From Rhodotorula mucilaginosa (taxonomy: Eukaryota > Basidiomycota > Microbotryomycetes > Sporidiobolales > Sporidiobolaceae): 64,000 nt of DNA. Below, one piece after another: positions 1 to 64,000 of the stretch. The stretch lies in contig CP137871.1 in NCBI GenBank assembly GCA_034406715.1, forward strand, positions 1,223,796 through 1,287,795, read 5' to 3'. Below the pieces are notes generated by a model. That model had not been told where the DNA came from. It searched no databases and saw nothing but the letters and a program-made list of their open reading frames with translations. The first letter of the stretch is position 1. Each line of letters starts with the position of its first letter. Both the position numbers and the translations under genes were made by a program.

Positions 1-915
1 GCGCGCGATCAACGCGGCGTCTTCTTTCGCCTTGGCCGGGTTGGTCGCCGAGACGGCGTAGGACGAGAGGGTGTTTTTTGGCGGCAAGGGCGGCACGATG
101 AAGCATGGGTGCAGGGTTGCGAGCGCTTGCCGGAGCGAGACAAAGTCGGAATAACGCCGGCGCACTTCGCGGCCCTGGGGGAGGTGACGGTTTCAATGGC
201 GGAATTCCTGCGACGCATCCACGCTCAGGGGGGCTCACCTCGAAGCGGATACAGTAGACGATGTAAGGAGTGCTGGCACCCTCGCTGGTCTTGAGAGCAT
301 CGACGATCTGTAGTTCGAGGATGTGGTTGTCAGCGAAGGTACGGGTGGCCAGAGGGACAACGTTCCCCGACCGACCTGTATAGCGTCTCGCGCTGGTCGC
401 TGATAGACTCTCTGTTGTTGCTGTTGTGCTCTTGGTTTGGGCGCTGCTCCATCGGGTGCGTCGTCGTGATCGGCTGGCAGTTGCGGCAGCGGCGGACTCG
501 TCACGGCGTCCTCCTGCTGCTGCTGCCTCGCCTGGTACTCTGCTTCGCGTTCAGCTGACCTCGCTTGATGGCGCTTGATGGCTTCCTCGTCTTGCGGGTA
601 CGGGTCCGCCGAGAAGGGATACGCAGCCGTGGCCGGTTGCGGTTGCGGTTGTTCTGGTTCGCCGTCGCCGTCGTCGGGGTGCGTGGCGGCGCTCGGGGTG
701 CTCATGAGGGCTGACGAAGGATCTGCTGCGCTCGTGCCCGAGGAAGCAGACGCGCGACTCGCTGCGTCGCGGTTCACTGACGATGACAGCGACGACGACG
801 ACGAGGTGGGGTGGAGCCCGACTCCTTCTTCTGCCGACTCGACGGGCTTGACGGGTGCAGCAGCGGCAGCGGCAGCTCCTTGTTCGTGAAACGGATCCTC
901 GGCAGCGTCGCTCAT
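1..915 (-). CDS. Sorting nexin, SNX41/Atg20-like (partial, C-terminus beyond left edge)
   Basis: PX-domain protein that should bind PI3P on endosomes and act in retrieval traffic and selective autophagy. The N-terminus (from Met at 915; 951 is an alternative) is a disordered Ser/Pro/Gln-rich stretch. Downstream, the minus strand reads a PX core: a segment with LELQIVDALKTSEG, then YIVYCIRFE, an intron at 238-175, and the PI3P-binding RRYSDFVSLRQAL followed by the LHPCFIVPPLPPKNTL proline loop. These are the hallmarks of SNX41/Atg20-type PX domains. The reading frame of the N-terminal ORF and the PX frame differ, so one more intron is needed in about 500-380; an acceptor at about 382 (TACAG) fits but I cannot fix its donor. 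The BAR region lies outside the window. SNX4/Atg24 is the main alternative. Confidence 0.75.
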
Positions 916-1172
916 CCGGCGCGCTGTCCTCGATTGCGGTGCAACCGCCAACTCACTCTCGTCGGGTTCGCGATCTGCTCAAAAGAAAGGGGGCAACTTG
1001 AATTCACAGAAAGGAAATATGCGCAAGTGACTACAAGCAACAAAGCAATCGTTCATCCGGTCACACGTCGCCATCACGGGTCAGCATTGCGGAGTTCGGG
1101 CCTGCATGCATGTGCGCCGTCAGAGAAAAAAATCAAAGGTCCGACCTGGGACACTCGCCTCGAGATCGGCAC

Positions 1173-2566
1173 TCACGGGATATACTTGAGCCCGAGCACG
1201 CGGAACACGTCCTCCTCGCTCTTCGCCTCGACGGGCCGATCCGTGTCGCGCGTCCGGATCCCGCCCGAGTCAAACTTGTACCCTTGACGCTCGGCGTGGC
1301 GGCGCAGGTCGCGCTCGAACTGCGTCGAACCGGTCCACTGTCGCGGAGCGAGTGAGGTCCCCCGCGAGAGAGAGAGTCAGTTGGTGCTCCTGAAAAAGAG
1401 CCGAGGAAACGGAGGGTTCAAGAGAGGGAGAGAGAGAGAGGGAGGGAGAAAAAGGCCGAAAAAGAACGAAAAAGACGCACCCCGACGACGGCGCTCCCCC
1501 AACTGCCCCACCTGCTGACGATCAAGTCCACCCTGCGGTACTTGTCCCTCAACCTGCCCGAGACGGCGTCGGCCGGGTGGCGAAAGATGACCATGGCTCG
1601 GTCGAGTGCGTCGATCCGACTCGCGGGCTTGTTCGCCACGAGCGACGAGTCGCGGTTCGTCCCCGCTTCCGAGAGGCCGAGGATCCCATCGGGGGGGATG
1701 AGTCCTGTTTGCCGCCCGTCTGTCTCGTCAGCAATATGGTTGGGCGAGTCGATTGTTGGCTCAAAGCTCAACGCACCTTTCGCACGCAGACGCTGGACCA
1801 GCTGGCGCAGGACGCCGCGTTCGACGCCCTCGGCGTGCGGGAACGTGATCAAGATGTCGACGTCGTTCGATTCCTCCTTGCCGCGGCGGTAGCTGTTGCG
1901 CCTTCGCCAGTCAAGACTCCGGAGCCGGCTCAAAGGAGGGAGAGAGAAGTTTGGAAAAGCGCGATTTCGAGAGAGGGAAGGACGTACACTCCGCAGAGGA
2001 GCGAGAACGAACCGCGCTGGATCTTGTTGAGTTGGATCTTGACGAATCTGTGACGCGCCCAAGTCAGGATAGGCGGTTGCCGGAACAAGGAACCAGGGAA
2101 AGTGGGAAAAGAGAATCGCTCAACTCGTGGATGCTTTCGACTTCGTTGCGTGGGATCCTGGCAGCCAGACCCTTGATCAGTGCATGAACTCTTCAATGGA
2201 TGCTTATCCCGGCACGGGCGAGGGCAGCCCTTACTGTTAGCTGGAGCGCAACTCACTTTTCGCTCAAGTCGGCATGGTACTTGCGGAACAGCTCTTGTTC
2301 GGGCGGTTTCAGGTGCGTCAAGGCTTGGTCCAGGGTGCGGACCTTGTAGTCTTCGTATAGCTTGACCGCCGTCTCGGATCCTGTCGCGGCGCGCTGTGCA
2401 GGTCAGCTCACTTGGCGAACAAGGCGGCTCAGGGGAAGCGGACGCAACCGATGCCGTGAACTGTGTTGAGCGCAGTGAGGACCTTGTACTCGTTCGAAGC
2501 GAGGACGTTCTCTGTAGGGGATGGAGAATTCCAAGCCGAGTCAGCTGTGTTCTGCTGTGAAAGCGT

Positions 2567-2597
<31 letters not shown>

Positions 2598-3141
2598 GTA
2601 CGCGCTTCCTGAATCTTGCCCGTCTTGAGGAACTCTTCAATCTTGTTGATCAGCTTGGGTCCGATCTGTTTTGCGTGCGTCGTGGGTGATTTTGAGCAGG
2701 AGTGCCCGCTGCGAAAGCGACGCCCTTCACAAGTCGTACTTTGGGCAACTTGCGCGCTTGCTCGACCGACGTGATCCGGAACGGAGTCCCGATGATGACC
2801 GAGACGGCGGTCGCGTACGAGATGAACTTTTCATGGTCGGCTACGTACGCACAATCTCTTGGGGTTAGTGCCCTCTGCTCGCGCGAGAGAGGACCACGGT
2901 CGGCGGACGTACTCCCGTACTTCAGGAAGCGGTACGATCTCAGCGGAGCGAGTTGGTCGACCAGTTCCTGGTTGACACAAGGGCGAGGAGATTCGCGGAA
3001 GCAAGCAAAGTGGTGTACGGATGGCATGGCAGGGCCGCGTAACAGCTGCTGCTCATCAGCGTCCGTCGAGGCGAGCGAGCCTTGGCAGAGCTCTTCCGAG
3101 TCTGCGTCTCCGGGGTCGTTGCTGATGACCCGGGCCGGCAT
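1173..3141 (-). CDS. DNA polymerase X family, Pol beta-like (392 aa, 10 exons)
   Basis: Repair polymerase for gap filling in base excision repair or end joining. Exons: 3141-2913, 2840-2740, 2665-2602, 2511-2449, 2380-2257, 2157-2125, 2047-1988, 1892-1777, 1704-1481, 1337-1173; they sum to 393 codons. The 8-kDa domain holds a helix-hairpin-helix with IGPKLINKIEEFL (about 111-123), where Lys114 and Lys118 line up with Pol beta Lys68 and the lyase nucleophile Lys72. A second HhH is VHGIGSETAVKLYEDY. The palm has the metal pair in SNDVDILI (Asp235, Asp237) after GVYRRG, and the third Asp in RRVDLIV (Asp323). The thumb contains WTGSTQFERDLR. There is no room for an N-terminal BRCT domain, unlike yeast Pol4 and Pol lambda/mu. 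Intron 3 begins with a 29-base homopolymer. Confidence 0.9.
2567..2595. repeat. 29-base G homopolymer (C on the coding strand)
   Basis: An uninterrupted run of G on the plus strand lies inside intron 3 of the polymerase X gene, four bases past the GTACGT donor at 2601. Such runs are length-unstable and are also common places for sequencing or assembly length errors. Confidence 0.95.
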
Positions 3142-3364
3142 GAGTACGGCGCGGGCAGTGCAGCTGCGGGAAGAAGAGCTAATGTATGTTGAAGGAGAGA
3201 GAAGTCAGCTCGGCTGTGCGCACTGAGTTGTCACGTGATTGAGCCAGCGCGAACCCGCCGCGGGACTCGGCCGAGGCTCGCGAGGGAAGCGTCGCGAAGG
3301 TCCGCCGACTAGACTCGGGTCGCTCGCTCTCTCCTCTCGCTCTTCCTTACCAAAGCGAACACAG

Positions 3365-5166
3365 ATGCCAATGTCGCACAATCTGCCACAACTCGTCACT
3401 CCCCCAGCCGCAGCCGCAGCCATCGCCTCGTCGTCCGCCGCAGCCGCAGCCGGAGGACAAAAGCCCGCGACTTCATCATTCCGTCGCAAGATCCTCACCC
3501 AGAATGACATGGCCCAGTGGACCCAGTCCGAAGCCTACACCAACATCGAGCGCTTCATCATTCGCTTGCGCGACGCCAGCACTCGCCCCGTATCGCAATC
3601 CGAGGTACAAGAGTCCACCCCACACTGTCTTTGGGGCTCGGTACAAACGCTGACGTCGCCGCTTTCGTCTCGGAACAGCTCGTCAAGCGGATCAATGCAC
3701 TCTTGAAAAAGTCGACCGACTGGCTCGACGGCTCCGCATCGCCGAGCTCGACCGGCAAGGCGTTCCAAGCCTGGCTCGACAAACTCGCCCAGGTGCGTCC
3801 GAGATGCCGAGCTTCAGTTGATCTTTCCGGCAGAACATGACGCGGACCTGACTGATGCAACCCCGCGTTTCCCGCGCACAGGAAGCCGACCGTCTGTACC
3901 ACGAGTCGCTCACGCCGGCGCAGCACGTCGCGATCCCCGAACTCGCGTTCCACCTCCGGTCCTCGTTCGGCTCGCCGGCCCGTCTCGACTACGGCACCGG
4001 CCACGAACTCTCGTTCCTCGCGTTCCTCTTGATCCTCCGCCTCGTCGGCGCCTTCACGGCCGAGGACGAGCCCGCCTTGGCACGCGAGACGTTTGCGATC
4101 TACCTCGACGTGATGAAGCAGGTGCACAAGACGTTCCGGCTCGAAGCCGCCGGCAAGATGGGCATCTGGGGAATGGACGAGAACCACCACTTGGTGTACC
4201 ACTGGGAGGCGTCCCAGACCAGGAGTGAGTCGCGTTGCGCGTTTGGGCGAGCATGCAGCTTTCCTCTCGAGGTATCTGCGTGCTGCTACGTAGTCAACTG
4301 GCAACGTGTACTGACACCAAAACACTCCCACCCCCGCAGTCCACCCTTCGAAGCGGCCGGCGTTGCTCGTCGCGCCTCCCGGAGCCGCCGGCATCTCGTA
4401 CCTGTTCCTCTCCTCCCTCCTGCACCTGCACGGCGACCCCGTCCCCGCGACGACGTCCGCCGACGCCTCCTCGGACAAGAGCTTCGAAGGGCTCCTCCGC
4501 CTGTACAAGCACGAAGTCCTCGACCGCTTGCCCGTCGTGCAGCACTTCCGCTTCGGTCCCGTCCTCCGCTGGGCGCTTCCCGCTACGACTGACTCGCTTC
4601 TCCCGAGTACGAGTGACGATCTGACGGACGAGGAACTCGAAGCGCTCAATGCGACCCTCGACCGGCGCGTCACGGCCGACGGGACCGTAGCGCCGTGGGC
4701 GTTGCCGACCCTCTCGGGCAACTCGACGCCGGAAGAGATCCTCGAAAGGTTGCCTTCCCCGGCCTTGTCCCGCAACTCGAGGACCGCTTCCCCGGCGGGC
4801 GGCAACGGCGGCGAGCAACGGACGGCGGCGAGGTCCGGATCGGTCTCGCCGAGGATGAGGACGAGCAACCCTTTACCATACTCGTCATCGCCACCGCCGT
4901 CGTCATCGCCTTCTCTGACCGTCGGAACGGACGGCGCCGCCGTCTTTGGCAGTCCGACGAGAGCGCCCATGCCGAGGCGGCAGTCGAGGTTGAGCATTTG
5001 CGAGGTGAACGCCAATAACGAGGAGGAGGCGGACGAGTCTCGCGCGCAAGCTGGAGGTCAGCAAGACTCGTCGTCGTCGTCGGTCGAGGCGATCCGGGCC
5101 GCGATCAAGAGCGGCAACAAGGACCTTGTTGCCGAGGGTGACGAGTCGACGTTTGACTTTGTTTGA
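3365..5166 (+). CDS. Serine/threonine phosphatase 2A activator (PTPA / RRD family, 507 aa)
   Basis: Peptidyl-prolyl isomerase-type activator that helps load metal into and activate the PP2A catalytic subunit. Exons 3365-3604, 3679-3792, 3882-4224, 4340-5166. Family signatures in order: FRRKILTQNDMAQW and SEAYTNIERFI near the start, LDYGTGHELSFLAFL in the centre (matches the invariant YGTGHE/FxxFL block), then MGIWGMDENHHLVYHW, and LYKHEVLDRLPVVQHFRFG near the end of the fold. The catalytic fold ends at about residue 330; the remaining ~170 residues are a Ser/Pro-rich tail longer than the usual 350-390 aa of the family. RRD1 versus RRD2 cannot be decided from sequence reading. The gene is divergent from the polymerase X gene (223 bp apart). 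Confidence 0.92.
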
Positions 5167-5470
5167 AGCGGTTGTGAGGGAGCTCGCTTTGTACATACCT
5201 TGTTTGTAGCATGCCGCTTGTGGAAAAAACGCTTTCCGAGGTGAATCCTCTCCTCCAATTCGAGATCTGAAGCTGACAGGATCGAGGGTATATATGTAAG
5301 CGCTTGTTCAGTTCGCCCTTTCTTTCTCTCCCTCTCACGGACTGGTTGATCCAGACTTCGAGACAAGAATCGCGATTGCACGCGAGCGCAAAGATGCGAC
5401 AAAGAGGAGAGCAACAAAGGTGTGGGTAGGAGAAAGACGAAATGTGAGAGAGGCGAGGCGAGGCGAACCA

Positions 5471-6806
<1,336 letters not shown>

Positions 6807-7075
6807 TGGATTCTTCTCTTTATCTTCTTCGTCTTTCTCCCCACACGTTGTTGTTAGGCTCTCCCTTTTCCTATCTTTTCTATAGCTGCAAGTCTACCTG
6901 CGCTTTCCCTCAAACTAGACTGGTTCAGAGAGAATTGCGGTTCCAAGTGAGCACGAAAAGAGCTACAGAGAGACAACGAGGGCGAGATGCGATGAGATTA
7001 TGCGTGCAGGATGTACAGGCGATGCGAGAGAGACACGAGACCATGCAGAGAATGCGAGGATGAAAAAAGAGGGCG

Positions 7076-8490
7076 TCAATGCGTGATGCCGCTCTGGGTG
7101 GCGACGTAACTCAGACCGGGCCACGCATCCACCTCGCCGAGCGAGAGCGGACCCCACTCCCAAAAGGCGACGTCGGCGGTGGAGGGAAGCGGGTCCTCCG
7201 GCGTCGAAGGCGAAAGGGGAGAAGGCGAGCTCAGCCACGTCCCCGGCGCGAGGAACGGTGTCGCCGTTTCGGGGGCGCGAAACGTGGGAGGAGGCGGCGC
7301 CGGAGGCCAAATGGAGGGAGGAGGAGGCGCGGGGTGGTGGCGATGCGGAAAGAGAGAGATGTCGGGAATATTCGAACGCGTGCAGACGTGAAGAGGAGGG
7401 AATGAAGGCGGGAGGAGGGGCGGCAAGAGTGGCGGACCTGGGAGAGGCGGCTGAAGGGAGGCCGCGGGCGGCGGTGGCGGCGGCGAGATGTAGGGGGTGT
7501 TGATCGGACTCGGCGGGATAAAGCAGCTCGGTCCGGCGGCCAGGTGAGGAGAGAGGACGTCAAACTCGGGCGGAGGAGAGAGAGAAGGAAAACGGAGGAG
7601 CGGACTAGGCGAGGCGGAGCTGGCCGGTCCGGCGACCAGATTGGGAGAGAGGATGTCGAACTCGAGCATTTCGGGAGAGAAAGAGGCGGGTGAGAACGGA
7701 GAGCGCGGCTCGAGTTCTGTCGGCTGATCGAAGGCGAAAGCCGATCCGTAGAGACTCGCTGGTTCGGGCGCCGCGACGGCGATGTCGTCGGCAGCGGAAG
7801 CAGTCACAGGCGAAGCCAAGTCATCTGTCGACGACGATGGAGTCGGTGGTCAGCGGCGAAGAAGCGAAAGCAGGTCAGGGGCGCCCAACTCACTCGATTC
7901 CTCCTCGAGGGATTGCTCGAGGACCGGAGACTGCGGACCCGAACTCGGTGCAGGCTCCGCCGCCGTCGTCACTTCCGTCGAGGTGATGGCGGGCGCCGAC
8001 GAGGAGTCCCAGAGGCAACGAGCTCCCCTGCCTCCGACTTTTTGCTCAAAGTCGACATCGTCTTTGGTGGCAAAGACGCTCGCAGCGCTGTAGACGCATC
8101 GGACTCCGTCCGCGGGGAAACCTTTGGCGACGGCGGCTTTGGTGCATTGGACGCAGGCGGGACGATCTGCGAGTGGGCGGGTGGCGGGCGAAAGGTCCGG
8201 ATCAGCGGGCAAGGTCCGGAGATATGGGGGTCGACGAAACTTACCACCGCTGCAGCGCGTCTTGCGAATGCGACCTGATCATACGGTTCTCAGTTGACCA
8301 GACGAGGGCACGAGAGGAAGAGAGCGAAGGCAGACTCACAAGATGCGCATGAAAGCTCCTTGGTCGTCACGCCGGGCGGCAGCGGATCGTTCGGTTTCAG
8401 CTTGTGTTTGCGAGTGTGGCTACTTTTGTGAGTACGGCGGCGAGTATGAGGCGATGTACATTTCGTCCCTTTTGTTGCGCTCGAGCCCAT
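7076..8490 (-). CDS. Zn(II)2Cys6 fungal transcription factor (400 aa)
   Basis: DNA-binding regulator. Exons 8490-8340, 8274-8245, 8166-7894, 7824-7076. The binuclear zinc cluster is split over three exons and only appears after splicing: CASC, RIRKTRC, then DRPACVQC and a last Cys in DGVRC. Spacing is Cys48-x2-Cys51-x6-Cys58-x6-Cys65-x2-Cys68-x15-Cys84; the last loop is longer than the usual 5-9. A basic stretch of His/Arg/Lys (17-32) precedes it. The rest is Pro/Ser-rich with repeated FDVLSPHL/FDILSPNL units and acidic patches, consistent with an activation domain. No fungal-specific TF middle homology domain is visible. The start Met at 8490 is the only in-frame one found. It is convergent with histone H3. 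Confidence 0.8.
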
Positions 8491-8977
8491 CGATAAGCGT
8501 CGGCGAGGGAGAGAGAGAGCGAGGGAAGAGCGAGGGCGAAGTGGAAAAAAAAACAGCGAAGTCGCCGAGTGGAGAGGGGGACCCGGCTGCGAAAGACTCC
8601 AGATCAGCGAGAAATAGGAGGCGATCAGTCAGCTTGTATGCCCGTGTGCCGCAGCGCGCGGGTGCGCGATCACGGGGCACGAGAGGCGGTCCGGCCGCGA
8701 CGACGCTGCGAGGCCAAGCTGATGTCCGTGGCGCCCTGGTACCACCGAGACTTGGGCATCGAGGGAGCAAAGAACGATGGCCGGGACAAAGTGTCGCACG
8801 TGACTGCTGTGCGTACATGCAGGAAGCGATCTGAGCGGAGCGTGCGCGTGCGGCAAGCTCCTCGGAGAAGCCGTGCAGGAGATGGGCGTGAAAAGGCGGC
8901 AGAGTGGGAAAGAAAAGCGCAGAGGTTACAAACAACAATGTTGCGGCGGCGTACAGTACGGACGTGTCGTCAAGGTG
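8491..8977. other. Spacer between the zinc-cluster gene and the GT69 gene
   Basis: About 490 bp holding the upstream region of the zinc-cluster gene and the 3' flank of the mannosyltransferase gene, both on the minus strand. Overlapping open frames here (such as 8569-9009 plus and 8420-8938 minus) show no family motif. A GAGAGAG-rich stretch lies at about 8508-8534. I see nothing else. Confidence 0.5.
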
Positions 8978-10737
8978 TTATACATCCGGTCCGAACGGAG
9001 GAACCATGATCTGCGCGCTCGGAGGTCAGTAACAGTCTTCTGAGCGACAAGGCGTGGCAAACCTCACCTGCTCGTCCCACCGACCTGTGAGAGCGCAAAG
9101 GGTGTCAGCGGTTCAGCACACGATGTAGTGAACGCTAAATAAAGCTCACCATACGCATAGGTCGTGACGAGTTTGGGCGGAAAGAGGTTCCAGTCGACGC
9201 GTTCGAGCTCTTCGTAAGCGCGCTTCTCCTCCCCTTCCAACTCGAACGCCGTCGTGTTCGTCTCGCCCCGCGCTCGATTGTACTCGAGCACCGAATAGCC
9301 GACCGCCGCACGCGGTACGACCTGGATCCTCGCGCCGTCGATCCAGTGTCCGGCCTTCTTGCGCCGATGCGCCGGGTTCTCGGTCCCGCCGGGCAACGTC
9401 GGCGAGAAGGTTTGCCAGATGTCGCTGCACAGGAGGTAGCACTCGCTGTGCGTGTCGGTGCCGTCGTGCGAAGTCCGGAAGCGCAGGTTGTGCGGCGGGT
9501 GAAACAAGGCGGCGTCGAGGACAGTGAGCCCGTTGAAGCACGAGTAGACTTGGAAGGGGACCAGCGAGTCGTAGCGGAACCGAGACTCGGACAGGGGGAG
9601 GACGCGAGACGGCAAATTCCAGTCGCCCTTGGGGTACTTGATCTCGTAAAAAGGCCTGTAGTGCCGATTCAAAGTCAGCCTCGATCGCACACCCTCGGCA
9701 ACAAGGCCAATCACTCACAGGCCTTGCATATCGCGTGCGACCCAGGTGTCGTAAAAGAGCAAGGGATAGTCTGGCTCAAACTCGACGATCCGGAGCTCCT
9801 TGAAATCCATGCCGCAACTCATGTCGGCTTGCTGCTTTTCGTGCTGGAGCAGGATCTCGAAGATTTCGGCCTCGCACAGGTGGACGTCGTTGATAAAGAT
9901 GACGTGGTCAAAGGTTCCCGGCGGTGCGTCGTACAGGGGCTGCAGGACGACGTTCCGCAGCTCGGCGAGGCCGACGATGCGCTGGCCTTGGATCCAGCCG
10001 GGCTGGCGGTTCGGATCGCTGACGAGCGTGTAGCCCGCTCCGAGCTGTCGCAGCAGTTTCGCCAACAAGAAGAGCTGATGCGGCGTGTCGTCCTTGGACC
10101 CGTTCTCATAGACCGAGACGTGGAACCGGTCAGGGCCCAACGACGAAAGGACCGAGTATATTGCGCGGATGAGCGCGGGGGCCACGTCGGCCGAGTCGTA
10201 CAGGTTGATGCCAATCAGGTACTTGCGCTGGCTGTACGGTTTTTCGCGAATGAGGACGTTGTAGCGGTCTTGCTGGAACGCGTTCAAGCGGCAGAGCGGT
10301 GTCGAGTGAGCCGTGAGGAGCGCATCTCCGAGGAGGTCGTCGAACGGGACATTGTGCTCGACTCGCAGCCGCGTCGGTACCGCTTCGAGGCGTGACTCGG
10401 CGAACCCTTCGAGTCGCTGCCGTAGCCGTGCGTGCCGCTGCAGGCGAGACCGGTTCGCGTGCTGTAATGATCGAACTGCGACGAGAACGACGAGGATGGT
10501 GGCGACGGTGGCGAGGGCGCATTTGACGAGTCGAGCGCGCGTCCCTTTCCGTTTCAACGACGCTGCCGCTGCCGCTATGGTCGCCCACACTGCGACGAGG
10601 CTCGCGTCGTTCGCGTTACTGGTCGCAGTCGACGCTGTCGTCGGGAGGAGCGGCTCGGTGTCTCCCGGTGCAGGCGACGGCCGAGCGCTCTCAGAGACGG
10701 GCATCGCATGCACACCTGAGCTGTGCTTGTGCAGCAC
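8978..10737 (-). CDS. GT69 family alpha-1,3-mannosyltransferase (CAP59/CMT1-like, 524 aa)
   Basis: Golgi type II glycosyltransferase that should add alpha-1,3-mannose to glycans or polysaccharides. Exons 10737-9719, 9655-9150, 9084-9068 (17 nt), 9010-8978. A cytoplasmic N-terminus is followed by one membrane anchor (about 71-89) and a lumenal domain: KYLIGINLYDSADVAPAL, VYENGSKDDT (about 210-218), and the acidic motif FINDVHLCEAEIFELL-type at 282-297, which matches the NDV metal/substrate motif of Cap59/Cmt1. Later come RFRYDSLVPFQVYSCFNGL and RWDEQIMVPPFGPDV at the C-terminus. Met12 (10704) is an alternative start. The gene is divergent from an SGNH hydrolase with a shared 421-bp upstream region. 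Confidence 0.9.
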
Positions 10738-11158
10738 TATGTTTCTAGGCTGCTGTAACTTAGCGGTTGGGCAGCGTCAACGTCTGTCCGACTCTTCGCG
10801 TCTGCTTCCGCGTGAGGCAGAAACGTTTGAAAGCGTCTTCATCACCCGGCAGTAACTCCCTCGACAGATGCTTTGCACTTGACTCGCAGCGTGCGTTGAG
10901 CCTGTTGTGACTGTTTCTGTGCCCAGGTAAGTACATTTCAAGACCCTGGCCGCCTTCTGCGCGGCGGAAGCGTGTGACGGCCGGACCCGAAATCGCCGCC
11001 GGCCCGGAGCCGTGCCGCGTTCGCTCGATCGAAGCTTGGAATTTCTCCGTCTCCGAAAATTCTCACGCGTCGCTCGCGGCCGAGACCCATATGCCGCCGC
11101 TGCTCGGCTAGTTCAGACCGTACCAGCCTGCTGCCAGACAGGCTCGCCCGCCCGTGCT
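10738..11158. promoter_or_regulatory. Shared intergenic region of the GT69 / SGNH pair
   Basis: The two membrane-anchored glycan genes start back to back from this 421-bp region, so it must hold both promoters. No TATA box or repeated element stands out by eye. The assignment as a shared promoter comes from gene orientation only. Confidence 0.5.
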
Positions 11159-13232
11159 ATGGGCGCGACCCCGAAACCTGGCCAGTCTGGCTTTGCACAT
11201 TCGCTCCTGTCGTCGTCGGACCGACCGCCGCGGAAGACAATAGCGAGAGGCTTCGCGAGATCGAGTGCTGTGTGGCTGCTGCTCTGTGCGGGAGGCTGGA
11301 TGCTGCTGCACTACGGGCTGTACGACCTGCAGAGGCAAGGCGCCCGTTCCGTCGCGGCAGAGACGACGCTCCTCGAACCGACTGCAACCTCCTCTTGCGA
11401 GGTCTGCCACCTCGATCCGGGGAACCGACCCTGCACATACGGACTCGACAATATCCGGCTCTCGAAGGCCTTCGAGGCATCCGGTCACCGGCTCCGGAAC
11501 GTTCTGCGGCGGGCGTTGGCCGGGGAAAAGGTCACGGCGGGCATTCTCGGCGCGAGCGTGACGGCAGGGCACGGCGTTCCGCCGGGGAGACAACGCTGGC
11601 AGGACCGCTGGTTCGAGGACTTTCAGAGATTGTTTCCGAACGCCGAGATGCACGTCGGAGCCGCACCAGCCATGGACAGCCAGGTGAGCAGGTGTTCTGG
11701 TGAAATTATTTGCTTTGCCCGCTGACCCGACTCTTCGCGAGACAACACTAGTTCTTCTCCTGCTGTGCCAGCGCAGTGACTCCCATGGACTTGGATATCT
11801 ATATCGTCGAGCTTGACATCAATAACGACGGGTAAGTGCAGCGCTGCGCTCGCTCGAGTTTCTGCTTGCACATGCTGTCAGCTAAGCGACAATGGACAAC
11901 AGGTCTTTCAGGACCATGAAGAGCGACGACGCCTTGATGAGAAACTTGCTGCAGCTGCCGCAAGAGCCGGCCGTCCTCCGTGTCAGGTAAGGCCGATCTT
12001 CCTCTCTTTGCGGCACAGAAATTCGCCTCTCAGGCTGATGTACCGACATTTCCGCCTCGTCGCAGCGTCTTTGCGTTGATTCTCGATGACCTGGTTCGGG
12101 GGACGGCTTCGACGATGTTGACGAGTCAACTATTCGACGTTCCGGTCATCTCGTAAGTGCAGCTGATTTCGTGCGGATCCGGACACAGGGCGTTGAACGA
12201 CCTGCCCGCGCAACAGGCTGCGACCTTTCATGCTTCCCTACGTCATGCGACACCGAGAAACGGCCAGCGACATCTTTTCAAGGGATCCGCAGGGCCAAGT
12301 CGACCTGGTAAGCTGCCGCTTTCTTCGTGCGGAGGGTGCTTTTCTCGACGAAGCTGATCCCAGAGTCTCGTGCAGAGGCACATCTCCGAGCAATCACATA
12401 TCATATTAGGCGACATGCTCTCGCTCTACACGCAGAAAGAGGTGTGCGAGACTCGGCGACGCGACCTCTTCCCCGTGCCGGAGATTTCCTCCGGGCCGTG
12501 GATCCCAAGCGATGAACTCGGTCTCATCCCCAACGGGACCTTGTGGGACTCGGTGAGTCGGACGAGTACAGGGAGTTGCATAACCTCTGCATGCAGAGCT
12601 GACCCTTTCCCCGACCGACCTGCAGTGGTTGCGCGCGAACCCGCCTCGGATCGTCATGCCGCTTTGCCAATCTCTCGCCAGCAAACTGTCCCCTCTGACG
12701 CCCGTGTCGCACTCCAAGTCGTTCCGAGTCGAGACCTGGCACGACAAGTCGGCTTGGACGGCCACGCTCCCCGGCGCCCAGGTCCGTCTGCGCTTTACCG
12801 GTTCGTGGGTCGGCTTGTTCGTCTACGTCACGAACGGGAACTCTGCGGAAGAGCAAAGTAGCGATTCGAGTGTGCGAAGGCGGACTGCTCCAGGCACGGC
12901 GAATTGCTGGCTCGAGGATCCGGTGGGCATCAGACTGGACGACGAGGACGACGAGGACGAGGAGACTGACGCGGTCGCTCGGACGGGTTCCGACGCTGCC
13001 ATCTTTATCGTCAACTCGCACTTTCCAGACCGAGCTGCAGCAGGCTTCGAGTGAGTATTAATCAGAGCCCTGCTCTCCGAACGATTTACTGATCCTTTGC
13101 CTCGCCCATGCCAGATTTATTGAGTTGGCACAGGACTTGTCCCCCGGCGAGCACATCTTGGCGTGCGAAGTATCCAAAGAGACTACGAGCGGAGGTTACA
13201 AATGGCGTGTACAAGGGATCGCATCTCTTTAG
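11159..13232 (+). CDS. Membrane-anchored SGNH hydrolase-type protein (532 aa, 8 exons)
   Basis: Likely carbohydrate esterase/acyl hydrolase of the secretory pathway. Exons 11159-11683, 11752-11831, 11903-11986, 12066-12152, 12217-12307, 12364-12552, 12626-13050, 13115-13232; they sum to 533 codons. One membrane anchor at about 35-55 follows a basic N-terminus. A lumenal CEVCxxDPGNRPCTYGLDNIRLSKAFE segment leads to the block I motif ILGASVTAGHG with the putative nucleophile Ser133. LDIYIVELDINND and QRHISEQSHIILGDML follow; the usual DxxH Asp near the last block is not obvious. A beta-rich C-terminal half (TWHDKSAWTATLPGAQVRLRF) resembles the accessory domain of basidiomycete capsule-associated SGNH proteins. 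Met at 11012 is an alternative start, but 11159 places the anchor correctly. Confidence 0.82.
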
Positions 13233-13295
13233 ATTCTTAGACGGCTGTGGTTGCCATTTGCATTCTACATCTCGAAGACGAAGACGACGACAAGA

Positions 13296-16200
13296 TCATA
13301 GTCCTGCAAAAACTTGCTCCTCGATCGACTTGCGCTGCTCTTCAAAGTACTGCTTGACGCCCGGTGCCGGAGTCGCCATGGCGTCGCGACCGACGTACTG
13401 CAACTTGCGCGACTTGGGCAAGATCTGCTGCAGTCGAGGCATGACGAAGGTCCAGGCACCGGCGTTTTCCGGCTCGTCTTGCGCCCACATGACCGACTTG
13501 GCGGATGAGAACGGTTTGAGAGCTTTGGCGATGGCCTCGTACGGGAAAGGAGAGATTTCCTGGCGTACGCGGAAAAACGCGGTCAGGAACCGAATCAGTT
13601 GTGTTTCGACTCGAGACTCACCTCCACCCGGACAAAGACGACCCGGCCGTCGAGCTTGCGCTCCGCGCGCTGCTTGGAGAGGTCGTAGTACATTTTGCCC
13701 GACAGCAGGACGACACGCTCCACCTTGGACGGGTCGGTGACGTTCTCGGTCAGGACCGGCTGGAATGAGGTGCCTTTGTCCATCTCGGCGAGCGAGGATG
13801 CCGCAGCCTGTCAGAGCACGCCGTCAGGTCAGTACGTGTGAAACTGACGGGAAACTGGGTGAGGTCTCACCGGAAGTCGCAGGATGCCCTTGGGCGAAAA
13901 GACCACGAGCGGTTTGCGGTACTCGCGCTTCATCTGGCGCCGGAGGAGGTGGAAGTACTGCGCGGCCGTAGTCACGTTGACGAGGTGCATGTTGGGGACG
14001 AACGCCTTGTCGCGCGAGAGAGGCTCGTTCGTGAGCTGCAGGAAGCGCTCGATGCGAGCGCTGCCGAAACGGTCCGGACATCAGCGCACGCGTTGGACCC
14101 TGTCGAAAGCCGAGATCTCCTTACCTCGAGTGCTCAGGTCCTGCGCCATCGTAACCGTGAGGGAGCAAGAGGGTCATCGCGCTCTGCATGCCCCATTTCG
14201 TCTCGCCACTGCCGAGGAACGTGTCGAGCATGATCTGAGCCCCGTTGTTGAAGTCTCCGAACTAAAACATCACCATAGTCAGTCCTGCTCTGCTCCTTCT
14301 AGGCGAGTGAAGCAACTTACCTGCGCTTCCCAAATCGGGAGCAGCTTGGGCGTGACCCACGCGACTCCTTGCTCGAATCCGACGACCGCGTACTCGGAGA
14401 GGGAGCTGTTGACGACTTCAAAGGTACCGACCGCCTTTGAATTTGCGCCCGAAGGAGGAGACGACCTGAGAGTTTCAAGCGGTACGACTGCACGCTCCGA
14501 CTTTTGGTCGGTCAGGATCGCGTGGCGCTGCGAGAACGTGCCCTGTTTTTGCCGCGGGGAGAGGTTCAGTGGCGCCCTCAACGGCATTTGCGAGAACGCG
14601 AGGAAGGTGAGCGCACCCTTCCGCTGTCTTGTCCACAAAGTCGGACGTGGTAGCCTTCGAGGAGCAAAGACCCGAACGCAAGCGCTTCGGCCGTGGCAAA
14701 GTCGAGCCCTTCACCCTTTTCGAGCGATTGCAGCCGTTTCGCCATGTGCATCTTGATCAGTCGAGGGTGGACGGTCTGCATTAGGGACACGAAGGTCAGT
14801 TGGTCTCACGGGGTATGCTTCGTGGGCAGCAAGCAAGACCGACAATGTCTTCCGGAACTTGCACGCTCCGTTCACCGATCTCGCGCAAAGCCTTGGGATC
14901 AAAGCCCGTCTCGACCTCTTTCTTCCACTCCCCCTCTTGAGGCCACCGCATCTCGTTCCACCCGCGCGGCATCTCGAGTTCGGGCGGTTGGTACTTTTCC
15001 GGGTCCGCTGCGGCGAGGCTCTCGTCGAGCGAGGCAAAGTGCGCCTTGCGGAACGATTCGGCGTCGCTTGCGGACAGGATCGAGTCCGAGATGAGCTGCT
15101 GCTCGTACAACTTGGCGATGGAGCTGTGGACAGGAGGGTTCGAACGAATCAGCCTCTCGGATCCCAGGGTCGCAAGGGCAGGCACACGGCTTACGGAAGG
15201 TCCTTGATCTTGTTGTACATCATCGGCGAGGTGAATCCGGGCTCGTCAAGCTCGTTGTGACCGCGACGACGATATACGACCAAATCCTGGAAGGAGGGAT
15301 CGGAACAGCTTCACATTAGCCCAGGAGAACCGCTTCGGTCGGACGGATTTGAAGGCGAGCAGGAGTACTGACAATGACAACGTCTTTGCGGAACTTTTGC
15401 TGGTAGGCGAGAGCGAGCTTCATCGCGCGACTGACGTCGTCAACTTTGTCGCCGTTGACGTGCAGGATCGGCGCCGAGACCATCTTGGCCAGATCGGTCG
15501 CGTAGAACGACGAGCGACTTTGTACAGCCTGTTTTTGGTGGAATGTCAGCAGCGCTATTACCGGAGAGGTCCGTGCGAGTGGATGGCAAGCGCACCGGAG
15601 TGGTGTAACCGAGCTGGTTGTTGACGACGAGGTGAATGGTCCCTCCGGCATTAAAGTGCGGCAGACTCGCGAGGTTGAACGTCTCGGCGACAACGCCCTG
15701 CCCGCCGAACGCGGCGTCCCCGTGAATCGCGAGCGAGAGAACTTTGGTTCCGAGGTCGTACGACTCTTTGCCCGCCTTTTCTTCGGCCTTGAGCGATCCG
15801 AGCGGGACCTGCAGTCCGCGAGCGAATCCGAGCGCGACGGGGGTGATGGTCTCGAGGTGGGACGGGTTGGGCAAGAGGTGAACTGTCATTGGGTCGGCGG
15901 TGGCGGTTGAGTTCTCCGACTCGGAGATGGGGGAATAAGGCGTCGACAAGAAGAGGTGCGAGAGAACGTCGTCGGTAAATTGCGAAGGCGGCAGAGACGG
16001 AGGGAGGGTCGGAAGGCCGCGCATCTGAATGGACATGCGGGTCAGTTCAGGGGCTCCTCGGGGACAAAGGAGAAGGCGGCGGTCACCTTGCGGACGAGCA
16101 AGCGCATGTCGAGGTCGAGGAGCTGTGTCAACAAGTTGAGCCTCCCTCGGTGCGGCATCCCGATCACGACGTCCTCGAACCCGCTCGCGTGCGCCTCGTC

Positions 16201-16985
16201 CAACACTTTCGCGACAGCCGTCATCATGCTCTCTCCACCCTCGAGTCCGTACCGCTTCACGTTTGGGAACCGCTTCGCGGCCCAGTTGTCGAACCCTTCG
16301 GATTTCGCGAGCAGTTCCCACTGCGCGCGTTGCTCGGCGGGCGAGATGGGGATCGCGTGAGAGCGCTCGAGGAGCTTTTCGAGGAAGCGGCGCTCGTGTT
16401 TGCTCGGCATGTGCATGAACTGTGTATTTTCGGGAGGGGGAGGTAGGTGGTTAGTCGCGCACTGGACGAACAGAATCACTCGGCACGTACTTCGTAGGCG
16501 ACTCGGCCGCAGTAAACTTCTGCGAGACGCTGAGCAATCTCCTGTGCGGTCTTGTGGGTACCTTGGCCGTCATCCGGAAAGTCGAGGATTCCGCGCACGT
16601 CGTACTTTTTCGCCGGGTCATCATCTTTCTGCGGGACCGTCTCGCTGACAAACTCGTCCCTGGACGGGGTCGCCGCGAGTCCGTACCTCCTCGGGTCGAG
16701 CGCGGGTACGACGGGCCTCTGCGCGAGGTCGAGCGGGTCGAGCAACGCGGCGCGGTGACCGTGCCGGCGGTAACTCTCGACGAGGCGGAGCAGGTTGGCG
16801 TTCTCGACGCGGTTCGCGAGTTCGGCGGGTGTGAAATCGGGCACGGTGAACTCTCGCGGGAATTGGTAGCCCCAGATGCCGCGGTCGTGCAAAGAGCGGC
16901 GGCTGGAGTTGCCCCACCTGAGGGCAGCGTGCGGAGTGTGCACGGGAGGGAGGGTGCGCAGTTTGCGCGTGTAGCTGCGGAGCAT
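13296..16985 (-). CDS. DHTKD1: 2-oxoadipate/2-oxoglutarate dehydrogenase E1, DHTKD1 type (980 aa, 12 exons)
   Basis: Mitochondrial thiamine-diphosphate E1 enzyme, probably decarboxylating 2-oxoadipate in lysine breakdown. Exons 16985-16491, 16419-16087, 16024-15596, 15528-15373, 15286-15195, 15123-14844, 14775-14617, 14542-14321, 14261-14125, 14060-13871, 13807-13622, 13559-13296 (981 codons). The N-terminus [14 protein letters not shown] is Arg-rich as in a mitochondrial presequence. Blocks: [114 protein letters not shown], and [12 protein letters not shown]. RGxxGY near the start and MLPNPSHLE-like wording follow DHTKD1 rather than OGDH/KGD1, which has VANPSHLEA. KGD1 is the alternative. 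It ends 63 bp from the convergent SGNH gene. Confidence 0.9.
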
Positions 16986-17593
16986 CGTGTTATCGTCTCT
17001 ATTGGGGGTATCTAGCCTGCGTCACTGGCGGTCGCTGTCAAGGGACTGAGCCGAGAGAGGTGCATGAGTTGGGCGCGTGTTGGGTTCCCCTCTTTCGGCC
17101 CCACTTGAGCCCGGCAAAGCGCGGCACGAGGGGAGGCGGCAGTCTGGACACGAGGCGGTGCAGTGCAGCGTCGACTGCAGACGCTGCTGCGAGGGCACAG
17201 CCAGCAGGCGTAGGCAGGGAGATGACCTGCTTGGAAAAACACCAACAGCGCAGTCCGTCGAATGGACGGAGATCGAGGGCGGTGCATGCCCGTCAGGCTG
17301 GCCAAGGACTTCAGAGAGAGTGCAGTGTGACGCGGCGGTATCAGCGAAGGCATCGAGCGCGCGAGCAGTGCAAGCGTAGACGTAGAGACAGGGCGTGTCA
17401 GTTCGAGTAGACCTTCTGTATGGCTCGCAAGCGTATGGCGAGTCGAAGCTGCACTGCTATCGGAAGAGCTCGTCGTCGTCATCGCTCAACTCTGCGCTCT
17501 CTCTCTCCTGCTCCAGTCACTCGCTGGCAAGTACGGTGACACAAAGCTCGATCAGCTGCCCGCACCAAGCACTCGTACACCCCGCAAGCCGCC
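16986..17593. other. Divergent promoter region, DHTKD1-like and YSC84-like genes
   Basis: About 600 bp between two divergently transcribed genes. Small open frames on both strands lack motifs. The last ~100 bp before 17594 are pyrimidine-rich (CTCTCTCTCCTG), typical of fungal 5' leaders. Nothing else is visible. Confidence 0.5.
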
Positions 17594-19229
17594 ATGTCCT
17601 TCCTCGACAAGTTCAAAGCGACTGCGACCAAAGTCGGAACCCAGGCCACCGCGTTCGGTCACACCGTCGCACGCGAAGCCCAGACTGGTTCCCAAAAGGC
17701 CCTCACCAACTTCAAACTCGAGAACGAGGTGCGCGCCATAGTCACACCCCCGCGAGAATGTGGTCTGACTCGTTTGTGCTTGCTCCCCCATGAACGCGTC
17801 GATTCGACAACCTGCGCGCCCCATCTGAGCAGTGTGAAAAGTCGGCCAAGATCCTCGCCAGCTTCCTCGCAGACCCGCAACATCCCGAGAGCGCCCTCAA
17901 CGCCATCCCGAAGGAAGTCCTCCGCCGCGCAAAGGGGTCAGTCGCAGTTTGCTTGCGGTTCGCATCCCCCTTTCGCAGCACACGCCAGCGAGCCCAAGTC
18001 GTCCCGTGTCAACCTGCCAGATCGACCATCGGGCACGCTCGACGACAGGTGTCACAGTCAGGCGCCCGACGCGAGAATGGAGGGGCAAGAGAGACAGGAC
18101 GACCTGGACCTGCTACTTCCTCCCCTGTTCTGTCCTGTCCGACTCGCTCTCACACCCCAACAGCCGCCGGATATTCTACGACACGCCATGCTGACCCCCT
18201 CTTGCCCCGCGCAGTCTCGCCATCTTTACGGTCCTCAAAGCAGGCTTCGTCTGGTCCGGCAAAGCCGGTTCCGGCATCGTGATCGCCCGCCTCCCCGACG
18301 GGACCTGGTCCGCCCCCTCGTGCATCGCCACCGGCGGCGTCGGTTTCGGTCTCCAGATCGGCGCCGACTTGTCCGAATTCGTCGTCGTCCTCAACAGCGA
18401 CGAGGCCATCTCGGCGTTCGCCAAGGGTGGGAACCTCACCATTGGTGGAAGTCTGGCGGCCGCGGCGGGACCGATTGGAGTGGGAGGGGCGGTCAACACT
18501 GCGATTCTGAACCCGGCACCGATGTTTACCTACTCGAAGAGCAAAGGCCTGTATGCCGGAGTCAGCCTCGAGGGAACCGTCCTCGTCGAGCGGGTGAGTC
18601 CTCCCGGCGCCTCTCTCTTTCAGCGTGGTGGCGCTCTCGGTACGTGAGAGAGACGCTGATAAACGTGGCGGCCGTATGGATTCGCAGAAAGACGCCAACG
18701 AGGCGTTCTACGGTCAACGTGCGATCCTCTCCCTTTCCTTTCCCCTTTCGACCTCGCTAACACTGCCGTGTCGTTTACCGCAGCCATTCCCGCGATCAGC
18801 CTTCTCGGGTGAGTGCGCATCGCCTGTGTCCAAACTTCTGCCGTCGCTGCCAGAGTTCGTACTGACTTCACGTCGATACGATCCCACAGAGGCAAAGTCC
18901 CACCGCCCGAAGCTGTGCGTCATTGCTCGCTCACGCTGCGATTCTCCTTCCGGTGACGCGGTTTCTGACTTGCCGCGGTGGCGGTTGCTTTATGTGTCTC
19001 TCCGCGCGCGCAGGCCTCGGCGCTGTACGAAACGATCGAAGCGGCCGAGTCGATCGACGAATCCGGCCTCCCGGACCAGGCGTACGTCGTCCCGGAGGGA
19101 ACGCTCGGAGGGACGGCGCCGCTCAACCCGACCACGGGAAGTGCTGCAAGTGTTCCTCCGCCCGCGACGACAACGACGGGTGGCAATCCTCAGTCGCAGC
19201 AGATCTTTGATGCGACGGGCGCGCACTAG
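17594..19229 (+). CDS. YSC84/LSB3 family lipid-binding actin regulator (304 aa, 7 exons)
   Basis: SYLF-domain protein that binds phosphoinositides and actin at endocytic patches. Exons 17594-17728, 17833-17936, 18215-18593, 18688-18718, 18784-18808, 18890-18914, 19014-19229 (305 codons). SYLF signatures: CEKSAKILASFLADP, AIPKEVLRRAKGLAIFTVLKAGF, GKAGSGIVIARLPDG, WSAPSCIATGGVGFGLQIG, FAKGGNLTIGGSLAAAAGP, and YSKSKGLYAGVSLEG with RKDANEAFYG. Three exons are only 25-31 nt long. The C-terminus is a short Thr/Pro/Gln tail ending FDATGAH; the C-terminal SH3 domain of yeast Lsb3/Ysc84 is absent. Confidence 0.93.
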
Positions 19230-19776
19230 CAGGGGCCTGCATCCTTGTCGAAGTCTCGGTCACCCTTTTTATTCCGCTTGTCTCCCTTCTCTGGCGTCTC
19301 GGACTATGTACTATTCCCGTTGTCAATCATATATTCCCGCCGTTGTCGTCTCGAGGATCCCTTTTGCTCGATTCCATGACAAGGCTCGCGGAGCGCTGTG
19401 CGCTCGAACCGCTCCCTTTGCTAAGTTTCGAGCGCGTGAAAGGGTACTTACCTCCGTGTGCTGCTGATTATACCTGATTCCCGTGGGCGGCGAGCGTGAA
19501 CTGTGCGTATCACGTGCAAAGTGTTCGGCTGAAGCGCTGAAGGGCAAATGACTCGGGTTTGATTGGCTACCTGCTTGAGGAGCACCGCCACTCGCTGTGC
19601 CGGAACAGAGTCAGCTTCCGCCTCCTTCGTTTCGTTCATTCTTTCCGTCGTTCCACCTGCAGCTTGACTCTGCTTCCAACCCTTCCCCTACCGCCCTCGT
19701 CCTCACACCGCCCGCTCCAGAGACAAGGCTTTTGCCATCCAACTCACAACCCCCACATCGCCTTCCTTCGTCAGTC
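19230..19776. other. Intergenic region upstream of the metallothionein gene
   Basis: About 550 bp between two plus-strand genes. It contains the 3' flank of the YSC84-like gene and the promoter and leader of the metallothionein gene. The 150 bp before 19777 are C/T-rich. I could not identify a copper or metal response element with confidence. Confidence 0.45.
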
Positions 19777-20494
19777 ATGTCTGCCGTGAGTCGCCCTGCT
19801 GCTGCTGCCTATGCATTCGCTTGAGACGAGAAGCTGACCTTTTTGCCCTATGCCTTTCGCTTCCGCCACACCTGTTTCTCCTGGACGACCGCGCTCTTGA
19901 TTTGTCGACTCTCATTTCCTCTCTCACCCTCCTCGCCTCCATACACCTACCAAATGACCCTACCGCAGCCCACCACGATCCTCTGCGGCGTCAACTGCGC
20001 CTGCGCTCCCGCCTCGGCACCGCAACCGGCCGTCCCGACCGCAACCAAGTCGTGCTCCGCCCGCGACTCGTGCAGTTACGCGCAGTCGGGTCAGTGCCAG
20101 TGCGCTGGGAACTGCTCAGCGAGTCAGGCAAAGCAAGGCTGCTCGAAGGCAAAGGAGGTGTGTTGCTGTTTGGGCTCAGGGGCTGTGTCGAGCTTGCTCC
20201 GTGCTGGCCCGAGTGGGTAAATCGGCGAGCTGACGACTGATTTGTCCTGTTCATTGCACAGGGCCAATGCGACTGCCCTCCCGGAACCTGCAAGGCAGCC
20301 GAGTCGGCACGAGCATCTTGTGCCCAGAAGGGATCCTGCAGCTGCGCGCCGGGCCAGTGCAAGAGTGGTGCGTTCAAGTGTTCCTTTTTTCTTTCCCTTC
20401 TCTCCCAGACCGGCTTTGTCGCCTCATGTGCAGAAGAAGCCAAGACTGACACGCTATGCTTTTCTGTCGCTCCACAGCTGGATTCTCGGCTTGA
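19777..20494 (+). CDS. Cysteine-rich metallothionein (106 aa)
   Basis: Small cytosolic metal-chelating protein. Preferred exons: 19777-19785 (ATG TCT GCC), 19969-20157, 20262-20367, 20478-20494, giving 107 codons. Starting instead at the in-frame ATG 19954 gives MTLPQP and needs no first intron. Sixteen Cys occur, many as CxC or CxxxC: CGVNCAC, CQCAGNC, CDCPPGTC, CSCAPGQC. The CPPGxC/CAPGQC units resemble those in basidiomycete yeast metallothioneins. It has one Tyr and one Phe and no hydrophobic core. Metal specificity (Cu, Cd or Zn) cannot be read from the sequence. Confidence 0.85.
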
Positions 20495-21075
20495 GCCGTC
20501 ACGAGATCTCGAGCGTTCTCAATTGCACATTCCTCCCGCCTCTTGATGTAGCATTTCTCTCCGCCGGCGTGACATGATTGTAATCTTTTGCATCGAGACT
20601 GTTCATGTGGAAACCTGCAGAACTGAGGAAGACGAGGTTGGAGGCGACGAAAAGGTTGATGGCAGGGAAAGACCAGAGCTGCTGCTCAAGATTGGCAGAC
20701 GACGGCGCCTGCGCATCAATGCCTTACGTAGCCACGTCGCAACTCATGTCACGACTCACTCGCGCTCTCACACAGGCGCCATGTGATCCTCACGAGAGTC
20801 GAGGCGCTGCTCCGGCGACAGGAAACAAAGTGTTTATGCACAAAGGGCGGATCGCGACTACATCGAGCAGGCATCGGTAAAGTGGACGGGAGTAAGCGAT
20901 GGGAGGAAGAGACAAGAGGTATCGTTGGATGAAATGTAAAGGCGTGAAGGCTTGAATTAAATGGTAGGAACGAAGTGGGAACCGGAAGCAGTTGCGCATT
21001 GGTCCGAGCGAACTTGGGCGCGACCTCGAGGCGTTCAGTACTTCTGTAGTCGATGAAGTGAACAGGGTCAGTAGT
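20495..21075. other. Convergent spacer between metallothionein and PMP3
   Basis: About 580 bp with the 3' ends of two convergent genes. Small open frames here (20574-20880 plus, 20790-21227 minus) have no motifs; the latter is the readthrough of a PMP3 exon into its intron. Nothing else is visible. Confidence 0.5.
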
Positions 21076-21551
21076 CTACACTTCCGTAGTGAGCTGAAGC
21101 GTAAAAAGGCGCACGAGGATGATGTACCTGCGAGGAGAGGAAAGGCAGTTAGTTCACATTCCAGACTGCCCGCGTGCTCGGGTATAACATACAGGGCGTG
21201 GATAATGCCGGGGATGTAGCCTAGCACCGTCAGGAGGACGTTGACTGCACGCGTAGAGGGTCAGGAAGCCGTCCGGGAGCGTCCAAAGCCGTCTGGAAGC
21301 GAAAACTCGTACTCCAGAAGTCCGCGGCCTGAGGAACACATTTCGTCAGCTCGGAGCGTATGGGCATAGTACGTAGTGCTTGTACGTACACATCCGCGCT
21401 CGAGGAAGACACCGAGAGGCGGCTGTAGGCAAGATGAGGTCAGTTTTCCCAGCTTCTTCGATACCTTCATCTCGGGTGCGAGGGACCGGCCGCAACGCAC
21501 GAGAATGACGGCAAGGATGATCTTGCAGATGTCGGAGGCGGTGAACGGCAT
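21076..21551 (-). CDS. PMP3: Plasma membrane proteolipid PMP3 / UPF0057 (67 aa, 5 exons)
   Basis: Very small two-helix plasma membrane protein that affects membrane potential and cation/salt tolerance. Exons 21551-21501, 21422-21390, 21328-21313 (16 nt), 21244-21193, 21127-21076, 68 codons with stop. The joined product carries the whole family signature: SDICKIILAVILPPLGVFLERGC, ADFWINVLLTVLGYIPGIIHALYII. The C-terminal tail VRLFTLQLTTEV is a few residues longer than in many homologues. Four introns in a 67-aa gene mean that no single open frame shows the protein. Confidence 0.95.
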
Positions 21552-22490
21552 GTTGGCAGTGGCTGCAGCGAGGGACCGGGGCGATCGGAGGACGATGAGA
21601 CCGAGGCGCAAACAAGAAAGAAGGCCGAGGAGGCAAGCAGTGGCGGTACTCGAGTCAGCGCTTCTCCTTAGTCATCTGTACGGTACAGAGTCTGCTCTAG
21701 AGTACGAGATGCTTACGTTCGAGATGTGTAGAGACGTCGAGGTGAGTTGGGAGAGAGAGCGAAACGCTGGACGAGGCCGGGCCCAAGGAGTCGCTGCGTT
21801 TGCGGGATGACGCGCGCCTTCGCTGACTACTTCTTGATTCCCCCTGTCGGTCGGGGCAGTTCCCCGGCAACGACCTTGTCAGAACCTTGGCTCCGCATGG
21901 TTTTGCCTCCAAGCAGCCGTTTTGCCCGGGGTTTCCGTCGTCAGACGTCTTGTCCTAGTGAACGTTCCCACATTCTGAGGTGGTCAGCTAGATTCCCTTG
22001 TGAGCTGCGTATGCTGTTGCTCTCGTCTGCGAGAACTGGCCAGAGGCGATATAGACAGACAAAGACAGCAAGAGAGCAAGAGAGCTTGCTCGTAGCGTTG
22101 GCCTTCTCAACCCGATCGCAAGGGTGTGACGCTTGGTTCAAGGCGGCTGCGACCTCCTTCGAGCTTGCCGGGAAATCGAGGCTTACACGAGAGTTGCCCG
22201 CCAGATATGATAAGTCTGCCGAGTACAGCTTGCACTGCCGCGTCCGCACGCAAGTTGCCGTCGGCCGCAGCACCGCCTCGCGCGCGAAAGACGTGTCTCA
22301 TCAAGCGCGAAAGGGTAGCGGGGTTTTGCACACATGCGCGCGTCCCGGTTTCTACCAAACTTCATCTCCCCGCCGAGTCGCGGTGCGCGCGCGACAACGC
22401 TAACCAACGCCGAGTCTGCTGCAGCTGCCAGGACCTGCGATGGCTGGCTGCTACCGCTCCTAGGAGCCACGGACCAACTCGCTCCGAGCT
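21552..22490. other. Intergenic region without a supported gene
   Basis: About 940 bp between the divergent PMP3 gene and the PY-motif membrane protein gene. Open frames on both strands (for example 21747-22403 plus) have no recognisable domain, membrane segment or splice structure, and composition is less biased than in the genes. It probably holds the two promoters and 5' leaders. Confidence 0.5.
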
Positions 22491-23908
22491 ATGGTGGCCT
22501 TGGAACGGCGGCAACAGGTGACGATTGTGACGACCGCTGCGCCGACGACAAGCGACCGGCTCGCCGACACTGCCGCGACTCGCTTCTTACCCTCAGCCAC
22601 AGCAGGCGGTGCAGCAGCGGGCACAGACGACTCGAACTCGTCCGTACTCGACATCTGGCAGTACAGTGAGTCCCTCTTTGCGGCGGCGAATGTTGATGCA
22701 TTTGCTGACCGCGCGTTCCTTCCACACTGTACCCACCAGCCATCTTGGTCGTGGTCGTTCTCGGCGCAGTCGCTTTCTTTTCGACCATCTGCATCTTTCG
22801 CAGGCAGCGTCGTCGAACCCGCGCAAGGAGGACAGCCCGACTCGCTGCAGTGGAGGACGGGCTCGGCAGGGAAACAGAATTTGCAGCCCGAGGCGACTTT
22901 GACGACGCCGTCTCGATGTCCGAGATGCAGTCGACGCACTCGCGAGTCTTGCCTCCGCCCGCATACCAAGAACGGCCTCGCTCGTCTGGGCTGTCATCCA
23001 CCGTCACGACCACCACCGAAGTCGGTTCAGATTCCCGTCCCAGTACCGGCAATCGAAGGCCCTCGCTGTCCAACCGCCTCTCGCGCTTCCCGTCCGCGAT
23101 CGGATCGTTCCTGAACAAGCGGGTCCAACCGAACCTCGGAGGCACCAACGTCTCCACCGACGAGATGCAGACTCAATCCGCCGAAGCGCAGCTCGCTGCA
23201 GCGCGGCGGCAGCAGCAGCAGCAGAGACAACCGACTCGTCGCTCCTCATCTACCTCGTCCATCTTTGCCTTCTCGCCTCGACGCGCTTCGAGTGGCGGAG
23301 AAACTGGGCCCGTCCCCGAGTCGCCCACCACGAGGTCGCGCCGCTTGCACTCTGAACCGCCGAGCGCCGAAACCCTCGAGCAAGTCCGGCATATCCGCCG
23401 CGCCTTGAGCGATGCCGGACTCTTGTTTGCGCCGCCTCGCTCGCTGTCCGATCACCGACTCAGCACCGGCAGCGCAGCAGCAGCAGCGGGAGGGAACCGG
23501 CCTGCCATGCTCGCGACGACGCACGAAGGTTTGCGAAACCGCTTCGACGAGGAGGAGGAAGCCGAACGTGAGATTGCGCGCGAAGAGAGGAGAGCGAGGA
23601 GGAGGCGGAGGCGCGAGAGGGAGCGGCAGAGGATGGAGGACGAGGCGGGCTTGCCGACTTACTCGAGAGAGGTTGCCGAAGGAGAAGCGGTGTTGGAACG
23701 GGCGGAAGGGTGGAAATCCGCAGATGACGACGACGGCGGCGATGACGATGATGAGCATGACGAGTGCTCTCGGATCGAGGATGGAGGGAGGACGAATGGC
23801 GAGCAGAGGGCCCGACCCCCCGACACCGTCGCGGTCGGAGAGGGCCAAGGAATCCCGATCCCCGTCCTGCCTCCAGATCCTGCCGCCGTCTCCCCGCATG
23901 GACACTAG
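22491..23908 (+). CDS. Single-pass membrane protein with PY motifs (447 aa), unknown function
   Basis: Not a family I recognise. Exons 22491-22665 and 22740-23908. A Thr/Ala/Ser-rich N-terminal part of about 57 residues, without a clear signal peptide, precedes one strong membrane helix, TILVVVVLGAVAFFSTICIF (about 59-78), followed by an Arg-rich stop-transfer stretch. The long cytoplasmic tail is Ser-rich, contains a polyGln run, a mixed charge segment REIAREERRARRRRRRERER, and acidic DDDDGGDDDDEHDE. LPPPAYQ matches a PPxY motif and LPTYSR an LPxY motif, both of which bind WW domains of Rsp5-type ubiquitin ligases. This suggests a membrane adaptor for Rsp5 (inference). A cell-wall sensor is another possibility. 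Confidence 0.7.
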
Positions 23909-24414
23909 GACGGACGCTTGTGTAATAGCTTGTAAATACTCGGTCACTCTGCAGCCAATGGGTATTTTGCCGCTGTCGACGGGGAGACGCGAAAGACGCG
24001 AGCACAAGGTTTACATCCGCCTCCTTTCGCGTTCGCTCCCCGACTTTCTCGCCTGGCACTCTCACTATGTGCGTTGCACTACGACGCACGATGTATGCTT
24101 CATCGGCGCCGCGCATGATTCCGCCTCGAGCTCCCAGGAGCTCCGCGGTCTTCTCAAGCTCTGCACGCGGCTGCACGAGCCTCTTTCAATCGGACGTACC
24201 ACGAACGGACTCTGCCCAAGCGCTGGGGAATTCCTCCACGCACGCTGTGGAGACCCGCCTGCGCAGACTCCTCCTTGTCCGTGTTCGGACGTCAGCTTCG
24301 CGCTGGGTCCTCGTTCGTTCGTGGGCTCGAGAACCGTGGGATGCTGTCTTCCACCGCTTCCTCTCCCTCCTACTGCTCCCTCTTTTGGAGTCGACGCTAC
24401 GCCCTGACCCCAAG
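23909..24414. other. Intergenic region upstream of the four-pass membrane gene A
   Basis: About 500 bp. The frame of gene A stays open upstream to 24067, but the extension lacks any counterpart in paralogue B, so I treat it as leader and promoter. Confidence 0.45.
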
Positions 24415-25447
24415 ATGCTTGCCTCGATCGACGCGTTGTCCAATCGGCGAGGCGCCATCCGGCTTGACGAGGACGAACCATTTGAGGACGAGAAGCTGTC
24501 TCTCCCAAACAGTCTACCAGAGTCGGCCGCGACGGAAGCGAGGGTGGAGTGCAGTCGTACGTGATAAAGCGGCAGTGCTCGCCGGAGAGAAATCGCGACT
24601 GATGCGTCTCCTTCTTCTCGCAGCGGGTCGCCTCTTGTGCGAGTCCCTCCTGTGGGTCACGTTCCCGCGAGATCCCCGAGTTGCATAGAACTCACCCAGA
24701 TGACATCATACAGGGCGTCCATTTGGATCATCTTCTGTCGCGAGCTCGTCGCAACGGATCCCTCGGCAGACAAGTACCTGTTGTATCGCAGGCTGATCAA
24801 CGTTATTCTCGTCGTGCCCGTTCTTGCCGGCTGCGGGACGGCTGCGGCAGTCCTCCAAGCAGAGCAGATTACTGGAAATTTCCAGCGTATCGCAGGCTGG
24901 ATCGGAGGGACTCGTGCGTCGTTCCGTATCCTTTCCCTGCGTACACAAAACTGACCATGGATCACGCTGTCGGACAGTCGCCTTTGCCCTTCCGTGGGGA
25001 CTCGTTGTACACGAGACTCTGGCGACGAGCACAGAGACATGCGTCGTGGCATGCTTCGCTGTGGGTAAGTCCGGCGCGTCTAGCAAGCGTGTTTGTTTGA
25101 AAAAAACTCATGGGCTTGTCTTGCAGGCCTCATCCAGCTTTCGTTGGTTCTCCCGTGAGTCCGGCCACCGCATGCTTCCACGTCTCTACAGATGCTGACA
25201 CGGACTCCGATATAGAGCGGCGAATCAGGCTGACGAAGTATGCGAATGTCAGTGTCGCTGCTGGAAAGACGAGCAACGCGACTCGCTCGTCGGCTTGCAA
25301 GGTGTTACCGCGCGGGGTCACTGGCGTACCGGCCATGCTCGCTATGTGCACATTGAATTCTGTGACTGGCAAACAGTACATAAATTGAAGCAGTCGGCGG
25401 TCGAGACCAGGATTCCCAAGTACGAACAACACCCCCTGGCTACTTGA
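24415..25447 (+). CDS. Four-pass membrane protein A (237 aa), tandem paralogue of B, unknown family
   Basis: I do not recognise the family. Exons 24415-24556, 24689-24913, 24978-25064, 25127-25154 (28 nt), 25216-25447 give 238 codons with consistent splice phases. An acidic N-terminal domain (RRGAIRLDEDEPFEDEKL) leads to about four hydrophobic segments: TSYRASIWIIFC, INVILVVPVLAGCGTAAAV, LAFALPWGLVV, and VVACFAVGLIQLSLVLP. A Cys-rich patch CECQCRCW follows the last helix, then a ~60-residue hydrophilic tail. Gene B downstream shares the order of segments, the FALPW motif, intron phases, and a 28-nt penultimate exon. The frame is open upstream to 24067, so a longer N-terminus is possible. No stop or frameshift is seen. 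Confidence 0.65.
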
Positions 25448-26053
25448 TCAGCTGCAGGATCGCTCGCGAAGCTTGTTAAGCGACTGTGTGTGCATTCCGC
25501 TCTCGAGATCTAGGCGCCTGTATGTACTGCACACTATGCACTCTTGTACAATTCCTGCGAATAAAGCCTCTCTCTAGTAGCCTGAACGTAAGCTGCGCGA
25601 CTCGAGCTTGAAACGCCTTGAGGCCGCCACACCGCGCCGGCTGACTTAGCGGCCGAATTCTCTCGCGAATTTCAGGACCAGGCGATCTGGAGATTCAGCG
25701 AGAGATTCACAGCTACTATATCTATGCACTACAGTATGCAGTACATACAGTAAGCTGTGCGGAGCAGAAAGAGGTTGATCGAACGCTCTCGGGCTGGATT
25801 TCCGGCTTCTGCTGCTTCCTGAGACAGGTCTGGAGTCTGAGCTCTTTGCAGCCAGCCCTCGGCTGCGCTTGATCAGAAGCTTGCGCAAACCCGACGGAAC
25901 ACCCCTGGCACCTGGCATTGATCATGTGCATGAAATTCATGTCCGGAAACCATAGCGATCGACGTCCTCGAGCGAGTTGCGTCCGGACGCTGGGACGCGT
26001 CTCTCCCTCTCCTCCGCTCCGAGTTGCTCTGAACGAAACGCGCCGCTGCGGGC
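25448..26053. other. Spacer between tandem genes A and B
   Basis: About 600 bp, less GC-rich than the genes, with stretches such as CTATATCTATGCACTACAG near 25716. No gene, RNA or repeat could be supported. It should hold the end of gene A and the promoter of gene B. Confidence 0.45.
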
Positions 26054-26980
26054 ATGTCACGCTGGCTCGAGTGCGCCACGATGTTCTTTCGAAGACGGCA
26101 GGGCGGCAGGATCCGGCTGCCGGATGACGACTCTCGGCTGAGCGTAATCGAGGAAAAGCTGCGCGGCGCGGACGAATGTCTTCCGGAGCCGGTGCTCGCC
26201 CCTGCACGACTTCGTTCACGACTTTTCTCAGGTAAGTGGACTTGTGTGGTTGCGTCTTGAGGGGTCCGGAACTGAACGACCCCGCCCAGCAGGTCCGACC
26301 GTCAGCCTCGCGGCTTGGTTTACCCTGTCAGTGGCGCGATCGGAGGTCGCTTTATCCCCTCGGAGCGCGTAAAGACTGACATGAAGACTCGCGGAATAAC
26401 AGCACGTGTGGATGGCTCACACTTGCATTGGTGGTCGCGAGGTTTGAGCCCATACGCGTCGCGATCTTGTCCGGAGCGAAACATCCTATCCTCTCGACGC
26501 TCCCGCTCTTGCTCGCATGTCCGGCAGCAGCCTATACTTTCACAGCAGTACGCTGTGACTCACAAGCCGCTCGGGTCGTCATCAGGCTGATCACTCCGGG
26601 TACGCACCTCGCGCTCATCCGAGCTGGAAACCTGCGCCGCGGCTGACCAAAAAATTCCTCACATCTCAGCCGTCTTTGCCCTCCCATGGCTGCTCATACA
26701 GGCCTGGAATCCATATCTATCTCCGTGGCAAGCTGCATATATCCTTGGTGGTCTCGGTGCGTTGTCACGAGCTTTTTTGAACGCGTTCGAAAACTCATGC
26801 TAAATTGAGACTTGCCCCGCAGCCGTGTACGAAGTCGCACTGGTCCTCTGGTATGTCCACTGCCTGTGTCTGCGTCAATGAAGGTAGCTTCCTCACCCCA
26901 AGCCGCACTTCCTCAGGTCTGTGGCATTGGCCGACGAACGGGCAGAGTCAAAATCGCTCGACACTCCGACCACGTCGTAG
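26054..26980 (+). CDS. Four-pass membrane protein B (196 aa), tandem paralogue of A, unknown family
   Basis: Exons 26054-26231, 26293-26368, 26442-26599, 26670-26756, 26823-26850 (28 nt), 26917-26980; they sum to 197 codons in frame. The N-terminal domain has the motif GGRIRLPDDDSRLSVIEEKL, parallel to RGAIRLDEDEPFEDEKL in A. Hydrophobic segments: TVSLAAWFTLSVA, ILSTLPLLLACPAAAYTF, AVFALPWLLIQAW, AAYILGGLAVYEVALVLW. Both copies carry an FALPW motif at the start of the third segment. The protein ends shortly after the fourth helix with a Ser/Thr-rich tail and lacks the Cys patch of A. Intron 2 uses a GTAAAG donor and a CGAG acceptor, the weakest splice call. Function unknown. Confidence 0.65.
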
Positions 26981-27131
26981 CTGCGGCGTTCGTGACTGTT
27001 GTACTTGTGTTCAGGGGTGTTCAGGGCATGGGTGTATTGTTACCGTTCTCACACGCGCGCCAAGTTCCTGACGCCTGTACGGGAGGTAAAGTGCTGCGCT
27101 TTGCAAAGTGAATCTACCGAGGAGCCGGAGA

Positions 27132-30100
27132 CTAGGAACCGGACAAGGCCTTGAGAGACGACCCGCGCGGTGCCACTGCGCCGAGCACCAGGCCGGCAGG
27201 ACGATCCGAAGTGGCCACGCTCGCTGTGCCGGACGCGAACGGGTCGGCGCCGCCGTCCGCGCCAATGTTGACTGGACTACCGGGCACGCCGTACGCGTCG
27301 TAAATCTCGGACGCATCGAAACTCTTGTCCGACATGGCCGATGCTCGACGTTCGCGTGTCGATGCGGACGTGGCCGAAGGCGAATCTGACGAGGACGTCA
27401 AGAAGGCTTCGCCGTGCGACGATCCGCTCGAGAGACGCCGCCCAGCCGGCGACCGTGACGTGACTTCGAAACCGGTCGAGTCGACGTGCATCGAGTCGGT
27501 CATGACGGGGAGGGGGCGATTCGGAGGGTACGACTCGCGGTGCGGGGGCAGTTGGTCTTGCTGCCCGTGCTGCCAATTCGCCGTTGCGGTCTCGTACCCG
27601 GTCGCAGGCGAAGTCGATATCGGGTACATGTTGGCGGGGGCAGAGGCGCGATCTGGCGAGCGAGACGGCGGGGTCTCGACCGTTTTCGACGAGCTCAGCG
27701 GTGGCGCAAAAATGCCCTTGCCGGGAGGCGATGTCGGCGGATTCCGGCCGTTCGGGGAGGAGGCATGGCTCGTTTGTAACGGAGCGTAGCGCGGCTGCTC
27801 TTGCTGTCGCTGCTGGTACCGGTGCTGCTGCTGCTGCTCCTCGACGAGTTGCTGATTCTGCACTTCAAAGCTGGTCGCTCGAATCGGAGTCTCGGCGGTC
27901 CGGCCGCCTCGACCCGGCTTGCTGAGACCAGCCCGTTTCGGTGACTCCTTCGGAACCGGCGCCGGTGCGGGGACAGCGAGAGGAGCGACTGGAGGGGGAA
28001 CCTGCGCCTGTTGCTGCTGTTGCTGTTGCTGCTGCTGCTGTTGCTGCTGCTGGGCTCGCATGCCGGGAATAGGCACAGGCGGCGCAGCTGGTGGTGGCGG
28101 CGTCGTCGGCTTTTGGATCAAGCCGAGGTACCAGACTGCAGTCGAGAGAGAACAGTCAGTCGCAAGCCAGAGAAGACGCACAGGCGTAGAAGGTACGTAC
28201 ACATCAAGTTGGAGATCAACACTTGCTCGTAGAGCGGTCTTCGCGGGTTCGCGAGCTTGATGTGACTCAGGCGATACACGGCCCGCTCGACATGGATCGG
28301 GAGGCGGTAAAAGTTGGCGTAGCGGCCGTTAGGGAGCAACACCCCCGAAGCGGTCGGCGGCGGAGGCGGGATCTTCGGTTCCGGAGGCGGAGAGGGGGCT
28401 TGGGTTCGAGGCGGTGGTCGGTCGTGCTCCTCGCGGTGCTTGCGGCCAAACAGTCCGCCGAGGAAGCCACTCGAAGAGGATTCCTTCGAGTCGTCCTTGG
28501 CGCTGGACGAGCTGGCACTGCGTCCTTTCTTCCTGCCCTTGTCGTCGTCCCGCCCGAGCCCGAGTCGAGCCCACCCGCTCTTCTTCTCCTTCCCTCCTGA
28601 AGGTTTCGGAGACTCGGCTCGCAATGAAGGCAGTGATGGTGCTGAAGGCGATGGCGGTGCTGCTGCCATGGGCGAATCTCGCTCGTAGGTGGGTACGGGC
28701 ACGGCCTGGACGGGGGGCACTTCCGAAAAGGGCTGACGCGACAAGTGTTGTGGATGGACATGATATTGTGGTTCGACGGCGGGAGGAGGAGTCGGCGGTG
28801 GTGGGGGTGGTGGGGTCAAAGGGCCTCCCTGGAGGTTGTGCGTCGCCCAGTCGTAATCTGCCGAAGCCGGGGACACAGTCGGACGTTCGGGTAGTGCGGG
28901 CGGTGGCGGTTCGGTACCGTCGGGATTAGCGGGCGAGGGCGTCACCACCGGCTGGGAAGGCGCTGGACCCTGCGGCGCCGGCGCGATGTGTTGTTGTTCC
29001 TCGGGTTCCTTGTACACGACGGCAGGACTCGAGAACTCGATGTGCTGGTGACTTTCGGAACTCGTCGGCGACGAGATCGGCACGACGGACGCGTACGCGG
29101 CCGTTTCGGAAGACGATTCGGCCGAAGGCGGTGGCGCTCTCACGCCTCCCCGGACGCCGCCGCCGCCGGCTTCGTCGCTCTCCCCTTCGCCCTCGTAGCT
29201 GAAGACGCTGCTGTCTTCCATGCTGTGATCGCCGACGGAGGATCCCTGCCCGTCATCTTCGACCGTGCCACCATAGACCGAAGAGGTAGTCGAAGCGCGC
29301 AAGTTGTTGTTGTCGACCACGCCCGAATGGGACGACTCGATCGACTCTCCCCCTCCGCCTCCTCCCGACCCCGTGCTCGTCCTCTGCCGCCTCGGTCCGC
29401 CGAACCTCGAACCACCGGGCCCAAAGTCGCTTCCCGTACTCGATTTGCGAATCCGGGTTCGGGCGTTCCGGCGGAGGATCTGACCGGGAGGAGGGACGAT
29501 CAGGGGCGCTTCGTCGTCCGCCGCGGCCGATTCTTCCGAGAGCGAAGAGAGTCGCTCGGGACTCGGTTGCAGCGGTTGTTCTTGTTGGTGTTGTGTCTCT
29601 GCGTCAGCGGCGGCTGCGGCTGCTGCAGCTGCGGCCACTCGGTGCGGGTTGAGGCTCAAACTGCGCCGAAGCACGCGACCGAGTCGTTCGCCTTCCTCCT
29701 CCTCGCCGGCCGTCGTCCCTTCCGCTTCCGCTTTCGCTGCAGGGGGGATTCAAAAGAGTCAGTTCTCTTTTTCTCGGCCCCGTTCCAGCCCCGACACTCG
29801 AGGAAACGCGCGCGCGCACCTGCGAGTTCCTCGAGTCTCTGCAAGTCCTTGATCGTCAACTGCTCAAAGTTGAGCACGCCGCCCCTCCTGAACCCTCCTG
29901 CTGCTCCTCCTCCTCCTCCGCCGCCGACTCCTCTCCGATTCCCGTCGCTCGTCGTCCTCTTCAACTCGTTGGCCCCACCTTCCGTGTCGCCGCCGACACC
30001 GTCCCCTTGACGGGGTTTGTACTCGCCGCGGAGGAGACTCGCCCTCCTACTGATCCGGCGGTTCGTTGTCATCGTTGTCGTGCGCCCTCCTCCTCCCGCT

Positions 30101-31097
30101 TGAGCATCCGAGCCCGAAGAAGAAGAGAGTGAACTCCTCCTCGCGAGTGCTTCGGGAGTCGTGTGCTCGCGGATAAAGGCCTTGAACTCTTGCGGCGCCA
30201 ATTCGGGATGGAGGCTCGCTGGGAGCCAGAACAGTTCCCCGCCGCCGCCGCCGCCGCCGTCAGCAGTTGAGGAGGAGGAAGAGGACAAGCCGACGGAGGA
30301 GAGGGGGATGTCGAGGTACGAAGTCGGCGAAGTCGGTGGAGAAGAAGTCGAGGTCGATCCGGACGAGGAGGACGCTTCTGCTTGAGGAGGTCCACCACCG
30401 AAGAAGGGCGACAACTGGAGTGCTGTCGGCGAGAGCGACGACGGCGACGGTAAAGGTGGAACCGGCAACGGGTGTTGGGACGGCAGTTTCGGGTTGGCGG
30501 TCGACCGGCGCCGGACGAGCGTGCCCGTCTCGGCCGGGCTCGGCGCCGTCGGCGAGATGGGAGGCCCCCCGGTGTTTGCGGGTTCAGTTGTTGTTGTCGT
30601 CGTCGAAGGAGGGGCGAGTTGCAATGTCAGTTGAGGACGTCGGCGGCTGCTGCTGGGGTTATTCCCGACCGTGTTGTCGATCCCGGGATCCGAATTGGCG
30701 GCGACGAGAACGACGTGCGGTGATGCGTCGGAGGAGGAGGAGGGCGGGTTCGGAGAGTCGGCGGTTGGCGGGCTTGAAGTGGGCGGACTGGTCGGAGGGA
30801 GGTCTGGATCGTTGGGGAGGGGTTGGTTCATCGACCGGCGGCGGAGCGACAAGAGCGTTTCCATCTGTTGGGTTTTCCCGGTTCGGCCCGTGGTCAGTTT
30901 TCCAGTCTCCCTGGATGTGTTGGTAGATCACGCACCTCGACTCGGAGCTCGTTCATGCTCATCATGTCGTCGTCGTCCATCGTGGAAGACGAGCCGCTGG
31001 TGACCACCACGGTCGGTGGGGGTGACGAGATGGGGGGGATGTAGTGGTCCTGGTCTGCGAGGCGTTGGAACTGGGCGTGATTTGGTCCGACCGACAT
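27132..31097 (-). CDS. ZDS1: ZDS1/ZDS2 family regulator of PP2A-Cdc55 (1248 aa)
   Basis: Cytosolic/cortical polarity and mitotic regulator that controls the PP2A-Cdc55 complex. Exons 31097-30936, 30864-29820, 29736-28201, 28135-27132 (1249 codons). The N-terminus has the conserved NELRVEMETLLSLRRRSM junction formed by splicing. The first Zds motif, GELFWLPASLHPELAPQEF, lies at about 263-281. The diagnostic Zds C-terminal domain (about 865-922) spans intron 3: NGRYANFYRLPIHVERAVY, RLSHIKLANPRRPLYEQVL, then ISNLMFWYLGLI. In yeast this region contacts Cdc55. Between and after are long disordered Ser/Pro/Gly tracts and a run of 15 Gln at about 28011-28055. It is divergent from TRM9. Confidence 0.92.
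28011..28055 (-). repeat. Polyglutamine (CAG/CAA) tract in the ZDS1 gene
   Basis: Fifteen consecutive glutamines are encoded by mixed CAG and CAA codons just downstream of the Zds C-terminal domain. Pro-rich segments flank the run. Mixed codons reduce slippage but length variation between strains is expected. Confidence 0.85.
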
Positions 31098-31644
31098 GGA
31101 AGAGGCGCGGCGCGAGGTGGGGAGGCGAAGGGAGGAATGCGAGGGGGTGCAGCCGGTGCGTGCGACGGGGCGTCAAGACAGGGTTCGGTGGCCTGGTCGC
31201 AGTCTCTACTCGCTGAACACCACACACACAACGCCGTGCGGTCCCACGCTGGGCGATCAAACGAGGTCGGAGATGCCGAACTCGAGTGAGAGCCCGTCGA
31301 CGCGTGCGGCCTCAGCCCTCGAGGATCTCGGCTGGGTGCTCGAAGCTAGAGGAGGGCGTATCAGGTCCCCTTGAGCCCGTGGTCCCCGTCCAGTCCAGTC
31401 CAGTCCAGTCCAGTCCTGCTGGCGAGGGTGAGAGTCGTGGTCGGGTGACAGGCGACTCGGCGGACCAACACACGCGCGCAGAGGAGACCTCGACGCAGCG
31501 ACTCGGGGCGTAGAGTTCGAGGACTGAGCGTTTCGAGTGCTTCGGAGTGTATACGGCCCCTGCTCTCGTCGGCAGAGGGTTGGCTGCGGGTGACCAGCAG
31601 CTGTCGATCACTCGACTCGACTTTGTCGCTCTCACACGCCCCAG
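31098..31644. other. Divergent ZDS1 / TRM9 promoter with a pentanucleotide repeat
   Basis: About 550 bp between two divergent genes. A short tandem array of five GTCCA units sits at 31388-31414. No other site is clear. Confidence 0.6.
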
Positions 31645-33249
31645 ATGACAGAAGCGACGACGGCGGCGTTCGAGGCCGAGCACGTGCACGCCGTGTACGA
31701 CGAGATCGCCGCCGACTTTTCGCGCACGCGCCACTCGCCGTGGCCCTTCGTCCGCCACTTCCTCGACGCGCTGCCGCCCGCTGCCCTCGTCCTCGACGCC
31801 GGAACCGGGAACGGGAAATACCTAGGAGCGAGGAGCGTACTCGATTACACGGGCAAGCACGACCCACCGCCAACGAGGCGCAGGCGGGCGCAGGAATCAG
31901 AAACCCCGGCTAGCAAGAATGACATGCTCGCCATCGGGTTCGACATGTCGATCGGGTTGCTCTCGATCGCGAGCGAACGAGGGCACGAAGTCGTCCGCGG
32001 AGACTGCGTAGACCTCTCTTGCTGGAGACGAGGCGCCTTTGTTCGTTTTCATCTCCCTTCCCCTTCCCCTTCCCTGTCGCTCACAACCTTTCCCACAGGA
32101 CCACGCCATCTCGATCGCGACGATCCACCACTTTGCCACGCCCGAACGCAGGATCGAATCCATCAAAGTCGGTCCCTCTCTCCCCGGTCTTGCCCTCAGA
32201 AATTGACAACCCCCCGTCGCGCGCAGCAAATGATCCTCGCCGTCCTTCCTCCGACTCCCCCTCCGGTAGATCGACCCCGGCGGTCCCCATCGCGGATCCT
32301 GATCGTCGTCTGGTCCCTCGAGCAAGACCCCGCCCTCGTCGCCGACGATCGATCCGCTCGCCGAACCAGAGGCGGCAAACAGGGCGCTGTGCCCGCTCCC
32401 CTCGCTTCCGGAGGATCAGCTGCCTCCTCCGGCGGTGACGACGAGGCTCGGAGAACGCTCGAGGGAGAAGAGGGAGCGGCGATTGTCGAGGTCCAGGACG
32501 TGTTTGTGCCGTGGGCGAGGCAGAACCAAATCCCGCGACGACAACAAAAGGCCAGCGGTGGCGTCTCCTCAAGCACCGGAGCATCTTCTTCCTCGTCGGG
32601 TGCGAGTGCGAGTGCGAGTGCGAGTGCGAAAAAGCAGCAGCCGGTTCTTCCGAAACGGAGCGAGAAGCGGGATCAGTCACCGTCGTCGTCGAAGGGGGCA
32701 GCGCTTCAGAAGGTGCCGTCCTCCGCGACGGGAGCAGCAACGGAGCCGAGTGACAAGCCGGACAACGCGGCCGAAGCGGCGGCGGCGGCGGTGACAGCTT
32801 CACCAGCACCGGCACCAGCTGCGGCCGAGGCAGGAGGAAACTCCGAAGAAACCGCAACAACATCAACAACAGCAGGCACGGAGACGGAAACCGCACCCAC
32901 TTTCAACCGGTACTACCACCTCTTCCGGCACTACGAACTCTCGTCGCTCGTCCAATCCGCCGCGTCTCAACTCGGGCTCGCGTTTTCCCATCCGGACGGG
33001 TATCCCCTCCCCTCCTCGAAGCCTTCTTCTTCCGAGGAGGAGGCGAAGGATACAAAGAACGGTGAGGGAGAGTGGGAAGCCAGCGTGAGGTTGTGCGAGG
33101 AGCGGTGGGAGAGGGAGAATTGGGTCGTCGAGGTCGAGGTGGGGTGGTCGCTGGAATTGGGGGAATCGGACCAAGGTCACCGTCACGGGCACGCAGGAGG
33201 AGCTGCGCCTCCTCCGGAGGTCGTGTCAACGTCGGCGTCGGCGGAGTAG
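31645..33249 (+). CDS. TRM9: tRNA (uridine wobble) methyltransferase TRM9 family
   Basis: SAM-dependent enzyme that completes mcm5U at tRNA wobble uridines together with Trm112. Exons 31645-32040 (a further 81-nt intron at 31837-31917 is likely and keeps frame), 32099-32167, 32227-33249. Motifs: HVHAVYDEIAADFSRTRHSPWP at the start, the SAM motif LVLDAGTGNGKYLG, LLAIGFDMSIGLL, EVVRGDCVDL, then AFDHAISIATIHHFATPERR formed by splicing, and RILIVVWSLEQ. Conserved C-terminal blocks QDVFVPWARQNQ, FNRYYHLFRHYEL and ENWVVEVEV are present. Between these blocks is an Ala/Ser/Lys-rich insert of ~130 residues, making the protein 468-495 aa against about 280 in yeast. Confidence 0.9.
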   Translation: MTEATTAAFEAEHVHAVYDEIAADFSRTRHSPWPFVRHFLDALPPAALVLDAGTGNGKYLGARSVLDYTGKHDPPPTRRRRAQESETPASKNDMLAIGFDMSIGLLSIASERGHEVVRGDCVDLSCWRRGAFVRFHLPSPSPSLSLTTFPTGPRHLDRDDPPLCHARTQDRIHQSRSLSPRSCPQKLTTPRRAQQMILAVLPPTPPPVDRPRRSPSRILIVVWSLEQDPALVADDRSARRTRGGKQGAVPAPLASGGSAASSGGDDEARRTLEGEEGAAIVEVQDVFVPWARQNQIPRRQQKASGGVSSSTGASSSSSGASASASASAKKQQPVLPKRSEKRDQSPSSSKGAALQKVPSSATGAATEPSDKPDNAAEAAAAAVTASPAPAPAAAEAGGNSEETATTSTTAGTETETAPTFNRYYHLFRHYELSSLVQSAASQLGLAFSHPDGYPLPSSKPSSSEEEAKDTKNGEGEWEASVRLCEERWERENWVVEVEVGWSLELGESDQGHRHGHAGGAAPPPEVVSTSASAE

Positions 33250-34265
33250 GAGTTCTGTAAGACAGGGTGGTGCAGACTCTTTTTCGATCGTTCAAGGCTG
33301 CCCTAGATGCGAAGAGTTGGCTATCTTCTCTCGTCGTGCGTCCCGTTCCGGCTCGGGAGCAGAACATCTGCTCAGCCCCTCGTGGCGTCCTGTGGCCGGT
33401 TTTGGATTCCATCGTGTGAGCCACGGTGTGCCCGTTTACCCAGCGAGGATGGGATGGCCTTTGAGGCGTGAGAAGGCTTTCTGTCCGACGGTCAGCCTTC
33501 CTGTGACATGTCCCGCTTTGACGGCTTATCTTGGGTACACAGGGCTGGCTTATCGCTCCAGCAGCCAGCCAAAGATAGAGAACTGCTTAATCGAGCAAGC
33601 TCCGGGAAGGAGACGATCGTCTTCGGAAGCGCCACATTTGATTCGCAAGCCAGCCCTTTCTTTCTTTAGCCGGCCTTCGAGCTGGCGCGCACTCCTTTGT
33701 CTCCTTCTCTTCACTTTTTTCGGGCCTTCCCCTCTCTGGCGTCGTCGTCGTCGTCGTTCGCGTCGACTCCGCTAGCCTCTGCGTCGGAAGGAGATACCCT
33801 CGTCGACTGCACGAACGCCAGCGCCCGGACGGTCAACGAACGTGGCCTTGGCCCACGACCCCCCCCCTCGTCTTGCACCGAAGCCATCTCTTGTCCACCT
33901 TCTCCTATCCCTCCCTCCCCTCTTGCATAGCTCCTGTTAGTCCTGTTTTGTCTTGCTGTTTAGCGATCCCACCCCCTGGGCTGCACACTCGATTTATCGA
34001 GTCGCGCGCTGTCGGTCAAAGGCCAGAAGGGCCGCACACCTCCTCGACGGGACGGATTGACTCGTTCAATCTCGTTTCGAGTCGTCGCGTTGCGCCAAGT
34101 TGCGCTGGCCGGAAAACGGCAGAGAAATCGGCTGCACCCTTGAATTTGATCCGAGTTGTTGCGCTGCGAGTTCGGCTGCACACTTTGATCGATTCGAGTC
34201 GAGCGCTGGAAGATTAGCCAGTCCCGAGTATCAAACGTCGGGAAGGTCCTCGGCACACGATCATT
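33250..34265. other. Intergenic region without a supported gene
   Basis: About 1 kb between two plus-strand genes. It contains a pyrimidine-rich block at about 33690-33935. Open frames 33317-33775 and 33873-34217 have no motif and show low-complexity wording. It probably holds a long 5' leader and promoter for the next gene. Confidence 0.45.
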
Positions 34266-35552
34266 ATGTCGAGCGTCACCTCCCGCGAAGCGGCGGCGAT
34301 GAAACTCAGTCGACGGAACCTGCTCGCGGGTTACAAGATACCCAAGGTTCAGCCTGTAGCTTCATCGCTGCAGGCTCGAATTGGAGGGTACGACGTCGTC
34401 GTCGACGAGTCGAGGAGCGGCAAAGAGTCGCGCCCGCGAGCGATTAATCCAGAGGCTGAGCCGGCGTCGATGGCGACCGGGATCAACTCGGGCGGCGACT
34501 CGTCGTCTCCGGGGACTCGTTGCCAGACTATCGCAGGCGCGCATTTCGCCGGCAAGCAGAGTCGGGCGCGCGCGGCAAAGCAGCGCAAACTGAAGGCGGG
34601 ACGTGCTCCGGCGAAAAAGCTCGCGAAGAGGATCGGCCCGTCCATGCCCAAGCGTCCTCGCCGCAAGGGACCAGCTACGACGTCGAAACAACACGCCGTT
34701 CAGCCCTCCGCCGCCGCCGCCGGAGTGGCGGAACTCGAACCTATGTACCCGTTTCGCCTGGGCGCAAAGGAACGAGCTTGGAAGAGTTGGGAGTCGCTAC
34801 ATGTTGCACCCAAGCCAGTTGGTCAACCGGCTCCTCCGGCAGCCGCGAGTCAGTCTTGCGAGTCACCGACGCCGTCGTCCGCAAGGGTCACGGACAGCGC
34901 TATGGCGCCCGCCCTCGAGTCGCCCGTAACGATCTCGCCGAACGAAGCCGAGGACGCGTCCAAGTCTTTGCCAGGCAGCCGGAGGACGCCGTCGTCGAAG
35001 CGCCACCAGCATCCCGACGCTCATAGTCCATGCGCCGACAAGAAGCGCAAGCAGGCCGTCGAGACGAGCGAACGCAAAGCCGAAACACCCAGGAAGGCAA
35101 AAATCCGCAAAGTCGAATCGCCGACGTCGCCGGAGCAAGACAAGGCCGACCTCTTCATGGCCGATACAATCATCGAACCCAAGAAGGACGAGTTGACTCC
35201 GCTATTGAGGGCCCCATCGCTCAAACTCGATGTAAAGAGTGGCGCCGCCGACGACCGCGAGGAAGCCAAAGTCAAACCGTCCGCGTCGCTGTCGCCCTCC
35301 GACCTACTCACCTCGGCCAAGGAGCACGTCGACGCGACCTTATCTATGTTGATCAAGGAGGAGGAAAAGTGCACACCCTGCACTGCCTACACCGAAAGCC
35401 TGCAGGCCGGTTTCCAGCTTTACACCGCCGTCCTCCGCAAAGAAGGAGCGCAGGCCGACTCTTTCACCCATTTGGCAGCGGCGCATCAGCAGATGCTTGA
35501 CGCGGTCAGGGCTATACATCAAGCGAACCACGTCACGGTCAAAGCCGAGTGA
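34266..35552 (+). CDS. Basic, disordered, probably nuclear protein (428 aa), unknown
   Basis: I do not recognise this single-exon gene. The protein starts MSSVTSREAAAMKLSRRNLL. The N-terminal half is strongly basic with nuclear-signal-like runs (KQSRARAAKQRKLKAGRAP, KKLAKRIGPSMPKRPRRKG) and later DKKRKQAVETSERK and RKAKIRKVESP. The middle is Ser/Pro-rich with SP/TP sites. The last ~110 residues are predicted helical: SDLLTSAKEHVDATLSMLI, then CTPCTAYTESLQAGFQLYTA and HLAAAHQQMLDAVRAIHQA, and could form a small helical domain. One CxxC occurs in KCTPC. Codon use matches the neighbours, so it looks like a real gene. Confidence 0.65.
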   Translation: MSSVTSREAAAMKLSRRNLLAGYKIPKVQPVASSLQARIGGYDVVVDESRSGKESRPRAINPEAEPASMATGINSGGDSSSPGTRCQTIAGAHFAGKQSRARAAKQRKLKAGRAPAKKLAKRIGPSMPKRPRRKGPATTSKQHAVQPSAAAAGVAELEPMYPFRLGAKERAWKSWESLHVAPKPVGQPAPPAAASQSCESPTPSSARVTDSAMAPALESPVTISPNEAEDASKSLPGSRRTPSSKRHQHPDAHSPCADKKRKQAVETSERKAETPRKAKIRKVESPTSPEQDKADLFMADTIIEPKKDELTPLLRAPSLKLDVKSGAADDREEAKVKPSASLSPSDLLTSAKEHVDATLSMLIKEEEKCTPCTAYTESLQAGFQLYTAVLRKEGAQADSFTHLAAAHQQMLDAVRAIHQANHVTVKAE

Positions 35553-35697
35553 TTTGACTCTCTTCCCGAAACGATGTTGTACTCTCGCTCTTTCCCTGTG
35601 GTGCGAGATGTTGTACTCTTCCCCCTCCAGTTCTATGTACGAGTTCTATTCAGACACACATGTCTCTACGGATCTGAGATGAGAAAGCTATCTGCCG

Positions 35698-36688
35698 TCA
35701 AATCACTCGGTCCCCTTCGCGAAGCCACTGCTCGAAAGTCCGTACGCTCGGAAACTCTTTTCGGACTGCGACCGGATCCGCAGTGAAGCCATCGGTGACG
35801 AACCACTTGAACATCTCTTGTGCGTCGTGCGGCAGGACCTTGAGCATGAACGCGGGAACGGTCGCCATGCGGACCTTTTTCTGCTCGTTGCGGGCGAACG
35901 CGTCGCGAACTTGGCTCATCGTGAGCGCGTCGCCGGCGAGCTTGATCCGTTGACCGTTGTAGGTGCGCGGATCGGTGAGCATGCGAGCGGCGACGTCCCC
36001 TGCAGGCGGGGGGCGGCGCGAGTCCACTTCAGCTTGAAAGCGAGGAATTTTCGACTGACTGGAAAGTGTGCGCACCAATGTCATCCACCGCGACCATCTG
36101 GATCGCTTTGCTCTTGAGGGCCGCCTCGAAAAAGCCCATTCCGCCAAAGTTGGCCCAGCTGTGTTTCCGGGTAAAGTTGTCGAAGAATGCCACCGGCGCG
36201 ACAACGGCGTGCGGGATCCCCGAGTCTTTCAAGGCGAGCTCGATCTTGGCTTTTGTCTCAAAGTGAGGAACGCCGCAGGTCGGAGTCGCGTCCGAAACGG
36301 AGGTGAAGACGATAAAGGGGAGTTTGGTCGCTTGCGCCGCTTCGATAAAGTTGTAGCCCTGCTGGTCCTCGGCGATCTCCCCCTTGCCTGGAATGACCGA
36401 CACTGTTGACCGGGAAAATCAATGTATGGACTTTGGTTGGTTCCGTGGAACGGACTCACCGAGGAAAGCGGCATCGACATCGCGCAGGGCAGTCTTGAGG
36501 CTCGCGATGTCCTCGAGCGAGCCTTTGACCACTTCGACGCCCTTCTTCCTGAGCGCCAGTGCAGACGGCGAGTCGATGTTGCGAGTCAGGGCTCGGATTC
36601 TGGGCGGATTAGGCAGCGCACGCAGAGAGCGCAAGACAGCACTGCCCTGCTTGCCGGTGGCGCCGACGACAAGGATGCGACTGGACAT
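35698..36688 (-). CDS. NmrA-like NAD(P)-binding oxidoreductase/sensor (285 aa)
   Basis: Atypical short-chain dehydrogenase of the NmrA/HSCARG type, usually an NADP(H) sensor or reductase. Exons 36688-36460, 36402-36076, 35999-35698 (286 codons). The start Met begins SSRILVVGATGKQGSAVLRSL, with the GxxGxxG dinucleotide motif directly at the N-terminus. Other family features: IRALTRNIDSPSALALRKKGVEVVKGSL, LPFIVFTSVSDA, HFETKAKIE, and PVAFFDNF. The C-terminal part DPRTYNGQRIKLAGDALTMSQVRDAF is typical. An in-frame Met 20 codons upstream (36748) is less likely. It is tandem with QNS1 (same strand, 373 bp apart). Confidence 0.88.
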
Positions 36689-37061
36689 GCTCGAAAGCGA
36701 GGAGTTGTGTACAGGAAAGCAAGCATGGCCGCCGTCGTTGCTCCGCAAGAAGTGCCCAAGCGTCGAGTTGGCGTGCCGAGCGACGACGACGCTGAGATGA
36801 CCAGCGCCCGATGTCCGGCCGGGAGGGCTCCAGAAGGCCTCGGGTCATCGGTTACCTGATCCCAGCTGAAATGTGATGTTCGGGACGGTGTCGGCGCTGT
36901 TAGATGAGAGAGAGAGGGAGAGTCCCGGGCTTCGGCGATCCACAGGGTAGCGGGAAGCACGTGCATCTTGGATGAGACAAAAAGCGAGGGCGGGCCAGAG
37001 TGGTATCTACACGAATCCGATGCATTTGAAGGCCATGGGAGAGGTTATACGCACTCTATGT
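36689..37061. other. Spacer between NmrA-like gene and QNS1
   Basis: About 370 bp holding the NmrA-like promoter and the 3' flank of QNS1. A purine-rich GAGAGAGAGAGGGAGAG stretch lies near 36904-36924. Nothing else is visible. Confidence 0.5.
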
Positions 37062-40000
37062 CTACTCGTCGAGGTCTGGCTTCTGCGGCTTGCTCCGGTC
37101 GGGAAGCCGAGCTGCCTTGTGGTCGATCGCCTTGAACTGCCACTGGAAGCGAGCCGGGTACAGGAACGGGCGCAAGTCGAACCGGTTGTCGTCTGTGGCA
37201 ACGCGCATCAGGGGCATGGTCAGGGCAGGAAAACGAAGGGTGTGACGGAAATACTCACCCGGCGAATACGCTTCGGCGTGGTAGGACGGCGTGAGCGTCG
37301 TCATCTTGTGGCTGCGGGGCATGGAAGGTGTGTGAGCGTGGTGTGTACAAGCTGGGAAGGAGAGCGGCCGTACCGGTTGATGGCGTAGAAGTAGAAGAAC
37401 CGTTTGACCTTCTCCGCAATCTAGCAGCACACACGTGGTCAGTTTCGAGTCGATAAAACAGCGAGACTGCAGAGTCGTGCAAAAGAAAAGCCCACCTCGA
37501 CCGGACTGAGTCGCGTGCCCCACTCGCTCGTGAGCTTGACAAACATGCTGTACGGTCCCATCTTTTGCTGCTTGCGGAGCCGGCCGTAGACCGACAGCTC
37601 TTGGTACGTCATGCCCATGTCGACCTCGTCCGACTGGACATAGTCTTCCGTGATCGGTTCGAGTTCGGCCGACGGTGTCGCGTCGATGAACCTGCGGGTG
37701 CAGAGAACGGTGAGAAGAAAAGCCGGAGAGAGAAGGCTCTTTTCCGAAAGACTCACTCTTGCAAGACGGGGAGTTCGAACGCATCTTTGGCCCAGTTGAT
37801 GAAGCGCTTCAAGTCGACCTTGGAGATGGACCCGATCGGGTTGATGTCGGCCGACGAGCAGTCGTACTTGGTAAAGTAGCCGCGGAGGCTGTGAGACCGG
37901 CAAGTCGAAGACAGTCAGCATCCTTCGTCGTCTCCACTCGAGACATGACGTTCCAACGTGACTCGACGTTGTACGCGCAGGGACTCACGCTTCGTCGACG
38001 TTGGCGCTACCGAGGACGAGCAGCGCGCCCGACTTGCCGCGCACCCACGGGAGGAGCTGCGCGAACAAGTACGCGATCACCATCCGCAACCTCGCCTGGA
38101 TGTTTTGCAGCGCGAGGTTCTCGGCTTGCGAACCGCCGTGGACCTTGTACTCGGGCTTCTTGTTGGTGACGAGCGTGAAGAGGGTGTGGATCGCGTCGAC
38201 GCAGGCGTCCATGTTGAGATCGGTGTGGTAGCTGGCGGGCGAAGCGAAAGCGGGCGCGTCAGTTTCGTCCGCGGCGCGGGTAACTTCTAGAGTGGCGCAA
38301 TCTCAGGCAGAGAAAAAGGGAGCCCGCAAACTCACGCTCCGATCGCGTCCGCCAAGTCCTTTGCGCGCTGGCGGGTCTCCTTGCTCGAGTGCTTCGTACC
38401 CATGTAGCAAGTGTGGAAGATGCGACCGCAAAACTCGCGCGGGTCGACGGGGACATAGTCGCTATCGGCCGGTTCTCCGGCGATCCGTCGCGCGTCCTTG
38501 ATCACTTGCTCGTCTGTGCGTGCGTGCGGTTATCAATGACCTCGTTCCTCGACTCGGAACAGCACGGAAGCAGGCTCGTTGCGAGCTATGAGCGCGGGAG
38601 AGAAGAACGACGACTCACTGCCTTCGCTGGCGGCCTCTGCGACGAGGCGGCACATCGAAAAGACGATCGTCGCCGTCGAGCACGAGTCGATCCCGCCCGA
38701 GAGCGGGATGAAGAAGCCGCTCATGCCGGACCGGCGGAGATAGTCCCAGAGCCAACAAGCCGGGCCGTACCTGTGCGAGATTGGCAACGATCCTCATCAG
38801 TCATCTGAGGAGGGAGGCGCAAAATCGCCGCAGATGCTGATGTCAGAAGAGCCAGGAGACGCACGCAATCTCCTCCTCGGGCAAGTTGTACTCGAACTCG
38901 CGCGCGTGTTCGCTCGCGGCTTCCTCTGCCGGGTGGGCAAACTCGACGTGGATCTCCTTGCCGAGGCGGGTATCAGCCCTGAAGCGTTGGAACGGGACTT
39001 GATTCCCGGCGGCCTGCATGCTGCGACTGCTGATGGTGCGGTGGGCGCGGATCCGTTGCAGGTCGACGGTGGCGCTGACGACTTCGACGTCGTTGAGCGA
39101 GAACTGGGAACCCTGCGCGATCACTTGACCGTTCAGGGTGATGAAGGAGCAGCCGTCGTAGTACAGCCGGTCGCCGTCGCAACCTTGCTGGTTCGAGTAG
39201 AGGTACAACCCGCCCGACTTGAGCGTCGCTTCCTTGATCAGGTTGATGCGCGTGCTCAGCTTGCGCAACTCGTGGTGCGAACCGGACGAGTTGGTAAAGA
39301 TCTCGACGCCGTCCAGGGCCATGTCGATGTGCGGGCTGCGGGGCGGGGGTGGGCAGGGGACCGTCAGCAGGTGAGGTCTGACCTTCTTTCGAAGCAGAAG
39401 TATAGACGCACGCGGCCGGGGTGAAGAGTTCTTCGCACAGCTCGACGCCGATCGAGGTGTCCTGCGTCGCGACGACGGCGTGACCGATCGGGCAGGTGTG
39501 CTGTCCGGTCACGTCGGCGACCATCTTGGGCAGGTAGTGCTCCTCGGCCTGCTTGTACTTTTGCCACGGCGTGAACCACCGCAGTTCGCGGTAGTTGCCG
39601 TCGTTGGCCATCCACATCTTGGGGCGGATCAGGAGGATCTTTTTGTTGAAGAGGACGACGCGGCAGTTGTAGATGACGTTCTTGTGGACGACGGGCATGC
39701 CGACGTCGACGAGCATGTCTTCGGCGTCTTCGCACTCGAGGATCTTGACGAGGACTTGCCACGCGTGCAAGTGCGTGTCGCCTGCGCGGGGTCGGGGTCA
39801 GCGTGCGGGTGAGCGTGAGTTGGACCTCGGGGGCTGACCTTCGAGAAAGTGGTCCTGGCAGCCATACCCGCTGCACGCGCAGAGTGTGCGGGTCAGCGCG
39901 GGTAGAGTGCCCCCCCACAGAGGCGAACCTACGTGATTTCGAGTTCGGGGCCGATGCGGAGCCTGACGCCTCGCTCTTTGGCAATCTTGATGGAGCGGAG

Positions 40001-40235
40001 GATGCGTTCGAGGTTGCCTTCAAAGTCGAGGGCGTGCTGGTTCAGGCTGCACGTGGCGACGGTGATGAACCCGCCGGCGGGATGGACCGAGGCAGCTGTG
40101 CGTGCCCGTGGACGTGACCGCGGTCAGTGCCGATGCAGGGCCAGGCGAGGCGAGGTGGGGCAACGAGACGAGCAAGTCGAGGACTGCGCACTCGCCGCGG
40201 TGGGCGGGCAACTGCTGCCTGGTCTACTCACCCAT
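37062..40235 (-). CDS. QNS1: Glutamine-dependent NAD+ synthetase (723 aa, 13 exons)
   Basis: Last step of NAD synthesis: amidates deamido-NAD using glutamine and ATP. Exons 40235-40232, 40095-39933, 39870-39839, 39781-39412, 39335-38865, 38770-38619, 38513-38336, 38231-37989, 37888-37757, 37691-37496, 37420-37374, 37311-37259, 37192-37062; 724 codons, close to the yeast enzyme. The first coding exon is only ATGG. The nitrilase-like glutaminase half has [49 protein letters not shown], and [11 protein letters not shown] with catalytic Cys182. The synthetase half has the ATP loop [11 protein letters not shown] (371-376), then [33 protein letters not shown], and PIGSISK. All key residues are present. 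Confidence 0.97.
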
Positions 40236-40471
40236 CGCTGTAGTCCGGCTGTCCTGTACGCGGTCCTGGCCGATTCCAGCCAAGCCGAGCGGTGAGATGG
40301 CCGAGAGCGGATGATGCGTCCGCTCGAGGGGAGGCGTCGATCACTCTTCCCCCGCTTGCCCTTGGACTCGCCTGCTGCCTGCCCCGATTCGCGTGCGAGT
40401 GCTTCAGAGATCCGCCCCAAGAACCGCTCGCTCGAGTCCTGACCTCCCCGCCCGCCCGAAGGAGAGAAAGG

Positions 40472-42048
40472 ATGCGCTTCAAAGCCGATTTGCGGCATCC
40501 TCAGCAGTTTGCTCGCTTGATCGCCTCGCTCTCGCCCTTGGGCAAGATTGCCACCCTGAAACTCAAACCGGATGCCGTGCACTTGATCTGCATGGCCGAC
40601 GGAACAAAGTCCGGAGTCCAGGTCTGGAGGTCAGTCCCTCTCCTCTCTCCCCCGGTTCCTGCATTTCCTGCTGACCGTTGATGCTCGCAGTCAAATCCAG
40701 AACGTGGGTCCTTGATCCGCGTACACGCTGCAAGACGCTCAGCTGACTCGGAGGCCGCACGGCGCGCAGTCGTCGCTGTTTGACCTCGACTCGCTCCGCC
40801 TCGACTCGAACCACCACAACGAAATCTACCTCGAAGTCTCGCTCGACGCCCTCTCGCGCGCCCTCAGGTCCACCAACGCAAGTCCCGCTTTCTCTTTTCG
40901 GACTGCTCTGGTCCGGGCTAACGTTACCACCTGCTCAGGGAGCTACCCGCGTCACGATCAAACTCGCGAAAAAGGGCGGGTCCGGACCGCAAGGCTCCGG
41001 CGAAGGCTCGTACCCCGTCCTCTCCATCTGCGTCGAGTCGTCGGTGCGTCCCGGTGCCCTTTCTTTTGGGCGGCAGAAGAGAGGTTGAACTCCTTTCGCC
41101 TTTTGTCGGGCAGAGCCGGTTCGGGAAAAAAGTCGAAATCGTCCAGGACGTGGCTGTCCGCGTCAAAAAGGCCGCCGACATTGAGCAGTTGACCGAGCCG
41201 CTCTGTCCCGCTCCCGAGGTGCGCGTCCGTTCCGTCTCATGGGGGAGGACTTCGCAAAAAAGCCGATCCCTCCAGGAGTCCCCTTCTGACTCTTATCGGA
41301 GCGGACGCAACAGGTCATCATCAGCCTCCCCGACCTGCAGCAACTCCGCACGGTCGTCGAGAGGCTCAAGACCGTCTCACCCTTTGTCACAATCCGCGCC
41401 AACAACCAAGGCCTCCTCAAGTGAGTCGAATCGAGTCGAGGTGGTGGCGCAAAAGAGAGTACACGGTTTCAGCGGGGATTGGGGATCGTCCTCCTCCTGC
41501 CGAGTCGGAAAAAAAATGCTGATAAGAGTCTTTACGTCGCCCTCCACTACGACCCAGATTCCGCGCCGAGGCGGACGAAGCCAACGTCGAGACGGAATGG
41601 CGCAACTTGAAACGTCCTCAATCCGGCGCTGACGGTGAGCAGCCCTGCCCTCCCCTGTCTTCTCTCACCTAACGCGCAGACAACGGACGGCTTTGCTGAC
41701 CCCGGTAAGGGACCCGGCTGTGCTCCAGACATTGTCGCCGAGATCGAAGACCCGAGTCATTTGTTCAAAGTCACCGTCGAGGCGAAATCGTTGCTCAAGT
41801 TCCTCGCCACCTACCAAGTCGCGTCCTCCGCCATCGCCTGTACGTTCGTTCGCGTCCTCCTCTCTCTTGCAGAGCCTGAATGGATACTGACAAGAACCGA
41901 GGGTATGTGTGGCGAGGACACAGGCCTGTGCAGCGATCACTGCGCCATCTTTTATGTCTACATCGGCCAGAGCAAGGACCGCGTCGAAGGCGGCGTGTTG
42001 ACGTTCTTTGTGCCGGCCGTCAAGCTCGACGGCGACGATGACGTCTAG
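40472..42048 (+). CDS. HUS1: Checkpoint clamp subunit HUS1 (302 aa, 9 exons)
   Basis: Subunit of the Rad9-Rad1-Hus1 sliding clamp that signals DNA damage. Exons 40472-40629, 40691-40703 (13 nt), 40770-40881, 40943-41043, 41114-41218, 41314-41420, 41558-41634, 41729-41839, 41924-42048 (303 codons). The N-terminus MRFKADLRHPQQFARLIASL with LGKIATLKLKPDAVHLICM is typical of Hus1. Further blocks: HNEIYLEVSLDALSRALRS, TIKLAKKGG, QDVAVRVKKAADIEQLTEP, ISLPDLQQLRTVVERLK, VTVEAKSLLKFLATYQ, and the last strand VLTFFVPAVKLD. The intron at 41635-41728 contains a second usable acceptor (41680), but that choice runs into a stop. It is divergent from QNS1 with 236 bp between starts. Confidence 0.93.
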
Positions 42049-42282
42049 AAGGGGGTTCCTCTCCGCTTGCTGGTTCCCGGTCGCTTGTCTGATTTTACTA
42101 TCCGCTCTGTTGTTGTCTCTCCCTCCTTGCTTTTCCCAACTTGCAATGACTCTCCCATACGCTTGACGGGCTTCTGTGGAGATTAGGGCGTGCATCGCAA
42201 CGCCGACTTTCTGTGATTATAACAAACAGTAAGCTGAATCGTGAAGGAGCTACTCGGGAGAGCGTGATGGGGAAACGCAAGA

Positions 42283-42996
42283 TTAATGGTAACCCGGCTG
42301 AGCTGGTTGCGTCGCTGGAGAGTCGAGAGGATCAGCCTCATCTCCCCAAATCCCGTCACCACGCCCTGAACGTTCAGTGAACCGCCACCCGAACTCACGA
42401 TAACCCATCGGCTGCTGCTGGCCATATCCGGGATTGTACCCTCCTCCGCCGTACCCTCCTCCCGGCTGACCCTGACCTGGTCCGTAGAACCCACCCGCTT
42501 GAGGCGCCAACGGCGGAGCCGGACCGCTTGCCGAGGCGTTCCATTCTGCAGGGTGGGCGGGGTTTTTCGACGTTAGCGTTTCAAGTCCGGTTTCGGGTGG
42601 AGGGGGCGATGACAGGAGGACGACGTACGGCAGGTGGTACAGTGATACAGGTGCTTGGTTCCGAGAGGGACCAGAGGCACGAAGCAGCTGATTTCGCAAG
42701 GGAGAATGGATGAGAACGGGATCCGGAATTTTTGGGGGGCGGATACTCGAACTCACAAGGTGAAGCAGTTGCGCTCCTTGGTCGGGAAAACGGTGCCGTT
42801 GTGGCAGCTGGACGGTGTTTCCGAGTCAAGGGAGTCAGTGGTCAACAGCTGCTAGTTGCCTCTACTTCGGAGGTTCATGCCTAAATCGCCGTCCCGGCTC
42901 TCGGGGAACTCACCGAGGACAGATGTGCGCTTCACCACTCTCTTGCGAGAGTTGTCGGTCGCAACCGCATGTAAAGATGAGCGGGATGCAGTCCAT
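42283..42996 (-). CDS. Small zinc-ribbon (zf-ribbon 15 type) protein (123 aa)
   Basis: Exons 42996-42914, 42807-42757, 42687-42629, 42545-42399, 42314-42283 (124 codons). After splicing the N-terminus MDCIPLIFTCGCDRQL is followed by two Cys pairs that make a zinc ribbon: ICPRCHNGTV and YHCTTCQWN, joined by FPTKERNCFTLCFVPLVPLG. This layout (ribbon split by a hydrophobic VPLVPLGTKHLYHC hairpin) is the zf-ribbon 15 family found in fungal membrane-associated proteins. The C-terminal half is a Gly/Tyr/Gln/Pro-rich tail (GGGYGGGGYNPGYGQQQP). The biological role is unknown. It is convergent with HUS1. Confidence 0.82.
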
Positions 42997-44538
42997 GGCC
43001 GGAAGGGATCGGATTGGCCTTGCTGCTGCAGGTGGTGAGGGAGAGAGGAGATTCGGGCGCGCGGCGGGTTCCGGGCTCGGCGACGAGATCGGGCGGTATA
43101 GGCGCTGCGCTTGCTATCTGTTTCGAGCGCTCCGCTGGTGCTGCAGCTGCTCGTCGGAGAATCTGCAAATTCGAGTGATGACGCAGGAGCCGACGCCTCT
43201 GAGCGATGAGATTTTCGCCAAGTTCGATCGGAGAGCTGGCGACAACTACTCTTGTGATCCCGCCGGCCCGCCGTGTCGGTGCTCACGTCTGGAAGGCCAT
43301 ACTCGGCACTCGCTTGCCCGTCCGGAATGTCAGCACGCTGCGGCACTGAGCTCCCGGCTGTGGTCGCTCTCTCCGCCTTCCTCATCTGCTGATGGCTGCG
43401 CTGCTTCGATCCGCAAGGCAGCGCTCCCCTCCTCTTGCCACACACATAGTCGACGGCCACGCTCTTGTACAGTGATGCCCCTTCGGTCCGAGGGCGGCCT
43501 TCGCGCTTGTCACGCGCTGGAGGTTGACCGCACGCCACCGTGCTCCTCTCGATCCGAGAAACCGTGCCGACAACGTCTCGCTCAACCGCCGCTGGCTTCC
43601 GAGACGCCTCATTGCCAAGTCTTGTAACAAGTTGTGTGCATGTACCTGGCCGCTAGACTAGGCGTGCTTCCGCGAGACACGCGCTGCGAAAAAGCCCCCG
43701 AGATGCTGTCTGCTCTGCAGACCCGAGTCGCGCATCTCTCGGAACACCCGGGCAAGGTCTTTTCCCTTTCGAACACACGTTTGCGTAAGCTTTTCGCGAT
43801 ATTTCTGCCCCTACGCTCTCTCGTCAGCGATGGTCACTGTTCTCGAATCCTGGTCCGCTGAGCGCTCGCTGCCATCCCCATGCTGAAGAACAGACCACTG
43901 TTGCTGGTATTGCCGTCCTGCCGTACCGACGCCATTCAGCTCGACGCGCAGATTGCGTTAGAAGGTACTGCGCCGAGTGATGTCAAAATGGGGTCTGCAG
44001 AAGCGCTTGACGAGATGCCTGTTTCGTCGGAGGCTCGAGTTAGCTTTGACGAGACACGGTGCTTACGCTTTTCAGCCGGCTTTGCATCTCACCCATGTCA
44101 GACTCACTCGTCATCGGGGGCACGACGCCTTGGGTCTGCGGAGCTATCTAGTCTTGGAATCTGAGGATCGGTTTTGAGCGAATGCTCATTTGCCAGGTCA
44201 AGCCAAAACTGGAGGGATGGCTGAAAAGCGAAGCTGTAGGCATGGCTGAAAGGTTCCTTGGCACAGCTTTGGTAGCATGGTCATGTCGCCTGCTTCCTGG
44301 ACCGGAGCGAGATTGCTAACGCAGGAAAGAGCCGCTTCACACGTTCTTTTGCTCTGGCTGCCTCCCGCGGCAAGCGCTAAGCGTGTCACCTACTGCGCAA
44401 GTCGTTGTCGGAGTCTTCAGCGGCGATCCGGCAGTCGACATCTTCTCCCATCGGTGCTTGGACTCGGGGTGGAGTTCCGTGATCCTGGAAAAGGGTGTGC
44501 GAAAACCGAATAGCCCTACTCCTCCTGACTCGTGTGAC
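42997..44538. other. Gene-poor gap, left part
   Basis: About 1.5 kb with many short open frames on both strands but no domain, consistent splice set or repeat I can defend. Frames at 43634-44177 (plus) have a weak hydrophobic stretch RPLLLVLPS but are broken by stops. Base composition is more even than in the flanking genes, consistent with decayed sequence. Confidence 0.45.
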
Positions 44539-44796
44539 TTATGCTGGCGGCGCCTCGGTCGGGAGTCCGTTCCCTCGTGCCTCGCGGTGAATCTCTCGCC
44601 GGAATGCGGTGTGGCACTTGTGGCAGGGGTGGTGTGCGAGTTTGGGCGATCCGCAACCCGCGCACGAGACAATGTCTGCAGGACGAAAAGAGGTCAGTCC
44701 CCCGATACTAGAGAGTGGGATAGAGGAGGAGAGCTCACTCTACTTCTCCTTGAGACCCTTGTTGGAGCTCCGCATGCGCTTGGCGCCGTAGCTCAC
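44539..44796 (-). pseudogene. Broken mitochondrial ribosomal protein bL32m (MRPL32) relic
   Basis: Two adjacent minus-strand blocks match bacterial/mitochondrial L32. Block 1 (44796-44739) reads VSYGAKRMRSSNKGLKEK. Block 2 (44675-44539) reads NIVSCAGCGSPKLAHHPC then HKCHTAF, with both CxxC zinc pairs, and ends in a stop. An intron with a GTGAGC donor (44738) and TGCAG acceptor joins them in the right phase, but the codon just before the junction is TAG (44742-44740), where L32 has Gln/Lys/Thr. The expected start of the mature protein (VPKxK) is degraded to DSPLC and no upstream mitochondrial presequence exon is found. I read it as a pseudogene; an unusual splice choice is the alternative. Confidence 0.6.
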
Positions 44797-45603
44797 GCAA
44801 AGCGGGGAGTCTGTCTTCCTGCGTCGGCGCTCAAGTTTGCCACCCTTTTATTTCGTATCGACAGGAACTCTAGCGCGTGAGGTGGCAATTCGTTTCTGAA
44901 GAAACTGCGTGCTCATGCCTATGTCTAGAGCCTCAGCTGCAGCCGGTGACTCGGCTTCGGTTGTTGACGCTCATCGAGATTGGGTTAGTGGCGGGAATCC
45001 TCGTCCCGTGAAGCAGCATCGCAGACTCGGCAGGAGTCCGGGCGGGCGCGAACAGCCGTCTGCACAGGCTCCGCTGGCTGCGAGAGATGTGGCAGTCGCG
45101 TACCACCCGCATCACGCATGCTCTCGAGCTCTCAAGAGGAGAGCTCGCCCGAGCGGACGCAGCTGGTCTAGCGTTGTCGCAGCAATCACTCAGGACAAGC
45201 ATTTGATATGGACGGAGACCGATCCCGCTCGCCGACGAGCAAGAATGGCACCGCAGCGAGACTGTTGCACGAACGAATGGCGAAGCGAGACGGTGATCAC
45301 CGTAAAGGCTGAGCGGTCGACGGCATCGAGCGGTGCGCCAAGCTTCGGCACAGAAGTCCTCCGGTCAGAGCAGCGTTGTGGGAGCTCGAGTCAGTGCAGG
45401 GGCAGGAGAGCAGGCACTGACGAGGGCAACGCGCAACTGGATCGGCAGCAAGTGACGAGGAAATTCGGAGTGGCGGTGCAGCTGCGCCTCCCCTCGAGTG
45501 CCGCGCCCCTTGCGCCGGTTTCATCACCGCGTCCGCGTTTCCCTTTCATCTCTTTGCCTACTCGCCCACCTCGACGACAACGCTGGCTGCTCGAGTCAAT
45601 TGC
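44797..45603. other. Gene-poor gap, right part, leading into VCX1
   Basis: About 800 bp. The VCX1 frame is open upstream in another frame to 44909, but that extension is Arg/Ser-rich without motif. The final 100 bp before 45604 are pyrimidine-rich. No RNA gene or repeat was recognised. Confidence 0.45.
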
Positions 45604-48343
45604 ATGGTCAACGCTACCGAACAGCTCGATCAACTCGCCGCCCTCGCCGACGACGACAAGCCCCCTGATAGTGGCTACTCCCACCATGAACCCATCGAAC
45701 GCCAAGACTTTGCCGCCTCCTCATCACCGCGCGGTGTCCCACACATCGCCGCCGCTGATAAAGATGCCGCCGCCGAGTTGAATCCCGCTGGCAAGCAAGA
45801 GAGCCTCACCGCGAGACTCTTGCATACTATCGCTCCCGCCACCGGAGGACGCCCGATCAACCGCTCGTCCAGCCTGCCCAACCTCGAACGCCGTCGTCAG
45901 CAGCAGCACTCGAACGCCACCTCGCCACACGGGAATACGGGCATCGCGTACGAACAGCACCCGGACGACGCCGCCTCGTTCGTCTCGGTCGAAAAGGCAC
46001 AGCGCGTGCACACCTTTACCGGCGCGTTGCCGTCGGAAAAGGCGTCCACTCCGGTTCTAGCGGGCATCCTCACCAACAACAACGGCGGGGGAGGCAACGG
46101 GCACCCTCCCAACGCTACTCCCGAAGATGGCTCGACCACCCCCGGCCCGCGTCCGCCCTTGCTCTCCAAGAAGCTCCTCGAACCGAAAAAGCCACTCGGC
46201 AAGAACCCGACGTTCCGCCAGTGCTTGATCAACGTCGCCCGCTACAGCTGGCTCAACGTCCTCTTTGTGTTTGTCCCGGTGCGTTACCTTGCGACTGCAC
46301 ACTTGGAATGAGTAGTGGCTGACCGAACGCCCGGGAACGACAGGTCTCCTGGGCCATGCACTTTTCGCACCAGTCACCGACCGTCACCTTTTGCGTTTCC
46401 TTCTTCGGTACGCTCACGTTGTCATCTCGGGGGCCGTATTTGCCTTACTGACCCTCTGCAACTTGGGGCGAAACAGCCATCGTTCCTCTCGCGGCGATGC
46501 TCGGTTTCGCCACCGAGGAACTGGCGGTCCGAGTCGGAGACGCGTTTGGCGGTCTCCTCAACGCCACGTTCGGGTGTGTTTTGTCTTTCTTCGTAAGCTG
46601 CGACAAAGTGCTGATTGTTTTCATCGCGGTCATACAGAAACGCTGTCGAATTGATCATCTGTGAGTCCCCTCCGCTGTCCTGTGGCTTGGCTCCCAGCTA
46701 ACGTTGCCTCCCATACGTAGCGATCCTTGCCCTCGTCAAGGGAGAGCTCGGCATCGTCCGGTCCTCGATGCTCGGCAGTATCCTGTCCAACTGTCTCCTC
46801 GTCCTCGGCGGCTGTTTCTTCGCAGGAGGTATCCGCTTCCACGAGCAAGGGTACAGTCTCCGCGCCGCTCAACTCAACATCAACTTGCTCGGTGAGTCCT
46901 TCGTTCGGTCGGTCGGCCGAATACAGGCGATTGACCTGCGATCTATTTTCGGTCAGGCATCGCTGTCGTCGCGATCGTCATCCCCGTCGCGTTCCATTCG
47001 TTCATCCAGGCCGACGGGACCGAGTCGGACGAAGTGACGAGTTCGAACGTGCTCAAGCTGTCGCGCGGTATCTCGTTCATCCTGCTCTTTGTCTACGGTG
47101 GGTTGTTTCCGGTTCTGCTCTGTGTTGACGAGTCGCCGGCTGACGAAATCGCTTCTACCTACAGCATGCTGTCCGTCTTGTTCCTTTCTCGTACGAGTGG
47201 TAGCTGCAAAGGGTAAACCTGACCCGAACTTTCCCGCAGACCTGACTTTCCAGTTGTGGACGCACGCCTACTTGTACGCGCCGCCCAAGACGCCGCGTCC
47301 CCCTTCGTCTTCGACCGCGGCGCTCCTCATCTACAACGAAGGACCGCAGCCTCCCTCAGAGGGCAAGGTGTTCCGTATCCCGAGCTTGCCGAGCTGGGGA
47401 AGCTCTTCCTCGTCGTCCTCGTCGTCCGTTTCGACGAGCGTCCGTGGCCGGAACGCTCGTACCCTCGCCGAGGATGAGAACCCGGGCGCCTTTTCGGCCG
47501 AGGATGCCGCCCAGCATGACAACGACCTGGCGCGCGTCCCCACTGCCGCGTCGGACACGTTCCGTCGCTCGCCTCCGATCAAGGGGGACCGGGATCTCGA
47601 GGCCGGCACTCAGGAACAGCAGCACGTCGAGTTCTCGCCCATGGATGAACACGAACCTGAATTGAGCGTCTGGTTCGCGTTTGCGCTCCTCGCGGTGATT
47701 ACGGCTTTGACGGGCGTGACGGCCGAGTGCTTGGTCGACTCGATCGACGGCTTGACCGAGACGGGCAACGTCAGCAAGGAATTTGTCGCGTAGGTCTCTT
47801 TCTCCTGTGTCGGTGTGCTTTGTGGATACGAGCTGACCACCCTTTGTGTCGGCCCCTAACAGGCTCATCCTGCTGCCTGTTGTCGGAAACGCCGCCGAGC
47901 ACGTCACTGTGAGCTTCCGACTTCCCGTTTTCGCCCTGTTTGCCTCCTCCTGACCATCTACTCCATACAGGCCATCACGGTCGCGACCAAGAACAAGCTC
48001 AACCTCAGTCTCGCCGTCGCCGTCGGCTCGTCGATCCAGATTGCGTTTTTCGTCATTCCCGTCCTTGTCCTCCTCGGATGGGCGATCGGCCAACCGCTCG
48101 ACTTTGACTTCAACACGTTCGAGACGCTCGTCGTATTCCTCGCCGGCTGCGTGTAAGTCGCGTTTTGAGGGGCTTTCGGGTGGCGTTTTTGCGAGTTTTG
48201 GGTGACTGACGTCCCTCCTGACTTGCAGCGTCAACTGGGCAATCCAGGACGGCCGTACCAACTGGCTAGAGGGGCTGACCCTATGCGCGTTGTATATCAT
48301 CATAGCCCTGGTTTTCTGGTACTACGACCCGCCTTCGTTCTAG
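45604..48343 (+). CDS. VCX1: Vacuolar H+/Ca2+ exchanger (CAX family, 687 aa, 10 exons)
   Basis: Antiporter that loads Ca2+ into the vacuole using the proton gradient. Exons 45604-46278, 46344-46407, 46477-46573, 46638-46660, 46721-46891, 46957-47097, 47240-47789, 47863-47908, 47971-48152, 48229-48343 (688 codons). About 220 disordered N-terminal residues precede the membrane part. The first ion-binding repeat is [18 protein letters not shown] and the second is [21 protein letters not shown]; both carry the GNxxE signature. A Ser-rich acidic loop (about 420-550) joins the two halves. Segments such as [17 protein letters not shown] and [13 protein letters not shown] complete about 11 helices. 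It is convergent with the MMT1-like transporter. Confidence 0.95.
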
Positions 48344-48600
48344 TCTCAGCGCCCCGTGTAAACCTTCCGCCTCCTCGACTTTTCACTTTCCCCCCGCGTC
48401 AAACACGAAACCGCCTGCCCCTTTTGTGCCTGCACTTCCTTTGTCTTACGCATAGTCAGACTACCACTCCCTTTAGTGTGTGTGTAGCTGCCGCGTTGAT
48501 CTGAAACCCGAGTCGATGCAGACAAAACGGAAAAAGCTGCGAGAGAGAGAGCAAATACATTGGAAACGCAAGAGCGGCCATTCCAATATGCACAGTGTAG

Positions 48601-50293
48601 TTACTGCTCCTTCTTGGTCTCCTGCGCTGCCTCCTCTTCTTGTTGTTGTGGCGGGAGCTGGTCGTGCCCGTCGGCCTTCAACCTGACCACCACTTCGCGG
48701 ACCCGTTCAGCCCCGACGACCTGCCTCACCCGCTGGACGCACTGCCGCTCGACCTCGTTCGCTTCGGCGAGGGTCAACGACGCGGGCAGGACGATCTCGA
48801 CGTCGATGAGGAGCGAGGGGCCCGAGGCAAAGAGGCGGACGGAGGGGATCGCGAGGATCGGGAGCGAGGCGTAGGACGAGTGCGAAGGGGTGAATTCGTC
48901 GTCGCTGGCCAAGTGGTGGTGGTTCGCTTCCTGCTTGTCGCCGTCGCCGTGCCCGCCGTCACCGTGCCCGCCGTCGACAGCCGAACTGGACCCCTTGCGC
49001 CAGGACGGCTCCATCTCGTCCCGGTGCCGACTCAGTTGCCGGATCGCGTCATACACGGCCGGTTGGACTTTTTCGTCCGTCACTTGGTCGACCAACCCGC
49101 CGAGGGATTCCTTGCCAATGTCGAACCCTTGCTTGGCAATCATGCCGGCGACGACCAGTCCTCCCAACGGGTCGAGCATCGGGTAGCCGACGCGGGCGGC
49201 GCCGATCGCGAGCAAGGCGACGAGCGAACCGAGCGAGTCGGACCGGTGGTGGTACGCGTTGGCGAGGAGGACGTTCGAGTGCTGCTCGCGCGCGACTTTG
49301 AGGGTGGCGCGGTACAGCCACTCTTTGACGAGGATCGAGAACAGCGCAAAGTACATGGCGCGCGCGTCGACCACGGTGCCTTCTGCTGCTGTTACTCCGG
49401 ACTCGGTTGTTGTTGAACCGGAGACTGCGACCTCGGGCCCGTGCGAGTGGCCGTGCGGGAGGAAATCGAGCGAGGCGAGCAGGTCGGCCGGGATGGAAGG
49501 GATCGTCGAGAGCGACAACAAGAGGTGGTGGTACGAGTGCAGGCCTGCATGCATGGGGCTGAGGGTCAGCTCTTTTTGTTCCAGAGTGCGGGTATTCGAG
49601 GCCAGGGACGCACCGATTCCGGCGGCGGTCGCAAAGAGGAGGAACGAGACGACGAGCGATCCGAGCGATTCAAATTCTGAGGGGGGCGACTCGGTTAAAA
49701 GATGACTTGGGCACATAAGGGAGCGCCAACTCACTGCCGTAGCCGTACGGGTAGCGGGGCGAGGGCTGCCACCGTCCGATGCGGTAACTGACGAGGGTGA
49801 CGACGTCGGCGATCAAGTCGCTGCCCGAGTGGGCGGCATCGGCGAGGAGGGCCGAACTCGCGAGGATGTAGCCCGCGAGCCCTTTGACGACGGTGAGGCC
49901 GACGTTGCTGACGAGGCCGACGAGGGTGATGCGCGACCCGGGGTCGAGCGAGCGCGGGTCTCGCAGCGAGGCGACGGCCGAGGCGAGCTGTTGGGTCTCT
50001 TCGACTCCGCCGTGCGAGTGTGCGTGGGCGTGTCCATGCCCGTGAGAGTGCAGCGACTTGGATGCCATCACGAGGGCGGGTCGAGCGGGGCCGACAGAGC
50101 GGTGGTCGAGTCTGCCTGCTGGTGTCCTTGCGTTGGTCGCCGAGGTGTACGTGTACGTGCACGTGCACGTGTACAAGCTGGTCGCAGAGAGCCGAGAGCG
50201 AGAGCGAAGAGACGGCGACGACGAGAGCAGCGGCGGCGGCGGCGGGGACAGCGTCGGCGAGACGAGTGTGCGCGCGATCCAGCGAGCCGACAT
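48601..50293 (-). CDS. Cation diffusion facilitator, MMT1/2-like (544 aa)
   Basis: Metal (Fe/Zn/Mn) exporter family; the best relatives are the mitochondrial Mmt1/Mmt2 carriers. Exons 50293-49735 and 49676-48601 (545 codons). The N-terminus MSARWIARTLVSPTL is Arg-rich and acid-free for over 50 residues, like a mitochondrial presequence. A His-rich HSHGHGHAHAHSHGG follows. TM2 carries ADAAHSGSDLIAD and TM5 AYHHRSDSLGSL, the paired metal-site motifs of the family. GLVVAGMIAKQGFDIGKESLGGLVD matches the last helix and the start of the cytosolic domain, which contains a second His/Gly/Asp loop. Starting instead at the Met of MASKSLHSHGHG would remove the presequence. Confidence 0.88.
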
Positions 50294-50421
50294 GCACTAG
50301 CCTGGAGCCTCTCGCCTCGACACTGCACTTGAGCGACTGGTGCGAGTCTTGCAGTCGAGTCGAGTCGAGTGAAGAGAGGCGACCTTAGCTTCCTCTCTCT
50401 CCCCACGCACCCCATGGCGAG

Positions 50422-53021
50422 ATGGCGAGCGTGACTGCAGCAGCAGCAGCTGCGTTTGGCCAGCAGCAGCAGCCCACAGCTGCCTCCGCCATCGCAGAGG
50501 TTTGTCCCTCTCCCTCCTCGTGAGCAGCCCCACCTCGCTCACCTCTTGCACCCGGCAGCACCTCTCGACCCCGCCGAGCCTGAACCGCATCCCGCTCCTC
50601 CGTCAGCGCATCCACAAGGAGCGCACGCAATTGCAGCAGACCCTCTCGAGCCGCGCAAAGGACCAGACCGACATGGTCAAGCAAGGCCTCGCAGGACTCA
50701 GGCTCGCCCGCGACTCGACCGAGCAGCTCCGAGACCACCTCGCAGAGGTTGAGAACTTGATGCTCGACCCGCGAGCCCACGTGCAAGGGTTCGGCAAACT
50801 CGTCGAGGTCTCGGTCGTCCACCGCAGGTTGACCCAGACCCTCGACATGGTCTCCTCGCTCCGCTCCATGTACTCGAGGCTCGCCCACCTCGCGCAGCTC
50901 CTCGCCGCAGACAGGGCCGATCCCCTCGGTCCGTCGCCCAACTTGCTCACCGTACACTACCACCTCACCGAACTCGAAACCTTCCGGAACGAAACCCTCG
51001 CCCAGGCCAAAAAGGCCGGCGGGGGCGTGCTGCTCACGACAGGAAGTACCAATGCGACGACGCACGAGACGCTCGAACGCTACTTTGAGCGCCTCGGCGA
51101 GACGATCGAGGCGTTCGAGGCGCACTACTTTCGCCTCGCGAGCGAGTTGCTCGTCCTCGCCCGCGCCGGCCACGCCGCCGTCGCCGTCAAACTCGCCAAG
51201 ATTGCCCAACTCGAATCCGCAAGGGACCAGAAAGCGCTCGCGATCCGCCTCGTCAAAAAGGCGGGAAACGCCGACGTCGCGAGTCGGTTCCGCAGCTTGC
51301 AGGCCGACGCCCGCACCCTCAAACACTACCGCCAGCGCGTCCTCGACAAGATCAAAGAGGCGTGCCGCCTCCAGGTCGAAAAGAGCTTCCGCAACGCCGA
51401 CCAGGACGCCGTCCGCTGGCTCGACCAGCTCGACTGGTTGTACGACGACATCCTCACCGTCCGCGAACTCTTGACCGACAAGTTCCCCCAAGACTGGAAT
51501 GTGGGTGCTTCATCTGATGGGGCTCTCGTATGATGGACTCACCCGTGTTTTAACCCGATGCACAGATCGAACAGGTCTAGTGAGTTCGGCCCTCCCGTGG
51601 GTCCGGTGGACTGGAATGCTGACGGTCAACAAACCCCCAGCGTAAAAGCGTACCACCAGGCGCTGTACGACTTTTTGGCCAACCTGACCAAGTCGCCGGG
51701 CGTCGGCGCCGACACGCTCCTGCGGCTGTCGCAGTTCCCGAAAGAGTACGCCAAGACGATGACCAAGGAGCTCGAGGTCGACCCGGACTGGCTCGAACCG
51801 CGCCTGCTCGACGGCCGCGAAGCCAGCCTCGTCGACGACTACTTTGCCCTGATCAGCCAGCGCATGGACGAGTGGACCGCCAACCTGATGAAGACCGAAG
51901 TCGCCGACTTCTGCTCGCGCGCGCACCCGCCCGAGATCTCGGACGCCGACGGCTTGTACGGCATGCAAGGCGCCGTCATCTTGTTCCAGATGCTGAACCA
52001 GCAAGTCGACCTCGCGCTCGAGTCGAACCAGGCCGCGGTCCTCGCGCGCGTCGTCGACGAGGCGGGCCGCGTCATCCGCGGCGTCCAGCAGCAGTGGCTC
52101 AAGATCCTCGACCAGGAGTACCGGAAAAAGGCCACCGATCCCGCCGACTTTGCGCCCGGGTTGGACCTGTACATCACGGCGTTGGCGAACGACCAGATCA
52201 AGTCGGCCGACTTTACCGAGGCTTTGAACTCGCGCTTGGAACCGCTCGTCAGCGCCAAGTACAAGTCGGTCATTGCCGACCAGCTCAACGTCGCCATGGA
52301 CGGCTACCTGGACGTCGCGAAGCGCTGCGTCCAGATCCTGATCGACCTCGTGTTTGACGATTTGAGACCGGCCACCAAGGCGTTCATGACCGCCGGGTGG
52401 TACTCGTCGTCGACGCCTGGACAACCGGGACAACCGGGCACGGCCGCCGCGATGGAGCAAGTCGTCGAGACCCTCAAGGACTACATGACCGACTTCCAGG
52501 AGCAGTTGAACCCCAACTTGTTCGACTTGTTGATCGAAGACGTCCTCGACACGTTCGTGCTCGCGTACTTGACCGCGATCCGTCGCTCGTCGAAACTGAG
52601 GATCCCGCAGGCGTGCGACCGCATGCGCAAGGACATCGACCTCGCGTTTGCGTTCTTCCTCCAGTACAAACCGAAGCAGGAACTCGCGTCGTACTTTGAC
52701 GTGCTCGAGAGCGTCCTCACCCTCATGAGCGCCAGCAAGATGATGGTCTTTCTCGATGTGCGTTCGACGTGCTCTCTCGTCTCGTCTGTGCGCGTGCCCG
52801 CGAACTCTGATCTGACGCGTCCCCCTCCCCCGCAGTACTGGCCGTTCCGGAAAAAGTACGGGCCGGCGCTCGCGTTCACGGAGGCGCTCATGAAGGCGCG
52901 CGACGACCTCGACCGGTCCGCCGTCAACGAGATCATGGAGTCGGTCCGGCGCAAGGTCGCGAGCGAGAAACTCGACGAGCCCGACCCGCCGAGCATCTTT
53001 GACCGCTTGCCGCCCAAGTAG
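50422..53021 (+). CDS. SEC6: Exocyst complex subunit SEC6 (778 aa)
   Basis: Tethers secretory vesicles to the plasma membrane as part of the octameric exocyst. Exons 50422-50499, 50559-51500, 51566-51579 (14 nt), 51641-52757, 52836-53021 (779 codons). The N-terminal half is helical with a coiled-coil start (LRQRIHKERTQLQQTL, then LRDHLAEVENLML). The C-terminal half has Sec6 CAT-domain wording: LSQFPKEYAKTMTKELEVD, NLMKTEVADFCSR, QGAVILFQMLNQQVDLAL, VIADQLNVAMDGYLDVAKRC, FQEQLNPNLFDLLIEDVLD, and RMRKDIDLAFAFFLQY. It is divergent from the CDF gene, with only 128 bp between starts. A six-codon upstream frame overlaps the start. Confidence 0.93.
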
Positions 53022-53240
53022 ATTTCCGGCCCCTGTTTCCGCCCCTGTTTCCGCCCCCTTTTCCTTGCCCGCAATCATGTCTTCCGCGCGAATGCATATA
53101 TACGTAGACTATCCGTGTTGTAACTTGTATGGGAACCCCCTCTATGCGATCGCAGACTTGATGTTCGGTCGTCAGGAATTTTGCGCGTGAAAGGCGCGCC
53201 AGATGAGAACGCGACCTTTGCTTCTCGTCGCACATTCACA

Positions 53241-54831
53241 ATGGCTGAACGCCTGGTCGTGTTTGCCGATCAGACTGCTGCTTCGAATGACGCGTCCACG
53301 AGCAGCAGCAGCTACCAACTGCTCGCTCTGCCGCCCGCGCTCCTGACCCAACTCGTCGCGTCGACGTCGACTTTGACCTCGACTGCTGCACCGTTCGAGA
53401 TCCGAGGGGACGGAACCGACTCGGCCGTGCTGGTGACGGAATCGCAGACGTACAGCCTGCGCGGCGTGCAGAACTCGAACTCGCTGTGCGTCTGTACCGG
53501 CTCATCATCGAGTTCAGCAGCCGCTTCGAACGGCAGCAGCAGGAAACGCTGGTTCGGCGCTCGAGACTCGGCGGCATTCGATGGCGAGGAGGATCCTGAG
53601 GGCTGTCAAGACGAACTCGCCCCGAAGAGGAAACGGGACGAGCCCCGGATCGAGATTGAGACGGTCCTGCACGAGACGCTCGAACTCGTCCCGGCCGTCG
53701 CGCGACTCGAGAAACTCGAAGGGTTGCTCCGGGGGACTGAATACACTGGTGGTGATGCTCCCGAGTCGGGCGAGGGCAAGTTTAAGGTGCGTCCACTGTC
53801 TTTTTGCACGAGAGGAGGGTTGATTTGTTTCCCGCTCACCTCGGGTTCCGATCTATCGCAGCAACCCTTCACGTTCGACACTCTCCGCTCACGGTTACCC
53901 GCCTCGGACGCCGAGATTCGCCAAGCCCTGTCTCGCCACCGCGTCGTGACCACCTACCAGGGATTCTTGCGACCCTTGCCGCCCGCGTACCTCTTGCAGC
54001 TCCTCCCCGCCGTCTTGTCGGCTTTACCTCTCCCGGCTCGACTCGCGCACCCGGAGCGACAACAACCTTTGAAGGGAAAGAACAAAGCCTCCTCCCCCCA
54101 GGTGTCGGGTCCGCTCCGAGTCGACGCGGACGAGCAGGACTTGCTCGATGCGCTGGACGCGGTCGAATGCGGCGACGAGGAGATCGCGAGGCAGCTGTTG
54201 GAGTTCTTTGGGACGCGGGATGAGTCGGGTAAGAGGTCGAAATGGGATTTGGATGCGCTGGCGGTGGTCAAGGAACTCGGGATCGTGCTCCTTGCGCAAG
54301 GAGGGGTGCGTACTCTTCCTGGGTGCCACGCTCTTTTTCCTGGTGACCCGCATGGCGTACGAGCCTGACACCCTAAACTTTTTGTCCGACCACCCAGTTT
54401 GGCCAGCAACCTGCGGGTCCGTTTCTCGACAAGTGGAAATCGCTCGCGGGAGGGTTCGCGCCCGTGTGCGAGCTGAGCCTCCTCGTCGTGAGTTGTTTCA
54501 CGCACTTTGTCTTTGCGAGGTTGGTTCGTCGTTCGCTCGGAATTGACGTGCCCTTGATGCACACCACACGCAGGGCCTGCACCTGTTCCGCCCGGCGCCG
54601 ATCTCGTCCGTCCAGTACCTGCCGCCCTCGCGCCTCGCGCCCGATCCGGCGACGCGGTTCTCGGAACTGTTTGCGCTCCAACCGCGCTGGCTCGAAGGCG
54701 AGATGAGCTTGTTTGTCGACGACTTGACGGGCGGCGACAAGAAGAAGCGGGACGCGCTCGTGTTGAAGTTTGTGCGCAAGGTCAAGGAGAGGGAGGTTGT
54801 GTACTGGACGGCGAGGAACCTCTGGGGGTAG
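53241..54831 (+). CDS. DCC1: Sister chromatid cohesion protein DCC1 (445 aa)
   Basis: Subunit of the Ctf18-Dcc1-Ctf8 RFC complex that loads PCNA and supports cohesion. Exons 53241-53786, 53862-54305, 54398-54487, 54574-54831 (446 codons). Dcc1 blocks: YQLLALPPALLTQL, AVLVTESQTYSLRGVQNSNS with LCVC, IETVLHETLELVPAVARLEKL and LRG, FTFDTLRSRLPASDAEIRQAL, VVTTYQGFLRPLPPAYLLQLL, and a C-terminal winged-helix region ending EVVYWTARNLWG. Length is close to human DSCC1 (393 aa) and yeast Dcc1 (380 aa). It lies 219 bp downstream of SEC6 on the same strand and is convergent with MMS2. Confidence 0.92.
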
Positions 54832-55120
54832 CAACGCGTTGCGTGTGCACGATGTTCTTTCGGCTTTTCGCCGCAATGGACCATGTTGGCTTTTCCGCAA
54901 CCGACCGAACTTTGCGCTTCCATCGAGTTGACGCCTGAGTATCCCAACGTTTCTTCTCTCTCTCCGGCGAGTGTCAGTGGCCAAGAGACGGCGAAACAAG
55001 CACGGATGGTATCGATGCATTGCGTGTTGGCATGCGGGAGTACGTTCTCGAAAAAGGGGCAGTCATGAAGGGAAAGAGACGAGCGGGTGGGACCTGGAGC
55101 AAAAGCGTGAAAGGGGGCGA

Positions 55121-55778
55121 CTAGAACGGGGTTCCCTCTGCGGGTTGGGGCAGTTTCCGGTTCGTCGGCGAGGCCATGTCCCTGCGGGGGTAAGTAAGGT
55201 CAAGGTCCGGTCAGAGAATGGCTGCGAGTGGGCAAGCCAGTTCGGTCGCTCGCTCGCTCGACACGGGGCCGCACCTCCTGAGTTCGACGAGGACGGTCTC
55301 GAGGGTGTAGTTGTGTTTCCAGTTTGCGAGGAGGCCGAGCTTGTTGGGGTCGACTTTTCCGGTGGTCTGGTCGACGCACGGGAGGTTGATGCGGGTGAGG
55401 AAGGTGATTTCGGGGGGCACGTCGGGGTAGTCGGGCCCGCAGCGGATCGAGAGCGAGTAGATGCGGTTCTCGTGGACCGAGTGGCCCGGGCCGATGATGG
55501 TGCCGTTCCACTTTTCCATCGACATTTCGTCGCCGTCGTGGAGGCCGTACGAGCACGTGCCGTCGCCGATGCCCTTTTCGCCCTTTTCGAGCTCCTCGAG
55601 CAGGCGGAACGAGCGCGGGACTGCGCGCCGGCGTGTTTGTACACGGTCGCGCGTGTAGTCGTGGGTGGGTTCGTCGTGGGTCGGGTGCGGCAGAGGCGGA
55701 GGGGAAAGGGAGGAGAGTCGGTGTCAGCGGGCATGAATTCCGCGTAGGCCCATACGAACGTAGCTTACCTTTTGCCAT
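55121..55778 (-). CDS. MMS2: Ubiquitin-conjugating enzyme variant MMS2 (138 aa)
   Basis: Non-catalytic UEV that pairs with Ubc13 to build Lys63 chains on PCNA in error-free damage tolerance. Exons 55778-55769 (10 nt: ATG GCA AAA G), 55620-55275, 55181-55121 (139 codons). The spliced start is MAKVPRSFRLLEELEKGEKG, followed by IGDGTCSYGLHDGDEMSMEK, the WNGTIIGPGHSVHENRIYSL block and RINLPCVDQTTGKV. The C-terminus is MASPTNRKLPQPAEGTPF. The catalytic-Cys segment of true E2 enzymes is absent, as expected for a UEV. Confidence 0.96.
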
Positions 55779-56037
55779 CCCTAGTGTGTCTAACGCTGGC
55801 GAGTCCCTCCGGAGCGGAGTGTGGTGGAAAGGTGAAGGATGACCGCATCGCTCTCTCCACCGAGTCTCTTGCCTCGGCCCTGGTCCTGCGAGTCTGCTGC
55901 TTTCTTGGGAAGGCTTTACAAGGCCAAGTCTGTCGGCCCTTCCTCTCCGCCACCGCCTCGAGTTGGGACGCCGCCCCCTCTCCCCACTTGACCGCACTCT
56001 CGGTCCGCTTCGACTTGTTCACGCCTACACGCCGGAG

Positions 56038-59000
56038 ATGAGCGACGCAGCATACCCGCCAGTGAGCGAATCAGACTGGCTCGCCTCCACGACCCCGTCC
56101 GCGCAATCCAAGCCGTCGTCGTCGTCGTCGCAGTCCGCACGCGTCCCTCACTCGCCGTACTCGTCCGCACCGCAGCGCACAGCTTCTACAGACTCGTACA
56201 GTGCTCCGCTCTCACACTCCCCCTCGAGGCTGTACTTCCCCACCGCAAACGTCCCTTCGCGAACCTCGTCCGCCGCGTCGAACCAGAGCAGTGCCTACTC
56301 GTCGGCCGAGTATCCCACTCGGGGCGCTAGTCTCGGAGCGGCAACGGCGGCGAGGGATCCGAGTCCGTCTTTGCCGCCCCGAGATCACGACCAACTCGTC
56401 GAGGCCGATGACCACTCGCCCGCAACCTTGGATTCGAACGCAACCTCGCCCCCTCTCTCGATGCCGATGCCAATGCCGGCTCCGATCCCGATCCCCGTAT
56501 CAGAGCCGCCGTCCGAAGCTCCATACGGGGCCCTCCCGTTGTCCAACACCGACTCGAGCGCATACAGCCTCGACGCCGCGGGTTCTCCACCGCCTGCCTC
56601 CTCTTCCGGACTCGGACTCGGATTCGACAGTCCGCAGCCCTCGCTCAGAGGAGCAGAAGCAACACCTCGGTTCGGTGATGGAGGAGGAGGTGCAGATCCC
56701 CCTCCTCCTGCACTGCCACCCCGTCACCGCGAAAACTCGCCTAGAGGAGGGGGACAAGACGGCCTCTCTCCGTCGACGAACAATACGGCTCCGGAACTGC
56801 CCCCACGCCAACCGAGCTTGCTGTCGATCCAGTCCCGGACTGGCGGAGTTGATACGGTTCCGACTGGGTTTGACGAGGGAGCGTTGAGGGCCCTGTGCGA
56901 CATGGATGTGTGTGCTGTTGTCCTCTCTCGGCTCAGGTTTCGGAGAGTTGACGCTCTTGGACCCGGCAGTGCGGAACACCGCTCCTGCTCGACCGGATGA
57001 AGCAGAGCATGACCTCGTGTCGGGCAAGTCCCTGGGTTTCGGGCTAAATCCCTCCGTGGACGAGTGCTGACACCGTGCTCGCAATTCGCAGGAAGCATCC
57101 ACGTTCTTCAAGAAGCGGGCTCAGATCGAAGAAGACTATGCGCGGTCGTTGGCCAAGCTCGCCAAGTCGAGTGCGGAAAGCTACAGCGCCGGCGATGGCA
57201 AGGCTGGGTGCGTGCTTTTGGATTCTCGCGACGCCACGATCTTCGGGTTTGCGAGGAGAACTGACTCGTTTCGGACCCCCCCGCCCCGCCCACCCGCAGC
57301 TCCTACGTCTCGTCCTGGTTGACTTTTCTCCGCACGCACGAAGTCGTCGGCGAGCACCGGCTCAAGTTTGCGGCGCAGCTGAGCGAGATGAGCGACGAGT
57401 TGACGGCGCTCGGGAAGGAGGTCGACAAGAACCGGAAGGCGGCCAAGGAACTGGCGAGCAAACTCGAGAAGGGGTTGCAGGAGCAAGAAGCGTTGGTCGA
57501 TCGGGTGCGTTTGCCCGAGTGGTCACAACCTTGGGATCACCATTTCTTGCTTTGGGCTGACCGAATTCACGTTTACCGCCCTCGAATACCGTCCCCTCGC
57601 CAACAGGCCCGCGTGCGGTTCGACTCGGCCGCTGAAGACTTGGAGCGCCTCTTGGTCCTCAAGCAAGGCGAAATGGTCACGCCCTCGTCGGTCCCTCACG
57701 CCGGCTCGTCCCACGCCGCCGGCGCTAGCTCGAAAGGTCGCTCGTTCGGCAAAGCCATGTCGAAACTCAAGGGGCCGAAGAATGCCGCTCAGTATGCCAA
57801 GCAGGAGGAGGAGGTGCGGACTCGGATGGGACAGACGTCGGATTCGTACCGCGCGCAGGTGTCGGGTGCGCAGTCCCTTCGGCAAGAGTACTTCCAGACG
57901 CAGTTGCCGCGCCTGCTCAGGGTGAGTTCACTCCTTCTTTCGGTGGTCCGAGTTCTTTGCTGACCCTGGAGCCTTTTTATCTCAGACCCTGAAAGAGAAC
58001 GTGGACGAGTTGGACCTCGGCACGCAGTACCACCTCTCGCGGTATGCCTACCTGCTCGAGAATGTCCTCGTCACCGAGGGTCTCACCATCGCACCAGTCT
58101 CGCCCGAGGATGGTCAGTCTCGGGGTTTTTCCGTTTCTAGTTTCGGGTTCTCTGCTTAGCTCGGCAGCTCACACTTTTGATCTCGCCCCCGCGCACAGGA
58201 CCGGGCTTGAAGGCCGTGATCGAATCGATAGACACGAGAGAAGACTTCAAGACGTATATGCAGCAGTACTCGCTCAACTGGCAGATGTCGGGCCATCAAC
58301 GAGGTCCAAAACGAGAAGGGTTCGAGGACGAGAATTTCGTGAGTGGGCGCTGGGGGTTTTCTCCGTTTCCGTCTCCGTCTCGGTCGCTGGGAAGCTGACT
58401 CCCTTTGTCTCCTCGACAGTCTCCCGTCGGTCTCGCACCGAGTCAGCCGTACGCGAACACCAGCCCATCCCAGCCGAGCGTGGCGCCGACGTTCGGAGTC
58501 GATCTCGGCGAGCAGATGCTCCGCGACGGGGTCGAAGTCCCGCGCGTGCTCGAGAAATGTGCCGAGGCGATTGAGCTGTACGGGCTCGAGAGCAAGGGGA
58601 TCTACCGATTGAGCGGGACGACGAGTCGCGTGCAGAGGCTGAAGGCGGCTCTCGATTACGGTGAGCGTGTTTTGCAATCTCTTCTTCTGATCGCCTCGGC
58701 TGACTCTTGCGGGGCGCAGACACCGAGGCGGTCGACTTGCTGTCCGAGGAGAATCTGAGCGACATCAACGACATTGCCGCTGTCCTCAAGTTGTGGTTCC
58801 GCGAGTTGCCCGAGCCGCTCCTCACGTGGGAACTGTACCACGCCTTTATCGATGCTGCCAGTGAGTGCCTTCCTCTGCGAGTCTTTCTCAGGGTCCAAGG
58901 CTGATCCGTTTTACCGGCGCAGAGATCGACAACGACCGGTTACGGCACATCCGACTACACGAGCGGATCAACGAGTTGCCGGATCCGAACTATGCGACGC

Positions 59001-59278
59001 TCAAGTTCTTGATGGGCCACCTCGACAAGGTCGCGCAGCACGAATCCGTCAACCAGATGAGCAGGTCGAACCTCGCGATCGTGTTTGGGCCAAATTTGCT
59101 CGGCGCGCCGCCGCCACAACTTGCGCACCTGTATCCCGGTCCGGGGGCCGTGTCGGGGGCGGACGGGACTCCGCAGTCGAGTGGCGGCGGAGGAGGAGGT
59201 GGGTTGCAGGACATGCAGTGGCAGTGCAAGTGCATCGAGACGATCTTGCTCCACTTTGTAGAGATCTTTGTAGAGTAG
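56038..59278 (+). CDS. RGD1: F-BAR and RhoGAP protein, RGD1-like (854 aa, 10 exons)
   Basis: Membrane-binding GTPase-activating protein for Rho3/Rho4 in polarity and cytokinesis. Exons 56038-56907, 56970-57023, 57092-57207, 57300-57504, 57607-57921, 57986-58112, 58199-58338, 58420-58660, 58720-58860, 58923-59278 (855 codons). The first 280 residues are Ser/Pro-rich and disordered. The F-BAR domain starts CGTPLLLDRMKQSMTSCREA with STFFKKRAQIEEDYARSLAKL. The RhoGAP domain (about 655-850) has the arginine finger in GIYRLSG, DINDIAAVLKLWFRELPEPLL, and SRSNLAIVFGPNLL. The intron after CREA's Arg (57024-57091) starts with GC instead of GT. A Gly/Pro insertion (SGGGGGGG) sits near the end of the GAP domain. 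Confidence 0.94.
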
Positions 59279-59482
59279 GGCTCTCGTTGTTGTGACAATG
59301 TCGTCGGAGTTGGATTGGGATGGGCAGTCCCGGCAGACACGTCGGCTTGAGAAGTGCGTATAGAGGCGCGTTTCGAGGGCAGACCTTTTCGGGCCAGTTC
59401 CGAATGGACAAACTGATGATAGCCACAAATACGGATCTAGTTTCCCTTTCTACGTCGGATCTACTCCACATCTATGCAGAAT

Positions 59483-60646
59483 CTACCACGGCACAGTCTT
59501 GCCCTCGTAATCGATGTAGCGGCCGTTCCATTCTGGCGTCGCAGCGAGGAAGACGTTTTTCGTCCTGCGTGCACGGACCGTCAGCGTCAGCTTTGGCAAA
59601 GGGATCGCGGATCTGGAGGGGAGGGTTACGCACGCAGAACTGACGGCCTCTTCGGTCGTGATGTCTCCGCCTCCGTCAAAGTTGTTCTGCAGAAGGGTTC
59701 ACGGTCAGCCTGCGCTCAGAAACGGTCGCAAGGATCACGCGCGCGCACCATATCGGTCTTGACGTAGCCCGGGTGGATGAGCAAGACGGTGTAGCCCTTG
59801 TCGCCGAGTTCGCGGGCCAGCTTGACACCGTACATGTTCAAGGCCGCCTGAAGTTTGAGATTTCGGTCAGTCGATCGTACTTTTCCTTCGCTGTTTGAGT
59901 GGGGTTTGCGGATCGAGACTACAGACCTTGGACATGGAGTCTATCGTGGACAAGAGCGAGTCAGCCGACCGTCTACGCGCGGGGGGGAAAGAGCCCGAGA
60001 AGTACGCACAGGAAACGCCCGCCGACAACTGCGAGTAGAACCCCTGCATCGACCCGACGATCGAGCTGATGAGAAAGATCTGCTTCGCCTGACCGCTTTC
60101 GAGCAAGGGCCGCAGGTACTGGACCGTAAATATGGCGCCCTCGACGTTGGTGCGGAAGTTGGCGCGCAAGTCGTCCATCGACCTGGAAGTTGCGTTTGTT
60201 AGCGCTCTTTTAGTTTCACGAGCTCCCTCGGCCGCTCCTCACTTACATCTCGGCGGGCGGCTTGTGACCTCCGACAAAGACTCCGGCGTTGACGATGAGG
60301 GTGTCGATGCCCGATTCCTTGACAAACGCGCTCGCTTCCAACTCGCGCGCCGAGTCCCGGACCTTGTCCTCGTGGTCGACATCCCACGCGATGATGTGTA
60401 CGCGACCTTTGTTGGCCGGTTCGGCGGCGAGGGCGTCCAGGAGCTGGGCGTTGGAAGGGTTACGAACTCCGGCGACGACGCGGACGTCAGGGTTCGAGGC
60501 GAGCAGTTCGCGGGTGTAGCCCAATCCCAAGCCGCGGGAGGCGCCTGTGGCCGGGAGAGTTAGACTTTGAGTACGTCTGCAATTCCGAGTCCATGGGGAG
60601 GCTACGCACCCGAGATGAAGTAGGTTTTCGCAGGAGCAGACGACAT
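59483..60646 (-). CDS. Short-chain dehydrogenase/reductase, classical SDR (251 aa, 7 exons)
   Basis: NAD(P)-dependent oxidoreductase of unknown substrate. Exons 60646-60610, 60544-60247, 60182-60010, 59940-59927 (14 nt), 59847-59749, 59686-59634, 59564-59483 (252 codons). The dinucleotide motif TYFISGASRGLGLGYTREL is split by intron 1. DTLIVNAGVFVGG gives the NAG motif. The catalytic residues are Ser in FLISSIVGS and the YSMSK pair, which is assembled from two exons including a 14-nt one. LIHPGYVKTDM follows. The C-terminus EWNGRYIDYEGKTVPW resembles fungal C-factor/sniffer-type carbonyl reductases. Substrate and pathway are not evident from the neighbours. Confidence 0.9.
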
Positions 60647-61035
60647 CAATGAGTCTTCGTGTAGTCTTTCGGAATCGGGGTCGGGGTCGGGGTAGCGCAA
60701 GGAGGCAAGAGCTTGAGAAGCAGCGAGTGAACGGAAAAGAGAGAAGCGTAGTGAAGGGCAGACGTCAGCTGCTGACGCGAGGAGCAAGCAAGTCCGAAAA
60801 GCCGATCGCCGTCTCAGAGTGGAGGCAACAGCTCTCTCGCTGGATTCGCAACTGAGGGGGATCGTGGCGCGATAGACCCCAGTATCAATGCGTGAATTTT
60901 TTTATCCGACCCTCCATGAGCGCACCGGAGCGAGTTGACGAGGGGGTGTAGAATTTTCAGCCAGCCTCGGGTCTTTGCGTGGTCCACCGCGTCGCTCGCC
61001 CACGCACACGCACGACTTTGAAGCACTGTGAGAGG
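60647..61035. other. Divergent promoter between SDR and the membrane-anchored orphan
   Basis: About 390 bp. The only notable sequence is a repeated GGGGTCG unit near 60675-60694, just upstream of the SDR start. No other element is clear. Confidence 0.5.
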
Positions 61036-62202
61036 ATGAGCACCGCCGGCAGCGTCACGATCAGCTACACCACGCTCGCAGAAGTCGCCCTCGTTGCGGC
61101 CCTCGTCGGCGGCATCGCCTACATCGGCAGCTCCAAGTCGGCCAACCAACCCCATCCCACCTCGTCCTCGCAAGCGCCCCAGGCACCGAGTGCTGCCGCG
61201 GCCAAGAAGTCCAACAAGAAGAAGAAGGGATCTGCCAAGAGTGCGCCCGCTGTCGAACCGGTTGTCGAGGCTGCGACCGCCGTGAAAGACCACGTCGTCG
61301 CCGGCGCGTCCGCCGCGGTCCAGCGAGCCCAGCCCGCCGTGCAAGAGGCGGTCGCCCAGGTCAAGCAGGCGTCCGCTCAAGTTGCGACTCGGGTGCAGGA
61401 GGCTGCTGCGACCGCGAAAAAGTCGGGCGGCGCCGGCAAAAAGGCCAACAAGAAGGGAGGAGCCTCTCCCAAGCCGGACGCAACCAAACCGGACGCGACC
61501 AAGCATGCCGAGCAGAAAATCGTCCACGAGCAAGCGGACCGAGCCGACATGGTCGACCCCAAGGACCACCCGCAGGTCGCGCGCGTCATGAAGGTCGTCG
61601 GCGGCAAGGTCGGAGCGGCTCCAGCCCCTCCTCCTGCTCCCTCGGCGGCACAGGATGGCGAGTGGGAGTCGCTCGAGGACGATGACGGTGGTTGGGAGTC
61701 GGTCGTCTCCAAGAGTGGGTCCGGGTTTATTGGGGCATCTCGCGTTTCTCCTCGGCTGACCTGCTGCCTTCCTCAGAACCATCGCGGCCGTCCACGCCGT
61801 CCCTGAACGCGAACGGCTCGTCCGCCGCCGCCTCGCGGGTCGTCCCGGGCCTGCCCACGGCCCAGATGACCAAGAAGCAGCGCGAAAACGCTGCGAAAAA
61901 GGCCAAGGAGCAGTCGGCCAAGGACGCCGCGAACCATGAGCAGGAGGAGCGACTGAGGCAGTACCGTCGCGAGCAGGAGAGGGCGCAGTGGGTTCTTTCG
62001 GTGTTTGAGATATCCTCCGTAGTCGTGGCTGACCCTGATCGCCCCGCACAGACTCGCCGCCGAGAACGCTGCCCGCGCGCGCGCCCGACCCAAGTCGCAA
62101 AACTTTTTCGGTTCCGAACCGACCGCGCCGGCGGCCAAGGTCCTCAGCGGAGGAATGTCGGCCAGTCTCGACCCGACCACCGGTTCGCTCGTGTGGGAGT
62201 AG
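61036..62202 (+). CDS. N-terminally membrane-anchored Ala/Lys-rich protein (346 aa), unknown
   Basis: The last supported gene before the telomere. Exons 61036-61714, 61777-61987, 62052-62202 (347 codons). One membrane helix, VALVAALVGGIAYIG, lies at about residues 17-31 after a short N-terminus. Then comes a Lys-rich linker, and an Ala/Val/Gln amphipathic-helix stretch (VKDHVVAGASAAVQRAQP and following) like apolipoprotein-type repeats. A WESLEDDDGGWESVVSK motif precedes the charged TKKQRENAAKKAKEQSAKD helix and a conserved-looking C-terminus LDPTTGSLVWE. The topology suggests an ER or outer-membrane protein facing the cytosol. I do not know the function. Confidence 0.72.
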
Positions 62203-63300
62203 GAGTTGTCCCTCTTTCTTTTTCGAGGGGTGGGAATGCACGCATGACTTTTGGATTCTGCAGCGCGGGGGTTGGTGTGCTTTTCTTACGGCGCTCGCCT
62301 CTTGCTTTGCCCGCGCAGCGGGCCGGTTATTGTGAAGGGGGGGTACCGGGGAAGCTTGCCGCGAAGCGGCTGTCTGGGCGCTTTCGGTGCTCTTTGCTCA
62401 CGACTTTGACTGCGTCCTGATCGCTTTCCTCAAACGCTCGACCGCTCTCCCCGACCCGCTCTCCTCTCCTACCGCTCTCGCCCACCGTGCTTGACTCACG
62501 AGGTCGTACAGGTTACGCCTGTGCCGGTGCGGGGCTGCGCCTTGCTCGGGAAACCGCACCGAATCGGCTCAAGCGAGTCGTGTGAGTCTGCGAGGAAGAC
62601 CACCTTGCAGCGCAGCTTGCCGCCGCTTTCCAACCAGATTAGGGCCCTTTCAACTGGGCTCATTCCCCTCGTTGGCTCGTAGCAGACCTTTCATCGACCT
62701 TTCGCGATTGCAAGCGCAGGCTGGACTCGAAACTCGGCTCATCGCGCTGAGGAAAACTTTGACCTTGCGGTCTGTCCCGGATTTGCGCGAGAGCTTGACA
62801 GATTGATATATATCAGACTTGACAGGGCACACTACGGCGCTTTCAAATCCTCACACATTGTGGCTCCTGTAGATCCGCTGCTGTCGGAAGCTGAGCTGAC
62901 GCCGAGCGCGTCCGGGTTCAAGTACCCGAGCATTCTCCACGGTCGGGAGTGTCTGATGTTCGAGCGCTACAGTGCAAGGCTTGCCCTGTGGTGGATGATC
63001 AGAATAAGGCTGCAACATAGCTTCCGCTCGATGACTTACAAAAATCGTGTTTTGAGGGTGATCGCGCTCGCTACGTCGCCTTTCTTTCCGTTGAAGATCC
63101 TGTGTGGTCATCAATGTAGTGAACTAGTTGAGACACACTGCTCTGAGGGCTCATTCACTCACACTTTCTGAAGATGCATCTTGACCGCAGCCATAAATAC
63201 AGCCGGTGGGTATACCGCCTGCTTGTGAATACTTGGACCCCTGAGCAGGTACTACGCTCATTGTGCAGCTCAGAGCCTGTACTTTGTAGTGCAAACCTTA
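62203..63300. other. Subtelomeric sequence without supported genes
   Basis: About 1.1 kb with lower GC than the rest. Open frames such as 62803-63171 (plus) have no domain and no splice partners. No transposon ends or telomeric helicase fragment were recognised. Confidence 0.5.
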
Positions 63301-63329
63301 GCATTGCATAAGCTAGCGATTTGCACTAG

Positions 63330-63890
63330 AGGGAATCCTCAGCCTTGATCAAATTGCTTCCTGCCAAACTGGCACCCTCTTGAACCACCAGCTGGCCTTT
63401 TCGACTTCTGGATGGCGCAAATCATCCCGCAAGCTCTACTTTGCTTACACTCCCCGTGGTCAAAACGAGGGAATTCCAAAGGAAATGGAGAGGAAGTGCG
63501 CCTGGAGCTGAAACTTGAGCAAAGTGCTCCGCACCGAGTGGGTGCTTCTTGGACTCACTTCCTCGCCTCTTCAGCTTCGAAATGGCTCACGTCGTCGTTA
63601 ATAGCGGTCATGACTATAGTGACACGGTCAAAGGGAGGGATTTCTTATAAAGATGGAGAGGAACAGCGCTTGAGGCTGAAAGTGGAGCAAACTCCTTCCC
63701 ACCAAGTTGCGCTTTTTCCTCGCACCTGCTTCGGGATTCTGCTGCAGAAGGCTCGAGTGGCCGTCTATAGTGCTCATAGCCACACTCAGATGGTCAAAGG
63801 GAGAGATTTCCCTCCGAAAGTGTTCAGGAATACTGCGTGAGGCTGAAACTTGACCAAACTGCTTCCTATCAACTTGGCGGTTGTACAGCC
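63330..63890 (+). repeat. Degenerate ~167-bp telomere-associated tandem repeat
   Basis: The motif GGTCAAAGGGAGGGATTTC recurs in diverged form at 63458, 63626 and 63792, spaced 168 and 166 bp. Each copy is followed by GAGGAA..GCG..GAGGCTGAAA and then a CTTGACCAAACTGCTTCCT-like segment. A further truncated copy (CTTGATCAAATTGCTTCCT) sits at about 63345. The units are too diverged to code for a protein and lie directly against the telomere. Confidence 0.75.
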
Positions 63891-63893
63891 TAT

Positions 63894-64000
63894 GGGTTAG
63901 GTTAGGGTTAGGGTTAGGGTTAGGTTAGGGTTAGGGTTAGGGTTAGGGTTAGGGTTAGGGTTAGGGTTAGGGTTAGGGTTAGGGTTAGGGTTAGGGTTAG
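63894..64000 (+). repeat. Telomere, (TTAGGG)n reading out to the chromosome end
   Basis: About 18 units of TTAGGG run to the last base of the window. Two early units are TTAGG, missing one G. The G-rich strand points to the right, so this is the right end of the chromosome or contig. Confidence 0.98.

Follow-up and report, generated by a model that had tools for sequence, protein, structure and literature searches.

The window analysed here, a stretch of 64,000 nucleotides (C8:1223796-1287795; G+C 61.1%) from a genome of 20.35 Mb in 19 contigs, contains two adjacent plus-strand genes, A and B, whose spliced products are predicted to be four-pass membrane proteins. A third gene of the same kind, C, is unlinked and lies on contig C7. 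The gene models, those of A and C having been selected with B in view, comprise the following features:

24415..25447, plus strand: gene A, corrected; 238 aa if read to 25447; model based on open frame, GT..AG introns and homology to B and C
24415-24556, 24624-24651, 24714-24913, 24978-25064, 25127-25154, 25216-25447, plus strand: exons of A; intron phases 1,2,1,1,2
24624..24651, plus strand: 28-nt second exon of A, between two canonical introns; entered in phase 1 and left in phase 2, like its counterparts in B and C; completes helix 1
24978..25064, plus strand: exon 4 of A, 87 nt; FALPW and helix 3; length and phase as in B and C
25127..25154, plus strand: exon 5 of A, 28 nt; start of the second half of the last helix; length and phase as in B and C, sequence different
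25238..25447, plus strand: tail of A with CECQCRCW; doubtful, may be partly intron or untranslated as read; absent from B and C
26054..26980, plus strand: gene B, 196 aa; five introns of phases 1,2,1,1,2, conserved with C
26054-26231, 26290-26326, 26403-26599, 26670-26756, 26823-26850, 26917-26980, plus strand: exons of B
C7:61074-60104, minus strand: gene C, 186 aa; exons of 151/34/197/87/28/64 nt; same five phases as B

Around A and B, a Pfam scan of ten neighbouring ORFs gave matches in five, namely a Zds_C protein, a CAP59-type mannosyltransferase, Sec6, Dcc1 and a cation-efflux protein. The mannosyltransferase (9718-10776, minus strand; PF11735, E 4e-40) is, by Pfam name, kin of the Cryptococcus capsule-gene family. 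Upstream of A, a 399-aa ORF (22709-23908) that holds a single hydrophobic stretch and PPxY-like motifs rich in proline was without match in the Pfam scan, and between A and B lies an 18-nt inverted repeat, 94% complementary (25518-25535 / 25733-25750). The right end of the window carries TTAGGG repeats (63902-63919 and 63925-63996) and the start of contig C8 carries CCCTAA-type repeats; with telomere-type repeats at both ends, the contig appears to span a whole chromosome, telomeres included.

In the preliminary description, B had been read through five introns as a protein of 196 aa, and this reading was retained (exon lengths, stop codon counted, 178/37/197/87/28/64 nt). The exons proposed there for A do join into a 237-aa open frame, but a 28-nt exon had been missed. 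The intron then placed first in A, 24557-24688 (132 nt), holds a complete canonical intron, and the region was resolved as an intron of 67 nt (24557-24623), the 28-nt exon 24624-24651 and an intron of 62 nt (24652-24713). The corrected gene has five introns of 61-67 nt each and exons of 142/28/200/87/28/232 nt, stop codon counted. Addition of this exon, which was selected with B in view, brings the peak 19-residue hydropathy of helix 1 to 1.70, versus 0.77 in the earlier version. Once A is read with six exons, the asserted match of intron phases between A and B extends to five of five. Their penultimate exon, described as identical, is equal in length (28 nt) and phase but differs in sequence; the exon preceding it measures 87 nt in A and B alike.

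Using B as query, gene C was found at C7:60366-61074 on the minus strand with an E-value of 2.8e-14. It was spliced with B as guide, its third acceptor (AAG) included, and its exons 3-6 equal those of B in length. Examined for a different exon frame, of the kind that had been named as evidence against the family, C keeps both frame and phases, and A, B and C all have six exons, phases 1,2,1,1,2, an 87-nt exon 4 and a 28-nt exon 5. When A, B, C and the core of A were used as queries against their own genome, only A, B and C were recovered, in single-sequence, exon-wise searches that distant members can escape. A pattern for exon 4 (acceptor plus F-A-[LV]-P-W in register), designed from the three genes themselves, occurs at exactly three places, which are A, B and C, and its reversed control at 0. 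The locus is best explained by a small paralogous family, of which three members have been detected in this red-yeast-like fungal genome, A and B among them. The phenylalanine ammonia-lyase exon of the genome has its best matches in PDB 1y2m and 1t6j, both of red-yeast origin, which would point to a red yeast, perhaps Rhodotorula mucilaginosa.

Protein identity is 51% between B and C and 24% between B and A. At the nucleotide level, B and C agree at 366/560 aligned bases in exons (59-75% per exon), 180/328 in introns (51-60%), 83/179 upstream and 75/177 downstream, exon 6 having been taken one base too long in B and one base too short in C for these counts. Substitutions between them (pS 0.482, pN 0.297, dS 0.77, dN 0.38; dN/dS ~0.49) show purifying selection, and the A-B and A-C comparisons are near saturation (dS 3.0 and 2.5). 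The local score of A against B, 66, was reached by 0/1000 full shuffles and by 0/1000 local shuffles in which the hydrophobic layout was preserved (maximum 65); with the membrane core only, local shuffles reached the A-B score in 1/2000 cases and the A-C score in 0/2000. A profile of B and C matched A at 88.2% (E 2.9e-6, a single comparison), versus 0.2% (E 0.27) for reversed A. Judged by these comparisons, A is far more distant from B and C than these are from each other, yet significantly related to both. Together, A and B are with high probability real homologous spliced genes.

This distance of A makes the A/B tandem pair older than the split between B and C, and C, on the same comparisons, is a copy dispersed without its flanks after A and B had parted. 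The proposal of a strongly diverged tandem duplication stands as to homology and divergence of A and B, but one tandem duplication falls short as an account, because the closest relative of B is the unlinked C and not its neighbour A. In ~10 kb on each flank of C, the search for an A-like neighbour returned weak stretches only, none convincing, and when the window was compared with the fetched parts of C7 for segmental duplication, the sole nucleotide match (E up to 1e-3) was exon 3 of B and C.

Coding signal was scored with codon use trained on six ORFs of the window, five of them Pfam-matched. In 17 of the 18 exons the proposed frame outscored the two alternative forward frames; exon 4 of A wins by only 0.01 bit, and exon 4 of C scores better in another frame. 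Over the whole coding sequence, the proposed frame gave -0.082, -0.077 and -0.012 bits per codon for A, B and C, and the best reverse-strand frame -0.097, -0.201 and -0.223, a margin that is tiny for A. Codon bias in all three is weaker than in the training ORFs (held-out mean 0.15).

The preliminary description had also credited A with a specific CECQCRCW patch and a long tail. Both have become doubtful, being without support from codon statistics, from B or from C. Aligned in register, the last exon reads ADERAESKS in B, ANERAERKR in C and ADEVCECQC in A, and in B and C a stop codon follows soon after the ADE/ANE motif. The A codons in 25238-25393 average -0.247 bits (~-0.25); of 88 coding windows held out from training, 3.4% score that low or lower, and among 218 windows read in a wrong frame but free of stops, 54.6% score as high or higher. 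Since windows of B reach down to -0.22 bits, this low score is a lack of support and no proof. A sixth intron at exactly 25238-25393, unproven and with a weak donor (GTATGC), would give A a short B-like tail. The CECQCRCW patch is not to be relied upon.

Each of the three proteins has four 19-residue hydropathy peaks (1.51-2.28). An N-terminal segment of ~50-65 residues with the IRL-x-acidic motif is followed by four closely spaced helices and, in B and C, by a short C-terminal tail. The features already reported as common to A and B were recovered, namely an IRL motif with acidic residues, FALPW and four hydrophobic segments that follow the same order, and their reading as a four-pass membrane family is strengthened by C. 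With the N-terminus set inside, A, B and C place 17, 16 and 17 K+R inside and 3, 3 and 4 in the outside loops, 10 of the inside residues of A sitting in its doubtful tail. Hydropathy and the positive-inside rule thus make a topology of four passes with both ends cytosolic probable. In the three-way alignment (B numbering), I20, R21, L22 and D25 are invariant in the N-terminal part, as are P106, L108, C111, A114 and A115 in helix 2, F140, A141, P143 and W144 at helix 3 and L173-L175 in helix 4. The alignment has zero invariant histidines and one invariant cysteine, which disfavours an active site of the usual metal or thiol type. It comprises just three sequences from a single genome, and conservation within it is a weak pointer to function.

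The role favoured, if weakly held, is that of a non-enzymatic four-helix membrane scaffold or adaptor, in keeping with a compact bundle, two ends that are predicted to lie inside and the lack of an active-site signature. Helix 2 would pack by its conserved face, P-x-L-x-x-C-x-x-A-A, and helix 3 by its first residues, F-A-[LV]-P-W, and a cytosolic partner would be docked through the N-terminal IRL motif. The scaffold role has two main rivals. The first is that the proteins are divergent members of a known fungal four-pass family, for instance MARVEL-like or Sur7-like, missed by sequence profiles. Although the general layout of four helices with both ends inside is the same, and HMM scans with single sequences have little sensitivity to divergence of this order, a Pfam scan of the three proteins to E 10 gave only two families at chance level (E 0.074 and 0.32), and this explanation appears rather unlikely. 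The second, unlikely as well and a little more so, is that they are small transporters or channels, or subunits thereof, whose functional site would be a polar residue halfway along helix 4. At that conserved position, in a helix that is hydrophobic elsewhere, B and C have E and A has Q, and the four-helix bundle is compact, but no match beyond chance was obtained in Pfam, in NCBIfam, where the best for the three members was a selenium transporter model (E 0.069), or among PDB sequences (one chance match, E 2.7). The curated cut-off of Pfam-A or NCBIfam families was reached by none of the three. It seems very improbable that the models are chance open frames or decaying pseudogenes, spliced as an artefact of GC-rich DNA: the weak codon bias and the doubtful tail of A would fit, but frames, phases and exon lengths recur in C, on a different contig, and nonsynonymous change between B and C is lower than synonymous change.

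Further searches covered GTDB contigs, where 238 stretches fit a peptide pattern and 0 were confirmed, and IMG/VR, where 171 fit and 0 were confirmed; absence from prokaryotes and viruses was expected anyway. In the open-licence literature, no paper on the A-B-C family was found. That A, B and C form a previously undescribed red-yeast four-pass family, possessing a docking motif at the N-terminus and a helix-packing signature of its own, shaped by tandem duplication, dispersal and fast divergence, may be put at somewhat short of an even chance. If so, its three genes, mapped exactly exon by exon and marked by a diagnostic exon motif, could readily be annotated and sought in other fungi, and they would show how exons of 28-37 nt come to be overlooked in genomes of this type. 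Since fungi commonly have orphan membrane families, the gain is modest, barring a phenotype or wide conservation: A, B and C look like a real, fairly ordinary orphan gene family.

Among known systems, DUF1772/Anthrone_oxy (PF08592) had been suggested by eye and was rejected. Its members resemble A, B and C as small four-helix membrane proteins with a conserved proline near helix 3. When the A-B-C profile was compared by hhalign to nine DUF1772 sequences (eight bacterial, fetched by motif pattern, and one gene of the same genome with approximate exon joins), the result was 0.16% and E 0.36; reversed controls gave E 0.16 and 0.051, better than the real comparison, and the positive control 92.7% and E 4.4e-7. 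The P-[FL]-T-x4-M-P-x-N motif characteristic of DUF1772, which the nine sequences also show, does not occur in A, B or C; these have F-A-[LV]-P-W in the corresponding region. Searching the same genome with PF08592 gave a signal at C5 only; there, G000:C5:1247000-1252500 holds a spliced DUF1772/anthrone-oxygenase-like gene, which scores 26.4 bits exon by exon versus a Pfam cut-off of 27.3 and is clear by profile (92.7%). That A, B and C are membrane enzymes of this kind, as similar size, four helices and the visual likeness of the FALPW region to P-[FL]-T...M-P-x-N might suggest, can be all but dismissed, since hhalign did no better than reversed controls while its positive control worked, and PF08592 pointed to C5.

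The four-pass layout is also that of MARVEL-type and tetraspanin-like fungal proteins. These can be likened to A, B and C by layout alone, with four helices and both termini predicted cytosolic, and differ in that A, B and C are without a Pfam match. As to genomic position, a study on Neurospora describes lineage-specific (orphan) fungal genes near telomeres (PMC10684091). The present family differs in that the conserved Sec6 and Dcc1 genes lie closer to the right telomere than A and B, and in that C lies ~60 kb from a contig start whose first 300 bases are without telomere repeat. It resembles the Neurospora genes in lacking an assigned function and in the location of A and B, 37.0-39.6 kb from the right telomere.
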